This document shows positions 1 through 61,456 of a DNA stretch of 61,456 nt, one piece after another. The translations under genes were made by a program, and so were the position numbers. Position 1 is the stretch's first letter. Each line of letters begins with the position of its first letter. The notes beneath the pieces were generated by a model, which saw nothing but the letters and a program-made list of their open reading frames with translations, was not told where the DNA came from and did not search any database. The stretch is from a virus. The stretch spans positions 1-61,456 of the IMG/VR virus record IMGVR_UViG_3300042987_001904. The stretch is one strand, 5' to 3'.

Positions 1-11
1 AACAGGCTCCA
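1..11 (+). tRNA. 3' end of a tRNA (partial)
   Basis: The window opens with a short GC-rich end finishing in CCA at 9-11, followed by ATT and then the next tRNA. The other tRNAs in this array also end in an encoded CCA followed by an AT-rich spacer. The amino acid cannot be told. Confidence 0.5.
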
Positions 12-13
12 AT

Positions 14-88
14 TGTCACGTAGCGTAATAGAATCGCAGCTGGTTCTGACCCAGAAGATTGTAGGTGCAAGTCCTACCGTGACAACCA
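14..88 (+). tRNA. tRNA-Gln (CTG)
   Basis: A cloverleaf can be drawn. The acceptor is TGTCACG/CGTGACA with discriminator A and an encoded CCA. The anticodon loop TTCTGAC gives anticodon CTG, and the T-arm is GTAGG/CCTAC. The U1-A72 pair is typical of glutamine tRNAs. Confidence 0.85.
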
Positions 89-95
89 ATTTTAT

Positions 96-170
96 GTCTC
101 GTTGGTCGAGTAGTTAGGCAACTGTCTGCAAAACAGTATTAGGTTGGTGCAAATCCAACACGGGACTCCA
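96..170 (+). tRNA. tRNA-Cys (GCA)
   Basis: The acceptor GTCTCGT pairs with ACGGGAC, followed by discriminator T and CCA. The anticodon loop CTGCAAA lies between CTGT and ACAG and gives anticodon GCA. It is the last tRNA before a terminator. Confidence 0.9.
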
Positions 171-180
171 ATTTATAAAA

Positions 181-207
181 CCCCAGACTAAAAACTGGGG
201 TTTTTTT
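181..207 (+). terminator. Rho-independent terminator after tRNA-Cys
   Basis: CCCCAG pairs with CTGGGG across an A-rich loop and is followed by seven T. It closes the first tRNA array. Confidence 0.9.
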
Positions 208-238
208 ATTTACATCTTATGATACTTATTCATATACC

Positions 239-1180
239 ATGAGAATTGTAGGACGAAATAAAAAGGGGCAAAAAATACTGATAACGGTTCCAGATTTAGA
301 TGATCCTGCGGTTATCATGGAGGCAGCAAGGGCAGCACAATCAGCAGCAAGAATGGCAGCCTTATCTACGGTAAACCAAGCATGCGCAGACGGATCTGGA
401 GATGGTGAAGGAAGTAGCCCTGGATCAACACCTACACCTACTCCAACTCCGACAGCTACTTCAACACCAACACCAACCGCTACTTCGACCCCAACACCAA
501 CGCCTACAGCTACTCCGACAGCTACGCCTACAGCTACACCTTCAGCTCCAACAGCTACGCCAACCCCAACACCTACAATTACTCCAACACCTGACCCTGA
601 TTCTATCAGAGCACAGTTAACAACTAGTGTAGCATCTTACGATTCAGCAACTGTTGGTAACTGGGTTAAGGTAACACAAACGGAATATAATAGCGTGGCT
701 GCTAATGTGACCGGTGCTACTAAGAAAGGTAACAGTGATGCCCAAGTTAATACAAGAGCAGGGGCAACAACCGTATCAACATATTGGGTATCATATGGAA
801 CTATTGGATCTCCATCGTTCCAAATTGACACTGGTGAATATGTGATTGCGTTGATATCTGAAGCTTGGAACCAAAATACTGGTCAAACAACACTTGGGTA
901 TACAACCACTTTTAATGGTAATACAATTACTCAAATAGGTGGTAACACAGCTGGAACATCTACAGGTGGCACTAGAGATTATTATGTAAGAAAAGCTCCA
1001 ACAGATGCTGCTACAGAAACTAGATATCCAGTTATGAAGATGAGTGTATCTCCAAATGCAGTCCCAGGTTGGTCTGGATATTATACCACAAATGATGGTT
1101 CAACTTGGACTCCTCTTTCAAATTTCCCAGTTAACGCTTCAAAAATTCAAATCATCACAACTTCAACAAAGACTTGGTAA
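239..1180 (+). CDS. Pro/Thr-repeat stalk protein, putative tail adhesin
   Basis: A 313-residue protein in three parts. Residues 1-58 are an Ala-rich, probably helical head. Residues about 59-119 are an almost pure Pro-Thr repeat with Ser and Ala variants. Residues about 120-313 are a Ser/Thr/Gly/Asn-rich beta-type domain. No signal peptide is seen. The same mucin-like Pro/Thr stalk occurs in the tail-region proteins at 38233-40005 and 40027-41835, so I infer a virion-surface adhesin or fibre. It starts at an ATG without a Shine-Dalgarno site. Next come a 62-residue gene and a pseudopilin. Its exact role is unknown. The stalk Thr residues are possible O-glycosylation sites for the glycosyltransferases at 41893-46547. 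Confidence 0.7.
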   Translation: MRIVGRNKKGQKILITVPDLDDPAVIMEAARAAQSAARMAALSTVNQACADGSGDGEGSSPGSTPTPTPTPTATSTPTPTATSTPTPTPTATPTATPTATPSAPTATPTPTPTITPTPDPDSIRAQLTTSVASYDSATVGNWVKVTQTEYNSVAANVTGATKKGNSDAQVNTRAGATTVSTYWVSYGTIGSPSFQIDTGEYVIALISEAWNQNTGQTTLGYTTTFNGNTITQIGGNTAGTSTGGTRDYYVRKAPTDAATETRYPVMKMSVSPNAVPGWSGYYTTNDGSTWTPLSNFPVNASKIQIITTSTKTW

Positions 1181-1184
1181 TATA

Positions 1185-1373
1185 ATGGAAAAAAAATCAT
1201 TATATAGTATTTTTATTGATATGAAGACAGAAATAGACCGTCATAAATGGTTTGAAAGTGAAAAAAATCACCACGATGTTGGTTTTGAATATGCGTTGAC
1301 TGATTGGGTTCAAAAACATAGGCTTGATTTTATTAATAATTTAAATTGCGAACCAAATGAAAAAATTAAATAA
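1185..1373 (+). CDS. Small protein of unknown function, HKW-SE motif
   Basis: A 62-residue protein. I chose the ATG at 1185, five bases after the preceding stop, over in-frame upstream starts inside that gene. The body carries the spaced motif HKW..SE....DVG...A..DW, which I recall from short helical bacterial proteins, but I cannot assign a function. Its end overlaps the start of the pseudopilin gene by 17 bases, which suggests the two are translated together and may have been acquired together. Confidence 0.6.
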
Positions 1374-2028
1374 AAATAAATCTTTGGCATTTACATTGAT
1401 AGAATTATTGGTAGTAATTGCTATAATTGCAATATTGGCAGGTATGTTATTACCGGCTTTGAGTGGTGCTAAAAGTAAAGCTCAACAAATAAAGTGTTTG
1501 AATAATAGTAGACAATTGGGTATTGCTTTAGAACAATATAAAATTGATTATAATGATAGTATACCACCAAGGAGTTTAACTAATCAATGGCCAGTTGCAT
1601 TAAAACCATATTATGAAAGTCAAAATGTATTGGTTTGTCCAGTGGATAAGTTTACAAATAATTTGGTTGAAACAAATGCAAATAGAGTCAATAGAAGTTT
1701 TATAATAAATGGATTTGACGATTATTATTTCGAATTATTTGATGGTGACTGGGATGTTCTGGAAGAACCAGTAAAGGCAAGTTCAATACCATTGGTTAGC
1801 GAGACGATTGTGTTTGGTGAAAAGTTGGGTAAGTCAAAACATTTTTATATGGATATTTTTGAGGGACAAGGTAATGATGCGACTGAGTTAGATTTCAAGA
1901 AACATAATGGTGGGTCTACTTATATTTTTGCTGATAGTCACGCATCTTATTTAAAATTTCCAAAAGCATTTCAACCAGAAAACAAATGGGCGATTATAAC
2001 CACGTATCGAACCAATTATAATCTTTAA
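1357..2028 (+). CDS. Type IV pilin-like (pseudopilin) protein
   Basis: A 223-residue protein with a textbook prepilin N-terminus: a short Lys/Asn-rich leader, then [19 protein letters not shown], where prepilin peptidase would cut before the methylated Phe. The hydrophobic helix is followed by [17 protein letters not shown] and, near the C-terminus, a [16 protein letters not shown] segment. This layout matches the large pseudopilin-like family abundant in Verrucomicrobiota, Lentisphaerota and Planctomycetota (family knowledge). In a phage it is most likely acquired from a host and could alter host surface pili or secretion pseudopili, for example to block superinfection (inference). Base composition matches the neighbouring genes, so any transfer is not recent. 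Confidence 0.88.
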
Positions 2029-2047
2029 TTTTTTACCAAAACAATTA

Positions 2048-2054
2048 TATTTAT
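2048..2054 (+). promoter_or_regulatory. TATTTAT late-promoter-like box (distant)
   Basis: TATTTATA lies 21 bases before the ATG at 2076. It matches the box found close to other starts, but the spacing is longer. Confidence 0.4.
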
Positions 2055-2075
2055 AAGAATAACCAAGTAAGTATT

Positions 2076-5000
2076 ATGGCAAAATTTAAAAACTTAGCAA
2101 AAGATCAATTTATTCAACAATTAATACAAGAATTTGTTGAATCACAACATCAATCAACTAAATCAGTGTTGTGTGAAGGATTGGATATCAAATCAAATCT
2201 ATATCACGCTATTCAATTGGGTGAACAAACTGGTAAACAAATACAAGTTGATATTATCAATGAATATTTGAATCAACATCCAGTATTGAAAGAAGATATT
2301 TTTCAACGTGGTTTAGCCAAGACAAAAGCATGGTTGACCACACCGCTTGGTAAAGGTTTTGGTCAATCTAAAGACACACAAGTAATTCAAAATCTATTTG
2401 GCGCATTAAAGAAAAATACTGAAAAAATTGTCAGTTCTGGTCCAAGTCCATATGCTCCATCCGAAGAAGATGTCAAGAATAGTCCAACTCAAATTGGCCA
2501 AATTGGTGCTTTAATTGGTAAAAGATTTGCTGCTCTTCAAAACAATCCAAAACTAAATGCTCCAGCAACACCAGCTGAAATTCAAGCTGGTATGGGTCGT
2601 ATTGAAGGTTTAATTTCCAAGATTCGTTCTAGTGGCATGGTTAAGGGTGTCGATAACATATTGGATGAAATTGGTATTTTTGCTAGACAACATCCAATGT
2701 TGACCAACATGATTGTTGCCGGTTTGGTTGCAGTATTGACAATGACTACTGGCGGCGGTTTATTTGGTATACCAATGTTAGGTAAGTTTTTAGTCGGCAC
2801 AGCATTGAGAACTCTGATTGGTGTATTGAAGGGTGAAAAAGCAACACAAGCAGCTGCAAAAGCAGCAGTAGTATCAGGTGCAGGTATAGCAATTGGCAAA
2901 ATATTGGGACTATTTTATGATAAAATCGCAGGTTGGTTGTCTGGTCCAAGTGATGGATCTGCATTGCCGCTGCCACCAAAGCCAATTCCAGCTCCTACTG
3001 CACCAGAACAACCTGGGTTTGATACAAGTAAAATTATTCCGGGTAGTGCAAACGATCCAAATCAAGGTATGTATGGTGGCGGGTCTGTATCTTCACCAGT
3101 TCAAGGTCAATGGCAATCGGGATATATAGCGCCTGAAGACATGAACAACAGAGGTTTTGGACCAGATACAGAGATGAACTACACTTCTACTGCAAATCCA
3201 CCACCTGTAGCTCCAGCCCCAACTGGCGTCGGCGCAATTCCACCAGGCGGAACATTGCCTCCAGAACCTCCTCCAGTAACAGGTGTTGATATCCAACCAA
3301 CTTTGACAGATCTACGTCCAAAACTTGATTCTTTAGCTAAATTAGCAAGTTCGACAGATGTAAGAGGTGCTACTGCTCCGGCCGCAAGACAAGCTGTTCA
3401 AAACTGGGTTGCTGGTATTAGTCAACCAGAAGCTCAAACAATGTTGGCAGATCCTAATGTAACAAATCAATTGGCACGTAAGGGTGCTTTGGGATTGTTG
3501 AAGAAGAAATTTGGTCTACAAGAAAGTGAAATTGATTTGTTAAAAGCTGAATTGATGGGTAGCGCTATTGCATTGACCGAAGCAAATCCATTTACAGCAG
3601 CCAAGAATTTCATGACTGGTGGACCAGCAGTGGGTGGCAAAAACGCACGTTTGGATTATAAACAAGTCGAAAGTGACTATTTGAAGTTCTTGAACAACAT
3701 GGAAAGTAGTTTAGGTCTTAAGACCGAAAAAGATATTCTTGATACTCTTAAGAAGTATGACAAGACTTTTCCAGGCATATATGATTATGTGATGAAGGTT
3801 CGTAATTGGTTATATGGTGCTACACCGGAATCCAATAAACCACAACCAGAATCAGTTGTTGTTCCGCCAGAAGAAGTTCCTACTCCAACTAATCCAAATC
3901 CAAGTCCAACCAATCCTACAAAGCCTGAGGATAATCCAAATAAACCAGAAGCACCAACACCTGGACCTGGCGGCGGATATTCAAACAAAAATCTAGCAAA
4001 GTATTTGACTGCTTTGAAAGGCAGTCCATTATTTGCTGGTAATTTACAACAACGTGTAGTGGGCATGCTTAAGGCATCTGACAATCCAAATAGTCCAGAA
4101 GCAAAAGCAGGCATGGCTACATTAAAGACCTTCTTGGTAAATTTCAGCAAAGCTATTAGTGAAGCTTCTGCTCAATATCGTCAAAAGGTCGGAGATCCTA
4201 ATGCTGTTCGTAAAGAAGTTGAATCAAATCCAGCATTTGCGGCCTTGGCTGAAGCAGCTGCTGATTTATTGGCACAAAACAAAGAAAGACAAGCATTCTT
4301 GGGCGAATTTAATGCTGCTATTCCAAATCTAGTTGGTGCAACTGTTGAACTACGTCAAATATTCAACAAGAACAATCCAAATAGTATTTATAACTTTGAA
4401 GAAAAGCCTACAGAACCCGCACAACCTCCAAAACTTCCAATGCCTGCACAAAAACCAGGTTTGAAGATTGCTCCTCCCGTAATTGGTGGTCAAAAAGGAT
4501 TGCCTGCTGGTTTTACGCCAAAGGTCACTGAAGATTTGGAAACCCGTGGTAAGGCTGTTACGCCAAATCCAGGCGCATCTGGTAACTTGACTGCTCCAGA
4601 TATTGCTAATGCACGAGGAATGTTTGCCAAGTTGATTGATCTGGGTCCAATTCTACAAAAAGTTAACCCTAACAGTTTGGACAAAGCTTCCTTGAAACAA
4701 TTGATCATTACATTCTTGGATATTGGTGATGTCTTGGTTTATAAGAAGGGTAGTAAAAAGACCAACAAAGCAGTTGATGCAGCCCTTCAAGGTTTGGATA
4801 TTCTCGGATCTGGTGGTGCACCTGCTCCTCAAGCACAACAAGGTGGATTTAAACCTAAAGAAAAGACTTTGGTTATAGCTGGACCAGAAGAAAAACCATT
4901 GACACCAAAAGCTGTTTATCAATATTTTGGTGATAAATGGAATCTTGTGACAAAGACTGGTCTACAACCACTTGATGCAAAGGGTGCGGCCAATAAGATT

Positions 5001-5168
5001 GCTAAGTTGAATGCAATTGCTAAGGATGGTAGAAACGACTATGACAAAGCAATTCAATTGATGAAGACTAACAAGAATGATAAGAGCAAAGGTATTAGTT
5101 ATGATCTAGGTAATCAAATTAAAGAAGGATTATACGATCTTAACGATTACAGAAAGTTCTTTATTTGA
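2076..5168 (+). CDS. Large Pro/Ala-rich protein, putative virion or internal head protein
   Basis: A 1030-residue protein with no family I recognise. The N-terminal 100 residues are helical and Gln-rich. Residues about 205-290 are hydrophobic with Gly/Ala-rich stretches that could form two or three membrane-active helices. Two proline-rich linkers follow (about 295-400 and 585-640), then alternating helical domains, and further Pro-rich linkers lie near 790 and 920. Size, linkers and a possible membrane segment fit a structural or injected virion protein. The N-terminus (..IQQLIQE) faintly resembles the (L/I)xE sites cut by T4-type prohead proteases. It stands alone between a TATTTAT box and a strong terminator. 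Function is inferred only from form. Confidence 0.75.
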   Translation: MAKFKNLAKDQFIQQLIQEFVESQHQSTKSVLCEGLDIKSNLYHAIQLGEQTGKQIQVDIINEYLNQHPVLKEDIFQRGLAKTKAWLTTPLGKGFGQSKDTQVIQNLFGALKKNTEKIVSSGPSPYAPSEEDVKNSPTQIGQIGALIGKRFAALQNNPKLNAPATPAEIQAGMGRIEGLISKIRSSGMVKGVDNILDEIGIFARQHPMLTNMIVAGLVAVLTMTTGGGLFGIPMLGKFLVGTALRTLIGVLKGEKATQAAAKAAVVSGAGIAIGKILGLFYDKIAGWLSGPSDGSALPLPPKPIPAPTAPEQPGFDTSKIIPGSANDPNQGMYGGGSVSSPVQGQWQSGYIAPEDMNNRGFGPDTEMNYTSTANPPPVAPAPTGVGAIPPGGTLPPEPPPVTGVDIQPTLTDLRPKLDSLAKLASSTDVRGATAPAARQAVQNWVAGISQPEAQTMLADPNVTNQLARKGALGLLKKKFGLQESEIDLLKAELMGSAIALTEANPFTAAKNFMTGGPAVGGKNARLDYKQVESDYLKFLNNMESSLGLKTEKDILDTLKKYDKTFPGIYDYVMKVRNWLYGATPESNKPQPESVVVPPEEVPTPTNPNPSPTNPTKPEDNPNKPEAPTPGPGGGYSNKNLAKYLTALKGSPLFAGNLQQRVVGMLKASDNPNSPEAKAGMATLKTFLVNFSKAISEASAQYRQKVGDPNAVRKEVESNPAFAALAEAAADLLAQNKERQAFLGEFNAAIPNLVGATVELRQIFNKNNPNSIYNFEEKPTEPAQPPKLPMPAQKPGLKIAPPVIGGQKGLPAGFTPKVTEDLETRGKAVTPNPGASGNLTAPDIANARGMFAKLIDLGPILQKVNPNSLDKASLKQLIITFLDIGDVLVYKKGSKKTNKAVDAALQGLDILGSGGAPAPQAQQGGFKPKEKTLVIAGPEEKPLTPKAVYQYFGDKWNLVTKTGLQPLDAKGAANKIAKLNAIAKDGRNDYDKAIQLMKTNKNDKSKGISYDLGNQIKEGLYDLNDYRKFFI

Positions 5169-5189
5169 TACAACGTTAAATTATTCTAG

Positions 5190-5224
5190 AAATACACCTA
5201 CTTTTACGGTGGGTGTATTTTTTA
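5190..5224 (+). terminator. Rho-independent terminator
   Basis: AAATACACC pairs with GGTGTATTT and the stem runs straight into a T run. It ends the 1030-residue gene. Confidence 0.88.
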
Positions 5225-5228
5225 TTTG

Positions 5229-5256
5229 TTGACATCTTAGCATAAACAAGTATACT
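5229..5256 (+). promoter_or_regulatory. Sigma70-type promoter
   Basis: TTGACA, 16 bases, TATACT. It sits right after a terminator. The predicted start is only about six bases before the ATG at 5269, giving an almost leaderless mRNA. Confidence 0.8.
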
Positions 5257-5268
5257 GAGGAACATAGT

Positions 5269-5595
5269 ATGAATATTAATATAAGTAAACAAGAATTGGC
5301 TTCATTGGTTTTTACTGAACAAGTTAAGACCAATGTTGAAAATACTTTGAAATCCCATTATGGAGTTAAAAATGTTAATTATCGTTTACTAAATTACGGT
5401 ATGGGAATTGAAATAAGTGGTAGCGATAGTTTTAACTTTATAAAAGGAGCTGTTGTAAAAGTTACAGGATTACCATCTGAAACGTTTAGCATTATGTCTG
5501 AAGATAAACAGAAATGTTCTGCTTTTTATGTTTACATGCCTGAGAAAGATAGAATGATTCATAAACGCATACCTAAAGATAAAATTAAGTTCTAG
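5269..5595 (+). CDS. Hypothetical protein, 108 residues
   Basis: A soluble 108-residue protein of unknown family, with mixed helix and strand, Lys-rich at the C-terminus, and no signal peptide or membrane segment. It is driven by its own TTGACA/TATACT promoter, with only a GAGG upstream as a weak ribosome site. That suggests early or middle expression under host RNA polymerase. No function can be assigned. Confidence 0.65.
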   Translation: MNINISKQELASLVFTEQVKTNVENTLKSHYGVKNVNYRLLNYGMGIEISGSDSFNFIKGAVVKVTGLPSETFSIMSEDKQKCSAFYVYMPEKDRMIHKRIPKDKIKF

Positions 5596-5608
5596 ATATA
5601 TTCTGTGA

Positions 5609-5615
5609 TATTTAT
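5609..5615 (+). promoter_or_regulatory. TATTTAT box
   Basis: GATATTTATTAA lies 29 bases before the ATG at 5645. This is the same core as the close-spaced boxes at 12325 and 15971, but here a leader with a Shine-Dalgarno site intervenes. Confidence 0.45.
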
Positions 5616-5644
5616 TAAGACCAACTTAATGTGAAAGGATTTTT

Positions 5645-5785
5645 ATGTTCGGAATTATACGTAGAGTTTTTAATAAAATTTTTGGAAGTAACAGTGGGTG
5701 CTGTAAACTTTCAAATAACGGCGAACTGACTAATGAGTTGCAAAAATCATATGTTACACAGAAGTCATATGCCAGTTCAAAGTGA
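5645..5785 (+). CDS. 46-residue hypothetical protein
   Basis: A small ORF from ATG 5645 to TGA 5785. AAAGGA lies six bases upstream, one of the few clear ribosome sites in the window. The N-terminus is amphipathic and basic (MFGIIRRVFNKIFG), with a CC pair at residues 19-20 and a polar tail. It precedes the outer-membrane protein gene and may be co-transcribed with it. Function unknown. Confidence 0.55.
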   Translation: MFGIIRRVFNKIFGSNSGCCKLSNNGELTNELQKSYVTQKSYASSK

Positions 5786-5821
5786 ATAAAGTAAAATAAA
5801 CAAATAGAAGGAAATAATAAA

Positions 5822-6526
5822 ATGAAGAAATTAGTATTGTTGGTAATGTCACTGTTTGCTGCATTGTCAGTCGCACGTGCCGCAGATATTGCAAACCTCT
5901 CTTTGGAGGGTGGTTACAATAACTATTATGTTGTCAATGGTGTTGCTTACGCACAAGATCTCCCATACGCAAGTATTGGAGCATTGAAGTCATTCAAGTA
6001 TGCTGATGTATATGTTGGTGGCACATTGTTGGCAAATGGTAACCAAGATCAATCTCACTGGTTGGTAGGTGCTGGAAAGAACCTATATACTTGGAATCAA
6101 TTCACTGCTCGTCTAGACGGCAGTGTTATTCGTCACCAAACTGGTGGTAGCATTCTAGGTAATTCTACCGAAACTGGTGTAAAGTTGGCTCTACAAAACC
6201 CATGGGTAACTCCATATGTTCGTGGCGCTTTCAACTTTGAGTTGCACCAGAATGCTTACTTTGTTGGTGCAGAACGTGCTCAAAAACTACCATTTGGTTT
6301 GGTTTTGACACCTGCTGTCGAATGGGGTAAGTCAACTAGTTATGAAGCTTTTAACGCTAAGGCTTCTTTGACTCGTCCAGTAACTTTTGCTTGGGGTTCT
6401 GTAACTCCATTTGCTGAAGTTGGATGGTTCCATAATGGAACATTTGAAGCTGCATCAAGAGCATTTGCTGTCAATCGTTTTGATAATGATGTAGTTTACA
6501 GTGCTGGTTTGAAGTTGACCTTCTAA
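5822..6526 (+). CDS. Outer-membrane beta-barrel protein with signal peptide
   Basis: A 234-residue protein. Residues 1-20 form a Sec signal peptide (MKK, a hydrophobic core, then SVARA|AD). The rest is alternating aromatic/small beta strands with Gly/Asn turns. It ends in GLKLTF, the terminal-Phe signature that directs barrels to the Bam machinery. It most resembles small porin-like or OmpW-size proteins, though I cannot name the family. AGAAGG upstream of the ATG is a good Shine-Dalgarno site, unlike most genes here. A terminator follows. It is probably exported to the host outer membrane during infection, possibly to mask receptors or change permeability (inference). Confidence 0.8.
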   Translation: MKKLVLLVMSLFAALSVARAADIANLSLEGGYNNYYVVNGVAYAQDLPYASIGALKSFKYADVYVGGTLLANGNQDQSHWLVGAGKNLYTWNQFTARLDGSVIRHQTGGSILGNSTETGVKLALQNPWVTPYVRGAFNFELHQNAYFVGAERAQKLPFGLVLTPAVEWGKSTSYEAFNAKASLTRPVTFAWGSVTPFAEVGWFHNGTFEAASRAFAVNRFDNDVVYSAGLKLTF

Positions 6527-6553
6527 TAGTCATTTTAAATAAAACCAATACAG

Positions 6554-6582
6554 ACCGCTGGGTAATACCGGCGGTTTTTTTA
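6554..6582 (+). terminator. Rho-independent terminator after outer-membrane protein
   Basis: ACCGC...GCGGT, with extra inner GG/CC pairs, is followed by seven T. Confidence 0.88.
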
Positions 6583-6595
6583 TTTAAAAATTTCA

Positions 6596-6624
6596 TTGAA
6601 TTTCAATTTAAAACACTATATATT
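6596..6624 (+). promoter_or_regulatory. Sigma70-type promoter for a candidate small RNA
   Basis: TTGAAT, 17 bases, TATATT. It lies between the terminator at 6554 and a hairpin-rich stretch without a coding gene. Confidence 0.5.
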
Positions 6625-6630
6625 AGTAGA

Positions 6631-6757
6631 AATATGATTTTATCATCACAACCTAGTCTAGTAAGTCAAGCCCCATCGGGGTATTGATGACGAGGTTGTT
6701 TGCTTCTAAAAGATTCAACCCGTCATCCAAAAAAGATGATGGGTTTTTGATTTTAGG
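6631..6757 (+). ncRNA. Candidate small RNA or attenuator with alternative hairpins
   Basis: No convincing ORF lies here. The transcript from the 6596 promoter would hold a CCCC/GGGG mini-hairpin (6671-6681) and a stem pairing 6689-6698 (GACGAGGTTG) with 6716-6724 (CAACCCGTC). It also holds an intrinsic terminator pairing 6717-6727 with 6735-6745. The last two share 6717-6724 and cannot form together, which is the layout of an attenuator or riboswitch expression platform. Its ligand or target is unknown. Confidence 0.5.
6717..6748 (+). terminator. Rho-independent terminator of the candidate sRNA
   Basis: An 11-pair stem (AACCCGTCATC with GATGATGGGTT, one G-T pair), a CAAAAAA loop and five T. 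Its left arm also pairs with an upstream stretch. Confidence 0.85.
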
Positions 6758-6759
6758 CG

Positions 6760-6787
6760 TTGACAATAAGAAAAGGTGTGGTATAGT
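6760..6787 (+). promoter_or_regulatory. Sigma70-type promoter of the tRNA cluster
   Basis: TTGACA, 16 bases, TATAGT, just downstream of a terminator and upstream of seven tRNAs. This suggests host polymerase transcribes the cluster early. Confidence 0.8.
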
Positions 6788-6793
6788 GATTAT

Positions 6794-6905
6794 ATGTTCG
6801 GGGTTGAAACTCTATCTGGTGTCCCCAACGAAAGTTAAAACACTTGATCGGTCTGAGGGTGATATGCTCGGCGCAGAACCCGACTGGCGATAACTGGATT
6901 AAGAA
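6794..6905 (+). ncRNA. Structured leader of the tRNA operon (uncertain)
   Basis: This roughly 110-base stretch between the promoter and tRNA-Val is clearly more GC-rich than its surroundings. Possible helices are GGGG (6800-6803) with CCCC (6823-6826), and GTC..GGGT (6851-6860) with ACCCGAC (6878-6884). It is not a tRNA. It may be a processed leader or an unknown small RNA. Confidence 0.35.
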
Positions 6906-6922
6906 AATAATAATTTTTAAAT

Positions 6923-6997
6923 GGGCGGGTAGCTCAGTGGTAGAGCACCACGTTTACACCGTGATTGTCGGAGGTTCGATCCCTTTCCCGCCTACCA
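6923..6997 (+). tRNA. tRNA-Val (TAC)
   Basis: Acceptor GGGCGGG/CCCGCCT with a terminal G-T pair. The anticodon loop TTTACAC gives TAC. The T-arm is GGAGG TTCGATC CCTTT, with an encoded CCA. Confidence 0.88.
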
Positions 6998-7006
6998 TTT
7001 TAATAT

Positions 7007-7084
7007 CGGAGTGTAGCTCAGCTTGGCTAGAGCGCTTGCTTTGGGAGCAAGATGTCGTAGGTTCAAATCCTATCACTCCGACCA
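7007..7084 (+). tRNA. tRNA-Pro (TGG), canonical copy
   Basis: Acceptor CGGAGTG/CACTCCG, anticodon arm CTTGC-TTTGGGA-GCAAG giving TGG, T-loop TTCAAAT, encoded CCA. A second tRNA with the same anticodon and odd loops lies at 8626. Confidence 0.92.
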
Positions 7085-7089
7085 ATTTC

Positions 7090-7173
7090 GGGCGTATGGT
7101 GAAATGGCAGACACGCGAGTCTTAGAAGCTCGTGGAGAAATCCGTGGGGGTTCAAGTCCCTCTATGCCCACCA
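7090..7173 (+). tRNA. tRNA-Leu (TAG)
   Basis: Acceptor GGGCGTA/TATGCCC, anticodon loop CTTAGAA giving TAG, a long variable arm as expected for leucine, T-loop TTCAAGT and encoded CCA. Confidence 0.92.
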
Positions 7174-7272
7174 AATTAAAAAGTGACTTTAAAATCATAT
7201 TTGGTCGTATGATCATTGAGTGTAATTGACCTTTCGGGTGTAGTCACACATACCCAGTTTTTAATTCCTTAT

Positions 7273-7362
7273 GGAAGGGTGGCTGAGTGGTCTAAGGCGG
7301 TGGTCTTGAAAACCGCAGGGGTGTAAAAGCCTCCGGGGGTTCGAATCCCTCTCCTTCCTCCA
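7273..7362 (+). tRNA. tRNA-Ser (TGA)
   Basis: Acceptor GGAAGGG/TCCTTCC, anticodon loop CTTGAAA giving TGA, long variable arm, T-loop TTCGAAT, encoded CCA. The 99 bases before it hold only a weak hairpin and nothing else recognisable. Confidence 0.92.
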
Positions 7363-7369
7363 ATTTTAC

Positions 7370-7461
7370 GGAAAGGTGTCTGAGTGGTCTAAAGAGACAG
7401 TTTGCTAAACTGTTGTGGGCTTAAACACCCACCGAGGGTTCGAATCCCTCCCTTTCCGCCA
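7370..7461 (+). tRNA. tRNA-Ser (GCT)
   Basis: Acceptor GGAAAGG/CCTTTCC, anticodon arm ACAGT-TTGCTAA-ACTGT giving GCT, long variable arm, T-loop TTCGAAT, discriminator G, CCA. Confidence 0.92.
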
Positions 7462-7469
7462 TTTTATAT

Positions 7470-7545
<76 letters not shown>

Positions 7546-7553
7546 ATTTTAAC

Positions 7554-7627
7554 GCGGGTGTGATGTAACGGTAGCCTACATCCTTGCCAAGGACGATGAG
7601 AGGGTTCGATTCCCTCCACCCGCTCCA
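7554..7627 (+). tRNA. tRNA-Gly (GCC)
   Basis: Acceptor GCGGGTG/CACCCGC, anticodon loop TTGCCAA giving GCC, T-arm GAGGG TTCGATT CCCTC, discriminator T, CCA. Confidence 0.93.
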
Positions 7628-7635
7628 ATTTATTT

Positions 7636-8319
7636 ATGAAAGTAGCAATATGTTTTAGTGGAAAATTTAGAAACAATTACAAACGAAGTTTTGAGTCATT
7701 GAAACGCAATTACTTAGACAAGTATGATTGTGATATTTATTTTCATTCATGGTCTGATCCACAACAAGAAGATGTAATAAACTTATATCGACCAGCTAAT
7801 TATAAAATTGACGATCAAATTGAATTTGACGAAAGAGGATTGAAATGTAATATTTGGTCTAATACATCTATTCATAATAGTTTATCCCAATATTATTCAC
7901 TTAGACAATCTTTTTTGGTTGTTAAAAAATCTAACAATTATGATTTTGTAATTAGAACACGGTTTGATTTAAATCATGATAATCTTGTATACGATCTAAA
8001 TAGTTTAGATAAAAACGTTATAAATTTACCAAAGTGGTCAACATGTGTTGATCCAAGAGTATGTCATAGAGGATACTGTGATGTGTTTGCCGTGGGTAAT
8101 ATAAACAACATGGAAGTATACAGTAAAATATTTTCAAATTACATATACTACATATTTGCTGACATGGAATATAGAAATTATTTACGTGGACCAAATTGGC
8201 CTGGTCAAGATTCACCACTTAGAAATGAATATGTTGTTAAATGGCATTTAAATAAAAATAAAATTCCAGTTAACGAAATGGATCTGACAACCACGACACT
8301 TAAAACAATTATTCGTTAA
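7636..8319 (+). CDS. Glycosyltransferase-like protein (surface polysaccharide type)
   Basis: A 227-residue protein starting MKVAICFSGKFRN, the opening of a nucleotide-sugar-binding fold. It has an internal DIYFHSW strand, a YSLRQSF helix and FVIRTRFDL, where Arg-x-Arg-x-Asp is a hallmark of GT-A enzymes seen in phage and capsule loci (family knowledge). It is soluble, with no membrane segment. It sits inside the tRNA island, nine bases after tRNA-Gly, without a ribosome site. It probably modifies a surface glycan or a virion protein; donor and acceptor are unknown. Confidence 0.65.
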   Translation: MKVAICFSGKFRNNYKRSFESLKRNYLDKYDCDIYFHSWSDPQQEDVINLYRPANYKIDDQIEFDERGLKCNIWSNTSIHNSLSQYYSLRQSFLVVKKSNNYDFVIRTRFDLNHDNLVYDLNSLDKNVINLPKWSTCVDPRVCHRGYCDVFAVGNINNMEVYSKIFSNYIYYIFADMEYRNYLRGPNWPGQDSPLRNEYVVKWHLNKNKIPVNEMDLTTTTLKTIIR

Positions 8320-8331
8320 TAATTTTTCAAC

Positions 8332-8385
8332 TGGAAATTTGTGGTAATGTAGGAAACTTTGAATCTTCTTGTAAGACCGATCAAT
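8332..8385 (+). pseudogene. tRNA-Gln (TTG) relic
   Basis: Bases 8356-8373 are identical to the 18 bases covering the anticodon arm of the intact tRNA-Gln at 8545-8618. Flanks such as CTGG..ATTTG and the spaced T-arm remnant also align, but acceptor and T-stem are destroyed. This is a decayed tandem copy, separated from the intact one by the tiny ORF at 8407. Confidence 0.7.
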
Positions 8386-8406
8386 TTTTTAATATAAAGG
8401 AATATT

Positions 8407-8535
8407 ATGGGATTTAAAAGAGTAAAAGCACATAGCAGAAAAGGTCATAATAGAACAATTAAGACCAAGACAGGAACAAAGACAGTCAGAGTGAAGGCTT
8501 CTAAAACCGTTCACTCTAAGAGAAAGAAAAAATAA
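8407..8535 (+). CDS. 42-residue highly basic protein
   Basis: ATG 8407 to TAA 8535, with AAAGG nine bases upstream. The product has about 18 Lys/Arg, several Thr and His, no acidic residues and ends KRKKK. Such composition suggests RNA or ribosome binding, or nucleic-acid condensation (inference). It lies between the tRNA-Gln relic and the intact tRNA-Gln, and a second tiny basic ORF lies at 9824. I do not recognise a family. Confidence 0.6.
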   Translation: MGFKRVKAHSRKGHNRTIKTKTGTKTVRVKASKTVHSKRKKK

Positions 8536-8544
8536 GTTTATAAC

Positions 8545-8618
8545 TGGGGATTTGCATAATGGTAGTGCGGAAGACTTTGAATCTTCTTGTAGGGGTTCGA
8601 TTCCCTTATCCCCTGCCA
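8545..8618 (+). tRNA. tRNA-Gln (TTG)
   Basis: Anticodon arm GAAGA-CTTTGAA-TCTTC gives TTG. The T-arm is AGGGG TTCGATT CCCTT, and the acceptor is GGGGAT/ATCCCC with an unpaired first position, plus G and CCA. Its anticodon region is duplicated at 8356-8373. Confidence 0.88.
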
Positions 8619-8625
8619 ATTTATT

Positions 8626-8701
8626 CGGGATGTAATGTCAAAAGTAGACGGCCTGTTTTGGAGACAGGAGGTTGAGATTGCGAAATTCTCCATCCCGACC
8701 A
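8626..8701 (+). tRNA. tRNA-Pro (TGG), second copy with aberrant loops
   Basis: The acceptor CGGGATG/CATCCCG is perfect and the anticodon arm CCTGT-TTTGGAG-ACAGG gives TGG, with encoded CCA. However, the D-loop (AAAAGTA) lacks the GG pair and the T-loop (TGCGAAA) lacks T55, so the usual elbow contact is lost. It may be a degenerating copy or a specialised tRNA. Confidence 0.75.
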
Positions 8702-8931
8702 TTTTGATTGTTAGTGTATAGAATTATAGCACGATACCCGTAGGAGGGTATAGGAGACTGACGTTGACGAGAGAGACATTTGGAACGCTTAGTGAAATCC
8801 TCGTATATTCGCAAGTCACGGTCATCCAATTTATAAATCTTGTGGTGGTTTAGCCACGGCGTGAGGGACACGATACACCCCTGTATGTCTGACCCGGACG
8901 AATCTGTTCCAGATAGGATAGGGTTGATTTT
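8702..8931 (+). ncRNA. Candidate structured RNA of unknown class
   Basis: This 230-base stretch has no convincing ORF and is GC-richer than the genes around it. Visible helices are 8734-8739 with 8746-8751 (ATACCC/GGGTAT) and 8759-8768 with 8815-8824 (two TGAC/GTCA blocks flanking a 2x2 loop). Others are 8842-8846 with 8853-8857, and 8873-8877 with 8882-8886 (ATACA-CCCC-TGTAT). It lies between tRNA-Pro and the methyltransferase gene. It matches no riboswitch, RNase P or intron core that I can recall. Confidence 0.4.
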
Positions 8932-9675
8932 ATGAGTATTTATACTGAATTAAATTATCGTCTATACAGAGATGAAACTCCATATTCAAATTGTGAAGTA
9001 GAAAAGTATATAGACAACAATTATCCACATACAAATATTGATTCAACACTTTTAGATTGTTTGTTCGAGCATTTTAAACCAAATTTTGTATTGGAGATTG
9101 GTTCGATGGTTGGCAATAGTTGTATAAAGATGTTGGAGTCATTTAAGACAGTAGAGTTAAATGATTCGTATGTAGTTTGTATAGACCCATTTACAGGTGA
9201 TGTAAACATGTGGGATTTGGAATATACTTTACAAGATTGGTATAGATTTCTGAGATTAGAAAATGGCATACCAACCATATATAAAAGATTTTTGGCAAAT
9301 ACATACCAATATAGAGATAAAATTGTTCCTATTAACTGCACGGCATTCACCGGAATAAATCTTTTGGAGAGATTGTATAATACACATAAATCAATTTCTT
9401 CATTACCCACTTTAATTTATTTAGATAGTTCTCATTGTAAGAATGAAACATTTCTTGAAATTGTAGAATGTTGGGATAAATTGTTAGGACCAAACACTTT
9501 GTTGTTTGGAGATGATTTTTCTCACCCAGATGTTACGCACGATGTTCTTCGAGCAGCCAAAACATTTACACTTAATTTAACTTTGAGAGATCAAATAAAA
9601 GACAAATTGGCGCCAATATCATTTCTAAAGGAAGATGTGTTGGTATATAATAATCAGTGGATGTTATTTAAATAA
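8932..9675 (+). CDS. Class I SAM-dependent methyltransferase (Methyltransf_24-like)
   Basis: A 247-residue protein. Motif I is FVLEIGSMVGNSC (residues about 52-64), binding S-adenosylmethionine. The acidic ribose-binding end is VVCIDPFTGD, and motif IV is LIYLDSSHCKNETFLE followed by LLFGDDFSHPDV. The layout fits the family found in glycan and O-methylation loci, which often accompanies glycosyltransferases. It starts at ATG 8932 after a structured leader, without a Shine-Dalgarno site. A sugar substrate is likely because a glycosyltransferase lies nearby at 7636, but this is inference. Confidence 0.75.
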   Translation: MSIYTELNYRLYRDETPYSNCEVEKYIDNNYPHTNIDSTLLDCLFEHFKPNFVLEIGSMVGNSCIKMLESFKTVELNDSYVVCIDPFTGDVNMWDLEYTLQDWYRFLRLENGIPTIYKRFLANTYQYRDKIVPINCTAFTGINLLERLYNTHKSISSLPTLIYLDSSHCKNETFLEIVECWDKLLGPNTLLFGDDFSHPDVTHDVLRAAKTFTLNLTLRDQIKDKLAPISFLKEDVLVYNNQWMLFK

Positions 9676-9709
9676 ATTTTGATCATTGATATATTAGTCT
9701 TGACCATTC

Positions 9710-9716
9710 TATTTAT
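9710..9716 (+). promoter_or_regulatory. TATTTAT box before tRNA-Gly (TCC)
   Basis: TATTTATTATTG in the 63-base gap between the methyltransferase and tRNA-Gly, 22 bases before the mature tRNA end. It may add late expression of this tRNA and the tmRNA. Confidence 0.35.
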
Positions 9717-9738
9717 TATTGTAGACTATAAACAATAC

Positions 9739-9812
9739 GCGGGTATGATGTAATGGTAGCCTGAGGCTCTTCCAAAGCCTACGTGTGAGTTCGATTCTCA
9801 CTACCCGCTCCA
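9739..9812 (+). tRNA. tRNA-Gly (TCC)
   Basis: Acceptor GCGGGTA/TACCCGC, anticodon arm AGGCT-CTTCCAA-AGCCT giving TCC, T-loop TTCGATT, CCA. Together with the GCC tRNA at 7554 it covers GGN codons well. Confidence 0.93.
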
Positions 9813-9823
9813 ATTTAAGTATT

Positions 9824-9922
9824 ATGGCAACCAAAGGAATGAGACGACAACATTTACGTAAAACAAAAAAAGGTTATTGTAACGTCAAAAGTTGCAGTGT
9901 TAAAAAACGTAAGAAAAAATAA
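9824..9922 (+). CDS. 32-residue basic protein
   Basis: ATG 9824 to TAA 9922, packed between tRNA-Gly and the tmRNA with six bases to spare. The product has about 16 Lys/Arg, two Cys (residues 19 and 24), no acidic residues and ends KKRKKK like the product at 8407. It may bind RNA; it could also be a chance ORF. No family is recognised. Confidence 0.45.
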   Translation: MATKGMRRQHLRKTKKGYCNVKSCSVKKRKKK

Positions 9923-9928
9923 TTTTAT

Positions 9929-10313
9929 GGGCGTGTTCAGGTTTCGATTTAAGAAATGTGTCCATGTCAGTCACGCAGAGGATGATAGTTGGCCTCTTTA
10001 AATGTCTATCAAAACATAACTGCTGAAGAAAACGTAGTTAGCTATGACTTCTCTTATGATGATGTCGTAGCAATTGCAGCCTAATAAAAGGTTGCTCGTT
10101 TGTTTAATGATTGTTCGATAGTTAAACAAACGTCATCATCGGACTATGGTTGGTTGATTGATTTGCTCTTCCAATCGAAATTTATGTAAATCTTAAGAAG
10201 TAAATTTTTGACAATTTTGATTTTACTTTCTAACAAATTCAAATTGTAAAAGCGTGTAGTCTGGTATGGTTCAATTCTTAAAGACGCGAGTTCGATTCTC
10301 GCCACGTCCACCA
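9929..10313 (+). ncRNA. ssrA: tmRNA (transfer-messenger RNA)
   Basis: The 5' end GGGCGTG pairs with the 3' end CACGTCC, followed by A and CCA. The hallmark 5' segment TTCAGGTTTCGATTT and the T-arm GCGAG TTCGATT CTCGC are present. The internal reading frame runs from about 10016 to TAA-TAA at 10082-10087. It encodes a tag of about 20-22 residues ending VVAIAA, like the ALAA degron of bacterial tags but about twice as long. tmRNA frees stalled ribosomes and marks the product for proteolysis. Phage copies are uncommon. It probably works with host SmpB, since no SmpB gene is seen here. Confidence 0.95.
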
Positions 10314-10346
10314 TTTTATCTTATAACCCAATGGGTTATGTAGTTG

Positions 10347-10376
10347 GCTCCGTCGCTCTGCGCGGGGCTTTTTTTA
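10347..10376 (+). terminator. Rho-independent terminator after tmRNA
   Basis: GCTCCG pairs with CGGGGC and seven T follow. A second inverted repeat, ATAACCCA/TGGGTTAT, lies just upstream at 10323-10339. Confidence 0.85.
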
Positions 10377-10592
10377 TGGTTCAAAGTCAATATAACTATC
10401 AAATATGAGACAATTTTTATTGATCGGATCTATATAACCTTCATCGGTCAAATACTTTACCATGTGTTCTCTACAATGATCGTCTTCATACAAATCACAC
10501 TTTTCTGGGTGTCTTAATACAACAAAACGATCATCCCATATGGTTATTTCGTGATTGTTGATTTTGATATCATGAAAATTAACGGTGTCCAT
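10374..10592 (-). CDS. Small acidic hypothetical protein on the minus strand
   Basis: A 72-residue ORF, the only minus-strand gene I consider credible. From ATG at 10592 the product has a protein-like mix of aromatic, acidic and His residues (HEITIWDDRFVVLRHPEK, then DLYEDDHCREHMVKYL). It contains His/Cys that might bind metal. On its own strand, TATAAATA lies 11 bases before the ATG, exactly the T4 late-promoter sequence. It is divergent from the gene at 10616 and convergent with the tmRNA. No function can be named. Confidence 0.5.
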   Translation of the reverse strand: MDTVNFHDIKINNHEITIWDDRFVVLRHPEKCDLYEDDHCREHMVKYLTDEGYIDPINKNCLIFDSYIDFEP

Positions 10593-10603
10593 ATCTATAA
10601 GTA

Positions 10604-10610
10604 TATTTAT
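10604..10610 (+). promoter_or_regulatory. TATTTAT late-promoter-like box, possibly bidirectional
   Basis: TATTTAT lies five bases before ATG 10616. Its complement reads TATAAATA towards the minus-strand gene at 10592, so one palindromic AT box may serve both. Confidence 0.6.
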
Positions 10611-10615
10611 ATTCA

Positions 10616-11029
10616 ATGAAATCCTACAGTTTGCTATACGAACGAAGCATCTATGACTATTTGATTTGGGAACCTCAAGGTAAACTCAAAATTATTGCGG
10701 ATGAATTAGATCAAATGAATAATTTTGGTTCGGATGATTTGTTCAGAGGTATGAGCAAAAAGGAATTGGATGTGTTACAAAAACATGGTAAAGTGACATC
10801 CAAAGGCAAAGGTAATACACGTCAAATTTATGGAAGTTATCTAGCTAGTGATTTTAAATTGAGTGCTAGATTTGCTTTGGTGAATTATCGTGATAAAGGT
10901 GAAGGGGTAATAATTGTAGTAGATAAAAATAAATTGCCAGACTTAAAAAGTGTTGATCCAGGCAATTTTGTTACTACTTATATACCGATAGAATCAGTCA
11001 AAGAAATTATAGATTTATCAAAGTTATGA
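10616..11029 (+). CDS. Possible ADP-ribosyltransferase-fold protein with capsid-targeting-like N-terminus
   Basis: A 137-residue protein. Residues 1-9, MKSYSLLYE, resemble the short helical capsid-targeting peptides of T4 internal proteins, which end in a (L/I)xE cleavage site. The remainder shows an LFRGMS strand, a Gly-Lys-rich loop, YLASDFKLSARFA and VIIVVDKNKL, and ends in YIPIESVKEI. This order (Arg, Ser/Thr strand, Glu near the end) resembles ADP-ribosyltransferase folds. T4 packages such an enzyme, Alt, in its head, which makes an Alt-like injected protein an attractive guess. The catalytic assignment is weak. Its stop overlaps the next ATG (ATGA). Confidence 0.5.
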   Translation: MKSYSLLYERSIYDYLIWEPQGKLKIIADELDQMNNFGSDDLFRGMSKKELDVLQKHGKVTSKGKGNTRQIYGSYLASDFKLSARFALVNYRDKGEGVIIVVDKNKLPDLKSVDPGNFVTTYIPIESVKEIIDLSKL

Positions 11030-11205
11030 GTCAAATTAAATTAAATAAAGCAGACGCACAAAAGAAAGTATATGAACTTACCGAAAAGTTGTTGTATGTA
11101 AAAAAAGACTTTAAGGATGTAGCAGCTGGTTATAAAGAAAAGATCAAGGAAATTGAAAACGAGATCAAAGCTGTTGTAGAAGAAGCTACCACTACAACTC
11201 CATAA
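11026..11205 (+). CDS. 59-residue coiled-coil protein
   Basis: ATG 11026 overlaps the preceding stop in an ATGA junction, so the two genes are translationally coupled. The product is almost entirely helical and charged, with heptad-like spacing between residues 5 and 52, and ends in a Thr-rich tail. A strong terminator follows at 11213. It may be a partner or scaffold for its neighbour, but no family is recognised. Confidence 0.6.
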   Translation: MSQIKLNKADAQKKVYELTEKLLYVKKDFKDVAAGYKEKIKEIENEIKAVVEEATTTTP

Positions 11206-11212
11206 TAATATC

Positions 11213-11241
11213 AACCACGTTTTTTACGACGTGGTTTTTTT
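11213..11241 (+). terminator. Rho-independent terminator
   Basis: AACCACGT pairs with ACGTGGTT, followed by a T run. Confidence 0.88.
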
Positions 11242-11289
11242 GTTGATTTTTTATCTTCTAGCTTGATGCTATTTATAAATTTTTCAACA

Positions 11290-11317
11290 TTGACTTTTAA
11301 TTTTTTCTTCATATAAT
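11290..11317 (+). promoter_or_regulatory. Sigma70-type promoter, leaderless
   Basis: TTGACT, 16 bases, TATAAT. The -10 box ends eight bases before ATG 11326, so transcription should start at or next to the start codon. Confidence 0.75.
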
Positions 11318-11325
11318 TAACTATC

Positions 11326-11724
11326 ATGCCAAAGCAAAAGACAGATACAAAAGTCAAAAGAAAGAAAAAGGTAGTTAAAAACATCGAAGTGGATCGTGAG
11401 ATTTCTAAGCTTACGAAAGGTTTGGAAATTATAAGAAAAATATATACACTGAACGGATCCACATATAATGTGTTCAATCAAATTCCAAACGAATTGATCG
11501 TTGATCATACTACTGAAAAAGGTAGAAAGTTACTATCTTCAATTTATCCAGATAGTCACGAAATATATTTGGTTGAATATCATAAACCCGGTGAACCTTC
11601 ATTTCCACATGGAGGTATTAAAATTTACAATAAAACGTTGGGAGAACTAAAATATGTTTATCCCGAATCTGTGGTCAAACACAAAGATGTTGAATATTAC
11701 ACTAAATCTATTGAAGTTGATTGA
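11326..11724 (+). CDS. Hypothetical protein, 132 residues
   Basis: The N-terminal 25 residues are Lys-rich (KVKRKKKVVK) and may bind nucleic acid. The rest is a compact mixed fold with an HEIYLVEYHKPGEPSFPHGG loop. There is no membrane segment or signal peptide. The gene is transcribed from its own host-type promoter and should have a leaderless mRNA. Function is unknown. Confidence 0.65.
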   Translation: MPKQKTDTKVKRKKKVVKNIEVDREISKLTKGLEIIRKIYTLNGSTYNVFNQIPNELIVDHTTEKGRKLLSSIYPDSHEIYLVEYHKPGEPSFPHGGIKIYNKTLGELKYVYPESVVKHKDVEYYTKSIEVD

Positions 11725-11748
11725 CACATATAATTAACGTGATATTGT
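11721..11748 (+). promoter_or_regulatory. Possible sigma70-type promoter
   Basis: TTGACA, 16 bases, TATTGT, overlapping the preceding stop. A TATAGT lies five bases further on, but at 21 bases spacing. It would give a leader of about 75 bases to the gene at 11829. Confidence 0.45.
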
Positions 11749-11828
11749 ATAGTGAGTATAGGAGCTGATAATTCTTATATTTTATATAAAACATATCAAG
11801 TAAAAAACAGCAAACATATAATAAGTAA

Positions 11829-12035
11829 ATGCACACTAAAAACAAGAAGAACGAAAATACTAATGAATCAGTAGACCGGTTTGTTATATTGAGAAATGGG
11901 GCTAGGGTTTCTGATGAAGAGTATAGTGTTAAGGAAGCGGCTCAGCCAGAGTATGAACATTGGAACAAGGTTATTACCAGATGGCCAGATGGTAGTAAGT
12001 TGGAAATTGTAAATCTTTCAAAGAAAGGTAAGTAA
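11829..12035 (+). CDS. Hypothetical protein, 68 residues
   Basis: A small charged protein with a disordered Lys/Asn/Glu-rich start (residues 1-15). A short domain follows (FVILRNGARVSDEEYSVKEAA, then HWNKVITRWPDGSKLEIV). It forms a two-gene unit with 12039, with a gap of three bases. No function recognised. Confidence 0.6.
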   Translation: MHTKNKKNENTNESVDRFVILRNGARVSDEEYSVKEAAQPEYEHWNKVITRWPDGSKLEIVNLSKKGK

Positions 12036-12038
12036 TAT

Positions 12039-12254
12039 ATGGGTCTAAGAGAACAAATCAAACAAGCCAAGACAGAAACAGAAGTTACTGAGTTAGTCTC
12101 CAAAGGTAAATCCTATGAATGGGCTTCTGATCAAACCAAACGTTCTTGGAAGTCAACTGCGAGGTTTAGAATTGCTGAACTTACAAATTCAGTTCCTTCA
12201 CAAACACCAGATAAATCTGTTGTCACGAAGAAAACAAAGAAGGTTAAAAAGTAA
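12039..12254 (+). CDS. Hypothetical protein, 71 residues
   Basis: A small helical protein with a Lys/Thr-rich C-terminal tail (KKTKKVKK). The middle contains a YEWASDQTKRSWKSTAR segment. It is co-transcribed with 11829 and ended by the strong terminator at 12283. The basic tail hints at nucleic-acid contact, but no family is recognised. Confidence 0.6.
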   Translation: MGLREQIKQAKTETEVTELVSKGKSYEWASDQTKRSWKSTARFRIAELTNSVPSQTPDKSVVTKKTKKVKK

Positions 12255-12282
12255 ATAGTATTTAATAAGTTGTTTAGTTGAA

Positions 12283-12311
12283 AAGGGCGCCATTATTTGG
12301 CGCCCTTATTG
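12283..12311 (+). terminator. Rho-independent terminator
   Basis: A near-perfect stem, AAGGGCGCCA with TGGCGCCCTT, ending in a T-rich run. It separates the small-gene unit from the next transcription unit. Confidence 0.85.
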
Positions 12312-12324
12312 TTTTTATTCGTGA

Positions 12325-12331
12325 TATTTAT
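12325..12331 (+). promoter_or_regulatory. TATTTAT late-promoter-like box
   Basis: GATATTTATTAAC with only four bases between the core and ATG 12336. There is no Shine-Dalgarno site. Confidence 0.65.
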
Positions 12332-12335
12332 TAAC

Positions 12336-12710
12336 ATGGCAAAAAAGTTTCAATCAAAAGTATTGCCATCGGAATTCAAAACGATGGAGGAATTTGTTAT
12401 AAAGAATAAATTTAAATTGACTGAGCAAGTTGTATCATCAATTGAATTTGCCTTGAAGAACAATTTGTCTAACGTTGAAGTGTTCAGTTTTCGAAATACG
12501 GATTTTATAGTGGTTTTGAATGTGTCTACGTTTAAAGAAAACTTAGAAAACATATACAATTATTATATTAATACAGAACAATATGAGTTCTGTGAACGTG
12601 TTTCAAAACTTCAAAAAATAATTAACCAACAAAAACCTAATGAGCAAGAAAAAAGACACAAGTCCAAAAGTCCCTCAAAATCCAAAAATAAGGGATTCAA
12701 TTCAAATTAA
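12336..12710 (+). CDS. Hypothetical protein, 124 residues, upstream of phoH
   Basis: I chose ATG 12336, directly after the TATTTAT box, because longer in-frame starts run into the terminator stem. Residues 1-95 look like a compact helical domain. The C-terminus is a disordered Lys/Ser/Gln-rich tail. The gene overlaps the phoH start by 71 bases, so the tail may exist mainly to accommodate the overlap. No function is recognised. Confidence 0.65.
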   Translation: MAKKFQSKVLPSEFKTMEEFVIKNKFKLTEQVVSSIEFALKNNLSNVEVFSFRNTDFIVVLNVSTFKENLENIYNYYINTEQYEFCERVSKLQKIINQQKPNEQEKRHKSKSPSKSKNKGFNSN

Positions 12711-13350
12711 AAGTATAGACTTAACCGAAAAACAAAAACAGCTCATAGAAGTATTACGAGATAAAAACACAAAATTAGTATTTGTATCAGGTCCAGCAGG
12801 AACATCAAAAACATACACTGCCATACTTGCGGGATTACATTTGATTAACGATAAAAGAGTCAGTGAATTGATTTATATTAGAACTGCTGTAGAAAGTAGT
12901 GATAGTAAATTGGGATTTTTACCAGGCGAAATGGATGATAAAATGAGTCCATATATTCAACCGTTAGTAGACAAATTGGAAGAGTTACTTCAAAAACATG
13001 ACATTGATAAATTAAAAAAAGAAGAACGAATTCATGGAGCACCAGTTAACTTTTTACGTGGTCTAAACTGGAATGCCAAATGTATTGTCGCTGATGAAGC
13101 TCAAAATATGACCAAAAAAGAATTGATAACATTAATAACCCGTGTAGGAGAATTTAGTAAATTATATGTTTGTGGTGATCCAGATCAAAGTGATATTAAT
13201 GGTAAAAGTGGTCTAACTCCTATTATGAACTTGTTTGACGATGAAGAAAGTAAACAAAATGGTATTCATATATTTAGATTTGATGATGATGATGTAGTAA
13301 GAAGCGGATTAGTCAAATTTATATTAAAAAAACTTAAAAAGTTAAATTGA
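12640..13350 (+). CDS. phoH: PhoH-like ATPase
   Basis: A 236-residue P-loop NTPase. Walker A is GPAGTSKT (residues about 51-58) and Walker B is CIVADEAQNM. A sensor-like CGDPDQSD follows, as in the PhoH and RNA-helicase-like superfamily. PhoH is one of the most common auxiliary genes of marine T4-like phages and has been proposed to act in RNA metabolism or the phosphate response; its phage role is unsettled (family knowledge). It has a Lys-rich N-terminal 25 residues and overlaps the gene before it. Expression follows the TATTTAT box at 12325. Confidence 0.92.
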   Translation: MSKKKDTSPKVPQNPKIRDSIQIKSIDLTEKQKQLIEVLRDKNTKLVFVSGPAGTSKTYTAILAGLHLINDKRVSELIYIRTAVESSDSKLGFLPGEMDDKMSPYIQPLVDKLEELLQKHDIDKLKKEERIHGAPVNFLRGLNWNAKCIVADEAQNMTKKELITLITRVGEFSKLYVCGDPDQSDINGKSGLTPIMNLFDDEESKQNGIHIFRFDDDDVVRSGLVKFILKKLKKLN

Positions 13351-13360
13351 TTGATAATTA

Positions 13361-13367
13361 TATTTAT
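13361..13367 (+). promoter_or_regulatory. TATTTAT late-promoter-like box
   Basis: TATATTTATAAC with five bases between the core and ATG 13373, at the head of the tail-fibre genes. Confidence 0.7.
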
Positions 13368-13372
13368 AACAT

Positions 13373-15943
13373 ATGGCAGTATTGACTAATAGAGGTATAT
13401 TGATTTCGGCATTAAACGCTTATTCTAACCCAAGCGTAAGTGACCTTCTTGTTATTCAAGATGTTACTAACAACCAAACAAAAAAAATAACAGTATCCGA
13501 CTTTATAACGGGTGCTTTAAATAATGTTTCGGGTGATGTCAACCTTACCAGTCAAAATAATAAATTTACTGGATCTTTCTACGTTCCAAATACGAAAAAC
13601 TTAAAAGTATTCGGAACTACAGCACTTGGTATAAAAGTAAATGGAAACATTGAATCTGCTGCCTTATTTGTATCTTCTTCTTTAACTCAAGGACAAGTAA
13701 TACGTGGACGAGCTAATACAATTGATATGAGTGCCAACTCTATTGCTTTATCAGCCGCGGGTATAACTAATGCCGAAGTTTTTATAGAAGCAGAACAGAT
13801 AAATATATTTGGACCTTCTTATTTTGATCAAACTATAACTGCCAATAGTGCTGTTATTACCAATTTGACATCAACTGTAACTGGTAACTTTTTTGGTGGG
13901 CTGTATGGTGATGTATATTCCGCTACTGGTCTTAAAATTCTAGAAAACGGTGCTGGACCAGTAAAAGATGCAACGTTTACTGGAACTTCAAGTTATGCGT
14001 CAAGAGCTAAATCATCATCTCATGCAAAAGTGGCAGACACTTCATATGTTTGTGTTACAACAGCTACTAGCGCTGATACTGCAACTTCAGCGTCATATTC
14101 TTTGAGTGGTAGTTTTACACAACGTGCTAGAAGTTCTTCATATTTAACATATAGTCCAAATAATGGATCAGCTTCGTATGCTATATTTGCAGCAACAGCG
14201 GAAAATGTTTTGAATCTACCTACTTTAGTATCTAGTGCAAGTTATGCTTTAAAATCTTCTACTACTGATGAAGTTGACGGAACTGGTCTTGGAAATGGCA
14301 GTGGTAGTTTCAATATTGCATTTTTCTCACAATCGAGAGTAGTTTCAAACGTTGGATTAAGAAGAATTACAAATGGAAATGGTGCGGGCAATTATCAGTT
14401 ATTAGAAATATCATCATCAAGATATTTGAACGGAATACAAATATCATCTAGAGGATCTGGTGGGCAAAATCAATCTTTAATTGCGTTCTATAATTTGAAT
14501 AATTCAAAAAGTTATCCAAATATTTCTGGATATTCAATTGGATCATTTACTAGTGGAAGTTTGATCTTTGTTGCGCCTATTGGTAGTGCTGAGTTTTCTT
14601 CATCTACCAGAGTCGCAGTGGGGTCTGCTCAACAAACTTATGGTCTTGTAAGCAGAAGATCTGGATATTATTTCTGGCCATATCTATCAGCAAATACTCC
14701 ATCAAGAGAAGGATCTATTGGTATTGGTTTTCAACCACCAACATCGGCTGATACTGATTCAACGTTGCCTGGTAAGTTTAGTGTTAGATGTTTTAGTTCA
14801 AGCAAAGCACACGTTGGTAAAGTCACTGGACAAGCTTTGACTGGAACTGTGAAGTTGCCTGAGTATGCAATTTATGTAGACTATGGTTCTAGTAGTTACG
14901 CTCCAATTTTCAGTGTGGGTGCTTCTGGTTCAAATGCTGGTGACGTTTATGTTGGTGGTGACATGACCGTGGCAGGAACATTAAATGCTACACTTGGTTA
15001 TGGAACTAAAACTGCAAATGCATTTGCAGTAAGATATCCACTTGGTGCGATAACTTACGGAGATTACATCTTCTATTGTCAAGCCAATTTCACAAACACA
15101 GGATACTTTTTTAGACTAAATCAAGTTACAAATGAAGTAACTAAAATTTTTGACGGAAATAATACTTTTTCTCCAGCAAGACAGTTTTATGCTGGTCACA
15201 TGGCACTTCATAAATTTGACAACAATGGTGTCACTGGAGATTATATAGTGGTCACCGATAGTTCATACATATATGCAATCGGAGCTTTGACTTCTGGAAC
15301 TCCAACAATCACAGAATTTTCAACTGGCGGAGGTAATTTTTATCAATTTAAATGTGCGTATGTAGATGCGTCTTCTGGTTTACCTGGAACCGGTGCAGGA
15401 ACACCAACACGCCCTACTTTCTACTTGTTACCCGACTCGTATCAAGCTGGAGGTAATGGGGCTAATGCTATAACGATGTATAAGGTTTACTGGAATGGAT
15501 CTGCATATACCTATGCTACAGTAGGAACAGCATTGGATATATTGAATAATTCTCTTGTATTGGGTAATTCAAATTTGGTGAGTATAAATGGCACCATTAA
15601 CTACAATACAATAACCAACATATATAATCCAGTTAAACGTAGATGGTATTGTATTAATAACAACAGTGGTATGTGTGATATATTCAATATCAGTGCGTAT
15701 AGTTCTAATGATATTGGAGCATGGTGGGCCCAGGCTGCAGCAACTAGAGATCCACAATTGCAATATGTAAAGACTATTGTAATTCCACAACAGGGTTCTA
15801 ATTACTGGACTGATTCTAACTGGGAATCATATGGTTTGGAGTATGACACAACCACGGGTCAAGAAAAGTTCTGGACATGGAACCGTGTCAACAACAGTTT
15901 ATTGACTGGTATTGTTGGTAAATCGCCATACTACGGTAGCTAA
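13373..15943 (+). CDS. Tail fibre protein
   Basis: An 856-residue Ser/Thr/Gly/Asn-rich protein. The N-terminus (residues 1-60) has the ISALNAY..P.VSDLLVIQD form seen at the attachment end of many phage fibres. Residues about 200-300 carry repeated SSYA/ATSASYS units typical of fibrous shafts. From about 540 the sequence becomes a beta-rich region with YAIGALTSGTP and TYNTITNIYNP-type segments, perhaps a propeller-like receptor-binding head. There is no S74 domain here; the next gene has one. It opens a three-gene fibre cluster behind a TATTTAT box. Confidence 0.82.
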   Translation: MAVLTNRGILISALNAYSNPSVSDLLVIQDVTNNQTKKITVSDFITGALNNVSGDVNLTSQNNKFTGSFYVPNTKNLKVFGTTALGIKVNGNIESAALFVSSSLTQGQVIRGRANTIDMSANSIALSAAGITNAEVFIEAEQINIFGPSYFDQTITANSAVITNLTSTVTGNFFGGLYGDVYSATGLKILENGAGPVKDATFTGTSSYASRAKSSSHAKVADTSYVCVTTATSADTATSASYSLSGSFTQRARSSSYLTYSPNNGSASYAIFAATAENVLNLPTLVSSASYALKSSTTDEVDGTGLGNGSGSFNIAFFSQSRVVSNVGLRRITNGNGAGNYQLLEISSSRYLNGIQISSRGSGGQNQSLIAFYNLNNSKSYPNISGYSIGSFTSGSLIFVAPIGSAEFSSSTRVAVGSAQQTYGLVSRRSGYYFWPYLSANTPSREGSIGIGFQPPTSADTDSTLPGKFSVRCFSSSKAHVGKVTGQALTGTVKLPEYAIYVDYGSSSYAPIFSVGASGSNAGDVYVGGDMTVAGTLNATLGYGTKTANAFAVRYPLGAITYGDYIFYCQANFTNTGYFFRLNQVTNEVTKIFDGNNTFSPARQFYAGHMALHKFDNNGVTGDYIVVTDSSYIYAIGALTSGTPTITEFSTGGGNFYQFKCAYVDASSGLPGTGAGTPTRPTFYLLPDSYQAGGNGANAITMYKVYWNGSAYTYATVGTALDILNNSLVLGNSNLVSINGTINYNTITNIYNPVKRRWYCINNNSGMCDIFNISAYSSNDIGAWWAQAAATRDPQLQYVKTIVIPQQGSNYWTDSNWESYGLEYDTTTGQEKFWTWNRVNNSLLTGIVGKSPYYGS

Positions 15944-15970
15944 ATTTAAAGTATAAAAGAAACAATACGA

Positions 15971-15977
15971 TATTTAT
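15971..15977 (+). promoter_or_regulatory. TATTTAT late-promoter-like box
   Basis: GATATTTATTAACAT with six bases between the core and ATG 15984. The flanks are nearly identical to the box at 12325. Confidence 0.7.
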
Positions 15978-15983
15978 TAACAT

Positions 15984-17327
15984 ATGTCAAGTCCATGTAA
16001 CAGCTTAAACGTTCAGACAATCAAGGTAAGTTCACTTTATGGTATAACTGGGAGAAGTAGTGGAACAGGTGCTTTTCCAAAAGGTAATGTAATTTACCCA
16101 GATGATATTTTTCTATTGATTCAAAGTGGATCCACATCATCGCCGGGCAACTTGTATTCAAGAAAAGTTACCGCTGATGATTTTCTCACTTTTTTAAGTT
16201 CTACAACCGGTAGTTATATTGGTGATTTTTCTGGTAGTTTTTCAGGCAGTTATACAGGTAGTTTTAAAGGAAAATTTACAGGCATACATACTGGAAGTCT
16301 TTATGGAACAGCTAGCTGGGCCAATAAAGCTGTTACTGCAAAAACTGCATCATACGTTTCTGGTTATCCAAATGGATCAGGAACTACAGATTATTCTACA
16401 TATTGGGTAGATACAGATACCGTCGGTGCCAATAGTTATATACGCAGATCAACCACCATGAGTAGTCCTGGTGGTGGTTGGGATTCTACAAGTGGTAGAA
16501 CTGTTCTAATGAGACCACTGAATGTTGGAACACAAGGTTCTCTTGGTAGTGGATTAGTTGGGCAACATTTGATACAGTTTTCATCATCAGCGACTGTTGG
16601 CGGATCTGTTTTCATGTATGACTTGGGTCTACAAAACTCAAACAACTACATAAGAACTGGTGCTAACTTTGCTATTTTCTATTCTGGATCTTTTGATGCT
16701 GGTGCTTGGTCTGGTGCTGGAATTGATGCTATTTGGAGACCTGATACTTCGGCAAAGAGCGGCAAAACTGGTTTCGTAAGTTTTGGTGTAAGACAACGTT
16801 TGGTTGGTGTTGGACATTTTCCAGTATCAAGTAATGTTAATGCACAATTACATGTTCATTTGACTGGATCTTATGGGTGGCCAGGGTTCTCATATTCACC
16901 TAATTATAGCACATACAATCCAAACCAAAATGTATTCTTGGTAACATCTGGAAGTTCATATACCAAATTGATGAGAGTAAGTGGTAGTGGTCAATTAGAT
17001 GTTCGTGGTGATATCGTAGCTTACTCTACATTTGCTTCATCTGATGCTCGATTAAAGGATGACATTAGACCAATTGAAGATGCTATTGACATGACAAAAA
17101 CATTAAACCCTGTGTCATTTGTTTGGAATAATACCGAACAAGCCGACTTTGGGTTAATAGCCCAAGAAGTAGAAGAAGTCTTTCCAGAATTTGTTAAAGA
17201 AGACATGAATGGATATAAAGTAGTTAAATACAATTCTTTTGTGTCGTTATTGATTAAAACTGTTCAAGAACAACAATTACTCATAGAAAATTTACAAGAA
17301 CGTGTTGCAACATTGGAAGATAAATAA
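15984..17327 (+). CDS. Tail fibre with C-terminal S74 intramolecular chaperone
   Basis: A 447-residue protein. Residues 1-60 form an attachment-like head. About 75-110 is a striking Gly-Ser-aromatic repeat (GDFSGSFSGSYTGSFKGKF). The middle is a beta-rich receptor region. From about 350 it has the S74 endosialidase chaperone: FASSDARLKDDIRPIEDA, FGLIAQEVEEVFPEFV and a terminal coiled coil (QEQQLLIENLQERVATLE). S74 domains guide trimerisation of the fibre and usually cut themselves off at the Ser of the SDxRLK motif (family knowledge). It is three bases upstream of the next fibre gene. Confidence 0.93.
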   Translation: MSSPCNSLNVQTIKVSSLYGITGRSSGTGAFPKGNVIYPDDIFLLIQSGSTSSPGNLYSRKVTADDFLTFLSSTTGSYIGDFSGSFSGSYTGSFKGKFTGIHTGSLYGTASWANKAVTAKTASYVSGYPNGSGTTDYSTYWVDTDTVGANSYIRRSTTMSSPGGGWDSTSGRTVLMRPLNVGTQGSLGSGLVGQHLIQFSSSATVGGSVFMYDLGLQNSNNYIRTGANFAIFYSGSFDAGAWSGAGIDAIWRPDTSAKSGKTGFVSFGVRQRLVGVGHFPVSSNVNAQLHVHLTGSYGWPGFSYSPNYSTYNPNQNVFLVTSGSSYTKLMRVSGSGQLDVRGDIVAYSTFASSDARLKDDIRPIEDAIDMTKTLNPVSFVWNNTEQADFGLIAQEVEEVFPEFVKEDMNGYKVVKYNSFVSLLIKTVQEQQLLIENLQERVATLEDK

Positions 17328-17330
17328 TTT

Positions 17331-19268
17331 ATGTCTGCCATACCAAGGTTAAATAGAACAGGCCCCATTGCATTTTCTCAAATTACAACGGGAACAGCCT
17401 ATGGTGCCATTAATAATCTTATTGATAACGTTGTAGGAACTCCGGCAACACAGAATGTTTCATTATCAGCTTCACTTGGATTGTTAATTAAAAACTTGGG
17501 AAATCCAGTGACAGATACAAAAGATTCACTAGGTATTGGCATAGGATTAGTAACACTCAATACATCAACAGATGCTAGAATGAGTGAATTTTATGGTGGT
17601 AATTATATTAGTGCTTCTATACGAGAATCTGGAGTTAATCAAGGCGTGTGGTTTGGACAGTTTTATCCAGATAGTGTAGTTCCAAATTCTAATTTTTTAA
17701 CAAGAGAAACATCCAGCCGAGTATATAGATATTCTTTATATTCCAAACCCAACCCGCCGGGTAGCGCAGCATTCAGATTACAATATTCGTATGTAAGACC
17801 AAATGATTCAGATGAATATATTACGAATCTCACAAGTAATAATATTTACAAGTTTGTTTTAAAAGACGGTGTTTCTAATGCTTTTACTTCAAGTTTATTT
17901 ACAGGATCATGTTCATCAACATCAACAACCGCTGCAACCTCATTGTTTCAATCTTCAAATACTACAAATTTTCAAACAGCAATTGATACCACTAGAACTT
18001 CTATTAATGCTAGTAGTGCTATCACAACATTTCAAAAAAACGATTTGAATAGTATTTGTAGTTTTGTCTCTACATTAATAAATACCCCAGAAACTTATAC
18101 ATTATCTGGTTATACACGTTCTATACCAGTAACTATCACGGGTGCTGGAACAAGAACGTTTGCAGTCGAAGGATTTATAGCTAACACGTATCCCAGTGGT
18201 AGATATTTTTCAGGGTATATTTCTGCTACAGGCTGTGCTGGTTGGCCTAATTTAACATATTCAGTGCCTGATTCCCAAACAACTGAAGGAAGTGCAACTT
18301 TTTCTGTTTCAACAATTTCAGATCCAAGTTCTGTTAGTGGTTGTGGAACAGCTCCTTCTATAACTATTTCAAATACAGCTGTGACTCAACGTTGTGGAGT
18401 TACTGCGCAATTGACTAATACTCCAACATTATCAAATCAAGTAAAATTTACAGGTAGTGCGATATTCACAAATCCATCTTCAAATACTTTAACTGCTTCG
18501 TTTACATTAAATCCTGATTGGACAAATCTTGCTAATGGACTGTCTTTATATGCTGCTCCAGCTGGTATCGCACAGCTGTTGCCTACATTTACTCCATCAA
18601 CATTTGCATTGGCACCAGGTAAGTCTCAGATTGTGAATTATGGATTTGGGTTGGCTTATTATAATCAATCATATCAAAGTTCAAGTTTCTCAGCAAAAGC
18701 TTCATTTACCGCATCATTTGCGACAACTCCTACCGTTACACTTAAAAAAGGACAAATTACTGCCACTTTAGATAAATCTGTATGTTTTATTGCTGCTGCA
18801 CCTCCTTCTATAGGTGGCGACGATGAAATCGGTGGTGGATGTCCAGCGGCATGGCAACTCATGGAAACTTTTGAAAGAGGATTTATACCAGCTAGAGAAA
18901 TTGAAGTGGGTATGCATCTACGTGATATTGAGGATGATAAATGGAATGTTGTAACAGTTGCCTATATAGCAAAAGCTCCAATTTATAGAACCATTATAGA
19001 AAATAATCCATTTGATGTTGATTCATCTCATCAATGGTATGTTGGAAATGGTGTTTGGAGAGTTGTAACTGATATTAAGGCTGGTGATTTATTGACTGGC
19101 ACAAATGGTGAACAATTGACTGTAAATGATTGTTATTTGTTACATAAAGAAGAAGAATACATGCACTTAAATTGTGAGAATCAAAGATTTGTGATGGGAA
19201 CGAATGTTATAGGTCATAATTTCCCAGGTGGTGGTCAAGGAGTTCAAATTCCTATAGTAAAATGGTAA
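17331..19268 (+). CDS. Tail-fibre-like protein with C-terminal Hint (intein-like) domain
   Basis: A 645-residue protein. Residues 1-500 are Ser/Thr-rich beta repeats like a fibre or Ig-type adhesin. From Cys504 (GGGCPAAW) the sequence turns into a Hint fold: FIPAREIEVGMHLRDIEDD, block-B-like DSSHQWYVG (His at about 567), DIKAGDLLTGTNGEQLTV, and C-terminal VIGHN at 629-630 followed by Phe. True inteins need Cys, Ser or Thr after HN. The Phe and a tail of only 15 residues suggest a bacterial-intein-like domain that cleaves rather than splices. The last fibre gene before Hsp20. Hint assignment is by motif; processing is inference. Confidence 0.78.
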   Translation: MSAIPRLNRTGPIAFSQITTGTAYGAINNLIDNVVGTPATQNVSLSASLGLLIKNLGNPVTDTKDSLGIGIGLVTLNTSTDARMSEFYGGNYISASIRESGVNQGVWFGQFYPDSVVPNSNFLTRETSSRVYRYSLYSKPNPPGSAAFRLQYSYVRPNDSDEYITNLTSNNIYKFVLKDGVSNAFTSSLFTGSCSSTSTTAATSLFQSSNTTNFQTAIDTTRTSINASSAITTFQKNDLNSICSFVSTLINTPETYTLSGYTRSIPVTITGAGTRTFAVEGFIANTYPSGRYFSGYISATGCAGWPNLTYSVPDSQTTEGSATFSVSTISDPSSVSGCGTAPSITISNTAVTQRCGVTAQLTNTPTLSNQVKFTGSAIFTNPSSNTLTASFTLNPDWTNLANGLSLYAAPAGIAQLLPTFTPSTFALAPGKSQIVNYGFGLAYYNQSYQSSSFSAKASFTASFATTPTVTLKKGQITATLDKSVCFIAAAPPSIGGDDEIGGGCPAAWQLMETFERGFIPAREIEVGMHLRDIEDDKWNVVTVAYIAKAPIYRTIIENNPFDVDSSHQWYVGNGVWRVVTDIKAGDLLTGTNGEQLTVNDCYLLHKEEEYMHLNCENQRFVMGTNVIGHNFPGGGQGVQIPIVKW

Positions 19269-19278
19269 TTTTTTGATC

Positions 19279-19384
19279 TTGACAGATATATATTCTTGGT
19301 GGTAAATTATCACCACGGCAACGCTCGAGTGAGGTTGCTATGATAATAAGTTCAATAGAATTATTATAAAAAGAAAGGAAATAT
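19279..19384 (+). promoter_or_regulatory. Promoter and structured 5' UTR of hsp20
   Basis: TTGACA (19279-19284) lies 18 bases before TAAATT (19303-19308). An inverted repeat TGGTG/CACCA (19297-19301 and 19311-19315) brackets the -10 box like an operator. The leader then holds GCAAC/GTTGC (19318-19338) and ATAATAA/TTATTAT (19343-19367) hairpins before AAAGGA at 19374. The weak AT stem next to the ribosome site could act as a thermosensor, as known for other small heat-shock genes (inference). Confidence 0.55.
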
Positions 19385-19861
19385 ATGTCAGTTAGATATA
19401 AAGTGCCAGCATTGCGTCACATCAATCGTGACGATTTTATTACCCCATTCGATAAAATTTTCGATGAGGTTTTCACAAATACATTCCCAGAATTGACCAA
19501 GGATTTTGGTGTTGGGTTTTTTGAGAAACAAAGTTATCCCCGTGTAGATGTCGTGGATTATGACGATCACATTGAGATTGTTGCCGAAATTCCAGGCCTT
19601 GCCAAGGAGGAAGTTTCAGTTGAAATTGAGGAAAATCTCTTGATTATTAGTGGACAAAAGACTAAGGATGTCAAGGAGAACAGCAATAAAACCTATATTC
19701 GTAGAGAACTAAAACACAGTAGTTTTAAACGTGCTTTTGTTTTGAGTGATCTATTTGATAAGGATGATCCTGAAGCAAGGTTTGAAAATGGTTTGCTTAC
19801 AGTGACGGTTAACAAGATCAAACCAACACCTCCTACAACAAAAAAGGTTAAAATTAATTAA
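19385..19861 (+). CDS. hsp20: Small heat-shock protein Hsp20 (alpha-crystallin family)
   Basis: A 158-residue protein. The alpha-crystallin domain spans about 52-145. It includes PRVDVVDYDDHIEIVAEIPG, the VEIEENLLIISGQK strand pair, YIRREL...SFKRAFVL and the signature A.FENGLLTVTV. The C-terminus is short and Lys-rich. sHsps hold unfolding proteins in an ATP-independent way, and cyanophages and other marine T4-like phages carry them, perhaps to aid capsid or tail assembly. It has a good Shine-Dalgarno site (GAAAGGA), its own promoter and a terminator, so it is an independent transcription unit. Confidence 0.95.
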   Translation: MSVRYKVPALRHINRDDFITPFDKIFDEVFTNTFPELTKDFGVGFFEKQSYPRVDVVDYDDHIEIVAEIPGLAKEEVSVEIEENLLIISGQKTKDVKENSNKTYIRRELKHSSFKRAFVLSDLFDKDDPEARFENGLLTVTVNKIKPTPPTTKKVKIN

Positions 19862-19885
19862 TATCTTTAAAAATTGTTATGTTCA

Positions 19886-19912
19886 AACCCTCCTTAAGTG
19901 GAGGGTTTTTTA
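19886..19912 (+). terminator. Rho-independent terminator after hsp20
   Basis: AACCCTCC pairs with GGAGGGTT, followed by T. Confidence 0.9.
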
Positions 19913-19922
19913 TTTTTAAAGA

Positions 19923-19929
19923 TATTTAT
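19923..19929 (+). promoter_or_regulatory. TATTTAT late-promoter-like box
   Basis: GATATTTATATAT with four bases between the core and ATG 19934, right after the hsp20 terminator. Confidence 0.65.
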
Positions 19930-19933
19930 ATAT

Positions 19934-21070
19934 ATGATCAAATTTAAACATCTCGTAATTTTCACATCCATGTTGATTGCAGGTTGTGCTGCATTCTTTA
20001 GTGTGTATGGTATTGGATTATTATTTTCTGGTGCTATTTTGGCTGCGATGATAATGGCCAGTGCTTTGGAATTGGGTAAATTGGTAACTACATCTTGGTT
20101 ATTTAGATATTGGAATATTGCTAATGTATTGATGAAAACATACATGGTAACAGCCGTTTTGGTATTAATGTGTATTACTTCTTTGGGTATTTTCGGATAT
20201 CTTACAGCTGCTTATCAAAAATCTTCATTAGAAACTGAACTTGCCAATACAAAGATAACAACGTTGGAAACTCAAAAAACAGATGAATCAAAAAAGCTGG
20301 ACGCTGTTAAATCTAATATTGATAAATTATTGGCACTAAGAGCTAATCAAGAGTCTCGTTTGAGTGAAACACTTACTAATGCATTGATTGCCAGAAATCC
20401 AATTCAGTTTCAAAACATTCAAAATCAAATTAATGAACAAATTACCGGTATAAATTCTCAACTAGAAACAGAAAATACCAAGTTGAAAGATGGTTCAGAA
20501 AAGGCTATAAAAATTGATGAAGAAATTTTCAAATTAAAGATTGAAAATAGTCAAAAGAAAGACATTACTACATTTAAATTTGTAGCAAAAGAATTTGATC
20601 AAAACATTGATACGGTAGTTAAATGGTTTATTATTGTTTTGATTACTGTATTTGATCCATTGGCAGTAGTATTGTTATTGGCCTATAACATGTCATCAAA
20701 TTATAGACTTGATACCGAAGATCGTGACTACGAACTTTATAAACAAAAAAATAAAAAAGAAGATCTATTTGAAAATAATGAATCAGAATCTGGAACAGAA
20801 AATAAATCAGATTTAGTTTCGCCAATCAAAGGTGCTCATGGACCTGGTATTCCATCATCTCCCACTATCATTGAAAAAATTGTTGAGGTGGAAAAGCCTG
20901 TTGAAGTAATCAAAGAAGTAGAAAAAATAATTGAAAAGCCTGTTGAAGTAATCAAAGAAGTAGAAAAACAAGTAGAAGTTGAGAAAATTGTGGAAAAACC
21001 AATTGAAAAAATTATAACTAAAATTAAGAAAAGTAGAGGACAAGGTATCAGAGGATTATTCAGCTTCTAA
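19934..21070 (+). CDS. Membrane-anchored coiled-coil protein
   Basis: A 378-residue protein from ATG 19934; longer in-frame starts lie in the terminator. Three hydrophobic helices are seen near the N-terminus (about 5-25, 28-48, 70-95). A long coiled coil (about 105-215) follows, then another membrane helix (about 224-250). An acidic linker leads to a Glu/Val/Lys repeat tail (IIEKIVEVEKPVEVIKEVEK and variants, 315-370) ending in a basic patch. A host inner-membrane protein is likely. Similar proteins sit beside gp55 in marine T4-like phages as I recall them, without known function. Confidence 0.75.
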   Translation: MIKFKHLVIFTSMLIAGCAAFFSVYGIGLLFSGAILAAMIMASALELGKLVTTSWLFRYWNIANVLMKTYMVTAVLVLMCITSLGIFGYLTAAYQKSSLETELANTKITTLETQKTDESKKLDAVKSNIDKLLALRANQESRLSETLTNALIARNPIQFQNIQNQINEQITGINSQLETENTKLKDGSEKAIKIDEEIFKLKIENSQKKDITTFKFVAKEFDQNIDTVVKWFIIVLITVFDPLAVVLLLAYNMSSNYRLDTEDRDYELYKQKNKKEDLFENNESESGTENKSDLVSPIKGAHGPGIPSSPTIIEKIVEVEKPVEVIKEVEKIIEKPVEVIKEVEKQVEVEKIVEKPIEKIITKIKKSRGQGIRGLFSF

Positions 21071-21118
21071 AATAAAAAATTGTTTTATAGAAGTTTAACT
21101 ATATATTACTGTTAAACT

Positions 21119-21256
21119 ATGAATAACGAAGAACTTATAGAATTGCGTCGTATTCTACTGGATGCCAGTGAAAATAATGATTGGTCTTTAGTAGAAGAAG
21201 CTATAGATTATATTGGTGAATATGTTGAACTTGATGAAGAATCCGACGAAATATGA
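21119..21256 (+). CDS. 45-residue acidic protein
   Basis: ATG 21119 to TGA 21256. It overlaps the next ATG (ATGA at 21253), which argues that it is real and coupled. The product is helical and strongly acidic (EEAIDYIGEYVELDEESDEI). No family is recognised. It could be a small regulator of its membrane or sigma-factor neighbours, but nothing in the sequence proves this. Confidence 0.6.
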   Translation: MNNEELIELRRILLDASENNDWSLVEEAIDYIGEYVELDEESDEI

Positions 21257-21600
21257 TTGTTACAATATTAGTTATATCTTTGATTATTTCCATTTCGATT
21301 GGCATTTTCATTTATATTTTGCTTAACAAGGCACTGTCTCGTATAGATTTGTTGGAATCTCAACTCAATACCATTGAATCAATGAATAATGACCTAGTTC
21401 AGTGGGTCAATGATTTTAGAAAACTTGTAACTAATGTATACAAAAAGTTGAAACAAGTTGATGAACGTGGTATATTTGAAAAAGATGATGATGTTGGATT
21501 TGTTTTTACTGACATTTTGAGCATTATCAATGAATGCAACAAAAGGATTAATGATAATGATGACAACAATACCTCTAATGAAGAACAAAACAAAAAGTAA
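21253..21600 (+). CDS. Single-pass membrane protein, 115 residues
   Basis: Residues 3-26 form one strongly hydrophobic helix. A helical, partly coiled-coil segment follows (LLESQLNTIESMNND, then DFRKLVTNVYKKLKQVDERG) and the tail is Asp/Asn-rich. It overlaps both the preceding small gene and the start of the late sigma factor gene. Position between a coiled-coil membrane protein and gp55 suggests a conserved small operon. Function unknown. Confidence 0.7.
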   Translation: MIVTILVISLIISISIGIFIYILLNKALSRIDLLESQLNTIESMNNDLVQWVNDFRKLVTNVYKKLKQVDERGIFEKDDDVGFVFTDILSIINECNKRINDNDDNNTSNEEQNKK

Positions 21601-22540
21601 GAAATCTTCAAAAAAGAAGACAACCTTGCGTGTTTCAAAACAACCATCGAAACAAAAAGTCAAGGTTGTATATGATGTAAAGATTAAAGCGAAACAAAAA
21701 ACTAAAAAAGTTGTTGAACCACAAAAAAAATTTATACCCGAAATTGTAATTAAACGTGACAGTGATGTAAATTTGGCACAACCTTCTACAAATGACAATA
21801 CTAACAACGTAGAAGATATAACATTTGATGATGAACCAAAACGTGTAAGACGCCGTGGTAGAAACAAAAAAGAAAAAATATATTTTAGTAAGGCTACAGA
21901 AGATGCTATTGTCGAATATAATGCTCAAGAAAATAATGATATACGCAACACGATCTATAATGAACGTATAAAGTTTAGTTTTGAAAAGTTGGTCGAAAAC
22001 ATATACAATACTTTTAAATTTACTTACTTTGATACTGGTCCGTTGGAAATTCAACGTGAAACTGTCGCACATCTTGTAGCTAACATACACAAGTTTCAAT
22101 CGGGTAAGGGAAAAGCGTTCAGTTATTTTAGTATTGTTGCTAAGAACTATTTAATATTTCATAATAATAACAATTATAAAAGATTTAATCAACATGTAGA
22201 TATTAGTGACACACCTAGTGAAGATTCAGTATGTTTACAAACCGAAGATGCTCATCACCGTGATGTTCAAACTCAAGAATTAATGAAATTGTTGATTGAC
22301 TATTGGGAAAAAAATATTACTAAAATTTTCTCAAAAGCAAAAGATCTTAACATCGCATATGCAGTAATTGAATTGTTTAGAAATTGTGATAGAATTGAAA
22401 GTTTTAATAAAAAGACATTGTATTTATACATCCGTGAAATAAGCAATTGTAAAACACAACAAATAACAAAAGTGCTTAATAAAATGAAAAGTTATCAATC
22501 CACAGTTATGAAAAGCTATATAAACCGTGGAACAGTATAA
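21578..22540 (+). CDS. gp55: Late-transcription RNA polymerase sigma factor (gp55-like)
   Basis: About 320 residues. ATG 21578 is preferred, since the earlier in-frame ATG at 21530 overlaps the upstream gene more. Residues 1-95 are a Lys-rich disordered extension. The core starts at RRRGRNKKEKIYFSKATEDAI. It continues through RNTIYNERIKFSFEKLVENI, NTFKFTYFDTG and KGKAFSYFSIVAKNYLI, the sigma region-2-like pattern of T4 gp55 homologues. The C-terminal part may contact the sliding clamp. gp55 directs host RNA polymerase to late promoters; the TATTTAT boxes in this window are the likely targets (inference). T4 gp55 is about 185 residues, so this one is clearly longer. Confidence 0.85.
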   Translation: MKNKTKSKKSSKKKTTLRVSKQPSKQKVKVVYDVKIKAKQKTKKVVEPQKKFIPEIVIKRDSDVNLAQPSTNDNTNNVEDITFDDEPKRVRRRGRNKKEKIYFSKATEDAIVEYNAQENNDIRNTIYNERIKFSFEKLVENIYNTFKFTYFDTGPLEIQRETVAHLVANIHKFQSGKGKAFSYFSIVAKNYLIFHNNNNYKRFNQHVDISDTPSEDSVCLQTEDAHHRDVQTQELMKLLIDYWEKNITKIFSKAKDLNIAYAVIELFRNCDRIESFNKKTLYLYIREISNCKTQQITKVLNKMKSYQSTVMKSYINRGTV

Positions 22541-22573
22541 TTAAACAAACTATATTTCTGTGTATAAAAACAA

Positions 22574-22601
22574 AACCAATCGACAAAACGGTTGGTTTTT
22601 T
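22574..22601 (+). terminator. Rho-independent terminator after gp55
   Basis: AACCAATCG pairs with CGGTTGGTT (one G-T pair), followed by a T run. Confidence 0.88.
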
Positions 22602-22602
22602 C

Positions 22603-22609
22603 TATTTAT
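22603..22609 (+). promoter_or_regulatory. TATTTAT late-promoter-like box
   Basis: CTATTTATTGAAT with five bases between the core and ATG 22615. It overlaps the end of the terminator T run and would start the baseplate operon. Confidence 0.68.
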
Positions 22610-22614
22610 TGAAT

Positions 22615-22959
22615 ATGGACACAGACTTTGAAATATACAAGGGTAAGAATTTTGCCAGCTTGTGCAAAGATATTGTAAAAAATTCAGAAAGTAAGAAAGA
22701 TCAAATAGATATTCTTATTTCTGAACTTAGAACTCTTATTAAAACTGTAAATGATGCTGTTATTATAGTTCCTCTCATAAAAGACTACTATGATGTTGGT
22801 ATTAAAAACGATGAACAGTTGGTTAAATTAGCATCTATAGTTCAAAAGTTGGTTGCTAAAGGTGAAGCAAGTGGTGAAGGAAATAACATGATTTTGTCTG
22901 ACGAAGAACGCAAACAATTGATGGATGACGTGGTATCTATCGCTAAAGTATCTAAATAA
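22615..22959 (+). CDS. Hypothetical helical protein at head of baseplate operon
   Basis: A 114-residue, mainly helical, acidic protein. I prefer ATG 22615 to the TTG six bases upstream because of the promoter box spacing. It contains DQIDILISELRTLIKTVNDA and a KDYYDVGIKND segment. It is two bases from the hub gene, so it belongs to the baseplate operon and may be an assembly chaperone or small structural part (inference from position). Confidence 0.68.
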   Translation: MDTDFEIYKGKNFASLCKDIVKNSESKKDQIDILISELRTLIKTVNDAVIIVPLIKDYYDVGIKNDEQLVKLASIVQKLVAKGEASGEGNNMILSDEERKQLMDDVVSIAKVSK

Positions 22960-22961
22960 TT

Positions 22962-24668
22962 ATGGCTGATTCATCTACAGATATTTCTAGATACATAAAA
23001 CAAACTCCAACTGGTGTTAACTCTAAAAATTTGGTTGGAGATAATCCAAATTTTCAGTTGGCAGTTGTAGTTGATATTATTTTAAATGACGAACATCCAT
23101 TTTTTGGAAAAGATTTAGATGCGGAAAATACACAAATACCAATCACTGTAAACCCGCAACAAATACCAGTTAACTATAAGAATGATGTTCCATCAAGTTC
23201 AGATGTTGACTACAGTTTTATTGGGCGTGCTAAAGTTAGAATATTAGATATAGAGAAGAAAACTCCTCTAGAAAAATTGCCGTGGGCTATACCATTGGAT
23301 AATACTATTACACAGTATCCTCTTTTGAATGAACAAGTATTGGTAATAAAAGTTGGTGGTAATTTTTATTATACAAAACCGTTTAATAGATTTAACTTTG
23401 TAGGAACCAATGCAGACTTTGTTACGGAGATTGGCTTTAGTAATGATAATAGTAGTGCTACTCCCGCGAACCCTGATCCGTTTAGAAAAACATATATTTC
23501 TCACCCACTGTTCAAAGCAGTTACCAAAGTTGGATATTTGGGCGATTATTTTATTTTAAATCCTTTCATTCGCAGTGTTAGAAAATTTGAAGGTGACACT
23601 GTAATTGAAAGTCGTTTTGGTCAATCAATAAGATTCACTGCCTATGACTTTAATAGATCCTCTGATAAGTCGATTTATCCATCATATGCAATTAATTCTG
23701 GTCTATTTAGAGACTCTGTTGCCGGTGGTTACGGTAATCCTCGTCTCATAATTAGAAATAGACAGAGAAACATTGCACTGGATAAACCACAACAATTACA
23801 TCCAAAACTTCCTCCTATTTTGCCAATCAAACCTAGAGAAAAAAACTATGGTGGACAAATAGAAGAAGATATTAATAATGATGGAACCACAATTGAAATA
23901 AACAGTGGACCGCCAACGAGCAATTGGAAAACTACAGTTTATAAAAGCATGTTTGGGGTTACTAAGAATGATAGAAAACCAACAGAAGAACAAGTCAAGT
24001 TTAATCCAGCAGGTTCTACTAATTTTGAGTTTCCGGTATTAAATGGAGATCAATTGATTGTTAATACAGATAGAATAGTGTTGAGTAGTAGATTTGCCGA
24101 AACATTTCATTTTAGTAAAAAACGATATGGTATTGCTACAGATAATGAATACACTGTGGATGCAAATGATCAAGTTGTATTGACCACAAATAGATTGGCT
24201 TGTATTAATGCACCACAGATATTTTTAGGACAATATGGAGAAACAAACGAACCCGCTCTTCTTGGACAAACAACTGTTGATTGGCTCTATGATCTTTGTA
24301 ACTGGATACTTGATCATGTTCATTGGTATCACCACGTTCATCCTCACCCTCACGGTCACGATGATGCTGGTCAAATCACTCAAGAAAATACAAACGACGC
24401 TGTTCCAGATCAAACACAAATACCAGTTCAACAAATCAAACTAAAATTGTTACGTGATAATTTACATAAAACACTAAGTCGTCGTGTATTTGTAACAGGT
24501 GGAGGATATGCACCGGGTTCAAATGGTGTTAAACCAGCCGGTAGTGGTGCTGAATGTGCGGCACCTGTAATTATAAACACAGTTACTGGTGCTGGTGTTG
24601 TTGGTGACTTTAAAGGTAGAAATCGTAGAGAAGGTCCAGTTCAGATTGAGTTTGAATTTGAAAGTTAA
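22962..24668 (+). CDS. gp5: Baseplate hub / central spike protein (gp5-like)
   Basis: A 568-residue protein. Residues about 85-150 look like an OB-fold (GRAKVRILDI...YPLLNEQVLVIKVGGNFYY). The middle is beta-rich. Around 450-468 lies a LCNWILDHVHWYHHVHPHPH stretch, matching the W..H.H..G signature of spike proteins from contractile tails, where His residues can bind a metal ion. T4 gp5 has a lysozyme domain; none is recognised here. It lies first among gp25 and gp6 neighbours. Hub/spike identity is inferred from these signatures and order. Confidence 0.68.
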   Translation: MADSSTDISRYIKQTPTGVNSKNLVGDNPNFQLAVVVDIILNDEHPFFGKDLDAENTQIPITVNPQQIPVNYKNDVPSSSDVDYSFIGRAKVRILDIEKKTPLEKLPWAIPLDNTITQYPLLNEQVLVIKVGGNFYYTKPFNRFNFVGTNADFVTEIGFSNDNSSATPANPDPFRKTYISHPLFKAVTKVGYLGDYFILNPFIRSVRKFEGDTVIESRFGQSIRFTAYDFNRSSDKSIYPSYAINSGLFRDSVAGGYGNPRLIIRNRQRNIALDKPQQLHPKLPPILPIKPREKNYGGQIEEDINNDGTTIEINSGPPTSNWKTTVYKSMFGVTKNDRKPTEEQVKFNPAGSTNFEFPVLNGDQLIVNTDRIVLSSRFAETFHFSKKRYGIATDNEYTVDANDQVVLTTNRLACINAPQIFLGQYGETNEPALLGQTTVDWLYDLCNWILDHVHWYHHVHPHPHGHDDAGQITQENTNDAVPDQTQIPVQQIKLKLLRDNLHKTLSRRVFVTGGGYAPGSNGVKPAGSGAECAAPVIINTVTGAGVVGDFKGRNRREGPVQIEFEFES

Positions 24669-24674
24669 TTTATT

Positions 24675-26702
24675 ATGGAACAAAAATTAGTAGACATTCT
24701 TGGATTCTTACAACCTGATAGTGGAAACAATTACAGTAAAGGTCTATACCTCAATGGTAATGCTAAAATTATTTATGCATTTGAAGATATTGTTCCAATC
24801 ATAGGCAGTGGATTTGGATATTTTGTTGGTGATAATGATTTTGGCACCTCAGACAAAGGTTATACTTACTCGGAACTATACAAATATTTAGACGAAAGAG
24901 GAGTTTTGCCAGATGTTCCAGACAAAAACAACTTACCACCCGTAATTGTTGGATATGCTGGGCCCAGAACACCACATCAAAATATTATTGTTAATATAAA
25001 TCAACGTCCAATTTTTAGAGAAATATATTATTCAAAATGGCCATGTTTGAAAGATTTGGAAACATCAAAACTAGACACATTTTTATTAACAGTTCATGAT
25101 TATATACAACGTTATGAGACTGCGTTGTTAAGCGGAGATGTTTCATCCGTAGATAAAAGCAAAGAAAGACAGAAGGCACATCTTCAAGCTGTAATTGATG
25201 ATGCGATGGAAAATGTTAAATCAGGTAAGTGGGACAAGAATAAAATTCCATCTTGTTTTCTTCCAGACCCAGATCCGGCGTTGGCTGGTCCTCCATCACA
25301 AACAATATATGGAACATTAAACAAGCCTGCCACAGTAGATAATCCGAACATTAAGCTTCCATCTCAAACACCAAAACAATTGGACCCAGAAAAAGGTTTG
25401 ACGGAAATAGATAAAAAAGACGATGATTTAGAAAAACAATTAGAAAAAAGCAGCGCTGATTTTGACAAACAAATGTCAGATTCTTCCAAAGATTTTGATA
25501 AACAAATGTCCGAATCTAAAGACATCTTTGCAGAATCTTCTACTTCATCTACTACCCCATCAGAAGGTGCGACAGTAACTTCGACAACTACAGTATCAGA
25601 AACGGTTCAAAAATCTGAAACTGTAAGTGGTGGTGGTTATACAGTAAGAACAAGTTTTGCTTCAGATGATCCAAGATCAAAAATGACTCAAGCTGAGTTG
25701 GCTGCTCTTCCAAACGGTGCTGGTCAAACCGAATTTAAAGTTCCTGGTAAAAATGAAACAACGACTACGGTTGAATCGTTGAATTCATCGGTTAGTTCTG
25801 TATCAAATGCTTCTGGAACTGAAGTTGTATCCAAGTTACAAGCTTCTACGGACATTAAAACTGTTCCTAAAATTGAAACTCCAAAAGTTGAAACACCTAA
25901 ATTTGTCAAAGATGGTCTTGGAGACAAATGGAGTCCAGATAAATTTAAACCAGAAACAATTGCTGGTAATACCAAATTTGTTGATCCAGTCACGGGTAAC
26001 ATTGGATCAACTGAAAAAATAGCAGCAGTAGATAAGTTAAAAAGTTCATTGCCCGAGATTCCTAAACCAAATCTACCTGACCTACCAAAAAATCCTATAC
26101 CAGAAAATATAACAAATGCTGACGCAGCATTAACAAAACTATCTGGTGGCAATATTGATTCAATAAATCCAGCGTCAGTCGTAAAACCTCCAAGTGCATT
26201 GGTCCAAGCTGCTACTGGTGGTTTATTGGGAGGAGGATTGGGTGCTGGAATTGGTGCTATTGCGGGAGGAGGACAAGGTGCTTTAATTGGAGGGTTATCT
26301 GGAGCCGCTGTAGGAGGTGGATTAGCCGTTGGTGGTATTGGAGGTGGACTTTTAGCTGGAGCTGGATTAGGTGGAGGTATTGGTGCAATTGCTGGGGGTG
26401 GCCAAGGTGCTTTAATTGGTGCAGCTGCGGGAGGAACATTGGGTGCTGCGGCTGCTAAATTAGCTTTGGTAAAAAATGGTATGCCAAAGCCAAAAATACC
26501 AAAACCACCATCAGCACCCAGAGTCAAAAAAGTCAAAATAAAAGCACCAAAGAAAATGCTTCCAACAAAGACGACAAAAGGTGCTGAAGATTTATTAAAT
26601 TTACAAAAATCTAAGTTAGAAGCGTCAAAAACACAACTTAGTTCTCAAATAACTGCTAATGTTAATGTGGATCAATTGAACTCTTTAGGTGGAATGGCAT
26701 AA
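24675..26702 (+). CDS. Baseplate-operon protein with glycine-zipper segment
   Basis: A 675-residue protein. Residues 1-210 form a folded N-terminal domain (LVDILGFLQPDSGNNYSKGLY, then GYFVGDNDFG). It continues with a low-complexity Lys/Asp/Ser/Thr/Pro-rich linker (about 215-500). A long Gly/Ala/Leu glycine-zipper block follows at about 512-600 (two near-repeats of GAIAGGGQGALIG). The C-terminus is basic and helical. Glycine zippers insert in or cross membranes, so this may be released from the baseplate to help DNA pass the inner membrane (inference). It sits six bases after the hub gene. Confidence 0.7.
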   Translation: MEQKLVDILGFLQPDSGNNYSKGLYLNGNAKIIYAFEDIVPIIGSGFGYFVGDNDFGTSDKGYTYSELYKYLDERGVLPDVPDKNNLPPVIVGYAGPRTPHQNIIVNINQRPIFREIYYSKWPCLKDLETSKLDTFLLTVHDYIQRYETALLSGDVSSVDKSKERQKAHLQAVIDDAMENVKSGKWDKNKIPSCFLPDPDPALAGPPSQTIYGTLNKPATVDNPNIKLPSQTPKQLDPEKGLTEIDKKDDDLEKQLEKSSADFDKQMSDSSKDFDKQMSESKDIFAESSTSSTTPSEGATVTSTTTVSETVQKSETVSGGGYTVRTSFASDDPRSKMTQAELAALPNGAGQTEFKVPGKNETTTTVESLNSSVSSVSNASGTEVVSKLQASTDIKTVPKIETPKVETPKFVKDGLGDKWSPDKFKPETIAGNTKFVDPVTGNIGSTEKIAAVDKLKSSLPEIPKPNLPDLPKNPIPENITNADAALTKLSGGNIDSINPASVVKPPSALVQAATGGLLGGGLGAGIGAIAGGGQGALIGGLSGAAVGGGLAVGGIGGGLLAGAGLGGGIGAIAGGGQGALIGAAAGGTLGAAAAKLALVKNGMPKPKIPKPPSAPRVKKVKIKAPKKMLPTKTTKGAEDLLNLQKSKLEASKTQLSSQITANVNVDQLNSLGGMA

Positions 26703-26747
26703 TATAAATTTCGTAAAATACCAAACAAGTTAATAATTATATATAAT

Positions 26748-27185
26748 ATGAAAATAGAAGCGTTAAAAGAACTCATCAGACAAGAAGTTAGGTCGATTGT
26801 CAAAGAGGAAGTAAGAAATTGTCTATTTGAAGCATTTTCTAATCCAAACCAAAAAATGGTGACAGATTCACATTCTTCGTATAAATCAGCAGTAATGGAG
26901 ACTGTTGAAGAAGAGCCTGTCCAATCACAATCAACCAAAAAGTTTGTTAAATACACAAATAATCCAGTATTGAATCAAATTTTAAATGAAACTACAGGTG
27001 GTGTTCCCCAAGAAGGTGGATTGGCTAGTATGATGGGTGCGTCACAACCATCTATACAAGATCATCTTACTGAGTCTGTTGTATCAAATGCGCCAGAACC
27101 AGTTAAGGTGGTATCTCAGGCAATTACTAGAGACTACAGAGCACTATTAAAAGCGGTCGATAAAAAGGTTTCTAATAAGAAATAA
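26748..27185 (+). CDS. Hypothetical baseplate-operon protein, 145 residues
   Basis: The N-terminus is a charged amphipathic helix (LIRQEVRSIVKEEVRNCLFEAF). A disordered Ser/Glu/Pro-rich middle and a short basic C-terminal helix follow. TATATAT lies three bases before the ATG and may be a variant late box. Placement directly before gp25 suggests a baseplate accessory. No family recognised. Confidence 0.65.
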   Translation: MKIEALKELIRQEVRSIVKEEVRNCLFEAFSNPNQKMVTDSHSSYKSAVMETVEEEPVQSQSTKKFVKYTNNPVLNQILNETTGGVPQEGGLASMMGASQPSIQDHLTESVVSNAPEPVKVVSQAITRDYRALLKAVDKKVSNKK

Positions 27186-27192
27186 TTAATAT

Positions 27193-27594
27193 ATGGCAAG
27201 ACAAGCTCTAGGATTAAAACTACCTATTAAACTTGGTCAAGATGGATATTTTGATACCAATACTACCACTATTGGACAAGTATCAGCAAACATCAGAAAT
27301 TTATTGATGACCAAACCAGGTGAACGTAGATTTAATAACGAGTTTGGATCTAGTCTATATGAACTATTATTTCAACAAAATGAATTGGAGGTAAATCCAG
27401 GCATTATAGTTGATGTAGTTCAAAGAGACATCAATAAATTTTTAAACGGCGTAATTGTAAATGATGTAAAAGTTGGATTGTCTAAAACTCAACCAGAGAA
27501 TAGTGATCCAAATAAGATATTTATAAGTGTAACATTCACATATAATAAAATTACATCGAATACCGACGTTGAAATCTCTACCAATACAATCTAA
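27193..27594 (+). CDS. gp25: Baseplate wedge protein gp25
   Basis: A 133-residue protein, the usual length of the GPW/gp25 family. It shows the family core: a VSANIRNLLMTKPGERRFNN strand-turn, then FGSSLYELLFQQNE and a VQRDINKFL helix, and ends in an ISVTFTYNKI beta segment. gp25 binds gp6 and gp53 in the baseplate wedge and helps to start sheath assembly (family knowledge). Its stop overlaps the gp6 start (TAATG). Confidence 0.95.
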   Translation: MARQALGLKLPIKLGQDGYFDTNTTTIGQVSANIRNLLMTKPGERRFNNEFGSSLYELLFQQNELEVNPGIIVDVVQRDINKFLNGVIVNDVKVGLSKTQPENSDPNKIFISVTFTYNKITSNTDVEISTNTI

Positions 27595-29591
27595 TGGCAC
27601 AAATAGTTAACAAAACTTTTAGAACAGATACTAAAGACGTAAATTACGTTAATAGAGATTTTACGTCTTTGAAACAACAGTTGATTGACTTTACTAAACA
27701 ATATTACCCACAAAGTTATAGAGATTTTAGTGAAAGTTCACCTGGACAAATTTTTATAGAACAAGCTGCGTATGTTGGTGACATTCTTTCGTATTATACC
27801 GATCAACAATTCAAAGAAAGTTTTGTCCAATTTGCAACAGATAGACGTAATCTTATAAATCAAGCTAGATATCTTGGATATAAACCCAAAGTAACTACTG
27901 CTTCGTCAACCGATGTCGAATTATTTCAACTATTACCAGCCAAAAGAACTGGTGAAATTGATGGTGAATATGTTCCAGATGAAACATATTGTTTGATATT
28001 ACAACCATTCACCGTATTATCAAGTGTTTCAGGTGTTAACTTCTTAGTAGAAGAAAGTGTTGATTTCAGTCAAGATACTGTTTTCTCACCAAGAGAGATT
28101 TCTGTATATAGTCGTGATGAAACTGGCGCACCTCAATTTTATTTGATTAAAAAAACAGCAAAAGCATTTTCTGGAAATCTTGTAATTAATCAAGTGAGTG
28201 TTGGTGCACCTGAGCCATTTTTGCAAATTAAATTGGACGCAACTGATATTATCAAAGTGGTAAGTATAGTTGATAGTAACAACAACAATTATTACGAAGT
28301 TCAATATTTAGCACAAGAAACAATACCAATTGCAGTGGATAATGTTCCTTTGACAAACCAAACATTATCAAAATACAGAGGCGAAACTCCAAAGTTGTTA
28401 AAATATTTAAGAACTGAAAAAAGATTTATAACAACAATTGATGAGAATAATTCAACTTATTTAGTATTTGGTGCTAATACTGAAAATTTTGACAACACTG
28501 TAATCATTCCAAATCCTTCAAATGTGGGCGTATCACTTTCAAATTTAGGCAATCTAAATATAAGTTTAGACGGAACAAATGTTCTCAAGAGTAACTCTTA
28601 TGGTGTATCTCCATCAAATACTACTCTTACGATTACATATATTGTTGGTGGCGGAATTACATCAAATGTAAATTCAGGCGAAATAAACACAATTCAGGCT
28701 GTCGGATATTTAAATGATACTTCTGGATTGACAGATAGTCAAGTGACTCTGTTTAATAGTATTAAAAATTCGCTTCGTGTTACAAACCCAAATTCTGCTA
28801 CTGGTGGAAATGGTCCTGATACAGATGAAGAAATTAGACAAAATGCTATTGCTAATTTTTCTTCACAAAATCGAATTGTAACTGAAGAAGACATATTGTT
28901 GAGAGTTTATTCTATGAACTCACAATTTGGAAGTATAGCAAAAGCATTTGTTCAATCTAATGCGACTCGTCAAGTTTCATATACAGGTTTGATTAGCGGA
29001 GTTATTACTGGTTCTGCTGCTGAGAATGAATTTTTAAACTTGAGTCCATTGAATCCTTTGGATCGTAGAAAATTCTTGGAATCAAATAACCCATTTACTA
29101 ATAATCTATATATCCTTGGGTATAATAAAGATAATAAACTTACACAATGTAATGAAGCAACGTTATTGAATCTGAAAAATTACTTGAGTCAGTATAAAAT
29201 TTTGACTGATAAATTTAATATTATTGATGGATATATTGTCAATATAGGTGTAGATTTTAAAATCAGTGTATTTGCTGGATTTAATAAACGTGATGTTCTA
29301 AATAATTGTATTGCTTCAGTTCAAGCATTCTTTAATATTGAAAACTGGAGTTTTAATCAACCAATCAATTTGAGTCAACTTACCTTTGAAATAATGAAGA
29401 ATGAAGGTGTCCAGTCAGTGATTGAGGTAAAAGTTAAAAATCTGACATATGATATAGACGGACCTGATTATTCTCAAATAGCATATAATATTGATATTGC
29501 TACACAAAATAATATTGTATATCCGTCGAAGGATCCATCAATATTTGAAATTAAATTTCCAGAAAAAGATATTAAGGGATTAGTGGTATAA
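27594..29591 (+). CDS. gp6: Baseplate wedge protein gp6 (baseplate J-like)
   Basis: A 665-residue protein, close to the size of T4 gp6 (660). N-terminal signatures are DVNYVNRDFTSLKQQLIDF, SPGQIFIEQAAYVGDILSYY and NLINQARYLGYKP. The middle has TDEEIRQNAIANFSSQNRIV followed by TEEDILLRVYSM, the J-like core, and the C-terminal wedge region ends in IKFPEKDIKGLVV. gp6 forms the inner baseplate ring. The gene overlaps gp25 by one base and is two bases from the next gene. Confidence 0.95.
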   Translation: MAQIVNKTFRTDTKDVNYVNRDFTSLKQQLIDFTKQYYPQSYRDFSESSPGQIFIEQAAYVGDILSYYTDQQFKESFVQFATDRRNLINQARYLGYKPKVTTASSTDVELFQLLPAKRTGEIDGEYVPDETYCLILQPFTVLSSVSGVNFLVEESVDFSQDTVFSPREISVYSRDETGAPQFYLIKKTAKAFSGNLVINQVSVGAPEPFLQIKLDATDIIKVVSIVDSNNNNYYEVQYLAQETIPIAVDNVPLTNQTLSKYRGETPKLLKYLRTEKRFITTIDENNSTYLVFGANTENFDNTVIIPNPSNVGVSLSNLGNLNISLDGTNVLKSNSYGVSPSNTTLTITYIVGGGITSNVNSGEINTIQAVGYLNDTSGLTDSQVTLFNSIKNSLRVTNPNSATGGNGPDTDEEIRQNAIANFSSQNRIVTEEDILLRVYSMNSQFGSIAKAFVQSNATRQVSYTGLISGVITGSAAENEFLNLSPLNPLDRRKFLESNNPFTNNLYILGYNKDNKLTQCNEATLLNLKNYLSQYKILTDKFNIIDGYIVNIGVDFKISVFAGFNKRDVLNNCIASVQAFFNIENWSFNQPINLSQLTFEIMKNEGVQSVIEVKVKNLTYDIDGPDYSQIAYNIDIATQNNIVYPSKDPSIFEIKFPEKDIKGLVV

Positions 29592-29592
29592 T

Positions 29593-31455
29593 ATGCATAC
29601 ATTTATTTATCCATCTCAAGACACATACATCAACAATGCCAAAGTTGATAAAAATCAAAACTTTGGTATTGATGAAATCTTAGAGATATACGCCAGCAAC
29701 AATGGTAGTAAATTAGTATACTACGATCCAATTTGGAGAGCAGTTCCAGAGAACAGTTCATCGTATGGCAATGAGGGTTGGTTAGCTTATACTACGTCTA
29801 GTTTTTATGTATACTCTGGAAGTTTGTGGCGAGCATATCCACTTGCCAGTGCCGTAATTGATAATGTAATAGCTATAGCAGGATTTACAGGTAGATTTGA
29901 AAATATTGTAGGTTCAACAGCTTTGTATGTTTCTGGATCTTCTACATCTGCATCTGGATCTTTTAGTGGAAGTTATAATTTTTCTAAACCTATAACTATT
30001 GATGGTATAATTTCTACGGCTAGTTTTACAGGCACCATTTATAGTGGATCAAGTTTTTCTAATTTAGATGTAAATGGAACAACATATACATCTTCTCCAC
30101 TTACACAATCTTTGATTGGAAGTGGTAGTTTGGGTGGATTTACAGGCAGTATATATGGAACTTCATGCACGGGATATGGTCCACTTTGTATGTTGGATGG
30201 AACATTTAGTGGTAGTATTAGTGGATCGAGTTTTAAAGGTATAATATCTACACAGGTCTCCGCTAGTATTTCTAACTATTTAGATGTTATTGATTTTCAG
30301 GGTTCATTTACAGGTGAATATAGTGGATCAATAACTCCTCCAAAATATTCTTATTATTTGATCAAACCAGATATCACAAGAACTTTAATTCAGTTTGATT
30401 TATCATATATTAGTTCATCTATTGCAAATAATGAATTGTCGAGTTCTGATATAAAATTTACTCTCAATTTAACCGCATGTGGTCAAAGAAATCTTCCACT
30501 CAATTACACAATTTACGCGTTTCCAGTAAGTCAAAGTTGGGATAATGGTGACGGTAGATGGGCAGATGGTGGCTCCAAGATGGGGGCTAGTTGGAATTAT
30601 AGATCATATTCTGGAAGTAATCCATGGTATGTTCCATTTACTGGTAGTTATAAACAAGTTGATTATTTCTTGACCGCTTCAAATCAAACTGCAAGTTTTG
30701 AAAATGGTGGGGCGACGTGGTATTATAATGTTCCTTCAACTTACACAGATTCGACTTCTTGGATTTGTTCATCATCTGCATTTCCATCATTGAGTGGATC
30801 CGATTTAATTTGTAGTCAATCTTATACTCTAGGACAACAAGGTGATATAACAATGGATATCAGTAAAATTGTTCGTTCTTGGATTTGTGGTTGTATTCCA
30901 AATAATGGTATTATATTGATGACCTCTTTAGAAACCACAGTTCCTCCAATAGGTCAAACAAATGGATTATTACAGTTCTTCAGTAAAGAAACTAACACAA
31001 TTTATAGTCCATATATCGATATATCTTGGGATGATTCTAATTTCAATACGGGTAGTTTAGCACCTGTGACTGGATCAATTGAAAATTTAATAACTCTACA
31101 ACAACTAAAAGAAACTTATAAAGCTGGTAGTATGCCAAAGGTTTTTGTATTTGCTAGAGATAGATATCCTCTCAAGAATTTCCAAAAAGCATATCAACAA
31201 CCAGTAATGGTGACACCAAAATATCTACCTACTTCATCTTATTATATGATCAAAGATGCAGAGTCTGGTCAAGTTTTTATAGATTTTGATCAATATTCTA
31301 AGTTAAGTTGTGATCCTAACCAAGGAAATTATTTTAAATTTGATACCACTGGATTGCCTCAAGAAAGATATTTCACGATATTTATAAGAGTTGAGTATCC
31401 AGACGGAACGGTGGACATTGTGGACACCGCCAAGGTATTTCAAATTGTAAGATAA
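29593..31455 (+). CDS. Tail/baseplate structural protein with DNRLRE-like domain
   Basis: A 620-residue protein. Residues 1-30 (FIYPSQDTYINNAKVDKNQN) and the region about 250-480 (TLIQFDLSYI, AFPVSQSWDNGDGRWADGG and DITMDISKIVRSW) match the DNRLRE/CBM-like fold of surface proteins. In between, about 115-240, lies a Gly-Ser-aromatic repeat (SGSFSGSYNF, FTGSIYG) like that in the fibre at 15984. The C-terminal 120 residues form another beta domain. It sits directly after gp6, where a peripheral baseplate or fibre-anchoring role is plausible. Carbohydrate binding is a guess. Confidence 0.7.
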   Translation: MHTFIYPSQDTYINNAKVDKNQNFGIDEILEIYASNNGSKLVYYDPIWRAVPENSSSYGNEGWLAYTTSSFYVYSGSLWRAYPLASAVIDNVIAIAGFTGRFENIVGSTALYVSGSSTSASGSFSGSYNFSKPITIDGIISTASFTGTIYSGSSFSNLDVNGTTYTSSPLTQSLIGSGSLGGFTGSIYGTSCTGYGPLCMLDGTFSGSISGSSFKGIISTQVSASISNYLDVIDFQGSFTGEYSGSITPPKYSYYLIKPDITRTLIQFDLSYISSSIANNELSSSDIKFTLNLTACGQRNLPLNYTIYAFPVSQSWDNGDGRWADGGSKMGASWNYRSYSGSNPWYVPFTGSYKQVDYFLTASNQTASFENGGATWYYNVPSTYTDSTSWICSSSAFPSLSGSDLICSQSYTLGQQGDITMDISKIVRSWICGCIPNNGIILMTSLETTVPPIGQTNGLLQFFSKETNTIYSPYIDISWDDSNFNTGSLAPVTGSIENLITLQQLKETYKAGSMPKVFVFARDRYPLKNFQKAYQQPVMVTPKYLPTSSYYMIKDAESGQVFIDFDQYSKLSCDPNQGNYFKFDTTGLPQERYFTIFIRVEYPDGTVDIVDTAKVFQIVR

Positions 31456-31456
31456 T

Positions 31457-31933
31457 ATGGCTGATATTGTAGTTGAGTATACTGTAGGTCTTAAACAGTT
31501 ACAACAGTTTAAGGATTTGGGACAATTTTCGAACAACATAGATTCGTTCGGAAACTTTCAACTCATTTATAATCAAAGTAAAGTTGACGATGGTAAGTAT
31601 TACTATACCGATCTTACTTTGAAAACTATTGAATACAACCCAGATAAAATTTTAGACACAAACTCTACTAGTTTCAATGAATTACAGACGGTGGAACAAG
31701 AAAATGCTCAAGATATGGCTACATTACTTCAGCAGTATAATGAGTCAATTGCTGAAAATAGAATTTTGAATGAGACTGTAAATTCTTTGGTTGAAAAATA
31801 TGAAAATAATGATGATAAACAAGTAATTTCAGCAATGAAGACAGAAATTATCAATCTAAGAATACGCCTAGGTCAAGGTAGTGTTCCGTCAGATTTTAGT
31901 GATGACTTTCCATTTTTACCATTAATATCATAA
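31457..31933 (+). CDS. Hypothetical tail protein, 158 residues
   Basis: Residues 1-75 are beta-rich. Residues about 80-145 are a helical, coiled-coil-like segment (AQDMATLLQQYNESIAENRI). A Pro/Phe-rich end follows (DFPFLPLIS). One base separates it from both neighbours. It is co-expressed with baseplate genes and may form a small wedge or linker part. No family recognised. Confidence 0.65.
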   Translation: MADIVVEYTVGLKQLQQFKDLGQFSNNIDSFGNFQLIYNQSKVDDGKYYYTDLTLKTIEYNPDKILDTNSTSFNELQTVEQENAQDMATLLQQYNESIAENRILNETVNSLVEKYENNDDKQVISAMKTEIINLRIRLGQGSVPSDFSDDFPFLPLIS

Positions 31934-31934
31934 T

Positions 31935-34900
31935 ATGCCTTACAGTTATTTAACATTTGATGAGACAACATTAAACACTGGTGTGGCTAGTGGGTCATAT
32001 TTTACTGAAAATTTGCAAGAGTTGTATGAACAAAAACTTGTAAATCGTGAACGTTATTTTGGAACATCCGAAAGTGATATTATTGAATATACTTTATATA
32101 ATTCTTCTCAAGAAGATATAGCATTTAATCGTGTTGTTCCTACTGTATCTTACTCTGTAACTCAAGGTTCATACCGTGATATTAATAATCAACTAGTAAC
32201 TTATGATTTTGCAAAACCATTTACGAATTATGCTAAATTCAATAATGATATTTTGTTAAATACATCCGAGATACTTTTAAGAACACAAGTATCGCCGGGT
32301 CAATATTACGTTTTATTCAACCCAATTAGAAATGTTGCTGGTAATCCAACAAATAAATTGGTCATAAAAGAGATATCTCCTAGTAGAACTGAGTTAAGAT
32401 TATCGTTTGCTTTTAATACATCGTTGACTCCGGTAAATCAACTAGATGCTATCAAAACTTCAGCATTTGCCGATAAAAAATATTTGTTTTTACAAATTTC
32501 AGATTTGGTAAATCAGATTATTGATAATAATCCAATTTCTCAAAATTTTGTTAATAACTCAACATCTTTTAATTATTATCGTGTTGCTGAAATACTTGGG
32601 CTAAAAAGCACCGCTGAATTACAAGAATTTATAATTCAAACTTATATAGGTTTTGATAAAATTATCACACTATCAAATATAGATGATCAATCAATTCAAC
32701 AAACTTCTAAATTTATTGGTATTGATGATCAACTCAAAAATTTCACATACACTTATAATAGAACAGAGTTTAGTGAGGATGAAATACTACTAGCATTTAG
32801 AACTATTGTAACCAAAGTTTCTCAAGATAGAATTCTTCAAAAAACCTCAGTCAACCAAATACAATTACAAAGTGCTTTGGATGTATTTATTAAAATTATT
32901 TATACCGATTGGTTGGAACCTCAGATGCAATTGTTGTTGGAAGAATACGCCAACAGATATTTTGGTTTGTTTAAAAATGCTTTGAATTTTGATAACGGCG
33001 TTCTTGTTAAAATTTTAAGTCATACAAATTATTTTAATCCAATTGATGGTCGTGTAAATGTTCAAGTTAAATTGGATGAACCTCTTCCACTTGAATACGA
33101 TGTAAAAACAACATGTTGGGTATCTAATATTTCTATCTCACCCCTGTATTTCAAAGTCAATTTGTTTACAGAGATTGTTAAAAGAAATGTTTTATTGAGT
33201 GGTGTAAATTTTGATGTGGTTGTTAATTCATCGGACCCAACAAATCAAAAATTTTCAGACCATAATTCAGACACATTGTTTTTTGCCCAATCTCGTTTGA
33301 AAGAAAAAATAAATGATCTGTTGATCGATTATACAAGTTTTGATAATTTTATAGTTTATTCTTCGGCTGAATTGAGAACTAAAATTGCTAAAAACAAAAT
33401 ATCTGATTACAATAAAATTGAGGATTCAAAAAATACAATTGATAGTCGTGTATCATCTGTTACATCAGCTATTAGTGCATCATACTCTGTAGAAAAATCA
33501 CGATACATACAAGAACAAATTGCTATTTTAAATTCTTTTGATGAATACGAATCATATTTGTTCTTTAACACTTCAAGTATTGATGAGAAAATATTAGATG
33601 GTATTGATTATGATCGAAATAATGTTGATAGTTTAATCAATCAATTACCTGAGTATTTGAGGGACGATAATGAATCAGCAGACTATCTTAAATTCACATC
33701 AATGGTAGGTCATTTTTTTGATAATATTTTAGTGTATATCAAAAAATTTCCAAAAACATATCCTCTTGGTGTATCAGAAACCAGTGATTATCCAAAGAAC
33801 TTTTTGGACGAATTATTAAATTCATTTAGTTGGAACACTGACAATTTTAAATTACAGAACAGTGGTATTTCACAGTTTTTGTTTAATAATAGTGAAGTAT
33901 CAAGTTCTCTTTCAAGTTCTTATTTCGATTATGGTAAAAGAATATTAAATAGATTTGCTAATAATCTTCCATACATTTACAAAACAAAAGGAACATCAAC
34001 ATCATTAGATTTGATCAGATCAATATTTGGTATTCCAGCAGAACTTATTCAATTAAGAGAATATGGTAGCACAGATGTTACTGTAAATCGTCAAAACTAT
34101 TACGATTTTGAAGATATTATTTATTTAACCAGAATCAAAGATGACAGGTATATCAAATTTGACTATTACAAAGATGAATATTCTTTTACAGATCAATCAG
34201 TAATTGTTACAAAACCATCAAATACATCGTGGTCAGCATCACGTTCAACTTCAGAATTGTTTACTGGATATGATACATTTGAAACTTCATTCAGACTAAA
34301 GTCAACAAACTATAATTTTAAAGATAGAGTTCCACTTGTTAAAAAAGTAAGAAATGGAAAAATTGATTGGCAAGTATATCTTAGAAAATCAACACAAATT
34401 GAGTCTGGAGTTTTAGTGTTTGATATTCATCCACCAGAACAATCATATACATCTAGTATTGAAAGTATTGAACTTCCATATTTTAATGGAGATGTTTATA
34501 CATTCATGGTATCCAGAGATATTTCTGATACATATCAGTATGATAGTTTGACTCCGACCACAAACCTAACAACGAATCAATATCTATCAGCATCAATAAT
34601 TGTTACGGTGTTAACTTCATCAATAACATCATCAAATGCTGAAAAATATGTTCCAAACACTTATACATTAGCAGTAAATCAGTATGAGGGTTCACTAAGA
34701 AACTTTAGAAGTGTTACCACCAAATTAATACAATTTGATAAAAATCAATATTTTTCAAGTGGTAGTTATTATATCGGAAATTACAACACTAATATTAAAT
34801 TTGACGGTAACATTGATAAAATAAAAGTTATGACTGATCCTCTGGATTTGTCGGACTTTGATGAACACAGTTACAATATTGATTCTATCTCTATTCCAAT

Positions 34901-36401
34901 CAAAGAAGATGTATATAGAAATCTAATATATTTATGGAGTTTTGATACGCCAGTTCAATTGTGGCCATTAAGTGCGTCTCTTACATCATCTATAACTTCA
35001 TCTGTAATACCAAACCAAAATATTTATTATACTTCATCGTTCTTAGCAGTTAATTTTACGGGTGATTATGTTGATCAACCATATCCATCGTGTGCGCCGG
35101 CGTGGGTATCGGAGTTTCCATATCAATTTGAAAAAGTTGTTTTACCACAAGCAATCAATTCAAATAATTTTGGACCAAATTATAAAAACAACGTAAAAAT
35201 TAACAAAATTGATGAAATAGCCACATCCAATTTGGTTCCATATGATTACTCAACAAAAACAAATGATATTGTTGGAAGTGATAGTAACGTAGTTGGATTC
35301 TATATAAGTCCTTACACATACCTTGAAAACAAAATTGAAAACTTCATTGGTAAGGAAGGTATCACAGATGTAATTGGTGATCCAAAATATTTAACATCCC
35401 AAAATTATCCAGAGTTAGATGCTAGACTAAGAGATTTTGCATCTACTGACACCAAATATATCTATCCACAAGAATTTTACACCACTTACAAACTTTACAT
35501 TGACTTTTCAGTCTTTAATTATGTAAAAAATTTAGCTCCAAATAGAGCTGTTGTAAAAACCGGATTATTAATTGAACCGTCAATTCTAGAAAGAAAGAAG
35601 TTTAATTATAAAGATATTACCTATAATGTAAGTGGACTATATACATCAAGCATATATTTTGATAATTCCGCAACATTACTACCTACGTTTACTACGGGCA
35701 GTGATATGAATGTATCAGATGATAAACTAAACACTTATCAGACTGATCACGATCAATACAATTTTTCAAGATTTGAGATACCAGCATCAATTGACGATAG
35801 AGATTTTATATTTGCTAAATACGGAAAATATATTAATGTAGACTCAACTGGGTTTAGTATAAAAAATACATATAATATTCCGTCCAACGATTATTATGAA
35901 ATGAGAAATAATAACGGTGAGATAGTAACATTTACTTCAAGTTATAATTTGGTTCAAATAGTAGGTTCTGGATCAGTTACTGGTTCTTCAGCGCTTACTA
36001 ATCTATATAAAGGTGAATCAAACTCAGGTTATTCTTCAAGACATTTGAGTAAGTTAAATTTACCATGTTCAAGAGAAAAATACATTGCAATTACTGGATC
36101 AAATTATGTTATAAATAATGGCGTAAAGGTATTTGCACCTGCAAAAATAAAATATTACGAATATATCAAGGGTAAAAATGATTCAACTACCACAGTTAAC
36201 AGAAAGGGTATACCAAATGGATCAAGTCCAGTTACAACAATACCTGGCTATTTGAGTTTGGATATTAGTAGTAGTAATTTTCCAGTTTATGGCACTCTTA
36301 CAGGATCATCTGGCAATTCAGATCTTCTATTTGTTCAAGTTCCATTGACTGCTTCTATGGAAACCAGTGCAAGTCTGAACGAATATATCCTAAATTTATA
36401 A
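31935..36401 (+). CDS. Very large baseplate/tail structural protein (gp7 position)
   Basis: A 1488-residue protein. The N-terminal half is mainly helical with long polar segments (for example NRERYFGTSESDIIEYTLYN). About 680-710 holds LNRFANNLPYIYKTKGTSTS, a pattern I recall from large baseplate proteins of marine T4-like phages. About 740-890 resembles a concanavalin/laminin-G-type sandwich (FETSFRLKSTNYNF and YTFMVSRDISD). A further beta region and a Gly/Ser-rich end follow. By size and location after gp6 it could replace T4 gp7 (1032 residues), but similarity cannot be confirmed by eye. Confidence 0.65.
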   Translation: MPYSYLTFDETTLNTGVASGSYFTENLQELYEQKLVNRERYFGTSESDIIEYTLYNSSQEDIAFNRVVPTVSYSVTQGSYRDINNQLVTYDFAKPFTNYAKFNNDILLNTSEILLRTQVSPGQYYVLFNPIRNVAGNPTNKLVIKEISPSRTELRLSFAFNTSLTPVNQLDAIKTSAFADKKYLFLQISDLVNQIIDNNPISQNFVNNSTSFNYYRVAEILGLKSTAELQEFIIQTYIGFDKIITLSNIDDQSIQQTSKFIGIDDQLKNFTYTYNRTEFSEDEILLAFRTIVTKVSQDRILQKTSVNQIQLQSALDVFIKIIYTDWLEPQMQLLLEEYANRYFGLFKNALNFDNGVLVKILSHTNYFNPIDGRVNVQVKLDEPLPLEYDVKTTCWVSNISISPLYFKVNLFTEIVKRNVLLSGVNFDVVVNSSDPTNQKFSDHNSDTLFFAQSRLKEKINDLLIDYTSFDNFIVYSSAELRTKIAKNKISDYNKIEDSKNTIDSRVSSVTSAISASYSVEKSRYIQEQIAILNSFDEYESYLFFNTSSIDEKILDGIDYDRNNVDSLINQLPEYLRDDNESADYLKFTSMVGHFFDNILVYIKKFPKTYPLGVSETSDYPKNFLDELLNSFSWNTDNFKLQNSGISQFLFNNSEVSSSLSSSYFDYGKRILNRFANNLPYIYKTKGTSTSLDLIRSIFGIPAELIQLREYGSTDVTVNRQNYYDFEDIIYLTRIKDDRYIKFDYYKDEYSFTDQSVIVTKPSNTSWSASRSTSELFTGYDTFETSFRLKSTNYNFKDRVPLVKKVRNGKIDWQVYLRKSTQIESGVLVFDIHPPEQSYTSSIESIELPYFNGDVYTFMVSRDISDTYQYDSLTPTTNLTTNQYLSASIIVTVLTSSITSSNAEKYVPNTYTLAVNQYEGSLRNFRSVTTKLIQFDKNQYFSSGSYYIGNYNTNIKFDGNIDKIKVMTDPLDLSDFDEHSYNIDSISIPIKEDVYRNLIYLWSFDTPVQLWPLSASLTSSITSSVIPNQNIYYTSSFLAVNFTGDYVDQPYPSCAPAWVSEFPYQFEKVVLPQAINSNNFGPNYKNNVKINKIDEIATSNLVPYDYSTKTNDIVGSDSNVVGFYISPYTYLENKIENFIGKEGITDVIGDPKYLTSQNYPELDARLRDFASTDTKYIYPQEFYTTYKLYIDFSVFNYVKNLAPNRAVVKTGLLIEPSILERKKFNYKDITYNVSGLYTSSIYFDNSATLLPTFTTGSDMNVSDDKLNTYQTDHDQYNFSRFEIPASIDDRDFIFAKYGKYINVDSTGFSIKNTYNIPSNDYYEMRNNNGEIVTFTSSYNLVQIVGSGSVTGSSALTNLYKGESNSGYSSRHLSKLNLPCSREKYIAITGSNYVINNGVKVFAPAKIKYYEYIKGKNDSTTTVNRKGIPNGSSPVTTIPGYLSLDISSSNFPVYGTLTGSSGNSDLLFVQVPLTASMETSASLNEYILNL

Positions 36402-36447
36402 TATCTATTTTGATATAAAACTTAAAATGACTGATAATTATTAATAT

Positions 36448-37092
36448 ATGGCATACTTAGACAACAACGTGATTACGATCAACGCGGTTTTGACCCAAAA
36501 AGGCCGTGAAATTCTTGCTAAAACCGGCGGATTGAACATTACCGCGTTTGCTCTAGCAGATGATGAAATTGACTATACACAGTTTAATCCAACACATCCA
36601 ATGGGAAGTGCTTATTACGACATTGCTATTCGTAACACTCCCATCATGGAACCAATTACTGACGAATCACAATTGATGAAATATAAATTGGTAACTCTAA
36701 ATCAAGGTGTTACTGCGGTTCCAACAATCAGTGTTGCACAATCTGTAATTGCTGTAGATCGTGATTATACCGGAGATATTAGTATTAGTCCAAGCACCAA
36801 TCCAACTTACAACGTAACTTTGGGTTATACAGCAATATTAGCAAATAAAAATGTTGGAACTTTGATTGTTACAGAAACAAACAGTTTGAATTCTACTACG
36901 GCAACAGTTCCATCTTTTGCTGGAGATTTAACTTCACAAACTTCTCAAGCAGTGGTTGGTAATAAGTTTAGATTTGTTCCAAATGCTTCGTTGGCAAAAA
37001 CAACAACCACCAACATCACAATTATTGGTAATGAAAGTGGCGGTAATACATCTATAACAGTAACGGTAAGAGTCCCAACAACAACAACATAA
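36448..37092 (+). CDS. Conserved tail structural protein with Ig-like C-terminus
   Basis: A 214-residue protein. The N-terminal 90 residues (MAYLDNNVITINAVLTQKGR, then ILAKTGGLNITAFALADDEI) form a domain I recall from structural proteins of marine T4-like phages. The remaining 120 residues are a Thr/Val/Asn-rich beta sandwich, Ig-like in composition, ending in a poly-Thr tail. It has no Shine-Dalgarno site; TAATTAT six bases before the ATG may be a variant late box. Probably a decoration or baseplate-periphery protein. Confidence 0.7.
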   Translation: MAYLDNNVITINAVLTQKGREILAKTGGLNITAFALADDEIDYTQFNPTHPMGSAYYDIAIRNTPIMEPITDESQLMKYKLVTLNQGVTAVPTISVAQSVIAVDRDYTGDISISPSTNPTYNVTLGYTAILANKNVGTLIVTETNSLNSTTATVPSFAGDLTSQTSQAVVGNKFRFVPNASLAKTTTTNITIIGNESGGNTSITVTVRVPTTTT

Positions 37093-37101
37093 TATTGAAA
37101 T

Positions 37102-38211
37102 ATGATATTTAGTCAATTTACAAACGATGATATTGTATCAGGAAGAATAAACCAAGTATCTTCTGGATTATTCGGCACCGGCAGTTTATATGTAACGCAG
37201 TCAAATTTTACAACATCATCTACACAAGCCAATAGTTTAACTGGATCTTCACCATTTGATGTTAAAAATGGACAATATTATTTAAATGTTTTATTGGGAG
37301 GAGAAACTTATTTTGCTATTGCTTATGGTGATTATGAAAATAGTGGTAGTTCAAAATATGACTACACTGGTTCAACAACTCCAGTTTTAACAAATGAATC
37401 CAAAGTAATTTATTCTCAATATAAGAATACACTATTACAACCGGGTGATACATTGTTTACTTTTGCTTCTGGAAGCGTATCTACGCCAATTGATGGAGAA
37501 CAAATCTTTGTAATGAATTTTTCTCCAGATAAATTCAAAGATCAATTGGATCCGGGTCAAATTCAAATCAACTTATCTGGATCTTCTGGATCATATTCTT
37601 ATATTGATGATTCACAAGTTATCAACAAACAACAAAACGTTTATAATTTGATATCTGGATCAGTAATTAACGGTGTTCCTACGCCTTATCTAAAAAATAA
37701 TAGTCCAGTATATGCTGGTATTGGATTGTTTTATCCATCTAATGGTATTGTAATATTTAATGCTGATAAGACAAATAATCAAGTTGGCTTTACTCACGGA
37801 ACATATATTGATCAAAGATTATCCAATTCATCCAATTATGAAGCAGCTAATTCAGTTCAAAACGCATATCGTCTGTGGCAACGTGACTTTTTTAACGCAA
37901 TCAAAAACGTAAGAAGAGTTCCAATGGCTGCTAGAAAGAGTGAATTTGTTCCATCAACAAATTACTTCGTCCGTGTAAAGAACAAAGAGTTCAATTATAG
38001 TAACAATCCTACTTTTGTATCAAATGGAACCGATGGTAAAACAAAAGGCACTATTATTTATCAAGACTTGATCAATAATCCAAGAACTTATATTACTAGT
38101 GTTGGTCTATATAATGGTAACAATGAACTGTTGGCAATTGGTAAAATTAGTAGACCGGTTCAAAAGAGTTTTGATAGTGAACTATTAATAAAAGTCCGTA
38201 TCGATTTCTAA
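37102..38211 (+). CDS. Tail/baseplate structural protein with VGLY C-terminal module
   Basis: A 369-residue beta-rich protein. The last 60 residues (NPRTYITSVGLYNGNNELLA, then IGKISRPVQKSFDSELLIKV) share a layout with the end of the 885-residue protein at 46616 (PYITEVGLYSGADLVAIAKL, then SPI...PINIVVKW). The shared module suggests both dock to the same tail site (inference). A helical WQRDFFNAIKNVRRVPMAAR segment precedes it. It lies ten bases after its neighbour in the structural operon. Confidence 0.7.
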   Translation: MIFSQFTNDDIVSGRINQVSSGLFGTGSLYVTQSNFTTSSTQANSLTGSSPFDVKNGQYYLNVLLGGETYFAIAYGDYENSGSSKYDYTGSTTPVLTNESKVIYSQYKNTLLQPGDTLFTFASGSVSTPIDGEQIFVMNFSPDKFKDQLDPGQIQINLSGSSGSYSYIDDSQVINKQQNVYNLISGSVINGVPTPYLKNNSPVYAGIGLFYPSNGIVIFNADKTNNQVGFTHGTYIDQRLSNSSNYEAANSVQNAYRLWQRDFFNAIKNVRRVPMAARKSEFVPSTNYFVRVKNKEFNYSNNPTFVSNGTDGKTKGTIIYQDLINNPRTYITSVGLYNGNNELLAIGKISRPVQKSFDSELLIKVRIDF

Positions 38212-38219
38212 AATAATCC

Positions 38220-38226
38220 TATTTAT
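38220..38226 (+). promoter_or_regulatory. TATTTAT late-promoter-like box
   Basis: CTATTTATATAGGG with six bases between the core and ATG 38233. Confidence 0.68.
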
Positions 38227-38232
38227 ATAGGG

Positions 38233-40005
38233 ATGATTAAATTTTTTAGAAATCAAGATATAATCGTAACTCCATTTACTATTGCTAAACCTCAAGTAGC
38301 AAATAGTATTTTTCCAGATTTGATTATAGCAAATATTGGTGAAGAAGAATATCCATTATTACTTCCAACTAACCAATGTAGTGATAATTTGTCAGGTAGT
38401 TGTTTGCCAGTTCAAACTGTAGATGGATATCTGTCTACTAGTGAATTTGATTCTCCTATAAATTTTCAACTTGGTGTTTTTGTTACATCAAGTGTAGTGT
38501 TTTATCCTTCTGGAAGTAGTGATTATAATCCAGTTACAAATCCATTAAATCTAGATGGAACATATCAACGTCAAGTTTATAATACAATTAAAAACATGTA
38601 TTATAATAACTACAACAATGCATATAACATGTTTGGTATAAATGGTTATGATGCATCGATGATGACCAGTAGTTTGACTAATGATATATCTGTATTAAAT
38701 TTTACCATACCACAAGCAGGTGATCAAATTAGACCAAATAGTGTCGTGTTTACCAATCAAAGTGGAGACATTGTTGCGGATCTAATTGATGATGGAAATT
38801 ATAATTTAATATTGTCAGGAACATATTTTATAAACAAATATTCTTTTGAAGCTTCAACCACAGATTTGACTATTCCAATTGATATTTGTGGTCTTGGTTC
38901 ATATTTTATAAATCCTAATGAAGATGGAAAATGTTGTGATATCGAACCTACACCTACTCCTACTCCCATTCCGCCTACTCCAACACCTACATCTACTCCA
39001 ACTCCAACACCTACTCCAACATTAACACCGACGCCTACTCCTACGGTAACTCCTACACCTACACCAAGCCCAACTCCAACCAACACACCAATTGGTCCAA
39101 CGCCTACTCCAACGCCAACGCCTACAGTAACCCCAACTCCTACTCCTACAATCACACCTACGCCTACTCCTACCCCAACGGTAACACCAACTCCTACGCC
39201 AACCGACACTCCAACACCTACACCTACAACTGCACCGGATGAGCCTACTCCAACGCCTACGCCAACTGCAACGGCAACCCCAACGCCAACACCAACTCCA
39301 AGCCCGACTCCAACGGACACTCCAACACCAACTCCAAGCCCGACTCCAACGGACACTCCAACACCTACTCCTACAGCTACAGATACCCCAACGCCAACAC
39401 CTACAATTACCCCTACACCAACAACTCCAGAAAATTTATTTTATGCTAAGATTTACTTTGTTCCACCAAGTTCTTGTTCGTTTGAACCACCTTGTTGTGA
39501 TCCAATAACAGATCCGGGTTGTGAGAGTTGTCCAGACTGTTGCACTCAAGCTCAACAAGAAGCTGGCAATTGTGATTACTGTGGCGGAAGTGGAATCGCA
39601 AGCCCAGATGTAGTTGTTAATGAAATTCCTGCCGATGCAAATGGCAATACATTTAATGAAGAAGGTCTCGGAACTACATTTGAATGTGCCGTGAATGATC
39701 CACATGGTGGTCCTACAGGTTTTACAAACCGTCAATATTTATGCACCATATCTTGGGGTGGTGGAACTCCATCATCGTTCCCAGACTATGAATCTGGTAG
39801 TGATATCGCTATATCATTTACCGGCACATATAATAGACTGGGTGTAGATTTGTGTTGTGGTAATTTAATGCAATTTTCATCACCATTTGATTATACATCT
39901 TTAACCACCGCGTTAAGTAGATATGCGGAGGTCAGTCCATTTGTATCTGGTGTAGTAAGTGGATCGGGAACTCAATCTGATCCATGGTTGGTAGTATTAA
40001 GTTAA
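38233..40005 (+). CDS. Pro/Thr-repeat stalk protein with Cys-rich head
   Basis: A 590-residue protein. Residues 1-235 are a folded N-terminal domain, probably the attachment part ([20 protein letters not shown]). Residues about 238-398 are a Pro-Thr stalk with Asp, Ser and Ala substitutions. Residues 405-470 are Cys-rich ([20 protein letters not shown], then CCTQ..., CDYCGG), suggesting disulfides or a metal site. The end is a beta domain. This layout (anchor, mucin-like rod, compact head) fits a tail adhesin. It pairs with the next gene, also Pro/Thr-rich, and both precede a glycosyltransferase operon that might modify the Thr residues. Confidence 0.75.
38946..39428 (+). repeat. Pro-Thr coding repeat region
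   Basis: About 480 bases of near-periodic CCN-ACN codons. A 36-base unit ([12 protein letters not shown]) occurs twice in tandem at 39295-39360. Synonymous codons are varied in the rest, so the DNA is less repetitive than the protein. Confidence 0.85.
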
Positions 40006-40026
40006 AATAGTGAATAAACAAATATT

Positions 40027-41835
40027 ATGATAACAGACTTATATTCTTATATTTTATACAAATCTAATTTAATACATTGGCTATATAGTATATCTGAGAG
40101 TGACAAGTTTCTTTCAACCACAGCGCTAAAATTGATATCAGACTTAAATAATAATATTTTATCGACCACGCCTGCTTATGATTTGTTGTTTAAAAAATAT
40201 AAATTTAAAGTGTCATTACAAAGTGTAGGTAATGGTCAAACTTTAAGTTTTGTATTGTATCAGTATAATCCTAGTAAGAATAGTTTTACTTTTGTCGGCG
40301 TAATAAAAAATGTAACCGTCTGTGCATGTAATTCAGAAGATTTGCCAACTCCTACACCTTCTCCTACACCAACACCAACACCTACATCAACTTCCACACC
40401 TACTCCTACACCTACTCCGGGTCCAACAGATACTCCTACGCCAACCCCAACACCTGGCCCAACAGATACTCCAACGCCAACCCCAACACCTGGCCCAACA
40501 GATACTCCAACGCCAACCCCAACACCTGGCCCAACAGATACTCCTACGCCTACACCTACTCCGGGTCCAACAGATACTCCAACACCAACTCCAACGCCTG
40601 GCCCAGTAGAACCTACTCCAACACCTACACCTACAAACACTCCAGCTCCAACAGACACACCTACACCTACCCCAACTGTTGGCCCTACACCTACGCCAAC
40701 TCCAACAAACACGCCTGCTCCTACAGCTACACCTACTCCTACCCCAACAATAACAAATACACCTACACCATCTCCTACTGCGACCCCAACTCCAACACCT
40801 ACACCTGATCCTGGCATTCAACTATTTATGGTAGGTGGCGGTGGTGCGGGTGGTGACAAAATAAACAGCGTCGTTGCTAGTGAACCAGCAATGGGTGGCG
40901 GTGGATCGGGTGCTTATGTATTAACAAATACCTTTATACCTGTTGCTGGTGTATCATATAACTTTGTTGTTGGTAGTGGTGGCGACTTTACCGGTTCAGT
41001 AATGGCCAATAGAAATGGTCAAACCACTATGTTTGCTGATACCTATTATGCCGGCGGCGGTGGAGGTGGCGCAAGTTATATCAACGGCGTAGCTCTTGCT
41101 GCTGGTGATGGTGTATATGGCGGTGGCGGTGGCGGCGGCGGTGTCGCACCCGATGGAACTCTTATAGCAGCAGGTAACGGCGACGGATCTGGTGGATCTG
41201 GTGGTGTTGGCGTTGAAGCTGTTGATTATAGAGTTGGTGGATCTGGTGGTGGATATAATTCTAATGGAGCTAGTGGACAACTTGTATCAGGTCCTTCAGC
41301 ACAAGGTGGTAATGGAACAGCTGTTATGACTGCTGGAGAAGTTCCAACTTGGTTTGATATCTATGTTAGCACGCTTATAGCCGATGCTATTGCGGGAAGC
41401 GGTGGCGGCAATGCTGTAGAAAAAACTGGCGCTGTTAGTTCGATTCGTTCGACCGCGCCCGGATACGGCCGTGGCGCCGCTGATGCTTACGGATCTGATG
41501 GTCGTGGAATAGATGGCGGTATGCCTACATCTGCTGGTGAAAACTGGGGTGCTGGTAATGGTGGTGGTGCTGGATGGGGCCCTTATACAAGCGGATTTGG
41601 TGGAGACGGATTTATTGCCTATATATATCCAAATACATGGTCTACTCCAGTTGTAACATATACTGGAAATGGTAATGTCAATTGGTTCAACTATTCAATA
41701 ATAAATGCTACCCCATATAAAATACTATACATATACATTACGAGTAGGTCTACTAATGTTCAGGTCAACGGCCGTGGATGGAGTGATGGTATGAAAACAT
41801 ATTCTGGAACTGTAAGGTGGGATACTGTAGTTTAA
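40027..41835 (+). CDS. Pro/Thr-repeat stalk protein with glycine-rich adhesin head
   Basis: A 602-residue protein. Residues 1-100 form a helical/beta anchor. About 106-261 is a Pro-Thr stalk including five 12-residue units ([12 protein letters not shown]). From 265 to about 510 it is a glycine-rich domain ([30 protein letters not shown]), like the glycine-rich tips of phage adhesins, where poly-Gly helices display variable loops (family knowledge). The last 90 residues are a small beta domain. It is the last gene before the glycosyltransferase operon. A receptor-binding role is a reasonable inference. Confidence 0.78.
40417..40596 (+). repeat. Five tandem 36-base units in the Pro-Thr stalk
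   Basis: Each unit encodes [12 protein letters not shown]. Units 2 and 3 (40453-40488 and 40489-40524) are identical in DNA; the others differ only at synonymous sites. Gain or loss of a unit keeps the frame, so stalk length can vary. Confidence 0.9.
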
Positions 41836-41892
41836 TGTCATCAATTTATAATAAAAGTTTTAAGTGTTACGATATCTATATAAACAATAGTT

Positions 41893-43143
41893 ATGTCTAA
41901 AATATTCGTTCAAATTGCTAGTTATAGAGATCCAGAGTTGGTTCCTACAATCCGAGATTTAATTGCAAAAGCCAAATATCCAGAAAATCTTACGTTTGGT
42001 ATATGTTGGCAGCGTGATGATACTGAGTCATTAGAAGAATATACTAATGATCCTAGATTCAGTGTTGTTGACGTAAAATATCACGAAAGCGAAGGTCTTG
42101 GGTGGGCTAGAAATTTGACTCAAAAGTTATGGAAAGGTGAAGATTATACTTTACAAATTGACTCACATCATAGATTTGTTCAAGATTGGGATGCTATTTG
42201 CATTGAAGATTATAATCAGGCCCGGCAGTTTTGTAAAAAACCAATTATTACAACATATTGCACACCGTTTAATCCACAAGATGATCCTTCTACTTGGAAT
42301 CCAATTCCATGTTTAATGAGTCAATATGAATTTTCAAGTGATAAGTTGTTGATGAGCATGCCATGGTTTATACAAGATTATAAGACTAGAACCAAAGTGA
42401 TTAGAGCTAGGACATTATCTGGACATTTTATTTTTACACAAGGTAAGTTCTGTGAAGAAGTTCAATATGATCCCCGGGTTTATTTTGGTGGTTATACAGA
42501 AGAGACTTCTATGTCTGTAAGAGCATATACACATGGTTATGATTTTTACTCTCCATATAGAATGGTTATGTGGCATGAATACACCAGAAATTATCGTGTA
42601 AAACACTGGGATGATCATGGCCACAAAAATGAAAAGATCAAAGTTACTAGTGGCGAACGAGACATTTTATCAAGAAATTTGGTAAGACAGTTGTTTGGTC
42701 AAGAAGATCATAAAATTCCATTTGGTATTTATGGACTTGGTAGTGAACGAACGTTACATGATTATGAAGTCAGTTTTGGATTTGATTTTAAAAAATGTAG
42801 AATACAAGGTTATACACTCAAAGTAAATGAACCACCAAATCCAGGTGTATGGGATGAAGAATTTAAAACCGAGAACTATGAAACTAGAGTTACTTGGGAT
42901 ACTCAGTTCTTTAAAGATAATCTCAAAGAGGGTTATGAATTTATCACATTAGGTGTAGTAGATAAATTCTCAAACAATTTATATCGTGTAGATTTTAAAC
43001 CAGAAACCAACCCATCTGTATTTAACTATACTTACGATAGTCATGTATGTAGATATAGCAGCGATAATAAACCAAGTAAATTAGTTATGTATGGTTATAA
43101 CAAGGTATCTGGTTGGACACCACGATATGAAAAGAATATATGA
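41893..43143 (+). CDS. GlcNAc-transferase, GT60-like (Skp1-type)
   Basis: A 416-residue protein. The N-terminal 300 residues match the eukaryote-like GlcNAc transferase family (PF11397/GT60). Motifs are IFVQIASYRDPELVPTIRDL, GLGWARN, YTLQIDSHHRF with the metal-binding Asp-x-His, YFGGYTEETSMSVRAYTHGY and WHEYTR..R.KHWDDH. Characterised members add GlcNAc to hydroxyproline or Thr of proteins (family knowledge). The C-terminal 110 residues form an extra beta domain. It is first in a five-gene overlapping operon that follows the Pro/Thr-rich tail proteins, so protein O-glycosylation is attractive (inference). Confidence 0.88.
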   Translation: MSKIFVQIASYRDPELVPTIRDLIAKAKYPENLTFGICWQRDDTESLEEYTNDPRFSVVDVKYHESEGLGWARNLTQKLWKGEDYTLQIDSHHRFVQDWDAICIEDYNQARQFCKKPIITTYCTPFNPQDDPSTWNPIPCLMSQYEFSSDKLLMSMPWFIQDYKTRTKVIRARTLSGHFIFTQGKFCEEVQYDPRVYFGGYTEETSMSVRAYTHGYDFYSPYRMVMWHEYTRNYRVKHWDDHGHKNEKIKVTSGERDILSRNLVRQLFGQEDHKIPFGIYGLGSERTLHDYEVSFGFDFKKCRIQGYTLKVNEPPNPGVWDEEFKTENYETRVTWDTQFFKDNLKEGYEFITLGVVDKFSNNLYRVDFKPETNPSVFNYTYDSHVCRYSSDNKPSKLVMYGYNKVSGWTPRYEKNI

Positions 43144-44318
43144 GAATTGTATTTACAGTAATAGGTAATAGCAGACGTAGTAACTATCTAAATGGTGACA
43201 CACTTCGTTATGGTGGCGGTGGAGGTAGTGGAACAGATAGTAGTTCTATAGTTGTGGCTGAATATTTGGCTTCGCAAGGACACGAAGTTGTATTTGTGAC
43301 AGAGGCTTTGGAACCACAGTTGGAACAGGCATATAAAAAAGCTGGGCGAGTTTATGTTCCAGGCATGAAAGTTAGAGGTGTTATTTATACCAACTTGAAT
43401 TTTGATGGTATTGATAATAAAGAATTTGATATCTTGATTAATAGTTTATGGTTTGCCAAATATAAAGAGTTACCTATCAAGGTTACCAAAGCATTGATTT
43501 ATTGGAACCATATGCAGTGGTTGTATGGTCTCAGTGAAATTATTAATTATACCAAAGAGAATAATTTACAACTGGGAATAGTTAATATATCTAACTGGGA
43601 AAAGGGAATGAATCAATCTACAGTTGATAATATTAAGTCTCAAATACCAGATCTTAAACAAGCATTGATACCAAATCCTATAATGGATGATATTGTCAAT
43701 GAAGTGTGTGAAATGAATTTGACTCGAAAGAATCACAAATTTATATTTCATGCAGCTTGGGCAAGAGGTGGAAATGTGGCTATAGAAGCAGTTAGACATT
43801 TAAATTTTCCAGATGTTGAATTTCATGCTTTTGATTATTTGTTAGCAACACACGATCATAAAGATCCATTTTTTACTAGACACAATGGTGTAGATAAAAA
43901 GACATTATTTACTCATCTAGCAGAAAGTGAATATTTTGTGTATCCATTGTATACTCCTTACAAAGATGTTCATAAGGACACTTTCTCATGTGTTGTTGCT
44001 GAAGCAATAGCACTTGGTGTTATACCAATAACTTATCCATTAGGAGCATTACCTGAAATTTTTGATGGTCATTGTGTTTGGATTGATTTTCCAGAAAATG
44101 TCGATCCAGTTAAAATGCAATCAGAAGCTTTATCTAAAGACGAAGATGGAATTTTCAAATATAATATTCCCAAGATTGTAGAGAAAATAAAATATCTAGA
44201 AAACAATCCTCAAGTAAAAGAAGAATTAAGAGCAAAAGGAAAACAATATATTCTTGACAATTTTAATTCTGCTAAGGTTGGTGCTATGTGGGTTGATTTT
44301 ATCAATACGTTGGTATGA
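43140..44318 (+). CDS. Glycosyltransferase, GT4-like (GT-B fold)
   Basis: A 392-residue protein. The N-terminal Rossmann half has a Gly loop (YGGGGGSGTDSSSIVVAEYL) and the strand GHEVVFVTEAL. The C-terminal half carries the nucleotide-sugar site DTFSCVVAEAIALGVIPITY, then PEIFDG, where the family's conserved Glu is followed by AIALG. It overlaps both neighbours by four bases (ATGA), so all five genes are probably translated together. Donor sugar unknown. Confidence 0.85.
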   Translation: MRIVFTVIGNSRRSNYLNGDTLRYGGGGGSGTDSSSIVVAEYLASQGHEVVFVTEALEPQLEQAYKKAGRVYVPGMKVRGVIYTNLNFDGIDNKEFDILINSLWFAKYKELPIKVTKALIYWNHMQWLYGLSEIINYTKENNLQLGIVNISNWEKGMNQSTVDNIKSQIPDLKQALIPNPIMDDIVNEVCEMNLTRKNHKFIFHAAWARGGNVAIEAVRHLNFPDVEFHAFDYLLATHDHKDPFFTRHNGVDKKTLFTHLAESEYFVYPLYTPYKDVHKDTFSCVVAEAIALGVIPITYPLGALPEIFDGHCVWIDFPENVDPVKMQSEALSKDEDGIFKYNIPKIVEKIKYLENNPQVKEELRAKGKQYILDNFNSAKVGAMWVDFINTLV

Positions 44319-45028
44319 TACACAGAATAGTTTCATTTTATCAAACAGATTTGCCCAAAGAAATTATTGTTCTTCAAAAACGAGTATTCAATCATTTGGA
44401 TTTGAATGTCGAACAAATTAGTTGGGATTTTGAAACAAATACACACACCGGCGCAATTCAAGATTATTTAGATACACATTCCGATTATGATTTTATATCA
44501 TTATTTGATGTAGATTGTTTTCCGACTAGTAAAGATTGGGTAAAAAAGACATTGGGTTTTATATCTGATCAAAACACAGTGTATGGAAATGCTCAAGCGT
44601 CAAATGTTTTTCCAGATATTAATCCATATAGGACACCACCATTTGTAAATGGCGGCGTATTTAACATGTCATATACAGTTTGGTCTAACTCTCCATTTCA
44701 ATCAATTGATGCTCAAATGTATCCAAATCCAGATGGTAATTTGGCTGAAGCGGATGGTTATGAAGCATTAACTAGAGAATTAGAAAAACAAGGACGAAGA
44801 ATAGTGTTGTCTTATCCAACACATTGTGCTGAAGATCTTACATGGAAGTATACTGGGGGTTTTGGATATCCGTCATTTGCTTATGGAAACGGAACAGAAT
44901 ATGACAGTGACACATTTCATAATTTTCAAATACGAATTCCAGATAAACGAAAACATTTCTTAAAACGTGCTAAAAGTATTTTGGGTGAAAAATACAATGT
45001 GGATGAATTTAAACATATTTTAACATGA
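44315..45028 (+). CDS. GT-A type glycosyltransferase
   Basis: A 237-residue protein. The GT-A signature is FISLFDVDCFPTS, in which Asp-x-Asp binds the metal and nucleotide sugar. FVNGGVFNMSY, AEADGYEALTRELE and a late HNFQIRIPDKRKHFL support a full domain. It overlaps the upstream and downstream genes by four bases. It likely adds a further sugar to the same glycan as its neighbours, but its linkage cannot be read from sequence. Confidence 0.75.
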   Translation: MIHRIVSFYQTDLPKEIIVLQKRVFNHLDLNVEQISWDFETNTHTGAIQDYLDTHSDYDFISLFDVDCFPTSKDWVKKTLGFISDQNTVYGNAQASNVFPDINPYRTPPFVNGGVFNMSYTVWSNSPFQSIDAQMYPNPDGNLAEADGYEALTRELEKQGRRIVLSYPTHCAEDLTWKYTGGFGYPSFAYGNGTEYDSDTFHNFQIRIPDKRKHFLKRAKSILGEKYNVDEFKHILT

Positions 45029-45699
45029 AAATACAAGATTTTTTTGACAAAGGGTATTACTTAAATTTAGACAGACGACCTGACAGACGAACTTTGTTTG
45101 AGGATGAAGTTAGGCCATATGGTTTGCTTAATTTTTTAGAACGTAGATCAGCTGAAGATTGTCTATTACGACCTGACATAACCTATAAACAATTTTTTTG
45201 TAGTTATTCATTTTATAAAATATTTCAAGATGCTTATGAAAAAGGATATGAAAAAATTGTTATATTCGAAGACGACTTTGTATTTTTAAATGAAGAATCA
45301 CAGGGAATTGATAATATTGAAAAAGGTTTGGATCAGTTGGCTAACTTTCCAGATTGGGATATTATCTATTTTGGTGGATATGTGTTTGATAAAGAAATTC
45401 ATCAAGTGGCGCCTAATTTATTAAAAGCTAACACAATTCTTACTACACACGGAATTGGATTTACAAGAAATGCAATAAAACAATTATTGAGTTTTAGACC
45501 ATTTATAGATTCGGCACTTGACGGATGGATGGGACAAAGATATGAAATTAATAAATATATCATATATCCGTTAAGTTGTTATCAAAGAGAAATTTCCAGT
45601 GATTTAGATGCGTGGGGCAACACACCTGCTTTGTCACATTTTAAAAAACATTATATACAAGGAAATTTAATTAAATTGAATGAAAAGGCAGACCAATGA
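45025..45699 (+). CDS. Glycosyltransferase family 25 (LPS-type)
   Basis: A 224-residue protein with the GT25 signatures: YYLNLDRRPDRRTLFEDEV at the start, FYKIFQDAYEKGYEKIVIFE with EDDF as the acidic motif, and THGIGFTRNAIKQLL. GT25 members include LPS beta-galactosyltransferases and collagen galactosyltransferases. The collagen enzymes modify a hydroxylated protein, which fits a possible protein target here (inference). Part of the overlapping operon. Confidence 0.85.
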   Translation: MKIQDFFDKGYYLNLDRRPDRRTLFEDEVRPYGLLNFLERRSAEDCLLRPDITYKQFFCSYSFYKIFQDAYEKGYEKIVIFEDDFVFLNEESQGIDNIEKGLDQLANFPDWDIIYFGGYVFDKEIHQVAPNLLKANTILTTHGIGFTRNAIKQLLSFRPFIDSALDGWMGQRYEINKYIIYPLSCYQREISSDLDAWGNTPALSHFKKHYIQGNLIKLNEKADQ

Positions 45700-46547
45700 G
45701 AAAAAAATCAACCACATTTTCTAAAAATTTTATTTGTAGTAGATTGCAAGGAAGAACAGGCAACATGATGTTTCAACTAGCACATGGATATGCTAAAGCG
45801 TTAGAATATAATAGACAATTTGTTGCTCCATCTCAAGATAGTTCGTCAAACATATTTGAAAAAAATTTATTTAGAAAGTTAGATTTTGATGTTAAAAAGT
45901 CGGAGGGTATAAATGATGCGGAGTTTATCGCGGGAACATTTTCTTACTCAAATTTACCTCCTTCTAATGATAAACCAACTGTTTACGTAGGTTGGTTTCA
46001 ATCTGAAAAGTATTTTGGTAAATTTACAGAGACAATTAGAGATTTGTTTTCACCAACTAAAGAATTTGTTGAAAAAGCTAAAAAAGACTTTCCATTTTTA
46101 GAAAGTTCAACTATAGCTGCTATTAATGTAAGACGTGGCGATTATTTGACCCAGCCAACAAGACATCCCGTTGTAAGTTTGGGATATATACAAGAAGCAT
46201 ATAAACATTTGCCCAAACACGATCACTTGATTATTATGAGTGATGATATAAAATGGTGCAAAGAAAATATAAAACTACCAAATAGTATTTTTGTTGAAGA
46301 CAATGTTTATCGTGATTATGAAGGTCTTTGGTTGTTGTCTTTATGTGATCATTTTATTATATCCAATTCTACTTTTAGTTGGTGGGGAGCGTGGCTGTCA
46401 AGAACGGATGATAAAGTGGTTATAGCTCCAGATACTTGGTTTGGTCCACAACATGATTTCAGAGAACAATCTAATGATATTTATTGTAACGGATGGATCA
46501 AAATACCCACGTATTGGAAAGATGGAATTCTTGAATTTAAGAAATAA
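45696..46547 (+). CDS. Alpha-1,2-fucosyltransferase-like protein (GT11)
   Basis: A 283-residue protein. GT11 signatures are LQGRTGNMMFQLAHGYAKAL near the start, AAINVRRGDYL (the GDP-fucose-binding Arg-Arg-Gly-Asp), IIMSDDIKWCKENI and SNSTFSWWGAWLS, followed by VIAPDTWFG. These enzymes add alpha-1,2-fucose to a terminal galactose. With GT60 and GT25 upstream, a GlcNAc-Gal-Fuc type chain can be imagined, reminiscent of Dictyostelium Skp1 glycan (inference). Last gene of the operon; about 70 bases later a new late box starts the next tail gene. Confidence 0.9.
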   Translation: MRKKSTTFSKNFICSRLQGRTGNMMFQLAHGYAKALEYNRQFVAPSQDSSSNIFEKNLFRKLDFDVKKSEGINDAEFIAGTFSYSNLPPSNDKPTVYVGWFQSEKYFGKFTETIRDLFSPTKEFVEKAKKDFPFLESSTIAAINVRRGDYLTQPTRHPVVSLGYIQEAYKHLPKHDHLIIMSDDIKWCKENIKLPNSIFVEDNVYRDYEGLWLLSLCDHFIISNSTFSWWGAWLSRTDDKVVIAPDTWFGPQHDFREQSNDIYCNGWIKIPTYWKDGILEFKK

Positions 46548-46603
46548 TATATATATTGATAATAATATTTGGAGTCTAAAGATAGATTTTTTGTTTATTT
46601 CAA

Positions 46604-46610
46604 TATTTAT
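46604..46610 (+). promoter_or_regulatory. TATTTAT late-promoter-like box
   Basis: CAATATTTATAGGCA with five bases between the core and ATG 46616. Confidence 0.68.
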
Positions 46611-46615
46611 AGGCA

Positions 46616-49273
46616 ATGTCGAATTTTATAAACATACATAATGAGAACTATGGTAAAACGGTAGTTACAAATGGTAATTTTATCGCAGTTTCTAATATTA
46701 ATTCGAAACCATACACTTGCGCAGAGGGTTTTTCAAGAATAAGTGAAGTTTTAATTTATCAAAAAAATCAATTTACTTCAAATTATTCTTTTGCTAAAGT
46801 TTATAGAGATCCAACGGGAGCTGCGGGTAAAGAAGTTTTATCGTATTACACTGAACAAAGTGCTAGTAATTTATATACTGCTTCTTTGTCACAAGATAGT
46901 GGGTCTAACATCGATACATCTACATCATGTGATTTTATTGTATTGGAGGATGATACTGTAACGGTTAAACAAAGTTTTTTTGGCTCTGCGTTAGCAATAT
47001 GTGACAAATATTTGGTGATATCAGATACAGCATTCAGTGAAAGTGTAGCATCTATTGATATTAATAATACCGCCGTTCATGTTTATAAACTTTATGAAAC
47101 TTCTGTTGATGAATGTAAAAGTGAAGAATTAACCACTTTTACTTTGCCTGACGCACCAGTTTGTATATTCACTGGTTCTCAAACCAATGGATTTGGAAAC
47201 GCGATAGCAGTATCTGATAAATATTTGGCAATTGGGGCACCATATACTAATGATGGAAGTGGGTCAGTTTACATTTATAAAATTTCTGGTTCTTGTGATG
47301 AGTATTTTTTAATGCAAGAATTAACATCATCAAACAGTGGTGATTTATATTTTGGGTCAGCCGTTTATATTGATAAGTATGATCAAAATAAAATAGCAAT
47401 TTCAAGTGCTCCAACTGCAAATAGTAAAGTTTTTATCTATTTCTATCAATCTGGATCTGATGGTGAATCTTGGAAATTGAATCAAACTCTAATACAAGAT
47501 TTATCAGATAAATGGTATAAAGTTCAAGGTAATCGTGATTTGGATTGGTATGCAGATCCAAACAGATCTTCGCCATACAATACTCGTTATGGTTATTCGT
47601 TGGCAATAGCAAAAGACAATCTGATTGTTGGCGCACCAAATGATTTAATATACTACGAATACAGTAGCTCGCTTCAGTTATTAAATTCACAACCTATTAG
47701 ATATCGTGGAGCTTTTTATCACTATAGTATATTGTCTGGATCGACATCAAATGAATTTATATTGGCCAACAAATCGTATGGTGATGTAAATGTTTTTAAA
47801 GATAATATGTTGGGATATAGTGTAGATATTACCGACAAATATGCAGTGGTTGGTTCGCCAAAACCATATTTTCCATTTTCAAGTTTATATCTGTCAGCTT
47901 CAATTGATAGATACAATACTAACCTTGAACCAAATGATTTTGGATCTAGCACATTTAACGGTCAAGTTCTTTTGTATAACATTGTTAGAAATTTATGTGG
48001 TGATGCTGATGAATTAAGACTTGCAACTACAACACCTATCGGTTATAGAAAAAAGATTGGAGAACCTTTTAGTGCATTTGGATCATCAGTGGCTTTATCC
48101 GATATCAATATGGCAGTTGGATCTCCTACACCATTGATGGATGATTTTTATCTTAAAGTTCCATTTGCCTTAGAACAATCATCTGGTAGTGGGTTGTTTT
48201 CATGTTCATTTTCGAGTTTGACGAGCAGTATTTTCTTCATGATGGAAGATGACATTTGTGATTGTAACGGAAATAATTTAAATAGTGGATCACCATCTAG
48301 TATTAGTGCTTCAGTAGGCCCTGTCACTTCGTCAAATTCATCTATAATTTATATAATGGATGATGACAATCCCGCAATTGATTATCTTCATGGAAAATCA
48401 TTTATATATGATTTTGCTGATCTACAAAAGAATTATACTGTGGGAAATGTATTTTACAACTATAACAAAATTGTAATAAATAATACAGGCAGTATATTGT
48501 CAGATCTTTTGAAAAATCCATTAAATCCATTAGATGATTATGTATATGGTGATTATCAAAGTCAAATTACGTTGAATGAAAAACAATTTATTTGCACTGT
48601 TGAACCTGGCGAGTTTAATATTTCAACCAATCCTACGGCAATAACATCATCATTTACCGGATCATCTATTGTCAATTCATATTGTGTAGTAAATAAAGAA
48701 GTATTTGATTTTAGTAATTTGGATATTGTTTTACGATATATTAACTATAAATTGACATCTACGCACGTTGAATCTTGGTGGGATGTATTGGTTACTGGCG
48801 ATGTTCAAGAGAGTATGTTTAATTTTTATACATCGTCGGTCACAAACTTTACTGATAATAGATTGACTCCAGAACTAAAATGTATACTTGGATCCAAAGA
48901 CTTTGATGTAAACAAAGACGGCGTTGTTAATTACGCAGATGCCTACATGATATGGAACTATTTTATAGCTAATTTAACAATAGAAAATTATAAACAATAT
49001 ATTACTACCAATTCAAAACGAAAAAATTACGATAGTATTATTGAATTTTTGGATGAAAAAACTTTAAAGGGTGGATTCAATAGAATTAAGTCTGAGTTTT
49101 TCAATTACAATTTTAGTGCGTCTGTGGATCCTACCGGATCTTACTTGGCTCCATACATCACTGAGGTAGGTTTATATTCAGGTGCTGATTTGGTAGCAAT
49201 AGCCAAATTAGCAAGTCCTATAAAAAATAATGGTCAAATTCCAATCAATATTGTTGTGAAATGGGATACTTAA
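46616..49273 (+). CDS. Tail protein with FG-GAP-like propeller and dockerin-like calcium motif
   Basis: An 885-residue protein. From residues about 110 to 500 there are integrin-like repeats with FG-type turns (FFGSALAICDKYLVISD, NGFGNAIAVSDKYLAIGAPY, AFGSSVALSDINMAVGSPT), suggesting a beta-propeller. At about 758-776 a dockerin/EF-hand type loop DVNKDGVVNYAD should bind Ca2+. The last 40 residues share a VGLY module with the protein at 37102. It is likely a tail-surface protein that docks to the baseplate through its C-terminus and binds ligands through the propeller (inference). Confidence 0.75.
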   Translation: MSNFINIHNENYGKTVVTNGNFIAVSNINSKPYTCAEGFSRISEVLIYQKNQFTSNYSFAKVYRDPTGAAGKEVLSYYTEQSASNLYTASLSQDSGSNIDTSTSCDFIVLEDDTVTVKQSFFGSALAICDKYLVISDTAFSESVASIDINNTAVHVYKLYETSVDECKSEELTTFTLPDAPVCIFTGSQTNGFGNAIAVSDKYLAIGAPYTNDGSGSVYIYKISGSCDEYFLMQELTSSNSGDLYFGSAVYIDKYDQNKIAISSAPTANSKVFIYFYQSGSDGESWKLNQTLIQDLSDKWYKVQGNRDLDWYADPNRSSPYNTRYGYSLAIAKDNLIVGAPNDLIYYEYSSSLQLLNSQPIRYRGAFYHYSILSGSTSNEFILANKSYGDVNVFKDNMLGYSVDITDKYAVVGSPKPYFPFSSLYLSASIDRYNTNLEPNDFGSSTFNGQVLLYNIVRNLCGDADELRLATTTPIGYRKKIGEPFSAFGSSVALSDINMAVGSPTPLMDDFYLKVPFALEQSSGSGLFSCSFSSLTSSIFFMMEDDICDCNGNNLNSGSPSSISASVGPVTSSNSSIIYIMDDDNPAIDYLHGKSFIYDFADLQKNYTVGNVFYNYNKIVINNTGSILSDLLKNPLNPLDDYVYGDYQSQITLNEKQFICTVEPGEFNISTNPTAITSSFTGSSIVNSYCVVNKEVFDFSNLDIVLRYINYKLTSTHVESWWDVLVTGDVQESMFNFYTSSVTNFTDNRLTPELKCILGSKDFDVNKDGVVNYADAYMIWNYFIANLTIENYKQYITTNSKRKNYDSIIEFLDEKTLKGGFNRIKSEFFNYNFSASVDPTGSYLAPYITEVGLYSGADLVAIAKLASPIKNNGQIPINIVVKWDT

Positions 49274-49306
49274 ACCTATTTATTATAAAGATAACACAAA
49301 AAATAT

Positions 49307-49792
49307 ATGGCAACTTCAACCGATGCAAAAATAATTGATCGTGAATCAAGTAAAACCAGTTTAGCCGATAGATATAAAGCTGGTCAACCTGCTGGTGGTG
49401 CATATCAACCAGTTCAAAAGAACGTCAAGACTACTGGAGCCAATGAGTTGTCGTTAGGTGGAAGCACATATGATACATCATATACTGTATCTAAGGGATT
49501 TGTTTTGGGTGTAACTCCTGGCACAGAAAATTTCAATCAGAAGTCATTAAATTATAGTGACACTATTAACGGCGGCGTTAAAACCGATGGTGTGAATAAA
49601 ATTTCTACTAATTGGAATGGACAATCGTCTGTAAAAGATGCATTATATACGGTGGATCCCGGTTTTAGATTGAAAGCAACAGTTGGTTCTACCCAATTCA
49701 AAGATGCTATTGGCAATCAATCAAGACAACTATCTTTATATTTAAAAGGATTTAATTCCAACAAATATATTAATGGTTCTTTTACTCGTTAA
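49307..49792 (+). CDS. Small structural protein, 161 residues, unknown
   Basis: A Gly/Ser/Thr/Asn-rich, beta-prone protein with repeated short segments (STYDTSYTVSKGFVLGVTPG and KDALYTVDPGFRLKATVGST share the pattern YTV..GF.L..T.G). This internal duplication suggests two similar lobes. A TATTTAT box lies 23 bases upstream. Probably a virion part by context; no family recognised. Confidence 0.65.
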   Translation: MATSTDAKIIDRESSKTSLADRYKAGQPAGGAYQPVQKNVKTTGANELSLGGSTYDTSYTVSKGFVLGVTPGTENFNQKSLNYSDTINGGVKTDGVNKISTNWNGQSSVKDALYTVDPGFRLKATVGSTQFKDAIGNQSRQLSLYLKGFNSNKYINGSFTR

Positions 49793-49806
49793 TATATCTA
49801 TTATTA

Positions 49807-50319
49807 ATGGTTATATTGGGTTTAGACTCTTCTACATCAGTTACTGGATGGGCGTTTAATGTCGATGGAAAAATCGAACATGCTGGTTTCATTGACACTA
49901 AAAAATTAGAGACTACAAAAGAAAAGACATTTCGTGTTATATCTGAATTAGAAAAAATTCCTCTCATCAAAAAAATTGATTACATCAATCTTGAAGCTGC
50001 ATTGAGTGGATTTGCTGGTGGATTTACATCACAACAAGTTATTATAACATTAGCAAGACATAACGCTGTATTTGCTTATATTTTGGAAGAACACTTCAAA
50101 AAGAAAGTTAACTTATTAAGTGTCACCACAATGCGTAAACATTTATTTGGAAAATGTAGAGTTAAGGGCATTAAACCAAAAGATTTTGTAAAAGCCGAAT
50201 TGGAAAAAATGATGCCGAACGTTACCAAGTTCACCATAAAAAATAAAAAAGGTAATTGGGACGAACGAAACAGTGACATGTATGATGGAATCGTGTGTGC
50301 GATGTATACGGAAAAATAA
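49807..50319 (+). CDS. RuvC-like Holliday junction resolvase
   Basis: A 170-residue RNase H-fold nuclease. Catalytic acidic positions are visible at ILGLDSSTSVTGWA (Asp6), INLEAALSGFAGG (Glu) and a final RNSDMYDGIVCAMY with paired Asp. RuvC-type resolvases in T4-like phages take the place of endonuclease VII (gp49), trimming branched DNA before packaging (family knowledge). It begins the recombination block with primase and the Mre11-Rad50 fusion. Confidence 0.88.
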   Translation: MVILGLDSSTSVTGWAFNVDGKIEHAGFIDTKKLETTKEKTFRVISELEKIPLIKKIDYINLEAALSGFAGGFTSQQVIITLARHNAVFAYILEEHFKKKVNLLSVTTMRKHLFGKCRVKGIKPKDFVKAELEKMMPNVTKFTIKNKKGNWDERNSDMYDGIVCAMYTEK

Positions 50320-50323
50320 AAAG

Positions 50324-50351
50324 TTGATTCTACCAGATTGTCGTGTAATAT
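50324..50351 (+). promoter_or_regulatory. Sigma70-type promoter before primase
   Basis: TTGATT, 16 bases, TAATAT. The -10 box ends twelve bases before ATG 50364, so the leader should be about six bases. Confidence 0.5.
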
Positions 50352-50363
50352 AAACTAAGACTT

Positions 50364-51278
50364 ATGGTAGAAATTTCTATAATTGATACACTTACCAGAT
50401 TATTCAAACACAAACCGTCCATTCAAAAAGGTGGAACGGAGTTGATGTTTTTCTGTCCTAACTGTAATCATTATAAAAGAAAACTAAACGTAAATACCAC
50501 AACTGGATATTATCATTGTTGGGTTTGTAATTTTGGTGGTAAAGGATTCAAGAGTCTTCTAAATAAAATAAAGGCACCATCAGAATATTATCAAATTCTA
50601 TGTAAGATCAAGGCTCCAAAAACCAAGAACAAAACAGATAATAAGAAGTTGTTGTTACCTTCTGAATTTAAACCTTTATACAAAGCATCTACAGAAGTAT
50701 TTCATAAACACGCATTAAGTTATTGTTTTAAACGGGGTCTAACAGTGTATGATATTGTTCGTTATAATATTGGATATTGCACTGATGGAACTTTTAAAAA
50801 TAGAGTAGTGATTCCATCGTATTCTGCTACCGGAGAATTGAACTTTTACTGTGGTAGAGATGTATATGATAGTAAAATGAAATATAGATTGTGTGACTCT
50901 ACTAAAGATATTATTGGTTTTGAATTGTTTACAGATTTCAGCAAACCAGTGACTTTGGTTGAGGGTGTATTTGACGCTTTTTCTGTAAAATATAATGTTA
51001 TTCCACTGTTTGGAAAAACTTTATCAGACAAGTTAAAGATAAAATTAATTCACCAGAAACCACCTAGAGTGAATGTTTTGTTGGATAATGATGCTTTGAA
51101 GAGTAGTTTGGATATCTGTGAATTTCTCATTCATAATGGTATTGATGCACATCTTGTTATGTTGAATGGCAAAGATCCAAATGAACTCGGACATATAAAT
51201 ACTTGGAAAGCCATAGATGCCAGTGGTAAGATAACAGACGGAGATTTATTCAAATTGAAAATTAAAAATAAAATATGA
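50364..51278 (+). CDS. gp61: DNA primase (gp61-like)
   Basis: A 304-residue primase. The N-terminal zinc ribbon is FFCPNCNHY and, about 20 residues later, HCWVCNF. The TOPRIM core has VTLVEGVFDAFSV (catalytic Glu) and NVLLDNDALKS with the metal-binding Asp pair, plus NGKDPNELG. T4 gp61 makes pentamer primers at the fork together with gp41 helicase (family knowledge); no helicase lies in this window. It overlaps the Mre11-Rad50 gene by four bases (ATGA). Confidence 0.9.
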   Translation: MVEISIIDTLTRLFKHKPSIQKGGTELMFFCPNCNHYKRKLNVNTTTGYYHCWVCNFGGKGFKSLLNKIKAPSEYYQILCKIKAPKTKNKTDNKKLLLPSEFKPLYKASTEVFHKHALSYCFKRGLTVYDIVRYNIGYCTDGTFKNRVVIPSYSATGELNFYCGRDVYDSKMKYRLCDSTKDIIGFELFTDFSKPVTLVEGVFDAFSVKYNVIPLFGKTLSDKLKIKLIHQKPPRVNVLLDNDALKSSLDICEFLIHNGIDAHLVMLNGKDPNELGHINTWKAIDASGKITDGDLFKLKIKNKI

Positions 51279-54200
51279 TAGTATTAAAAAATACAGGCGG
51301 TAAAATTGACAATGTTGTTCAAGTGTCTGATATTCATATTAGGCTCACAAAACGTCACGACGAATATCTCTCAGTGTTTGAGAGATTTTACACTGTATTG
51401 GACAAGTTGAAGAAAAACACCAATTTGATTTGTGTGATTACTGGCGACGTATTTCACAACAAATCCGATTTGAGTCCAGAGTGTGTCAAGATTGGTAGTG
51501 ACTTTCTCAAGAATTGCGCAGACCGTGTTCCCACAATACTGATTGCGGGTAACCATGATGCTACACTTGCAAATAAGTCACGATTGGATTGTTTGACTCC
51601 TATTGTTGATGCGCTTCAACATACCAATCTATTTTATTTAAAACCAAGTGATACGTTTAGATATGAAAATATTTTGTTCAATCATTTCAGCGTGTTTGAT
51701 GAACCAGATAAGTATATCAACTATTACACCATTCCTTCAAGGTATAAGGTGGAAACTGATCATCACATCGCACTATTCCACGGTCCAGTTAATGATGCTG
51801 TAACCGACGTTGGTTATACGGTCAGTAACAGAACTATCATGAATGACTTATTTGACGGTCATCATATGGTTATGTTGGGAGATATTCATAAACATCAAAT
51901 TCTTCAAGAGTATGATGAAGATACTTCCAAGCCTGTTATTGTGTATGCTGGTTCAATGATTCAACAAAATCATGGTGAGGAACTCAAGGGTCATGGATTT
52001 TTGTTGTGGGATTTGAAACGTAAGTTGTATAAACACTATGAACTTCCAAATGATTATGGATTTTATACTGTTGAAATCAATAAGGGTCAGTTGACTACTG
52101 ATCTTTCTGATTTGCCCAAGAAGGCACGTATCAGAACCAAGTGTTTTGAGTCTATTCCTTCTCAAGTAAAAGAAGTGATGAATGATATCAAAGACAAATG
52201 TGAGATTCTTGAGTCTACATTTATTAGAATTGATGAGTTTGATTATAATACAAACAAGTCTACTCACGTTCTTGATATTCATAACATTTTTAATGTAGAT
52301 TATCAAAATAAATTGATTGAGGATAGTCTCAAGTCAAAGAAAGTTCAACCATCATTGATTGAGAAAGTTAAAGAACTTAACAAAACAATCAATACACAAA
52401 TTCCGAGAGATAAAACTCCAAAGAATATTCGATGGAAACCAAAGATCTTTGAATTTGATAATATGTTTAGTTACGGTGAAGGTAATTACATCGATTTTAC
52501 CAAACTAAAGGGAACTATTGGTTTGTTTGCTCCAAATGCAAGTGGTAAGTCTAGTATCATGGATGCTTTGGCGTTTTGTGTATTTGATAAATTTAGTAAA
52601 GGATATAAGGCAAGTCATGTTCTCAATACACAAAAAATGAGCTTCAAATGTAAGTTCAATTTTGAGGTGAGCGGCGTTGATTATTATATTGAGCGTGAAG
52701 GTAAAGCTGATAAGAAAGGCAACGTCAAGGTCGATGTTAAATTCTACAAGATTGACAAGGACGGCAACGAAGTGCCACTAAATGGCGAAGCTCGTAGAAG
52801 CACCAACGACATTATCAGAGATTATGTGGGAACATATGATGATTTTATTTTGACTGTATTGAGTGTTCAAAACAGTAAGGCTGGATCTTTCATCGATTTG
52901 GGTCAGACTGAACGTAAGGACTTGTTGTGTCAGTTTATGGGTCTGAATGTTTTTGATCAGTTGTTCAATATTGCCAACGAAAACTTCAAAGAGACAAACA
53001 CTCTATTAAAGAATGTTAGTAAGGATACATTGGAAAATGAACTCCAAACTATATCTGGTAGTATTGATTTAAACATTAAAAATATTGAGCAGTTTAATCA
53101 AGATTTAAGTGAACAAGAACAGATCAAAGAACAACATAACAATAATCTTCTTCAGTTGAGTAAGAATATTGTTAGATTGGATGATATCAAATCGGATGAT
53201 ATTGAATCTTTGGAATCCAAGAAGATTGAATATGATAATAAGATCCAGACTTTTGAAAATGGTATTGTTGAATATAAAAATAAACTAACCGATGTTGAAA
53301 GTTCTCTTCAACAGTTGAGTTCTTCTTTGAAGGCATGTGAGGATATTGATTCAAAGTATGAAGAGTATAAGAAGGCCAAGAAACTTCAAGATTCCAAAGA
53401 GTCTGAAATTGATAAGCTTAAATTGGTTATCAAGAACAAGGTCGAAAAGTTAAAGAAACTTGAAGAACACAAGTATGATCCAAACTGTGATTTTTGTGTC
53501 AACAACGTGTTCGTAAAAGATGCTATTGCTACAAAGAAAGATTTGGAAGTTGAGAAATTAAATGCTTCCAAGATTGTTGGTGAGTATAATAATATCAAAC
53601 AACAAGTTGATTCATATGGTGATATAGAAGCTGAATATCAAGAATGTAAGACTACCAATAATCAAAAAGTTGTCTTGGAAAAGAAGCGTGAAGTTATTAC
53701 AACCGCAATGCTTAGAGATGAAAAGTGTTTGGTCACACTAAAGTCTGAATACAAACAAATTATTAAAGATATTGAGTCTTTCTATAAAAATAAAGATATT
53801 ATTGAAAATAATTCAAAGTTATTAGATCAAATTGAAGAAGTCAAGACTAAACTAAAATTAGTTGAAACCGAAATCAAGTCTATTAATTATAACTTGATGA
53901 ATGCTTCTACTGAAAAAGGTAAGTTGGCACTTCAGTATAAGAATACTACCGATCAATTAAATAAAGTTAAAGAACTTGAAGAAAGTTACGAATCATATAA
54001 GTTATATACTACGGTTATTAGTCGTGATGGTATTCCTTATGATGTGATTACCAAGACTTTGCCTGAAATTGAGAAAGAAGTTAATAATATTCTTCATCAA
54101 ATTGTAGAATTTACCATATCTCTCAATACAGACGGTAAAAATATCATGACTAACATTATTTATGATGATAAACGTTGGCCTTTGGAAATGGCAAGTGGTA

Positions 54201-54463
54201 TGGAAAAGTTTATTAGTGGATTAGCTATACGAGTGGCATTGATCAATATTAGTAATCTACCAAGACCCAATATTATTTGTATTGATGAAGGGTTCGGCTG
54301 TGCTGACAGTGATCATTTGGGACAGATGGGCGCTTTATTTACTTATTTGAAACACCAATTTGAATTTATATGGATTATTAGTCATTTAGATCAAATGAGA
54401 GACATGGTAGATATGCATCTGGAGATTAAAAAAGAAAATGGGTATAGCAAAATCGATTTTTAA
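51275..54463 (+). CDS. gp47-gp46: Fused Mre11-Rad50 (gp47-gp46 / SbcD-SbcC) recombination nuclease
   Basis: A 1062-residue single ORF. Residues 1-330 are the Mre11/SbcD nuclease: VSDIHIRL, VITGDVFHN, IAGNHDA, ALFHGPV and LGDIHKH supply the metal ligands. From about 388 the Rad50/SbcC ATPase begins: Walker A LFAPNASGKSSIMD (about 415-430), a long coiled coil, the zinc-hook CDFC (about 737-740), the signature MASGMEKF, Walker B IICIDEGF and WIISHLDQMRD. T4 and bacteria encode these as two genes. Here they are one chain, which fixes 1:1 stoichiometry. No frameshift or stop is seen between them. The complex resects DNA ends for recombination-dependent replication. Confidence 0.93.
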   Translation: MIVLKNTGGKIDNVVQVSDIHIRLTKRHDEYLSVFERFYTVLDKLKKNTNLICVITGDVFHNKSDLSPECVKIGSDFLKNCADRVPTILIAGNHDATLANKSRLDCLTPIVDALQHTNLFYLKPSDTFRYENILFNHFSVFDEPDKYINYYTIPSRYKVETDHHIALFHGPVNDAVTDVGYTVSNRTIMNDLFDGHHMVMLGDIHKHQILQEYDEDTSKPVIVYAGSMIQQNHGEELKGHGFLLWDLKRKLYKHYELPNDYGFYTVEINKGQLTTDLSDLPKKARIRTKCFESIPSQVKEVMNDIKDKCEILESTFIRIDEFDYNTNKSTHVLDIHNIFNVDYQNKLIEDSLKSKKVQPSLIEKVKELNKTINTQIPRDKTPKNIRWKPKIFEFDNMFSYGEGNYIDFTKLKGTIGLFAPNASGKSSIMDALAFCVFDKFSKGYKASHVLNTQKMSFKCKFNFEVSGVDYYIEREGKADKKGNVKVDVKFYKIDKDGNEVPLNGEARRSTNDIIRDYVGTYDDFILTVLSVQNSKAGSFIDLGQTERKDLLCQFMGLNVFDQLFNIANENFKETNTLLKNVSKDTLENELQTISGSIDLNIKNIEQFNQDLSEQEQIKEQHNNNLLQLSKNIVRLDDIKSDDIESLESKKIEYDNKIQTFENGIVEYKNKLTDVESSLQQLSSSLKACEDIDSKYEEYKKAKKLQDSKESEIDKLKLVIKNKVEKLKKLEEHKYDPNCDFCVNNVFVKDAIATKKDLEVEKLNASKIVGEYNNIKQQVDSYGDIEAEYQECKTTNNQKVVLEKKREVITTAMLRDEKCLVTLKSEYKQIIKDIESFYKNKDIIENNSKLLDQIEEVKTKLKLVETEIKSINYNLMNASTEKGKLALQYKNTTDQLNKVKELEESYESYKLYTTVISRDGIPYDVITKTLPEIEKEVNNILHQIVEFTISLNTDGKNIMTNIIYDDKRWPLEMASGMEKFISGLAIRVALINISNLPRPNIICIDEGFGCADSDHLGQMGALFTYLKHQFEFIWIISHLDQMRDMVDMHLEIKKENGYSKIDF

Positions 54464-54484
54464 TAAAAAAAAATTAAGATATTA

Positions 54485-54522
54485 TAAATAGTTAGGTGTT
54501 CCACTTTTTTGGCAATATTTAT
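54485..54522 (+). promoter_or_regulatory. Promoter region of the tail sheath gene
   Basis: This AT-rich leader holds both TATAAATA (54485-54492), the canonical T4 late box, and TATTTAT (54516-54522). A small ACTTTT/AAAAGT hairpin and AAAGGA follow before ATG 54579. Long leader plus strong ribosome site fit very high expression. Confidence 0.5.
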
Positions 54523-54578
54523 AAAGTAAACATAACTTTTGGAAAAGTTAAGTTGACACTCTGAAAGGAACATAAATT

Positions 54579-57500
54579 ATGCCAATTCAAGAAGGTGGAC
54601 GATGGAGTCCAACACAACAAATAGTAAGTCCTGGTGTATTCACCAGAGAAAATGACTTATCGGGGCTAGCCCAAGGCGTAGCCAACATAGGTGGTGCAAT
54701 CGTGGCTCCGTTTGCTGACGGACCTGCGTTTTTCCCAAATATTATCACAGACGTAGCAACACTAGAACAACGTTTCGGTCTCGCCGACGGTGTTTACTAC
54801 GGACCATATACAGCCAAAGAATATCTTATACAGCAAGGTATTGTGACAGTCGTCCGCGTAGGTGGATTGACTGGTTATTGGCAAAAGAATCCATTGATTG
54901 TATATGCTGAGCCGGGTCAATGGACCAGAACTGATGATATTGGAGCATTAACCACCGCATCATTCATGTATTTGGACAGCGGAGATTATACTGCTAATAT
55001 TCAATACGAACATACCGCTTCTGGTTATCTACTTAGTGGTTCTTCTACATATCAAGCAACACCAGATGGTGGTTTGCAAGTAACTGGAACATTAACTACC
55101 GCAGCTGAAATTACAAGTTTCTTGAGTAGCAATCAAAATTTAACATACATTAGTGATTTGTCAGCATCTTTGGCATCACTATTGGGTGCCAGAAAGCTTG
55201 TAACAATTACTTCTACAAATGCTTACACAGCATTCAGTGCATCAGCTGTTGCTGGTGGTTATCCAGTTCAACCAACTAATAGTAGTATAGATTATACTCT
55301 TGCTTGGTTTGATGTAACACAATGGATTCCATCAGGTAGTTTGTATGTCACAAGCAGTGCAGGTTTGACAACAAGAGCAATTGATAAAAATATTCACGGA
55401 ACTTGGAATGGAACTTCAAAAACATTCTCATCAAATGCTTCCGCATCTTATTTGACTGCTTCTATCATCAAGAGTGGAGCGCAAGTCAAATGGCCATTTG
55501 TTATTCTTACATCAGCAATTCCAGCTGGAACCAACGTCACTGTAAGTGCATATGATCCAGACGAATCTACTGGAAACGGATTTGATTCTGTTGTATCATA
55601 TGATAACTCACGTCTAAAATTTAGTGGTAGTATCAATGCAAGATTTGGTAGTGCTGCTTTGACTAGTGGTTATCCATCAGATTATGACGGAACCGGTCAA
55701 TTGAGTGGTAGTAAATTATATGCAGGTAAACAAGTTTCTCTTGGAACTGTAGAATCTGGATATCTTGCCAGATACTTTACTGGTGAATCTCTACCATCAG
55801 GTGCAGTTGGTTACTTTAAGTTGACTTCTAGTATTCAAGGTTCTGATGCAACTCCTAATGATCAAATTGCACAAGCAATTCAAGAAAGCACAGAGACTGA
55901 TTTCAAATTGACTTCAAGTATTTTGAACATTAGTTCAACTTTGAGTAACATTAGTCTTGCTTACGATCAAGCCACATTTGATGCTACCAGCACATTGTAT
56001 GTTCAAAGCGCAAGTTTTGCCACAGTTCGTAGTGCTGCTACTTGTGGTGCTGCTTTGAGATTCTTGGGTCTAATCTCTGGATCTTATGGCGCATTCACTG
56101 GTAATTTCCAAGCTGACGGTGCAGGTGGTTCAGATCCATGTAATCCTCCACCATCTGGTCGTAAGCCAGTGGTAATGGCTGTTTTGGCAAATACTCAAAA
56201 TGCTTCTACTCAATTCAGTAGTGATTATGAAGTATATGGATTTGATACCTCAACTGTCAGTCAATTGACAAGTTCAGTATATCCATATGAAGGTAATGTC
56301 AATCCTAACGAAAACATCTATCAGTTGATCTTGAACTATAGTTTCACAGATGCTGATAGTAATGTATTTGCTGGAACATATGGTTATTATGACTTCAGTT
56401 TGAATGAAGATGATAATAACTACATCAAGGATGTGTTCGGTATTGACCCAACTGTTGGTAATCCAGCAAAACAAGTTCAAGGTCAAAAAATTGAAGCAGC
56501 ATACAATTATGTTCTCTTTGAAGATACAATAAAACAAGTTGTTGCTCAAAAGACCCGTCCAAATGCTGAGGGTGGTGGTTGGAGACTACGTGTAACTACA
56601 GCTCCATCCGCTTCATTCAGTGTTGGTGAATCAATGAAGTTTTTGGATCAATATTCACTAGATCCAAATACTGGTGATTCACAATTTGCTATTACAAATG
56701 CAAAAACACCATGGATCTATAGTCAACAAATTGCTCCATTCAAGGGTAGTGCTGATGAAGCTGCTACTCCAACTAAATTCCAATTGTTCAAGGTTCACAC
56801 TTTAAGTGATGGCACATTGAGCAACAAGAAGTATAAGATTGAAATTAACAACGTTAAATTGGCTGGCACTGTTCCAGGTAGTGCTTGGGGTTCATTCACC
56901 CTCGCAGTTCGTGCTTACAGTGACACCGATAAACGTCCAAAGTATTTGGAAATTTTCCAAAACTTGAATCTTGATCCAGATAGTCCTAACTTCGTTGCAC
57001 GTCGTATTGGTGATCGTTATGCTTACATTACATTCGCCGGTAAGATTGTTGAATATGGAACATATGTCAACTTGAGTAAGTATATCAGAATTGAAATGAC
57101 TGATGTTGCTTACCCTGAGGTTGTAATTCCATATGGATTCCAAGCATACTCCGCCCCTGTTGACGGAACTTTGAGCAACTTGTTGCCAGCAGTTCGTTAT
57201 AGTAAGGCAAGTATTTATGGTCTTGCCCCAGGTAAGTATCCATCTGGAACGGTGTTTGGTGAAGTTCCAGAAGCAAGTGAAGAACTAGCTTATCTATATC
57301 CAACATCTTCGTTCGCAGTTGGTGTTGAAAATAATACTAAACAATACTTCAAACCACTTCCATATTTTGGTAGTGCTGATTCAAACGGTGATAATATCGA
57401 TTTCGATCTTGAAGCAAAAGTGTATGGAACTACAAATAGTTCATACTATGCTCAAGGCGTATCAGAAAGCACTGGTTCGATCTTGGCTCCAAGTTTGAGT

Positions 57501-58550
57501 GGTAGTATTCCAAGTGTATACGATCCAGTCAACGAACCAATTTATGTAAAACTACGTAAATTTGTTGTAGGATTCCAAGGTGGATTTGATGGACAATGGC
57601 CAGCAATTCCAATTAATGTTGGATCTGACATCACTGCTGGTAATACTCAAGGTTTGGATTGTGCTACTATCAAGAGTCCAGGTAGTATTGCTTACAAACA
57701 ATGTATTGCTGCTCTAGGCAATGCTGATGAGTTTGATATCAACTTGATTGTGTTGCCTGGTATTTTCCGTGAACAACACAGTTATGTAACAGAAATTACA
57801 ATCACAATGTGTGAAGCTCGTGGTGATTGTTTCTACATCATGGACAACGTGGTCTTCCCAGCAAGTAATCAAAGCGTAGGATTGATTGATGCAGCAATTA
57901 ATACTGTTGCTACAATTGATAGTAACTATGTTGGAACTTACTATCCATGGGTCAAGATTTTGGATACAAACTTGAATAAGATTATCAGTGTTCCTCCTTC
58001 AGTAGTGTTGCCAGCAGTTTATGCTGCTAACGACAATGCTGCTGCAGAATGGTATGCTCCAGCCGGTCTAAATCGTGGTGGTATCCCACAAGCTGTTCAA
58101 GTCCTAGACAGATTGACACATGCTGAACGTGACACTCTATATGAGAATCGTGTGAACCCAATCGCAGCATTCCCAGGTCAAGGTATCGTAGTTTGGGGTC
58201 AAAAGACTCTACAAATTGCTCCAAGTGCCTTGGATCGTATCAATGTTCGTCGTTTGTTGATCAACTTGAAGAAGTTTATCGCAAGTTCAAGCAACTACTT
58301 GGTATTTGAACAAAATGTTGCTTCAACTCGTAACCGTTTCTTGAGTATCGTCAATCCATACTTGGAGAGTGTTCAACAACGTAATGGTATCTATGCTTAC
58401 CAAGTTAAGATGGATGCTGAAAACAATACACCTGACCTAATTGATAGAAATATCCTATATGGTCAAATCTACATTCAACCAACTAGAACTGCTGAATTCA
58501 TATTGCTTGACTTCAACATTCTACCAACTGGTGCAAGTTTCAGTGAATAA
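54579..58550 (+). CDS. gp18: Tail sheath protein (gp18-like), enlarged
   Basis: A 1323-residue protein. The N-terminus (SPGVFTRENDLSGLAQGVAN, then GPAFFPNIITDVATLEQRFG) and C-terminus (RGGIPQAVQVLDRLTHAERD, GQGIVVWGQKTL, then INVRRLLINLKKFI) are the conserved core domains of contractile sheath proteins. T4 gp18 has 659 residues. The extra length lies in the middle (about 100-900) as several Ser/Thr-rich beta domains, likely displayed on the outside of the tail. It has a clear AAAGGA ribosome site, a leader with two possible late boxes and a strong terminator, so it is expressed alone and highly. Confidence 0.93.
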   Translation: MPIQEGGRWSPTQQIVSPGVFTRENDLSGLAQGVANIGGAIVAPFADGPAFFPNIITDVATLEQRFGLADGVYYGPYTAKEYLIQQGIVTVVRVGGLTGYWQKNPLIVYAEPGQWTRTDDIGALTTASFMYLDSGDYTANIQYEHTASGYLLSGSSTYQATPDGGLQVTGTLTTAAEITSFLSSNQNLTYISDLSASLASLLGARKLVTITSTNAYTAFSASAVAGGYPVQPTNSSIDYTLAWFDVTQWIPSGSLYVTSSAGLTTRAIDKNIHGTWNGTSKTFSSNASASYLTASIIKSGAQVKWPFVILTSAIPAGTNVTVSAYDPDESTGNGFDSVVSYDNSRLKFSGSINARFGSAALTSGYPSDYDGTGQLSGSKLYAGKQVSLGTVESGYLARYFTGESLPSGAVGYFKLTSSIQGSDATPNDQIAQAIQESTETDFKLTSSILNISSTLSNISLAYDQATFDATSTLYVQSASFATVRSAATCGAALRFLGLISGSYGAFTGNFQADGAGGSDPCNPPPSGRKPVVMAVLANTQNASTQFSSDYEVYGFDTSTVSQLTSSVYPYEGNVNPNENIYQLILNYSFTDADSNVFAGTYGYYDFSLNEDDNNYIKDVFGIDPTVGNPAKQVQGQKIEAAYNYVLFEDTIKQVVAQKTRPNAEGGGWRLRVTTAPSASFSVGESMKFLDQYSLDPNTGDSQFAITNAKTPWIYSQQIAPFKGSADEAATPTKFQLFKVHTLSDGTLSNKKYKIEINNVKLAGTVPGSAWGSFTLAVRAYSDTDKRPKYLEIFQNLNLDPDSPNFVARRIGDRYAYITFAGKIVEYGTYVNLSKYIRIEMTDVAYPEVVIPYGFQAYSAPVDGTLSNLLPAVRYSKASIYGLAPGKYPSGTVFGEVPEASEELAYLYPTSSFAVGVENNTKQYFKPLPYFGSADSNGDNIDFDLEAKVYGTTNSSYYAQGVSESTGSILAPSLSGSIPSVYDPVNEPIYVKLRKFVVGFQGGFDGQWPAIPINVGSDITAGNTQGLDCATIKSPGSIAYKQCIAALGNADEFDINLIVLPGIFREQHSYVTEITITMCEARGDCFYIMDNVVFPASNQSVGLIDAAINTVATIDSNYVGTYYPWVKILDTNLNKIISVPPSVVLPAVYAANDNAAAEWYAPAGLNRGGIPQAVQVLDRLTHAERDTLYENRVNPIAAFPGQGIVVWGQKTLQIAPSALDRINVRRLLINLKKFIASSSNYLVFEQNVASTRNRFLSIVNPYLESVQQRNGIYAYQVKMDAENNTPDLIDRNILYGQIYIQPTRTAEFILLDFNILPTGASFSE

Positions 58551-58568
58551 TCTGAAATAGAATAAATC

Positions 58569-58600
58569 AAAACCCCGCCCGTAAAAAGGCGGGGTTTTTT
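58569..58600 (+). terminator. Rho-independent terminator after tail sheath
   Basis: AAAACCCCGCC pairs with GGCGGGGTTTT, then T. It is the strongest hairpin in the window. Confidence 0.95.
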
Positions 58601-58612
58601 CATTTGTATAGA

Positions 58613-58619
58613 TATTTAT
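58613..58619 (+). promoter_or_regulatory. TATTTAT late-promoter-like box
   Basis: GATATTTATATGTG with five bases between the core and ATG 58625, just after the sheath terminator. Confidence 0.68.
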
Positions 58620-58624
58620 ATGTG

Positions 58625-59389
58625 ATGATTAGTCTTTCAGACCTTTTATTAGAAGCTAAATTGCCTGTGAGTGAACAGGATATGGATTTGTATGCACGTA
58701 AATACAAAAAGACAATTGATTATTTACGTGATAAGAAAAAAGTTTTGTTGTTGACTACTAGTAATAGATGGGTCAAACATAAAGATGATGTGCCTAAAAG
58801 TAGTCAATTAGCACTTAAAATACAAGATCTATTGGGTAAAGAAAAGGTAACACTTATTGATACTACCAAATTACATATAGTTCCTTGTGAAGGTAATGTA
58901 AGTAGTAACAAAGAATTTGGTGGAAATCATTGTGGGACTATTGGTGCTTTATTAAAAAACAAAGAACAAAATCCAAGTGGTCATCATCGTTGTTGGGCTA
59001 GTATCAATGAAAAAGGTGATGAACTTTGGAAAATCAGTAAAGAACTATTTGAAAGTGACTGTGTGTTATTTTTTGCTAGTATTAGATGGGGACAAGCAAA
59101 TAGTTACTATCAAAAATTAATTGAACGATTAACTTGGATTGAAAATCGTCATTCAACATTAGGCGAAAGTAATTTAGTAAAAAATATTGATGCTGGATTT
59201 ATTGCAGTCGGTCAAAATTGGAATGGATCTGATGTGACTGCTACTCAAAAAAGTGTATTGGAATTTTACGGATTTAAGACCCCAGATCCGTTGTTTTGGA
59301 ATTGGCAGTTTACAGATAATGCGCTTGATGAAACTAAAAGTTCATATCTAAAAGGTGTGAATGTATTTGAAAAAACATTTATTAAATAA
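58625..59389 (+). CDS. Flavodoxin/NAD(P)H-reductase-like protein with capsid-targeting-like N-terminus
   Basis: A 254-residue protein from ATG 58625, the ATG matching the box spacing; a TTG lies 21 bases earlier. Residues 1-10, MISLSDLLLE, look like a T4 capsid-targeting peptide ending in LLE. The body has a flavodoxin-like start (KKVLLLTTSNRW) and a FFASIRWGQANSYYQKLIER segment. The latter resembles the flavin-binding and helix region of NADPH-dependent FMN reductases. GGNHCGT and HHRCW add possible metal or redox residues. It is packaged with the next gene product, perhaps injected (inference). Flavodoxin assignment is moderate. Confidence 0.6.
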   Translation: MISLSDLLLEAKLPVSEQDMDLYARKYKKTIDYLRDKKKVLLLTTSNRWVKHKDDVPKSSQLALKIQDLLGKEKVTLIDTTKLHIVPCEGNVSSNKEFGGNHCGTIGALLKNKEQNPSGHHRCWASINEKGDELWKISKELFESDCVLFFASIRWGQANSYYQKLIERLTWIENRHSTLGESNLVKNIDAGFIAVGQNWNGSDVTATQKSVLEFYGFKTPDPLFWNWQFTDNALDETKSSYLKGVNVFEKTFIK

Positions 59390-59390
59390 T

Positions 59391-60443
59391 ATGATTAAAC
59401 TTAGTAGAATTTTGTTTGAAGTGATCAATGAAGGTGGTGCTGGTGGTCATATGGATCATCCATTTGATTTTGCTTCTAATGGTAAACAACTTGTTGATGT
59501 GTTTAACAAGACAATAAAATCTTTAGAAAAGGGATCTGGTAGTGTAAAGATTGACGGCGTAAACGCAAGTATTCGTTTGGTGAATGGTCAGTTTGTAATG
59601 GATCGTGGTAGTGCCAAAGCATTCGATGTTAAAGGTATGAGGCCAGAAGATTTGCCTGGCAGATTTCAACCAGATCCTACAACTGGACAAGAACATGGAT
59701 TTGTAAAAATTGGCTCTAAGGTTATTAATATTTTTGATGAAGCAATACCATCTACACAATCAGAATTGAAGAAGTTAGGTTTATTAGATAATCCCAATAT
59801 TCTGTTGAACGTTGAATATGTTGAAGGACAAACAAACGTTGTGGGTTATGGTGATATAGGTAACTTTCTTGCTATTCATGGATTAAAAGAAATCAAGCCC
59901 AAGACATTTGGTAAAGACGGCAGTGTGAAGTCACGTGCGGCTACCGAAATATCATATGACAAAGCAGCAATGCAAAGTTATATCAATAAATTAAATTTAG
60001 TTGCGAAGAAGCACGGATTTAAAGTATTGGGTAGTGTAGATACAACATTCAAAACAAAACCAAACTTGTCAAAACCACTTGGCGAAAAAGTAACATTGTA
60101 TCCAAATGGAACACCAGTAACAAAAAGTTTGAAAGATTGGTTGAACACAGTGACGATTCAGACTCCTTTGATTACCCGTGAACAATTTATCAAAGCATCA
60201 AATAGTAAAAATATTGAACAAGATTTTGAAGGTCAAGATATAAATAAAGTTATAAATGATACAATCGTATATATTGCTACTGTTAAACTTGGTGATGAAA
60301 TACTAAAGAATGCTACAAGTGAAATTGGGGATCTTGAAAAGCATGAAGGTATAGTTGTGAGAGATCCAAGTATTTACAGTAAACCATATAAAATCACTGG
60401 TAGTTTCATTATTAAAGGACTACAAAGTGGTTTTGGTAAATAA
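59391..60443 (+). CDS. Nucleotidyltransferase/ligase-like protein with capsid-targeting-like N-terminus
   Basis: A 350-residue protein from ATG 59391, two bases after the previous stop. Residues 1-10, MIKLSRILFE, resemble a capsid-targeting peptide; GGAGGHMDHPFDF follows, which I recall from an uncharacterised phage family. Covalent nucleotidyltransferase motifs are visible: motif I VKIDGVNAS (Lys53), a middle ILLNVEYVEG (motif III-like), motif IV HEGIVVRD and motif V FIIKG. This fits the RNA/DNA ligase superfamily. T4 uses RNA ligases to repair tRNAs cut by host defence, which could suit a tRNA-rich phage (inference). Substrate unknown. Confidence 0.65.
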   Translation: MIKLSRILFEVINEGGAGGHMDHPFDFASNGKQLVDVFNKTIKSLEKGSGSVKIDGVNASIRLVNGQFVMDRGSAKAFDVKGMRPEDLPGRFQPDPTTGQEHGFVKIGSKVINIFDEAIPSTQSELKKLGLLDNPNILLNVEYVEGQTNVVGYGDIGNFLAIHGLKEIKPKTFGKDGSVKSRAATEISYDKAAMQSYINKLNLVAKKHGFKVLGSVDTTFKTKPNLSKPLGEKVTLYPNGTPVTKSLKDWLNTVTIQTPLITREQFIKASNSKNIEQDFEGQDINKVINDTIVYIATVKLGDEILKNATSEIGDLEKHEGIVVRDPSIYSKPYKITGSFIIKGLQSGFGK

Positions 60444-60461
60444 AATAAATACATATTTGTT

Positions 60462-61109
60462 ATGAAAAGAGCACAAGGCAAGAGTAATCTTGAAATTATT
60501 AAAGATTACTTGGACGGTAATAGACCATTCGTTCAAGTAGGTTATGATTCAAATTTAGATAATGCTAAGCGTAAAGAAGGCGACGAGTGGGAAGATGGTC
60601 AAGGTCGTAAATGGATATGGAAAAATGGCGCCAAACGTAGAGTTCCAAGAAAGGCGACAATCATTAACACCAAAATATGTAAAGAATGTAATGCGGATGT
60701 TAGATGGGGTAATTATTTAGATGATCAAGTGTGGCCAAAAACTCAGTTGTGTTATGATTGTTTTATAAAAATTGAAACCCAAATGAAAATGGATGGAACT
60801 TGGGAATATTTTGATAAAATTAGAGATCTTAAAAATGAAAAATCATTGTTGATTGATTATAAAAAGAAGTTTGATGAAACTCTTGATTGGTGTAAAAACA
60901 ATGAAAACAAACCACTTGAGTTTATTAATGAAGATGGTTCTATAGAGAAATGGGAAAACTCAGATGGTCTATTGAAGATAAAAGAAGACGTTATAAAAGA
61001 TTTAGATGTTGTAAATGCCAGATTGGCTGAAATTGATGGGTTTATCACAGATCTGGAACAAAAATATGAGTCAGCAAAATCTAAGAGAAATAATAAAGCA
61101 GGAGTATAA
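60462..61109 (+). CDS. Zinc-finger/coiled-coil protein upstream of terminase
   Basis: A 215-residue protein. Residues about 73-102 hold two CxxC pairs (CKEC and CYDC, about 25 residues apart), a zinc ribbon. Before it lies a Trp-rich EWEDGQGRKWIWKNGAKRR segment, and the C-terminal 60 residues form a coiled coil. The gene overlaps the large terminase gene by 44 bases, where T4 has small terminase gp16. A TerS-like DNA-recognition role is possible, but the zinc ribbon is not typical of gp16. No clear family. Confidence 0.62.
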   Translation: MKRAQGKSNLEIIKDYLDGNRPFVQVGYDSNLDNAKRKEGDEWEDGQGRKWIWKNGAKRRVPRKATIINTKICKECNADVRWGNYLDDQVWPKTQLCYDCFIKIETQMKMDGTWEYFDKIRDLKNEKSLLIDYKKKFDETLDWCKNNENKPLEFINEDGSIEKWENSDGLLKIKEDVIKDLDVVNARLAEIDGFITDLEQKYESAKSKRNNKAGV

Positions 61110-61456
61110 AAAGTGTCTTGAGAATCCAATATACTTCATGAAGAAGTATGTAAAGATTCAACATCCAGTAAAAGGCACTTGTAACTTTGATTTATATGCT
61201 TTTCAAGAAGAAGCTCTTCAAGATTTGGTTGATAAAAATCTGAACATCATTTTGAAAAGTCGTCAGATGGGCATTTCTACACTGACAGCGGCATATAGTT
61301 TATGGTTGATGACATTTCATACTGATAAAAACATTTTGATCATCAGTATTACTCAAGAAACGGCAAAAGAAATCGTTACCAAGGTCAGATTTGCCAATGA
61401 TAATCTTCCTACATGGTTAAAGGTTCCGTGTATTGAAGACAACAGATTGAGTTTAA
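61066..61456 (+). CDS. gp17: Terminase large subunit, 5' part (gp17-like)
   Basis: The first 130 codons run off the window end. Start at ATG 61066 inside the preceding gene. The DLYAFQEEALQDLVD segment and the ATPase Walker A ILKSRQMGISTLTAAYSLW, followed by ILIISITQETAKEIV, match the packaging motor family. TerL pumps DNA into the prohead and cuts concatemers. The nuclease domain lies beyond the window. The gene order sheath-then-terminase differs from T4, where gp17 comes directly before gp18. Confidence 0.93.
   Translation, partial: MSQQNLREIIKQEYKKCLENPIYFMKKYVKIQHPVKGTCNFDLYAFQEEALQDLVDKNLNIILKSRQMGISTLTAAYSLWLMTFHTDKNILIISITQETAKEIVTKVRFANDNLPTWLKVPCIEDNRLSL

Follow-up and report, generated by a model that had tools for sequence, protein, structure and literature searches.

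Leader-peptide attenuation is an old class of mechanism, and the purpose of phage tRNAs has been debated for decades, with codon compensation set against the replacement of destroyed host tRNAs. In attenuators of the trp/his type, a short leader ORF carries the regulatory codons, region 1 lies in the ORF and region 2 near its stop, and the alternative pairings 1:2, 2:3 and 3:4 determine whether an intrinsic terminator forms before the operon (PMC1183508). In T-box riboswitches, too, a tRNA-related signal chooses between terminator and antiterminator, although there the RNA itself recognizes uncharged tRNA, with no ribosome involved. Large phages such as T4 and T5 carry tRNA clusters together with extra stable RNAs. 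Phage-encoded tRNAs have been proposed, from anticodon-loop mutations, to replace depleted host tRNAs as a counter-defence (PMC10264068); regulation is not addressed in that study, in which "leader", "attenuat" and "promoter" have 0 occurrences, whereas we propose here a sensor for the loss of host tRNAs.

The locus described below shares the features listed above for trp/his-type attenuators, the choice between terminator and antiterminator of T-box riboswitches and the tRNA-cluster setting of T4 and T5. It lies in a 61-kb virus record (the window, by which we mean the whole stretch of DNA analyzed) of a water-borne, contractile-tailed phage with genes for a tail sheath, a baseplate wedge, an SbcCD-like nuclease and a primase. 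The baseplate protein has distant matches (38-40% identity) in Microcystis phage Mel-JY01, Flavobacterium phage immuto and the 484-kb huge phage LR756508. A tRNA/tmRNA operon is preceded by two putative promoters, and the element under study is the sequence between them (6625-6759). The other tRNA cluster of the phage (cluster 1) is cut off in the window, where its last two tRNAs, Gln (CTG) and Cys, are left at 14-170. The features are as follows:

6596-6624, plus strand: putative promoter P1, TTGAAT-17-TATATT (-35 box TTGAAT at 6596-6601, -10 box TATATT at 6619-6624)
6634-6687, plus strand: leader-peptide ORF of 17 codons, MILSSQPSLVSQAPSGY and stop, conserved as an ORF in more than 30 contigs
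6648-6658, plus strand: region 1, ACAACCTAGTC, within the ORF, pairing with region 2 to form the protector hairpin
6686-6698, plus strand: region 2, GATGACGAGGTTG, beginning inside the TGA stop, with region 1 or region 3 as partner
6716-6727, plus strand: region 3, CAACCCGTCATC, which provides the terminator's left arm and has as partner either region 2 (antiterminator) or region 4
6735-6748, plus strand: region 4, GATGATGGGTT and T run, completing the intrinsic terminator as its right arm
6760-6787, plus strand: putative second promoter P2, TTGACA-16-TATAGT, past the terminator and ahead of the tRNA operon
6793-6905, plus strand: second conserved leader RNA of the tRNA operon, conserved in relatives, without an Rfam family
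6923-9812, plus strand: tRNA operon, Val(TAC) Pro(TGG) Leu(TAG) Ser(TGA) Ser(GCT) Ala(TGC) Gly(GCC) Gln(TTG) Gly(TCC), with protein genes interspersed
9929-10313, plus strand: tmRNA gene, with which the RNA genes of the operon region end

The first-pass annotation had described this place as a promoter, 100 bases without an ORF and a terminator. A promoter-like site is indeed present at 6596-6624, but it has 9/12 consensus matches, a quality of match near chance level. The 100 bases are not empty: they hold the 17-codon ORF at 6634-6687, conserved in more than 30 relatives, which would be the short ORF expected in the leader transcript of a leader-peptide attenuator. RNA starting from P1 is predicted to begin at about 6631-6633, and the leader ATG follows the -10 box by 9 bases, making the ORF near-leaderless. 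Its stop, TGA at 6685-6687, provides the first bases of region 2.

We collected relatives in two steps, starting from the neighbouring outer-membrane protein as query and continuing with the conserved operon leader, and obtained more than 30 viral contigs that retain the ORF, the antiterminator, the terminator and the tRNA operon; the ORF is kept in every relative that bears the element. Nearly all contigs reaching far enough show the same order of promoter, short ORF, antiterminator, terminator, second promoter(s) and tRNA genes, and nearly all relatives have TATATATT or a similar box 5-9 bases upstream of the leader ATG. Leaders of the window type (A2) include MNLISQPSQASQLPSGS, MISQSQPSQASQLPSGS, MRNSLQPSLSVAGQPSLT, MKNSLQSSLLVLAGQPSLT, MKNQSVQSSVVAGQSSPALLPSLS and MNLLSVQSVVASGQPSPSALPSAC. 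Where it is visible, the other tRNA cluster has an attenuator copy of its own (A1), first seen in L014 with the leader MKVHYTNINCWNTFTNYRGVTADIV; further A1 leaders are MKVKYTHIKRWNTFTNCEDRGMAADIV, MNNYYTDNIKWHTFTNCKCGVGDIV and MQVVCKHDIKRDWYNTTFTRKGGR. Named phages contained no DNA related to the window element and chance short matches only to the cluster-1 element, and bacterial genome contigs gave no match for the conserved operon leader. In one relative (G002), a GOLLD RNA (Rfam RF02032, 207.8 bits) lies between the two tRNA clusters, at L019 6378-6845.

In these comparisons, the leader ORF is under coding constraint. Of the single-base codon changes, 51% are synonymous over the first 17 codons in cluster-1 leaders, against 20% expected, and 43% in cluster-2 leaders, against 23% expected; these figures are to be read with the relatedness of the compared sequences, which inflates covariation, composition and other counts alike. 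Such constraint on an ORF that ends at its own terminator would also suit a micropeptide gene whose peptide is the product and whose alternative helices are incidental, as would L093 and L096, where the leader forms the in-frame C-terminal end of a longer ORF. In these two contigs P1 is gone, and frame, stop and hairpins are kept. The peptide itself, however, differs between subgroups (MNLISQPSQASQLPSGS, MKNQSVQSSVVAGQSSPALLPSLS, MKNSLQSSLLVLAGQPSLT), whereas the type of residue, the hairpins and the tRNA surroundings are conserved, and we consider a micropeptide gene improbable.

The mutually exclusive hairpins proposed from the sequence of the window proved real, with terminator, antiterminator and protector all beyond chance. 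The intrinsic terminator was confirmed at 6717-6745 followed by a T run (-15 kcal/mol, z -6.1 against shuffles). Its left arm (6717-6727) can also pair upstream with 6686-6698, in agreement with the pairing to 6689-6698 noted at first, and the antiterminator at 6689-6724 reaches -13 kcal/mol (z -3.8). The protector hairpin, at 6648-6698, reaches -22 kcal/mol (z -4.4). For the whole leader, z is about -5.2 to -5.4, with 0/200 shuffles equally good. Protector 1:2, antiterminator 2:3 and terminator 3:4 exclude one another as in a leader-peptide attenuator, and because the ORF overlaps region 1 and ends at the start of region 2, the three pairings have the geometry of a trp-type attenuator. In A1, a long protector hairpin takes its 5' arm directly from the sensor codons and its other arm from region 2.

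Across relatives, the pairing of region 2 with region 3 has energies from -12.6 to -25 kcal/mol and is better than shuffled (z -1.1 to -7.1). It is kept by joint change of both arms: GATGACG/CGTCATC in the window corresponds to GAGTGA/TCACTC in G011, GATTGG/CCAATC in G020, AGACCGATGGTT/AACCGTTGGTCT in G002 and TGGCGGTTGAT/ATCAACCGCCA in the A1 copy of G019. Covariation, which had been suggested as a check, is found in the terminators of both families, A1 and A2 (for the terminator of the window, 5 pairs changed on both sides, 0/500 shuffles), and in the A1 antiterminator helix, but a count over MAFFT columns for the A2 2:3 helix is not beyond the control, because this helix shifts register between subgroups. 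For that helix we therefore used a partner-permutation test, in which permuted partners beat a leader's own region 2/3 partners in 0/20000 permutations for A2, and in 33/20000 for A1. The attenuator architecture read from the window alone is thus well supported by an antiterminator and a terminator that are conserved and covary in relatives.

Rfam searches returned no match for a known sRNA or for a metabolite riboswitch, and the alignments contain no conserved unpaired core. No T-box riboswitch was found either, neither Stem I specifier loop nor T-box bulge matching the Rfam model at the gathering threshold or at E<=10. A terminated RNA would measure about 115 bases, and a short RNA with mutually exclusive helices could be a ligand-binding riboswitch or an independent trans-acting sRNA. 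What is conserved, however, is an ORF and helices that change sequence together, in place of an unpaired core, and Rfam gives no match even at E<=1, weaker matches being at chance level. We regard this explanation as very improbable, and the riboswitch of the first-pass annotation is set aside in particular, as the conserved leader ORF explains the switch where no aptamer core is found; an independent sRNA is not required to account for the locus.

We then modelled the effect of a ribosome by folding the transcript up to the terminator loop, at equilibrium, with the ribosome set at each codon. In this constrained folding, stalls on the sensor codons leave region 3 sequestered with probabilities of mostly 0.6-1.0, and a ribosome at the stop with mostly 0-0.3; the turning point is where the matching codons end. 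Geometry and model together suggest that a ribosome at the stop codon would mask region 2 and that one at the control codons would not. Equilibrium folding often forms the antiterminator without a ribosome as well, and in many relatives the sequestration of region 3 is not beyond shuffles.

The codons of the leader were compared with the tRNA genes that follow. tRNAs were called by ARAGORN at a lowered threshold, at which some calls are doubtful and some Ser tRNAs are missed, and key loci were also examined with the Rfam tRNA model; the tRNAs defined the residue classes, independently of the leaders. Cluster 1 encodes tRNAs for Thr, His, Arg, Glu, Trp, Asn, Tyr, Phe, Lys, Asp, Ile and Cys, and cluster 2 for Val, Pro, Leu, Ala, Ser, Gly and Gln. 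Leaders consist mostly of the residues of their own cluster, A2 of Val/Pro/Leu/Ser/Ala/Gly/Gln and A1 of the cluster-1 set, so that the regulatory codons are cognate to what the operon supplies. In the window, 14 of the 16 leader codons after the ATG belong to isotypes of the downstream tRNAs. One cluster-1 leader covers 12/12 isotypes in 19 codons, and in G017 the operon's own anticodons read 22/23 leader codons. A 303-kb relative has four Leu tRNAs (TAA, CAA, TAG, GAG) and a leader with five Leu codons of four kinds; in G020, cluster 1 shows no Arg or Glu tRNA, and the leader has neither residue. A1 leaders end in codons that form region 2, and most of these fall outside the cluster-1 residue set.

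The match could be a coincidence, the leaders serving as ribosome-loading sites at which translation, not codon identity, controls termination. By constrained folding, any translated ORF across region 1 would switch similarly, and G020 and others have a few unmatched codons. Against this, the two leaders split complementarily between the clusters in every contig showing both, and Fisher tests of this split give p 9e-4 to 3e-7 for each of the 14 contigs listed with the pair. Read in the +1 or +2 frame, the leader DNA shows no such fit to the tRNA clusters, and random peptides drawn at phage composition equal the match and coverage of the leaders with p 8e-4 to <2.5e-6. With these frame controls and random-peptide tests, coincidence appears an unlikely explanation.

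Taken together, the conserved ORF, the three alternative helices with their co-evolution, the match between leaders and tRNAs and the synteny point to a transcription attenuator under ribosome control that governs how far the phage tRNA operon is expressed, a reading to which we assign a probability of about 0.82; from these sequence features we infer leader translation, stalling, read-through and tRNA shortage as the signal. RNA polymerase would initiate at P1, and a ribosome would load on the near-leaderless ATG and read the leader codons, nearly all of which would require tRNAs of kinds encoded downstream. Should any such charged tRNA be scarce, the ribosome would stall in the ORF, covering region 1 and freeing region 2; free region 2 would pair with region 3, no terminator would form, and transcription would continue into the tRNA/tmRNA operon. 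A ribosome that gets to the stop codon would instead allow termination. More phage tRNAs would in this way be made when ribosomes run short of them. In relatives the element always precedes a tRNA operon, and the earlier suggestion that it may gate read-through into that operon is well supported.

Since the second cluster has its own codon-matched attenuator, the two leaders together would monitor nearly the whole tRNA pool. We think it fairly likely that the two complementary leaders divide the genetic code between them, polling nearly every charged tRNA and turning on the matching operon when any fails, for example after the action of a host anticodon nuclease. The same attenuator could respond to amino-acid starvation through charging, or to a general slowdown of translation, in place of tRNA loss: a stalled ribosome cannot distinguish an uncharged from a missing tRNA, and classical attenuators respond to amino acids (PMC1183508). 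Here, however, the output is tRNA and not biosynthesis, the leader codons follow the tRNA content of each cluster and not one amino acid, and a leader that spends just a codon or two on each of 7-12 isotypes would be a poor sensor of any single amino acid. Starvation or slowdown as the signal is therefore possible but doubtful in our view.

Compared with trp/his-type attenuators, the proposed tRNA-operon attenuator would control phage tRNA genes and not biosynthetic enzymes, and its regulatory codons are for 7-12 amino acids and not for one; it further differs in the near-leaderless ORF, the two complementary attenuators per genome and the second promoter after the terminator. The open-licence papers searched contained no account of leader-peptide attenuation acting on a tRNA operon, nor of a many-codon leader, a near-leaderless start or a complementary attenuator pair in one phage. 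The mechanism is thus a known one, with apparently a new target, the tRNA operon, and a new multi-codon design. If true, this would be, as far as our searches show, the first tRNA operon under leader-peptide attenuation and the first multi-amino-acid leader of such breadth, and a ready-made biosensor for tRNA shortage. The attenuator agrees with the proposed role of phage tRNAs as replacements for host tRNAs lost in infection (PMC10264068) and adds a testable sensor to that proposal. A sensor coupling tRNA-gene expression to stalling at cognate codons would speak for replacement and open that view to direct tests.

As annotated at first, another promoter follows right after the terminator: P2 (6760-6787) is a strong promoter-like site with 11/12 consensus matches and a TG extension, and it is kept in relatives. 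Because P2 lies directly 3' of the terminator, the tRNA operon is probably never fully off, and the attenuator would just add to the supply from P2. Between the terminator and the first tRNA of the window there is no further terminator-like site.

The second conserved leader RNA lies directly upstream of the tRNAs in both clusters (window 6793-6905; L014 5860-6000; L022 11665-11835), with the pattern GGGG-TTGAAACTCTATCTG-GTGTCCCC ... TTGATCGGTC ... AGAACC. Its loop GUGU could pair with ACAC in cluster 2, and UUGA with UCAA in cluster 1, which suggests a pseudoknot kept by joint change of loop and partner; its minimum free energy alone is not beyond shuffles. In G009, G013 and G023, it is replaced by a different structured-looking sequence, AACAACATCAACAGTCTTTAGAAAGTTTGAACTGAG...GGTAC, between P2 and tRNA-Val (L046 at about 1080-1190; L050 and L058 at the same place).

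Finally, we scanned 0.7 Mb on both strands, blind, for a terminator, an antiterminator and an ORF in this arrangement, and found nine distinct places, four of them before tRNA operons. In the window, the sole intergenic match is the element before the tRNA operon; matches at 6435 and 54602 were dismissed as out of frame and inside the outer-membrane-protein and tail-sheath genes. The same scan found no such attenuator in the tRNA regions of T4 and T5. One of the four places before tRNA operons is in the 484-kb huge phage LR756508, with the ORF MSRFHTLPLINILNANLALANNNPISLSGSSALDA:

L110 6398-6559 (LR756508 480397-480558): candidate, independent-looking attenuator with regions GAGCCGA / GGCAGTTCGGCTC / AGCCGAGCTGCC

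Two small ORFs follow, then tRNA-Leu and tRNA-Asn, and Leu and Asn make up 14/34 leader residues after the Met. The shared layout may point to a design that is old or has evolved more than once. The device had no relatives among the viral contigs and phages searched, and so it stays a single-sequence lead.

Within the tRNA operon of the window, two long non-coding, structured-looking stretches among the tRNA genes (8700-8930 and 7176-7270) have no Rfam match and are perhaps, by analogy, further stable RNAs like those of the T4/T5 tRNA clusters. The sequence at 8330-8395 resembles a decayed copy of the tRNA-Gln(TTG) gene, of which the intact gene is at 8545-8618. Elsewhere in the window, large proteins with long Pro-Thr repeats (PTPTPT) are encoded at 239-1180, 38233-40005 and 40027-41835.
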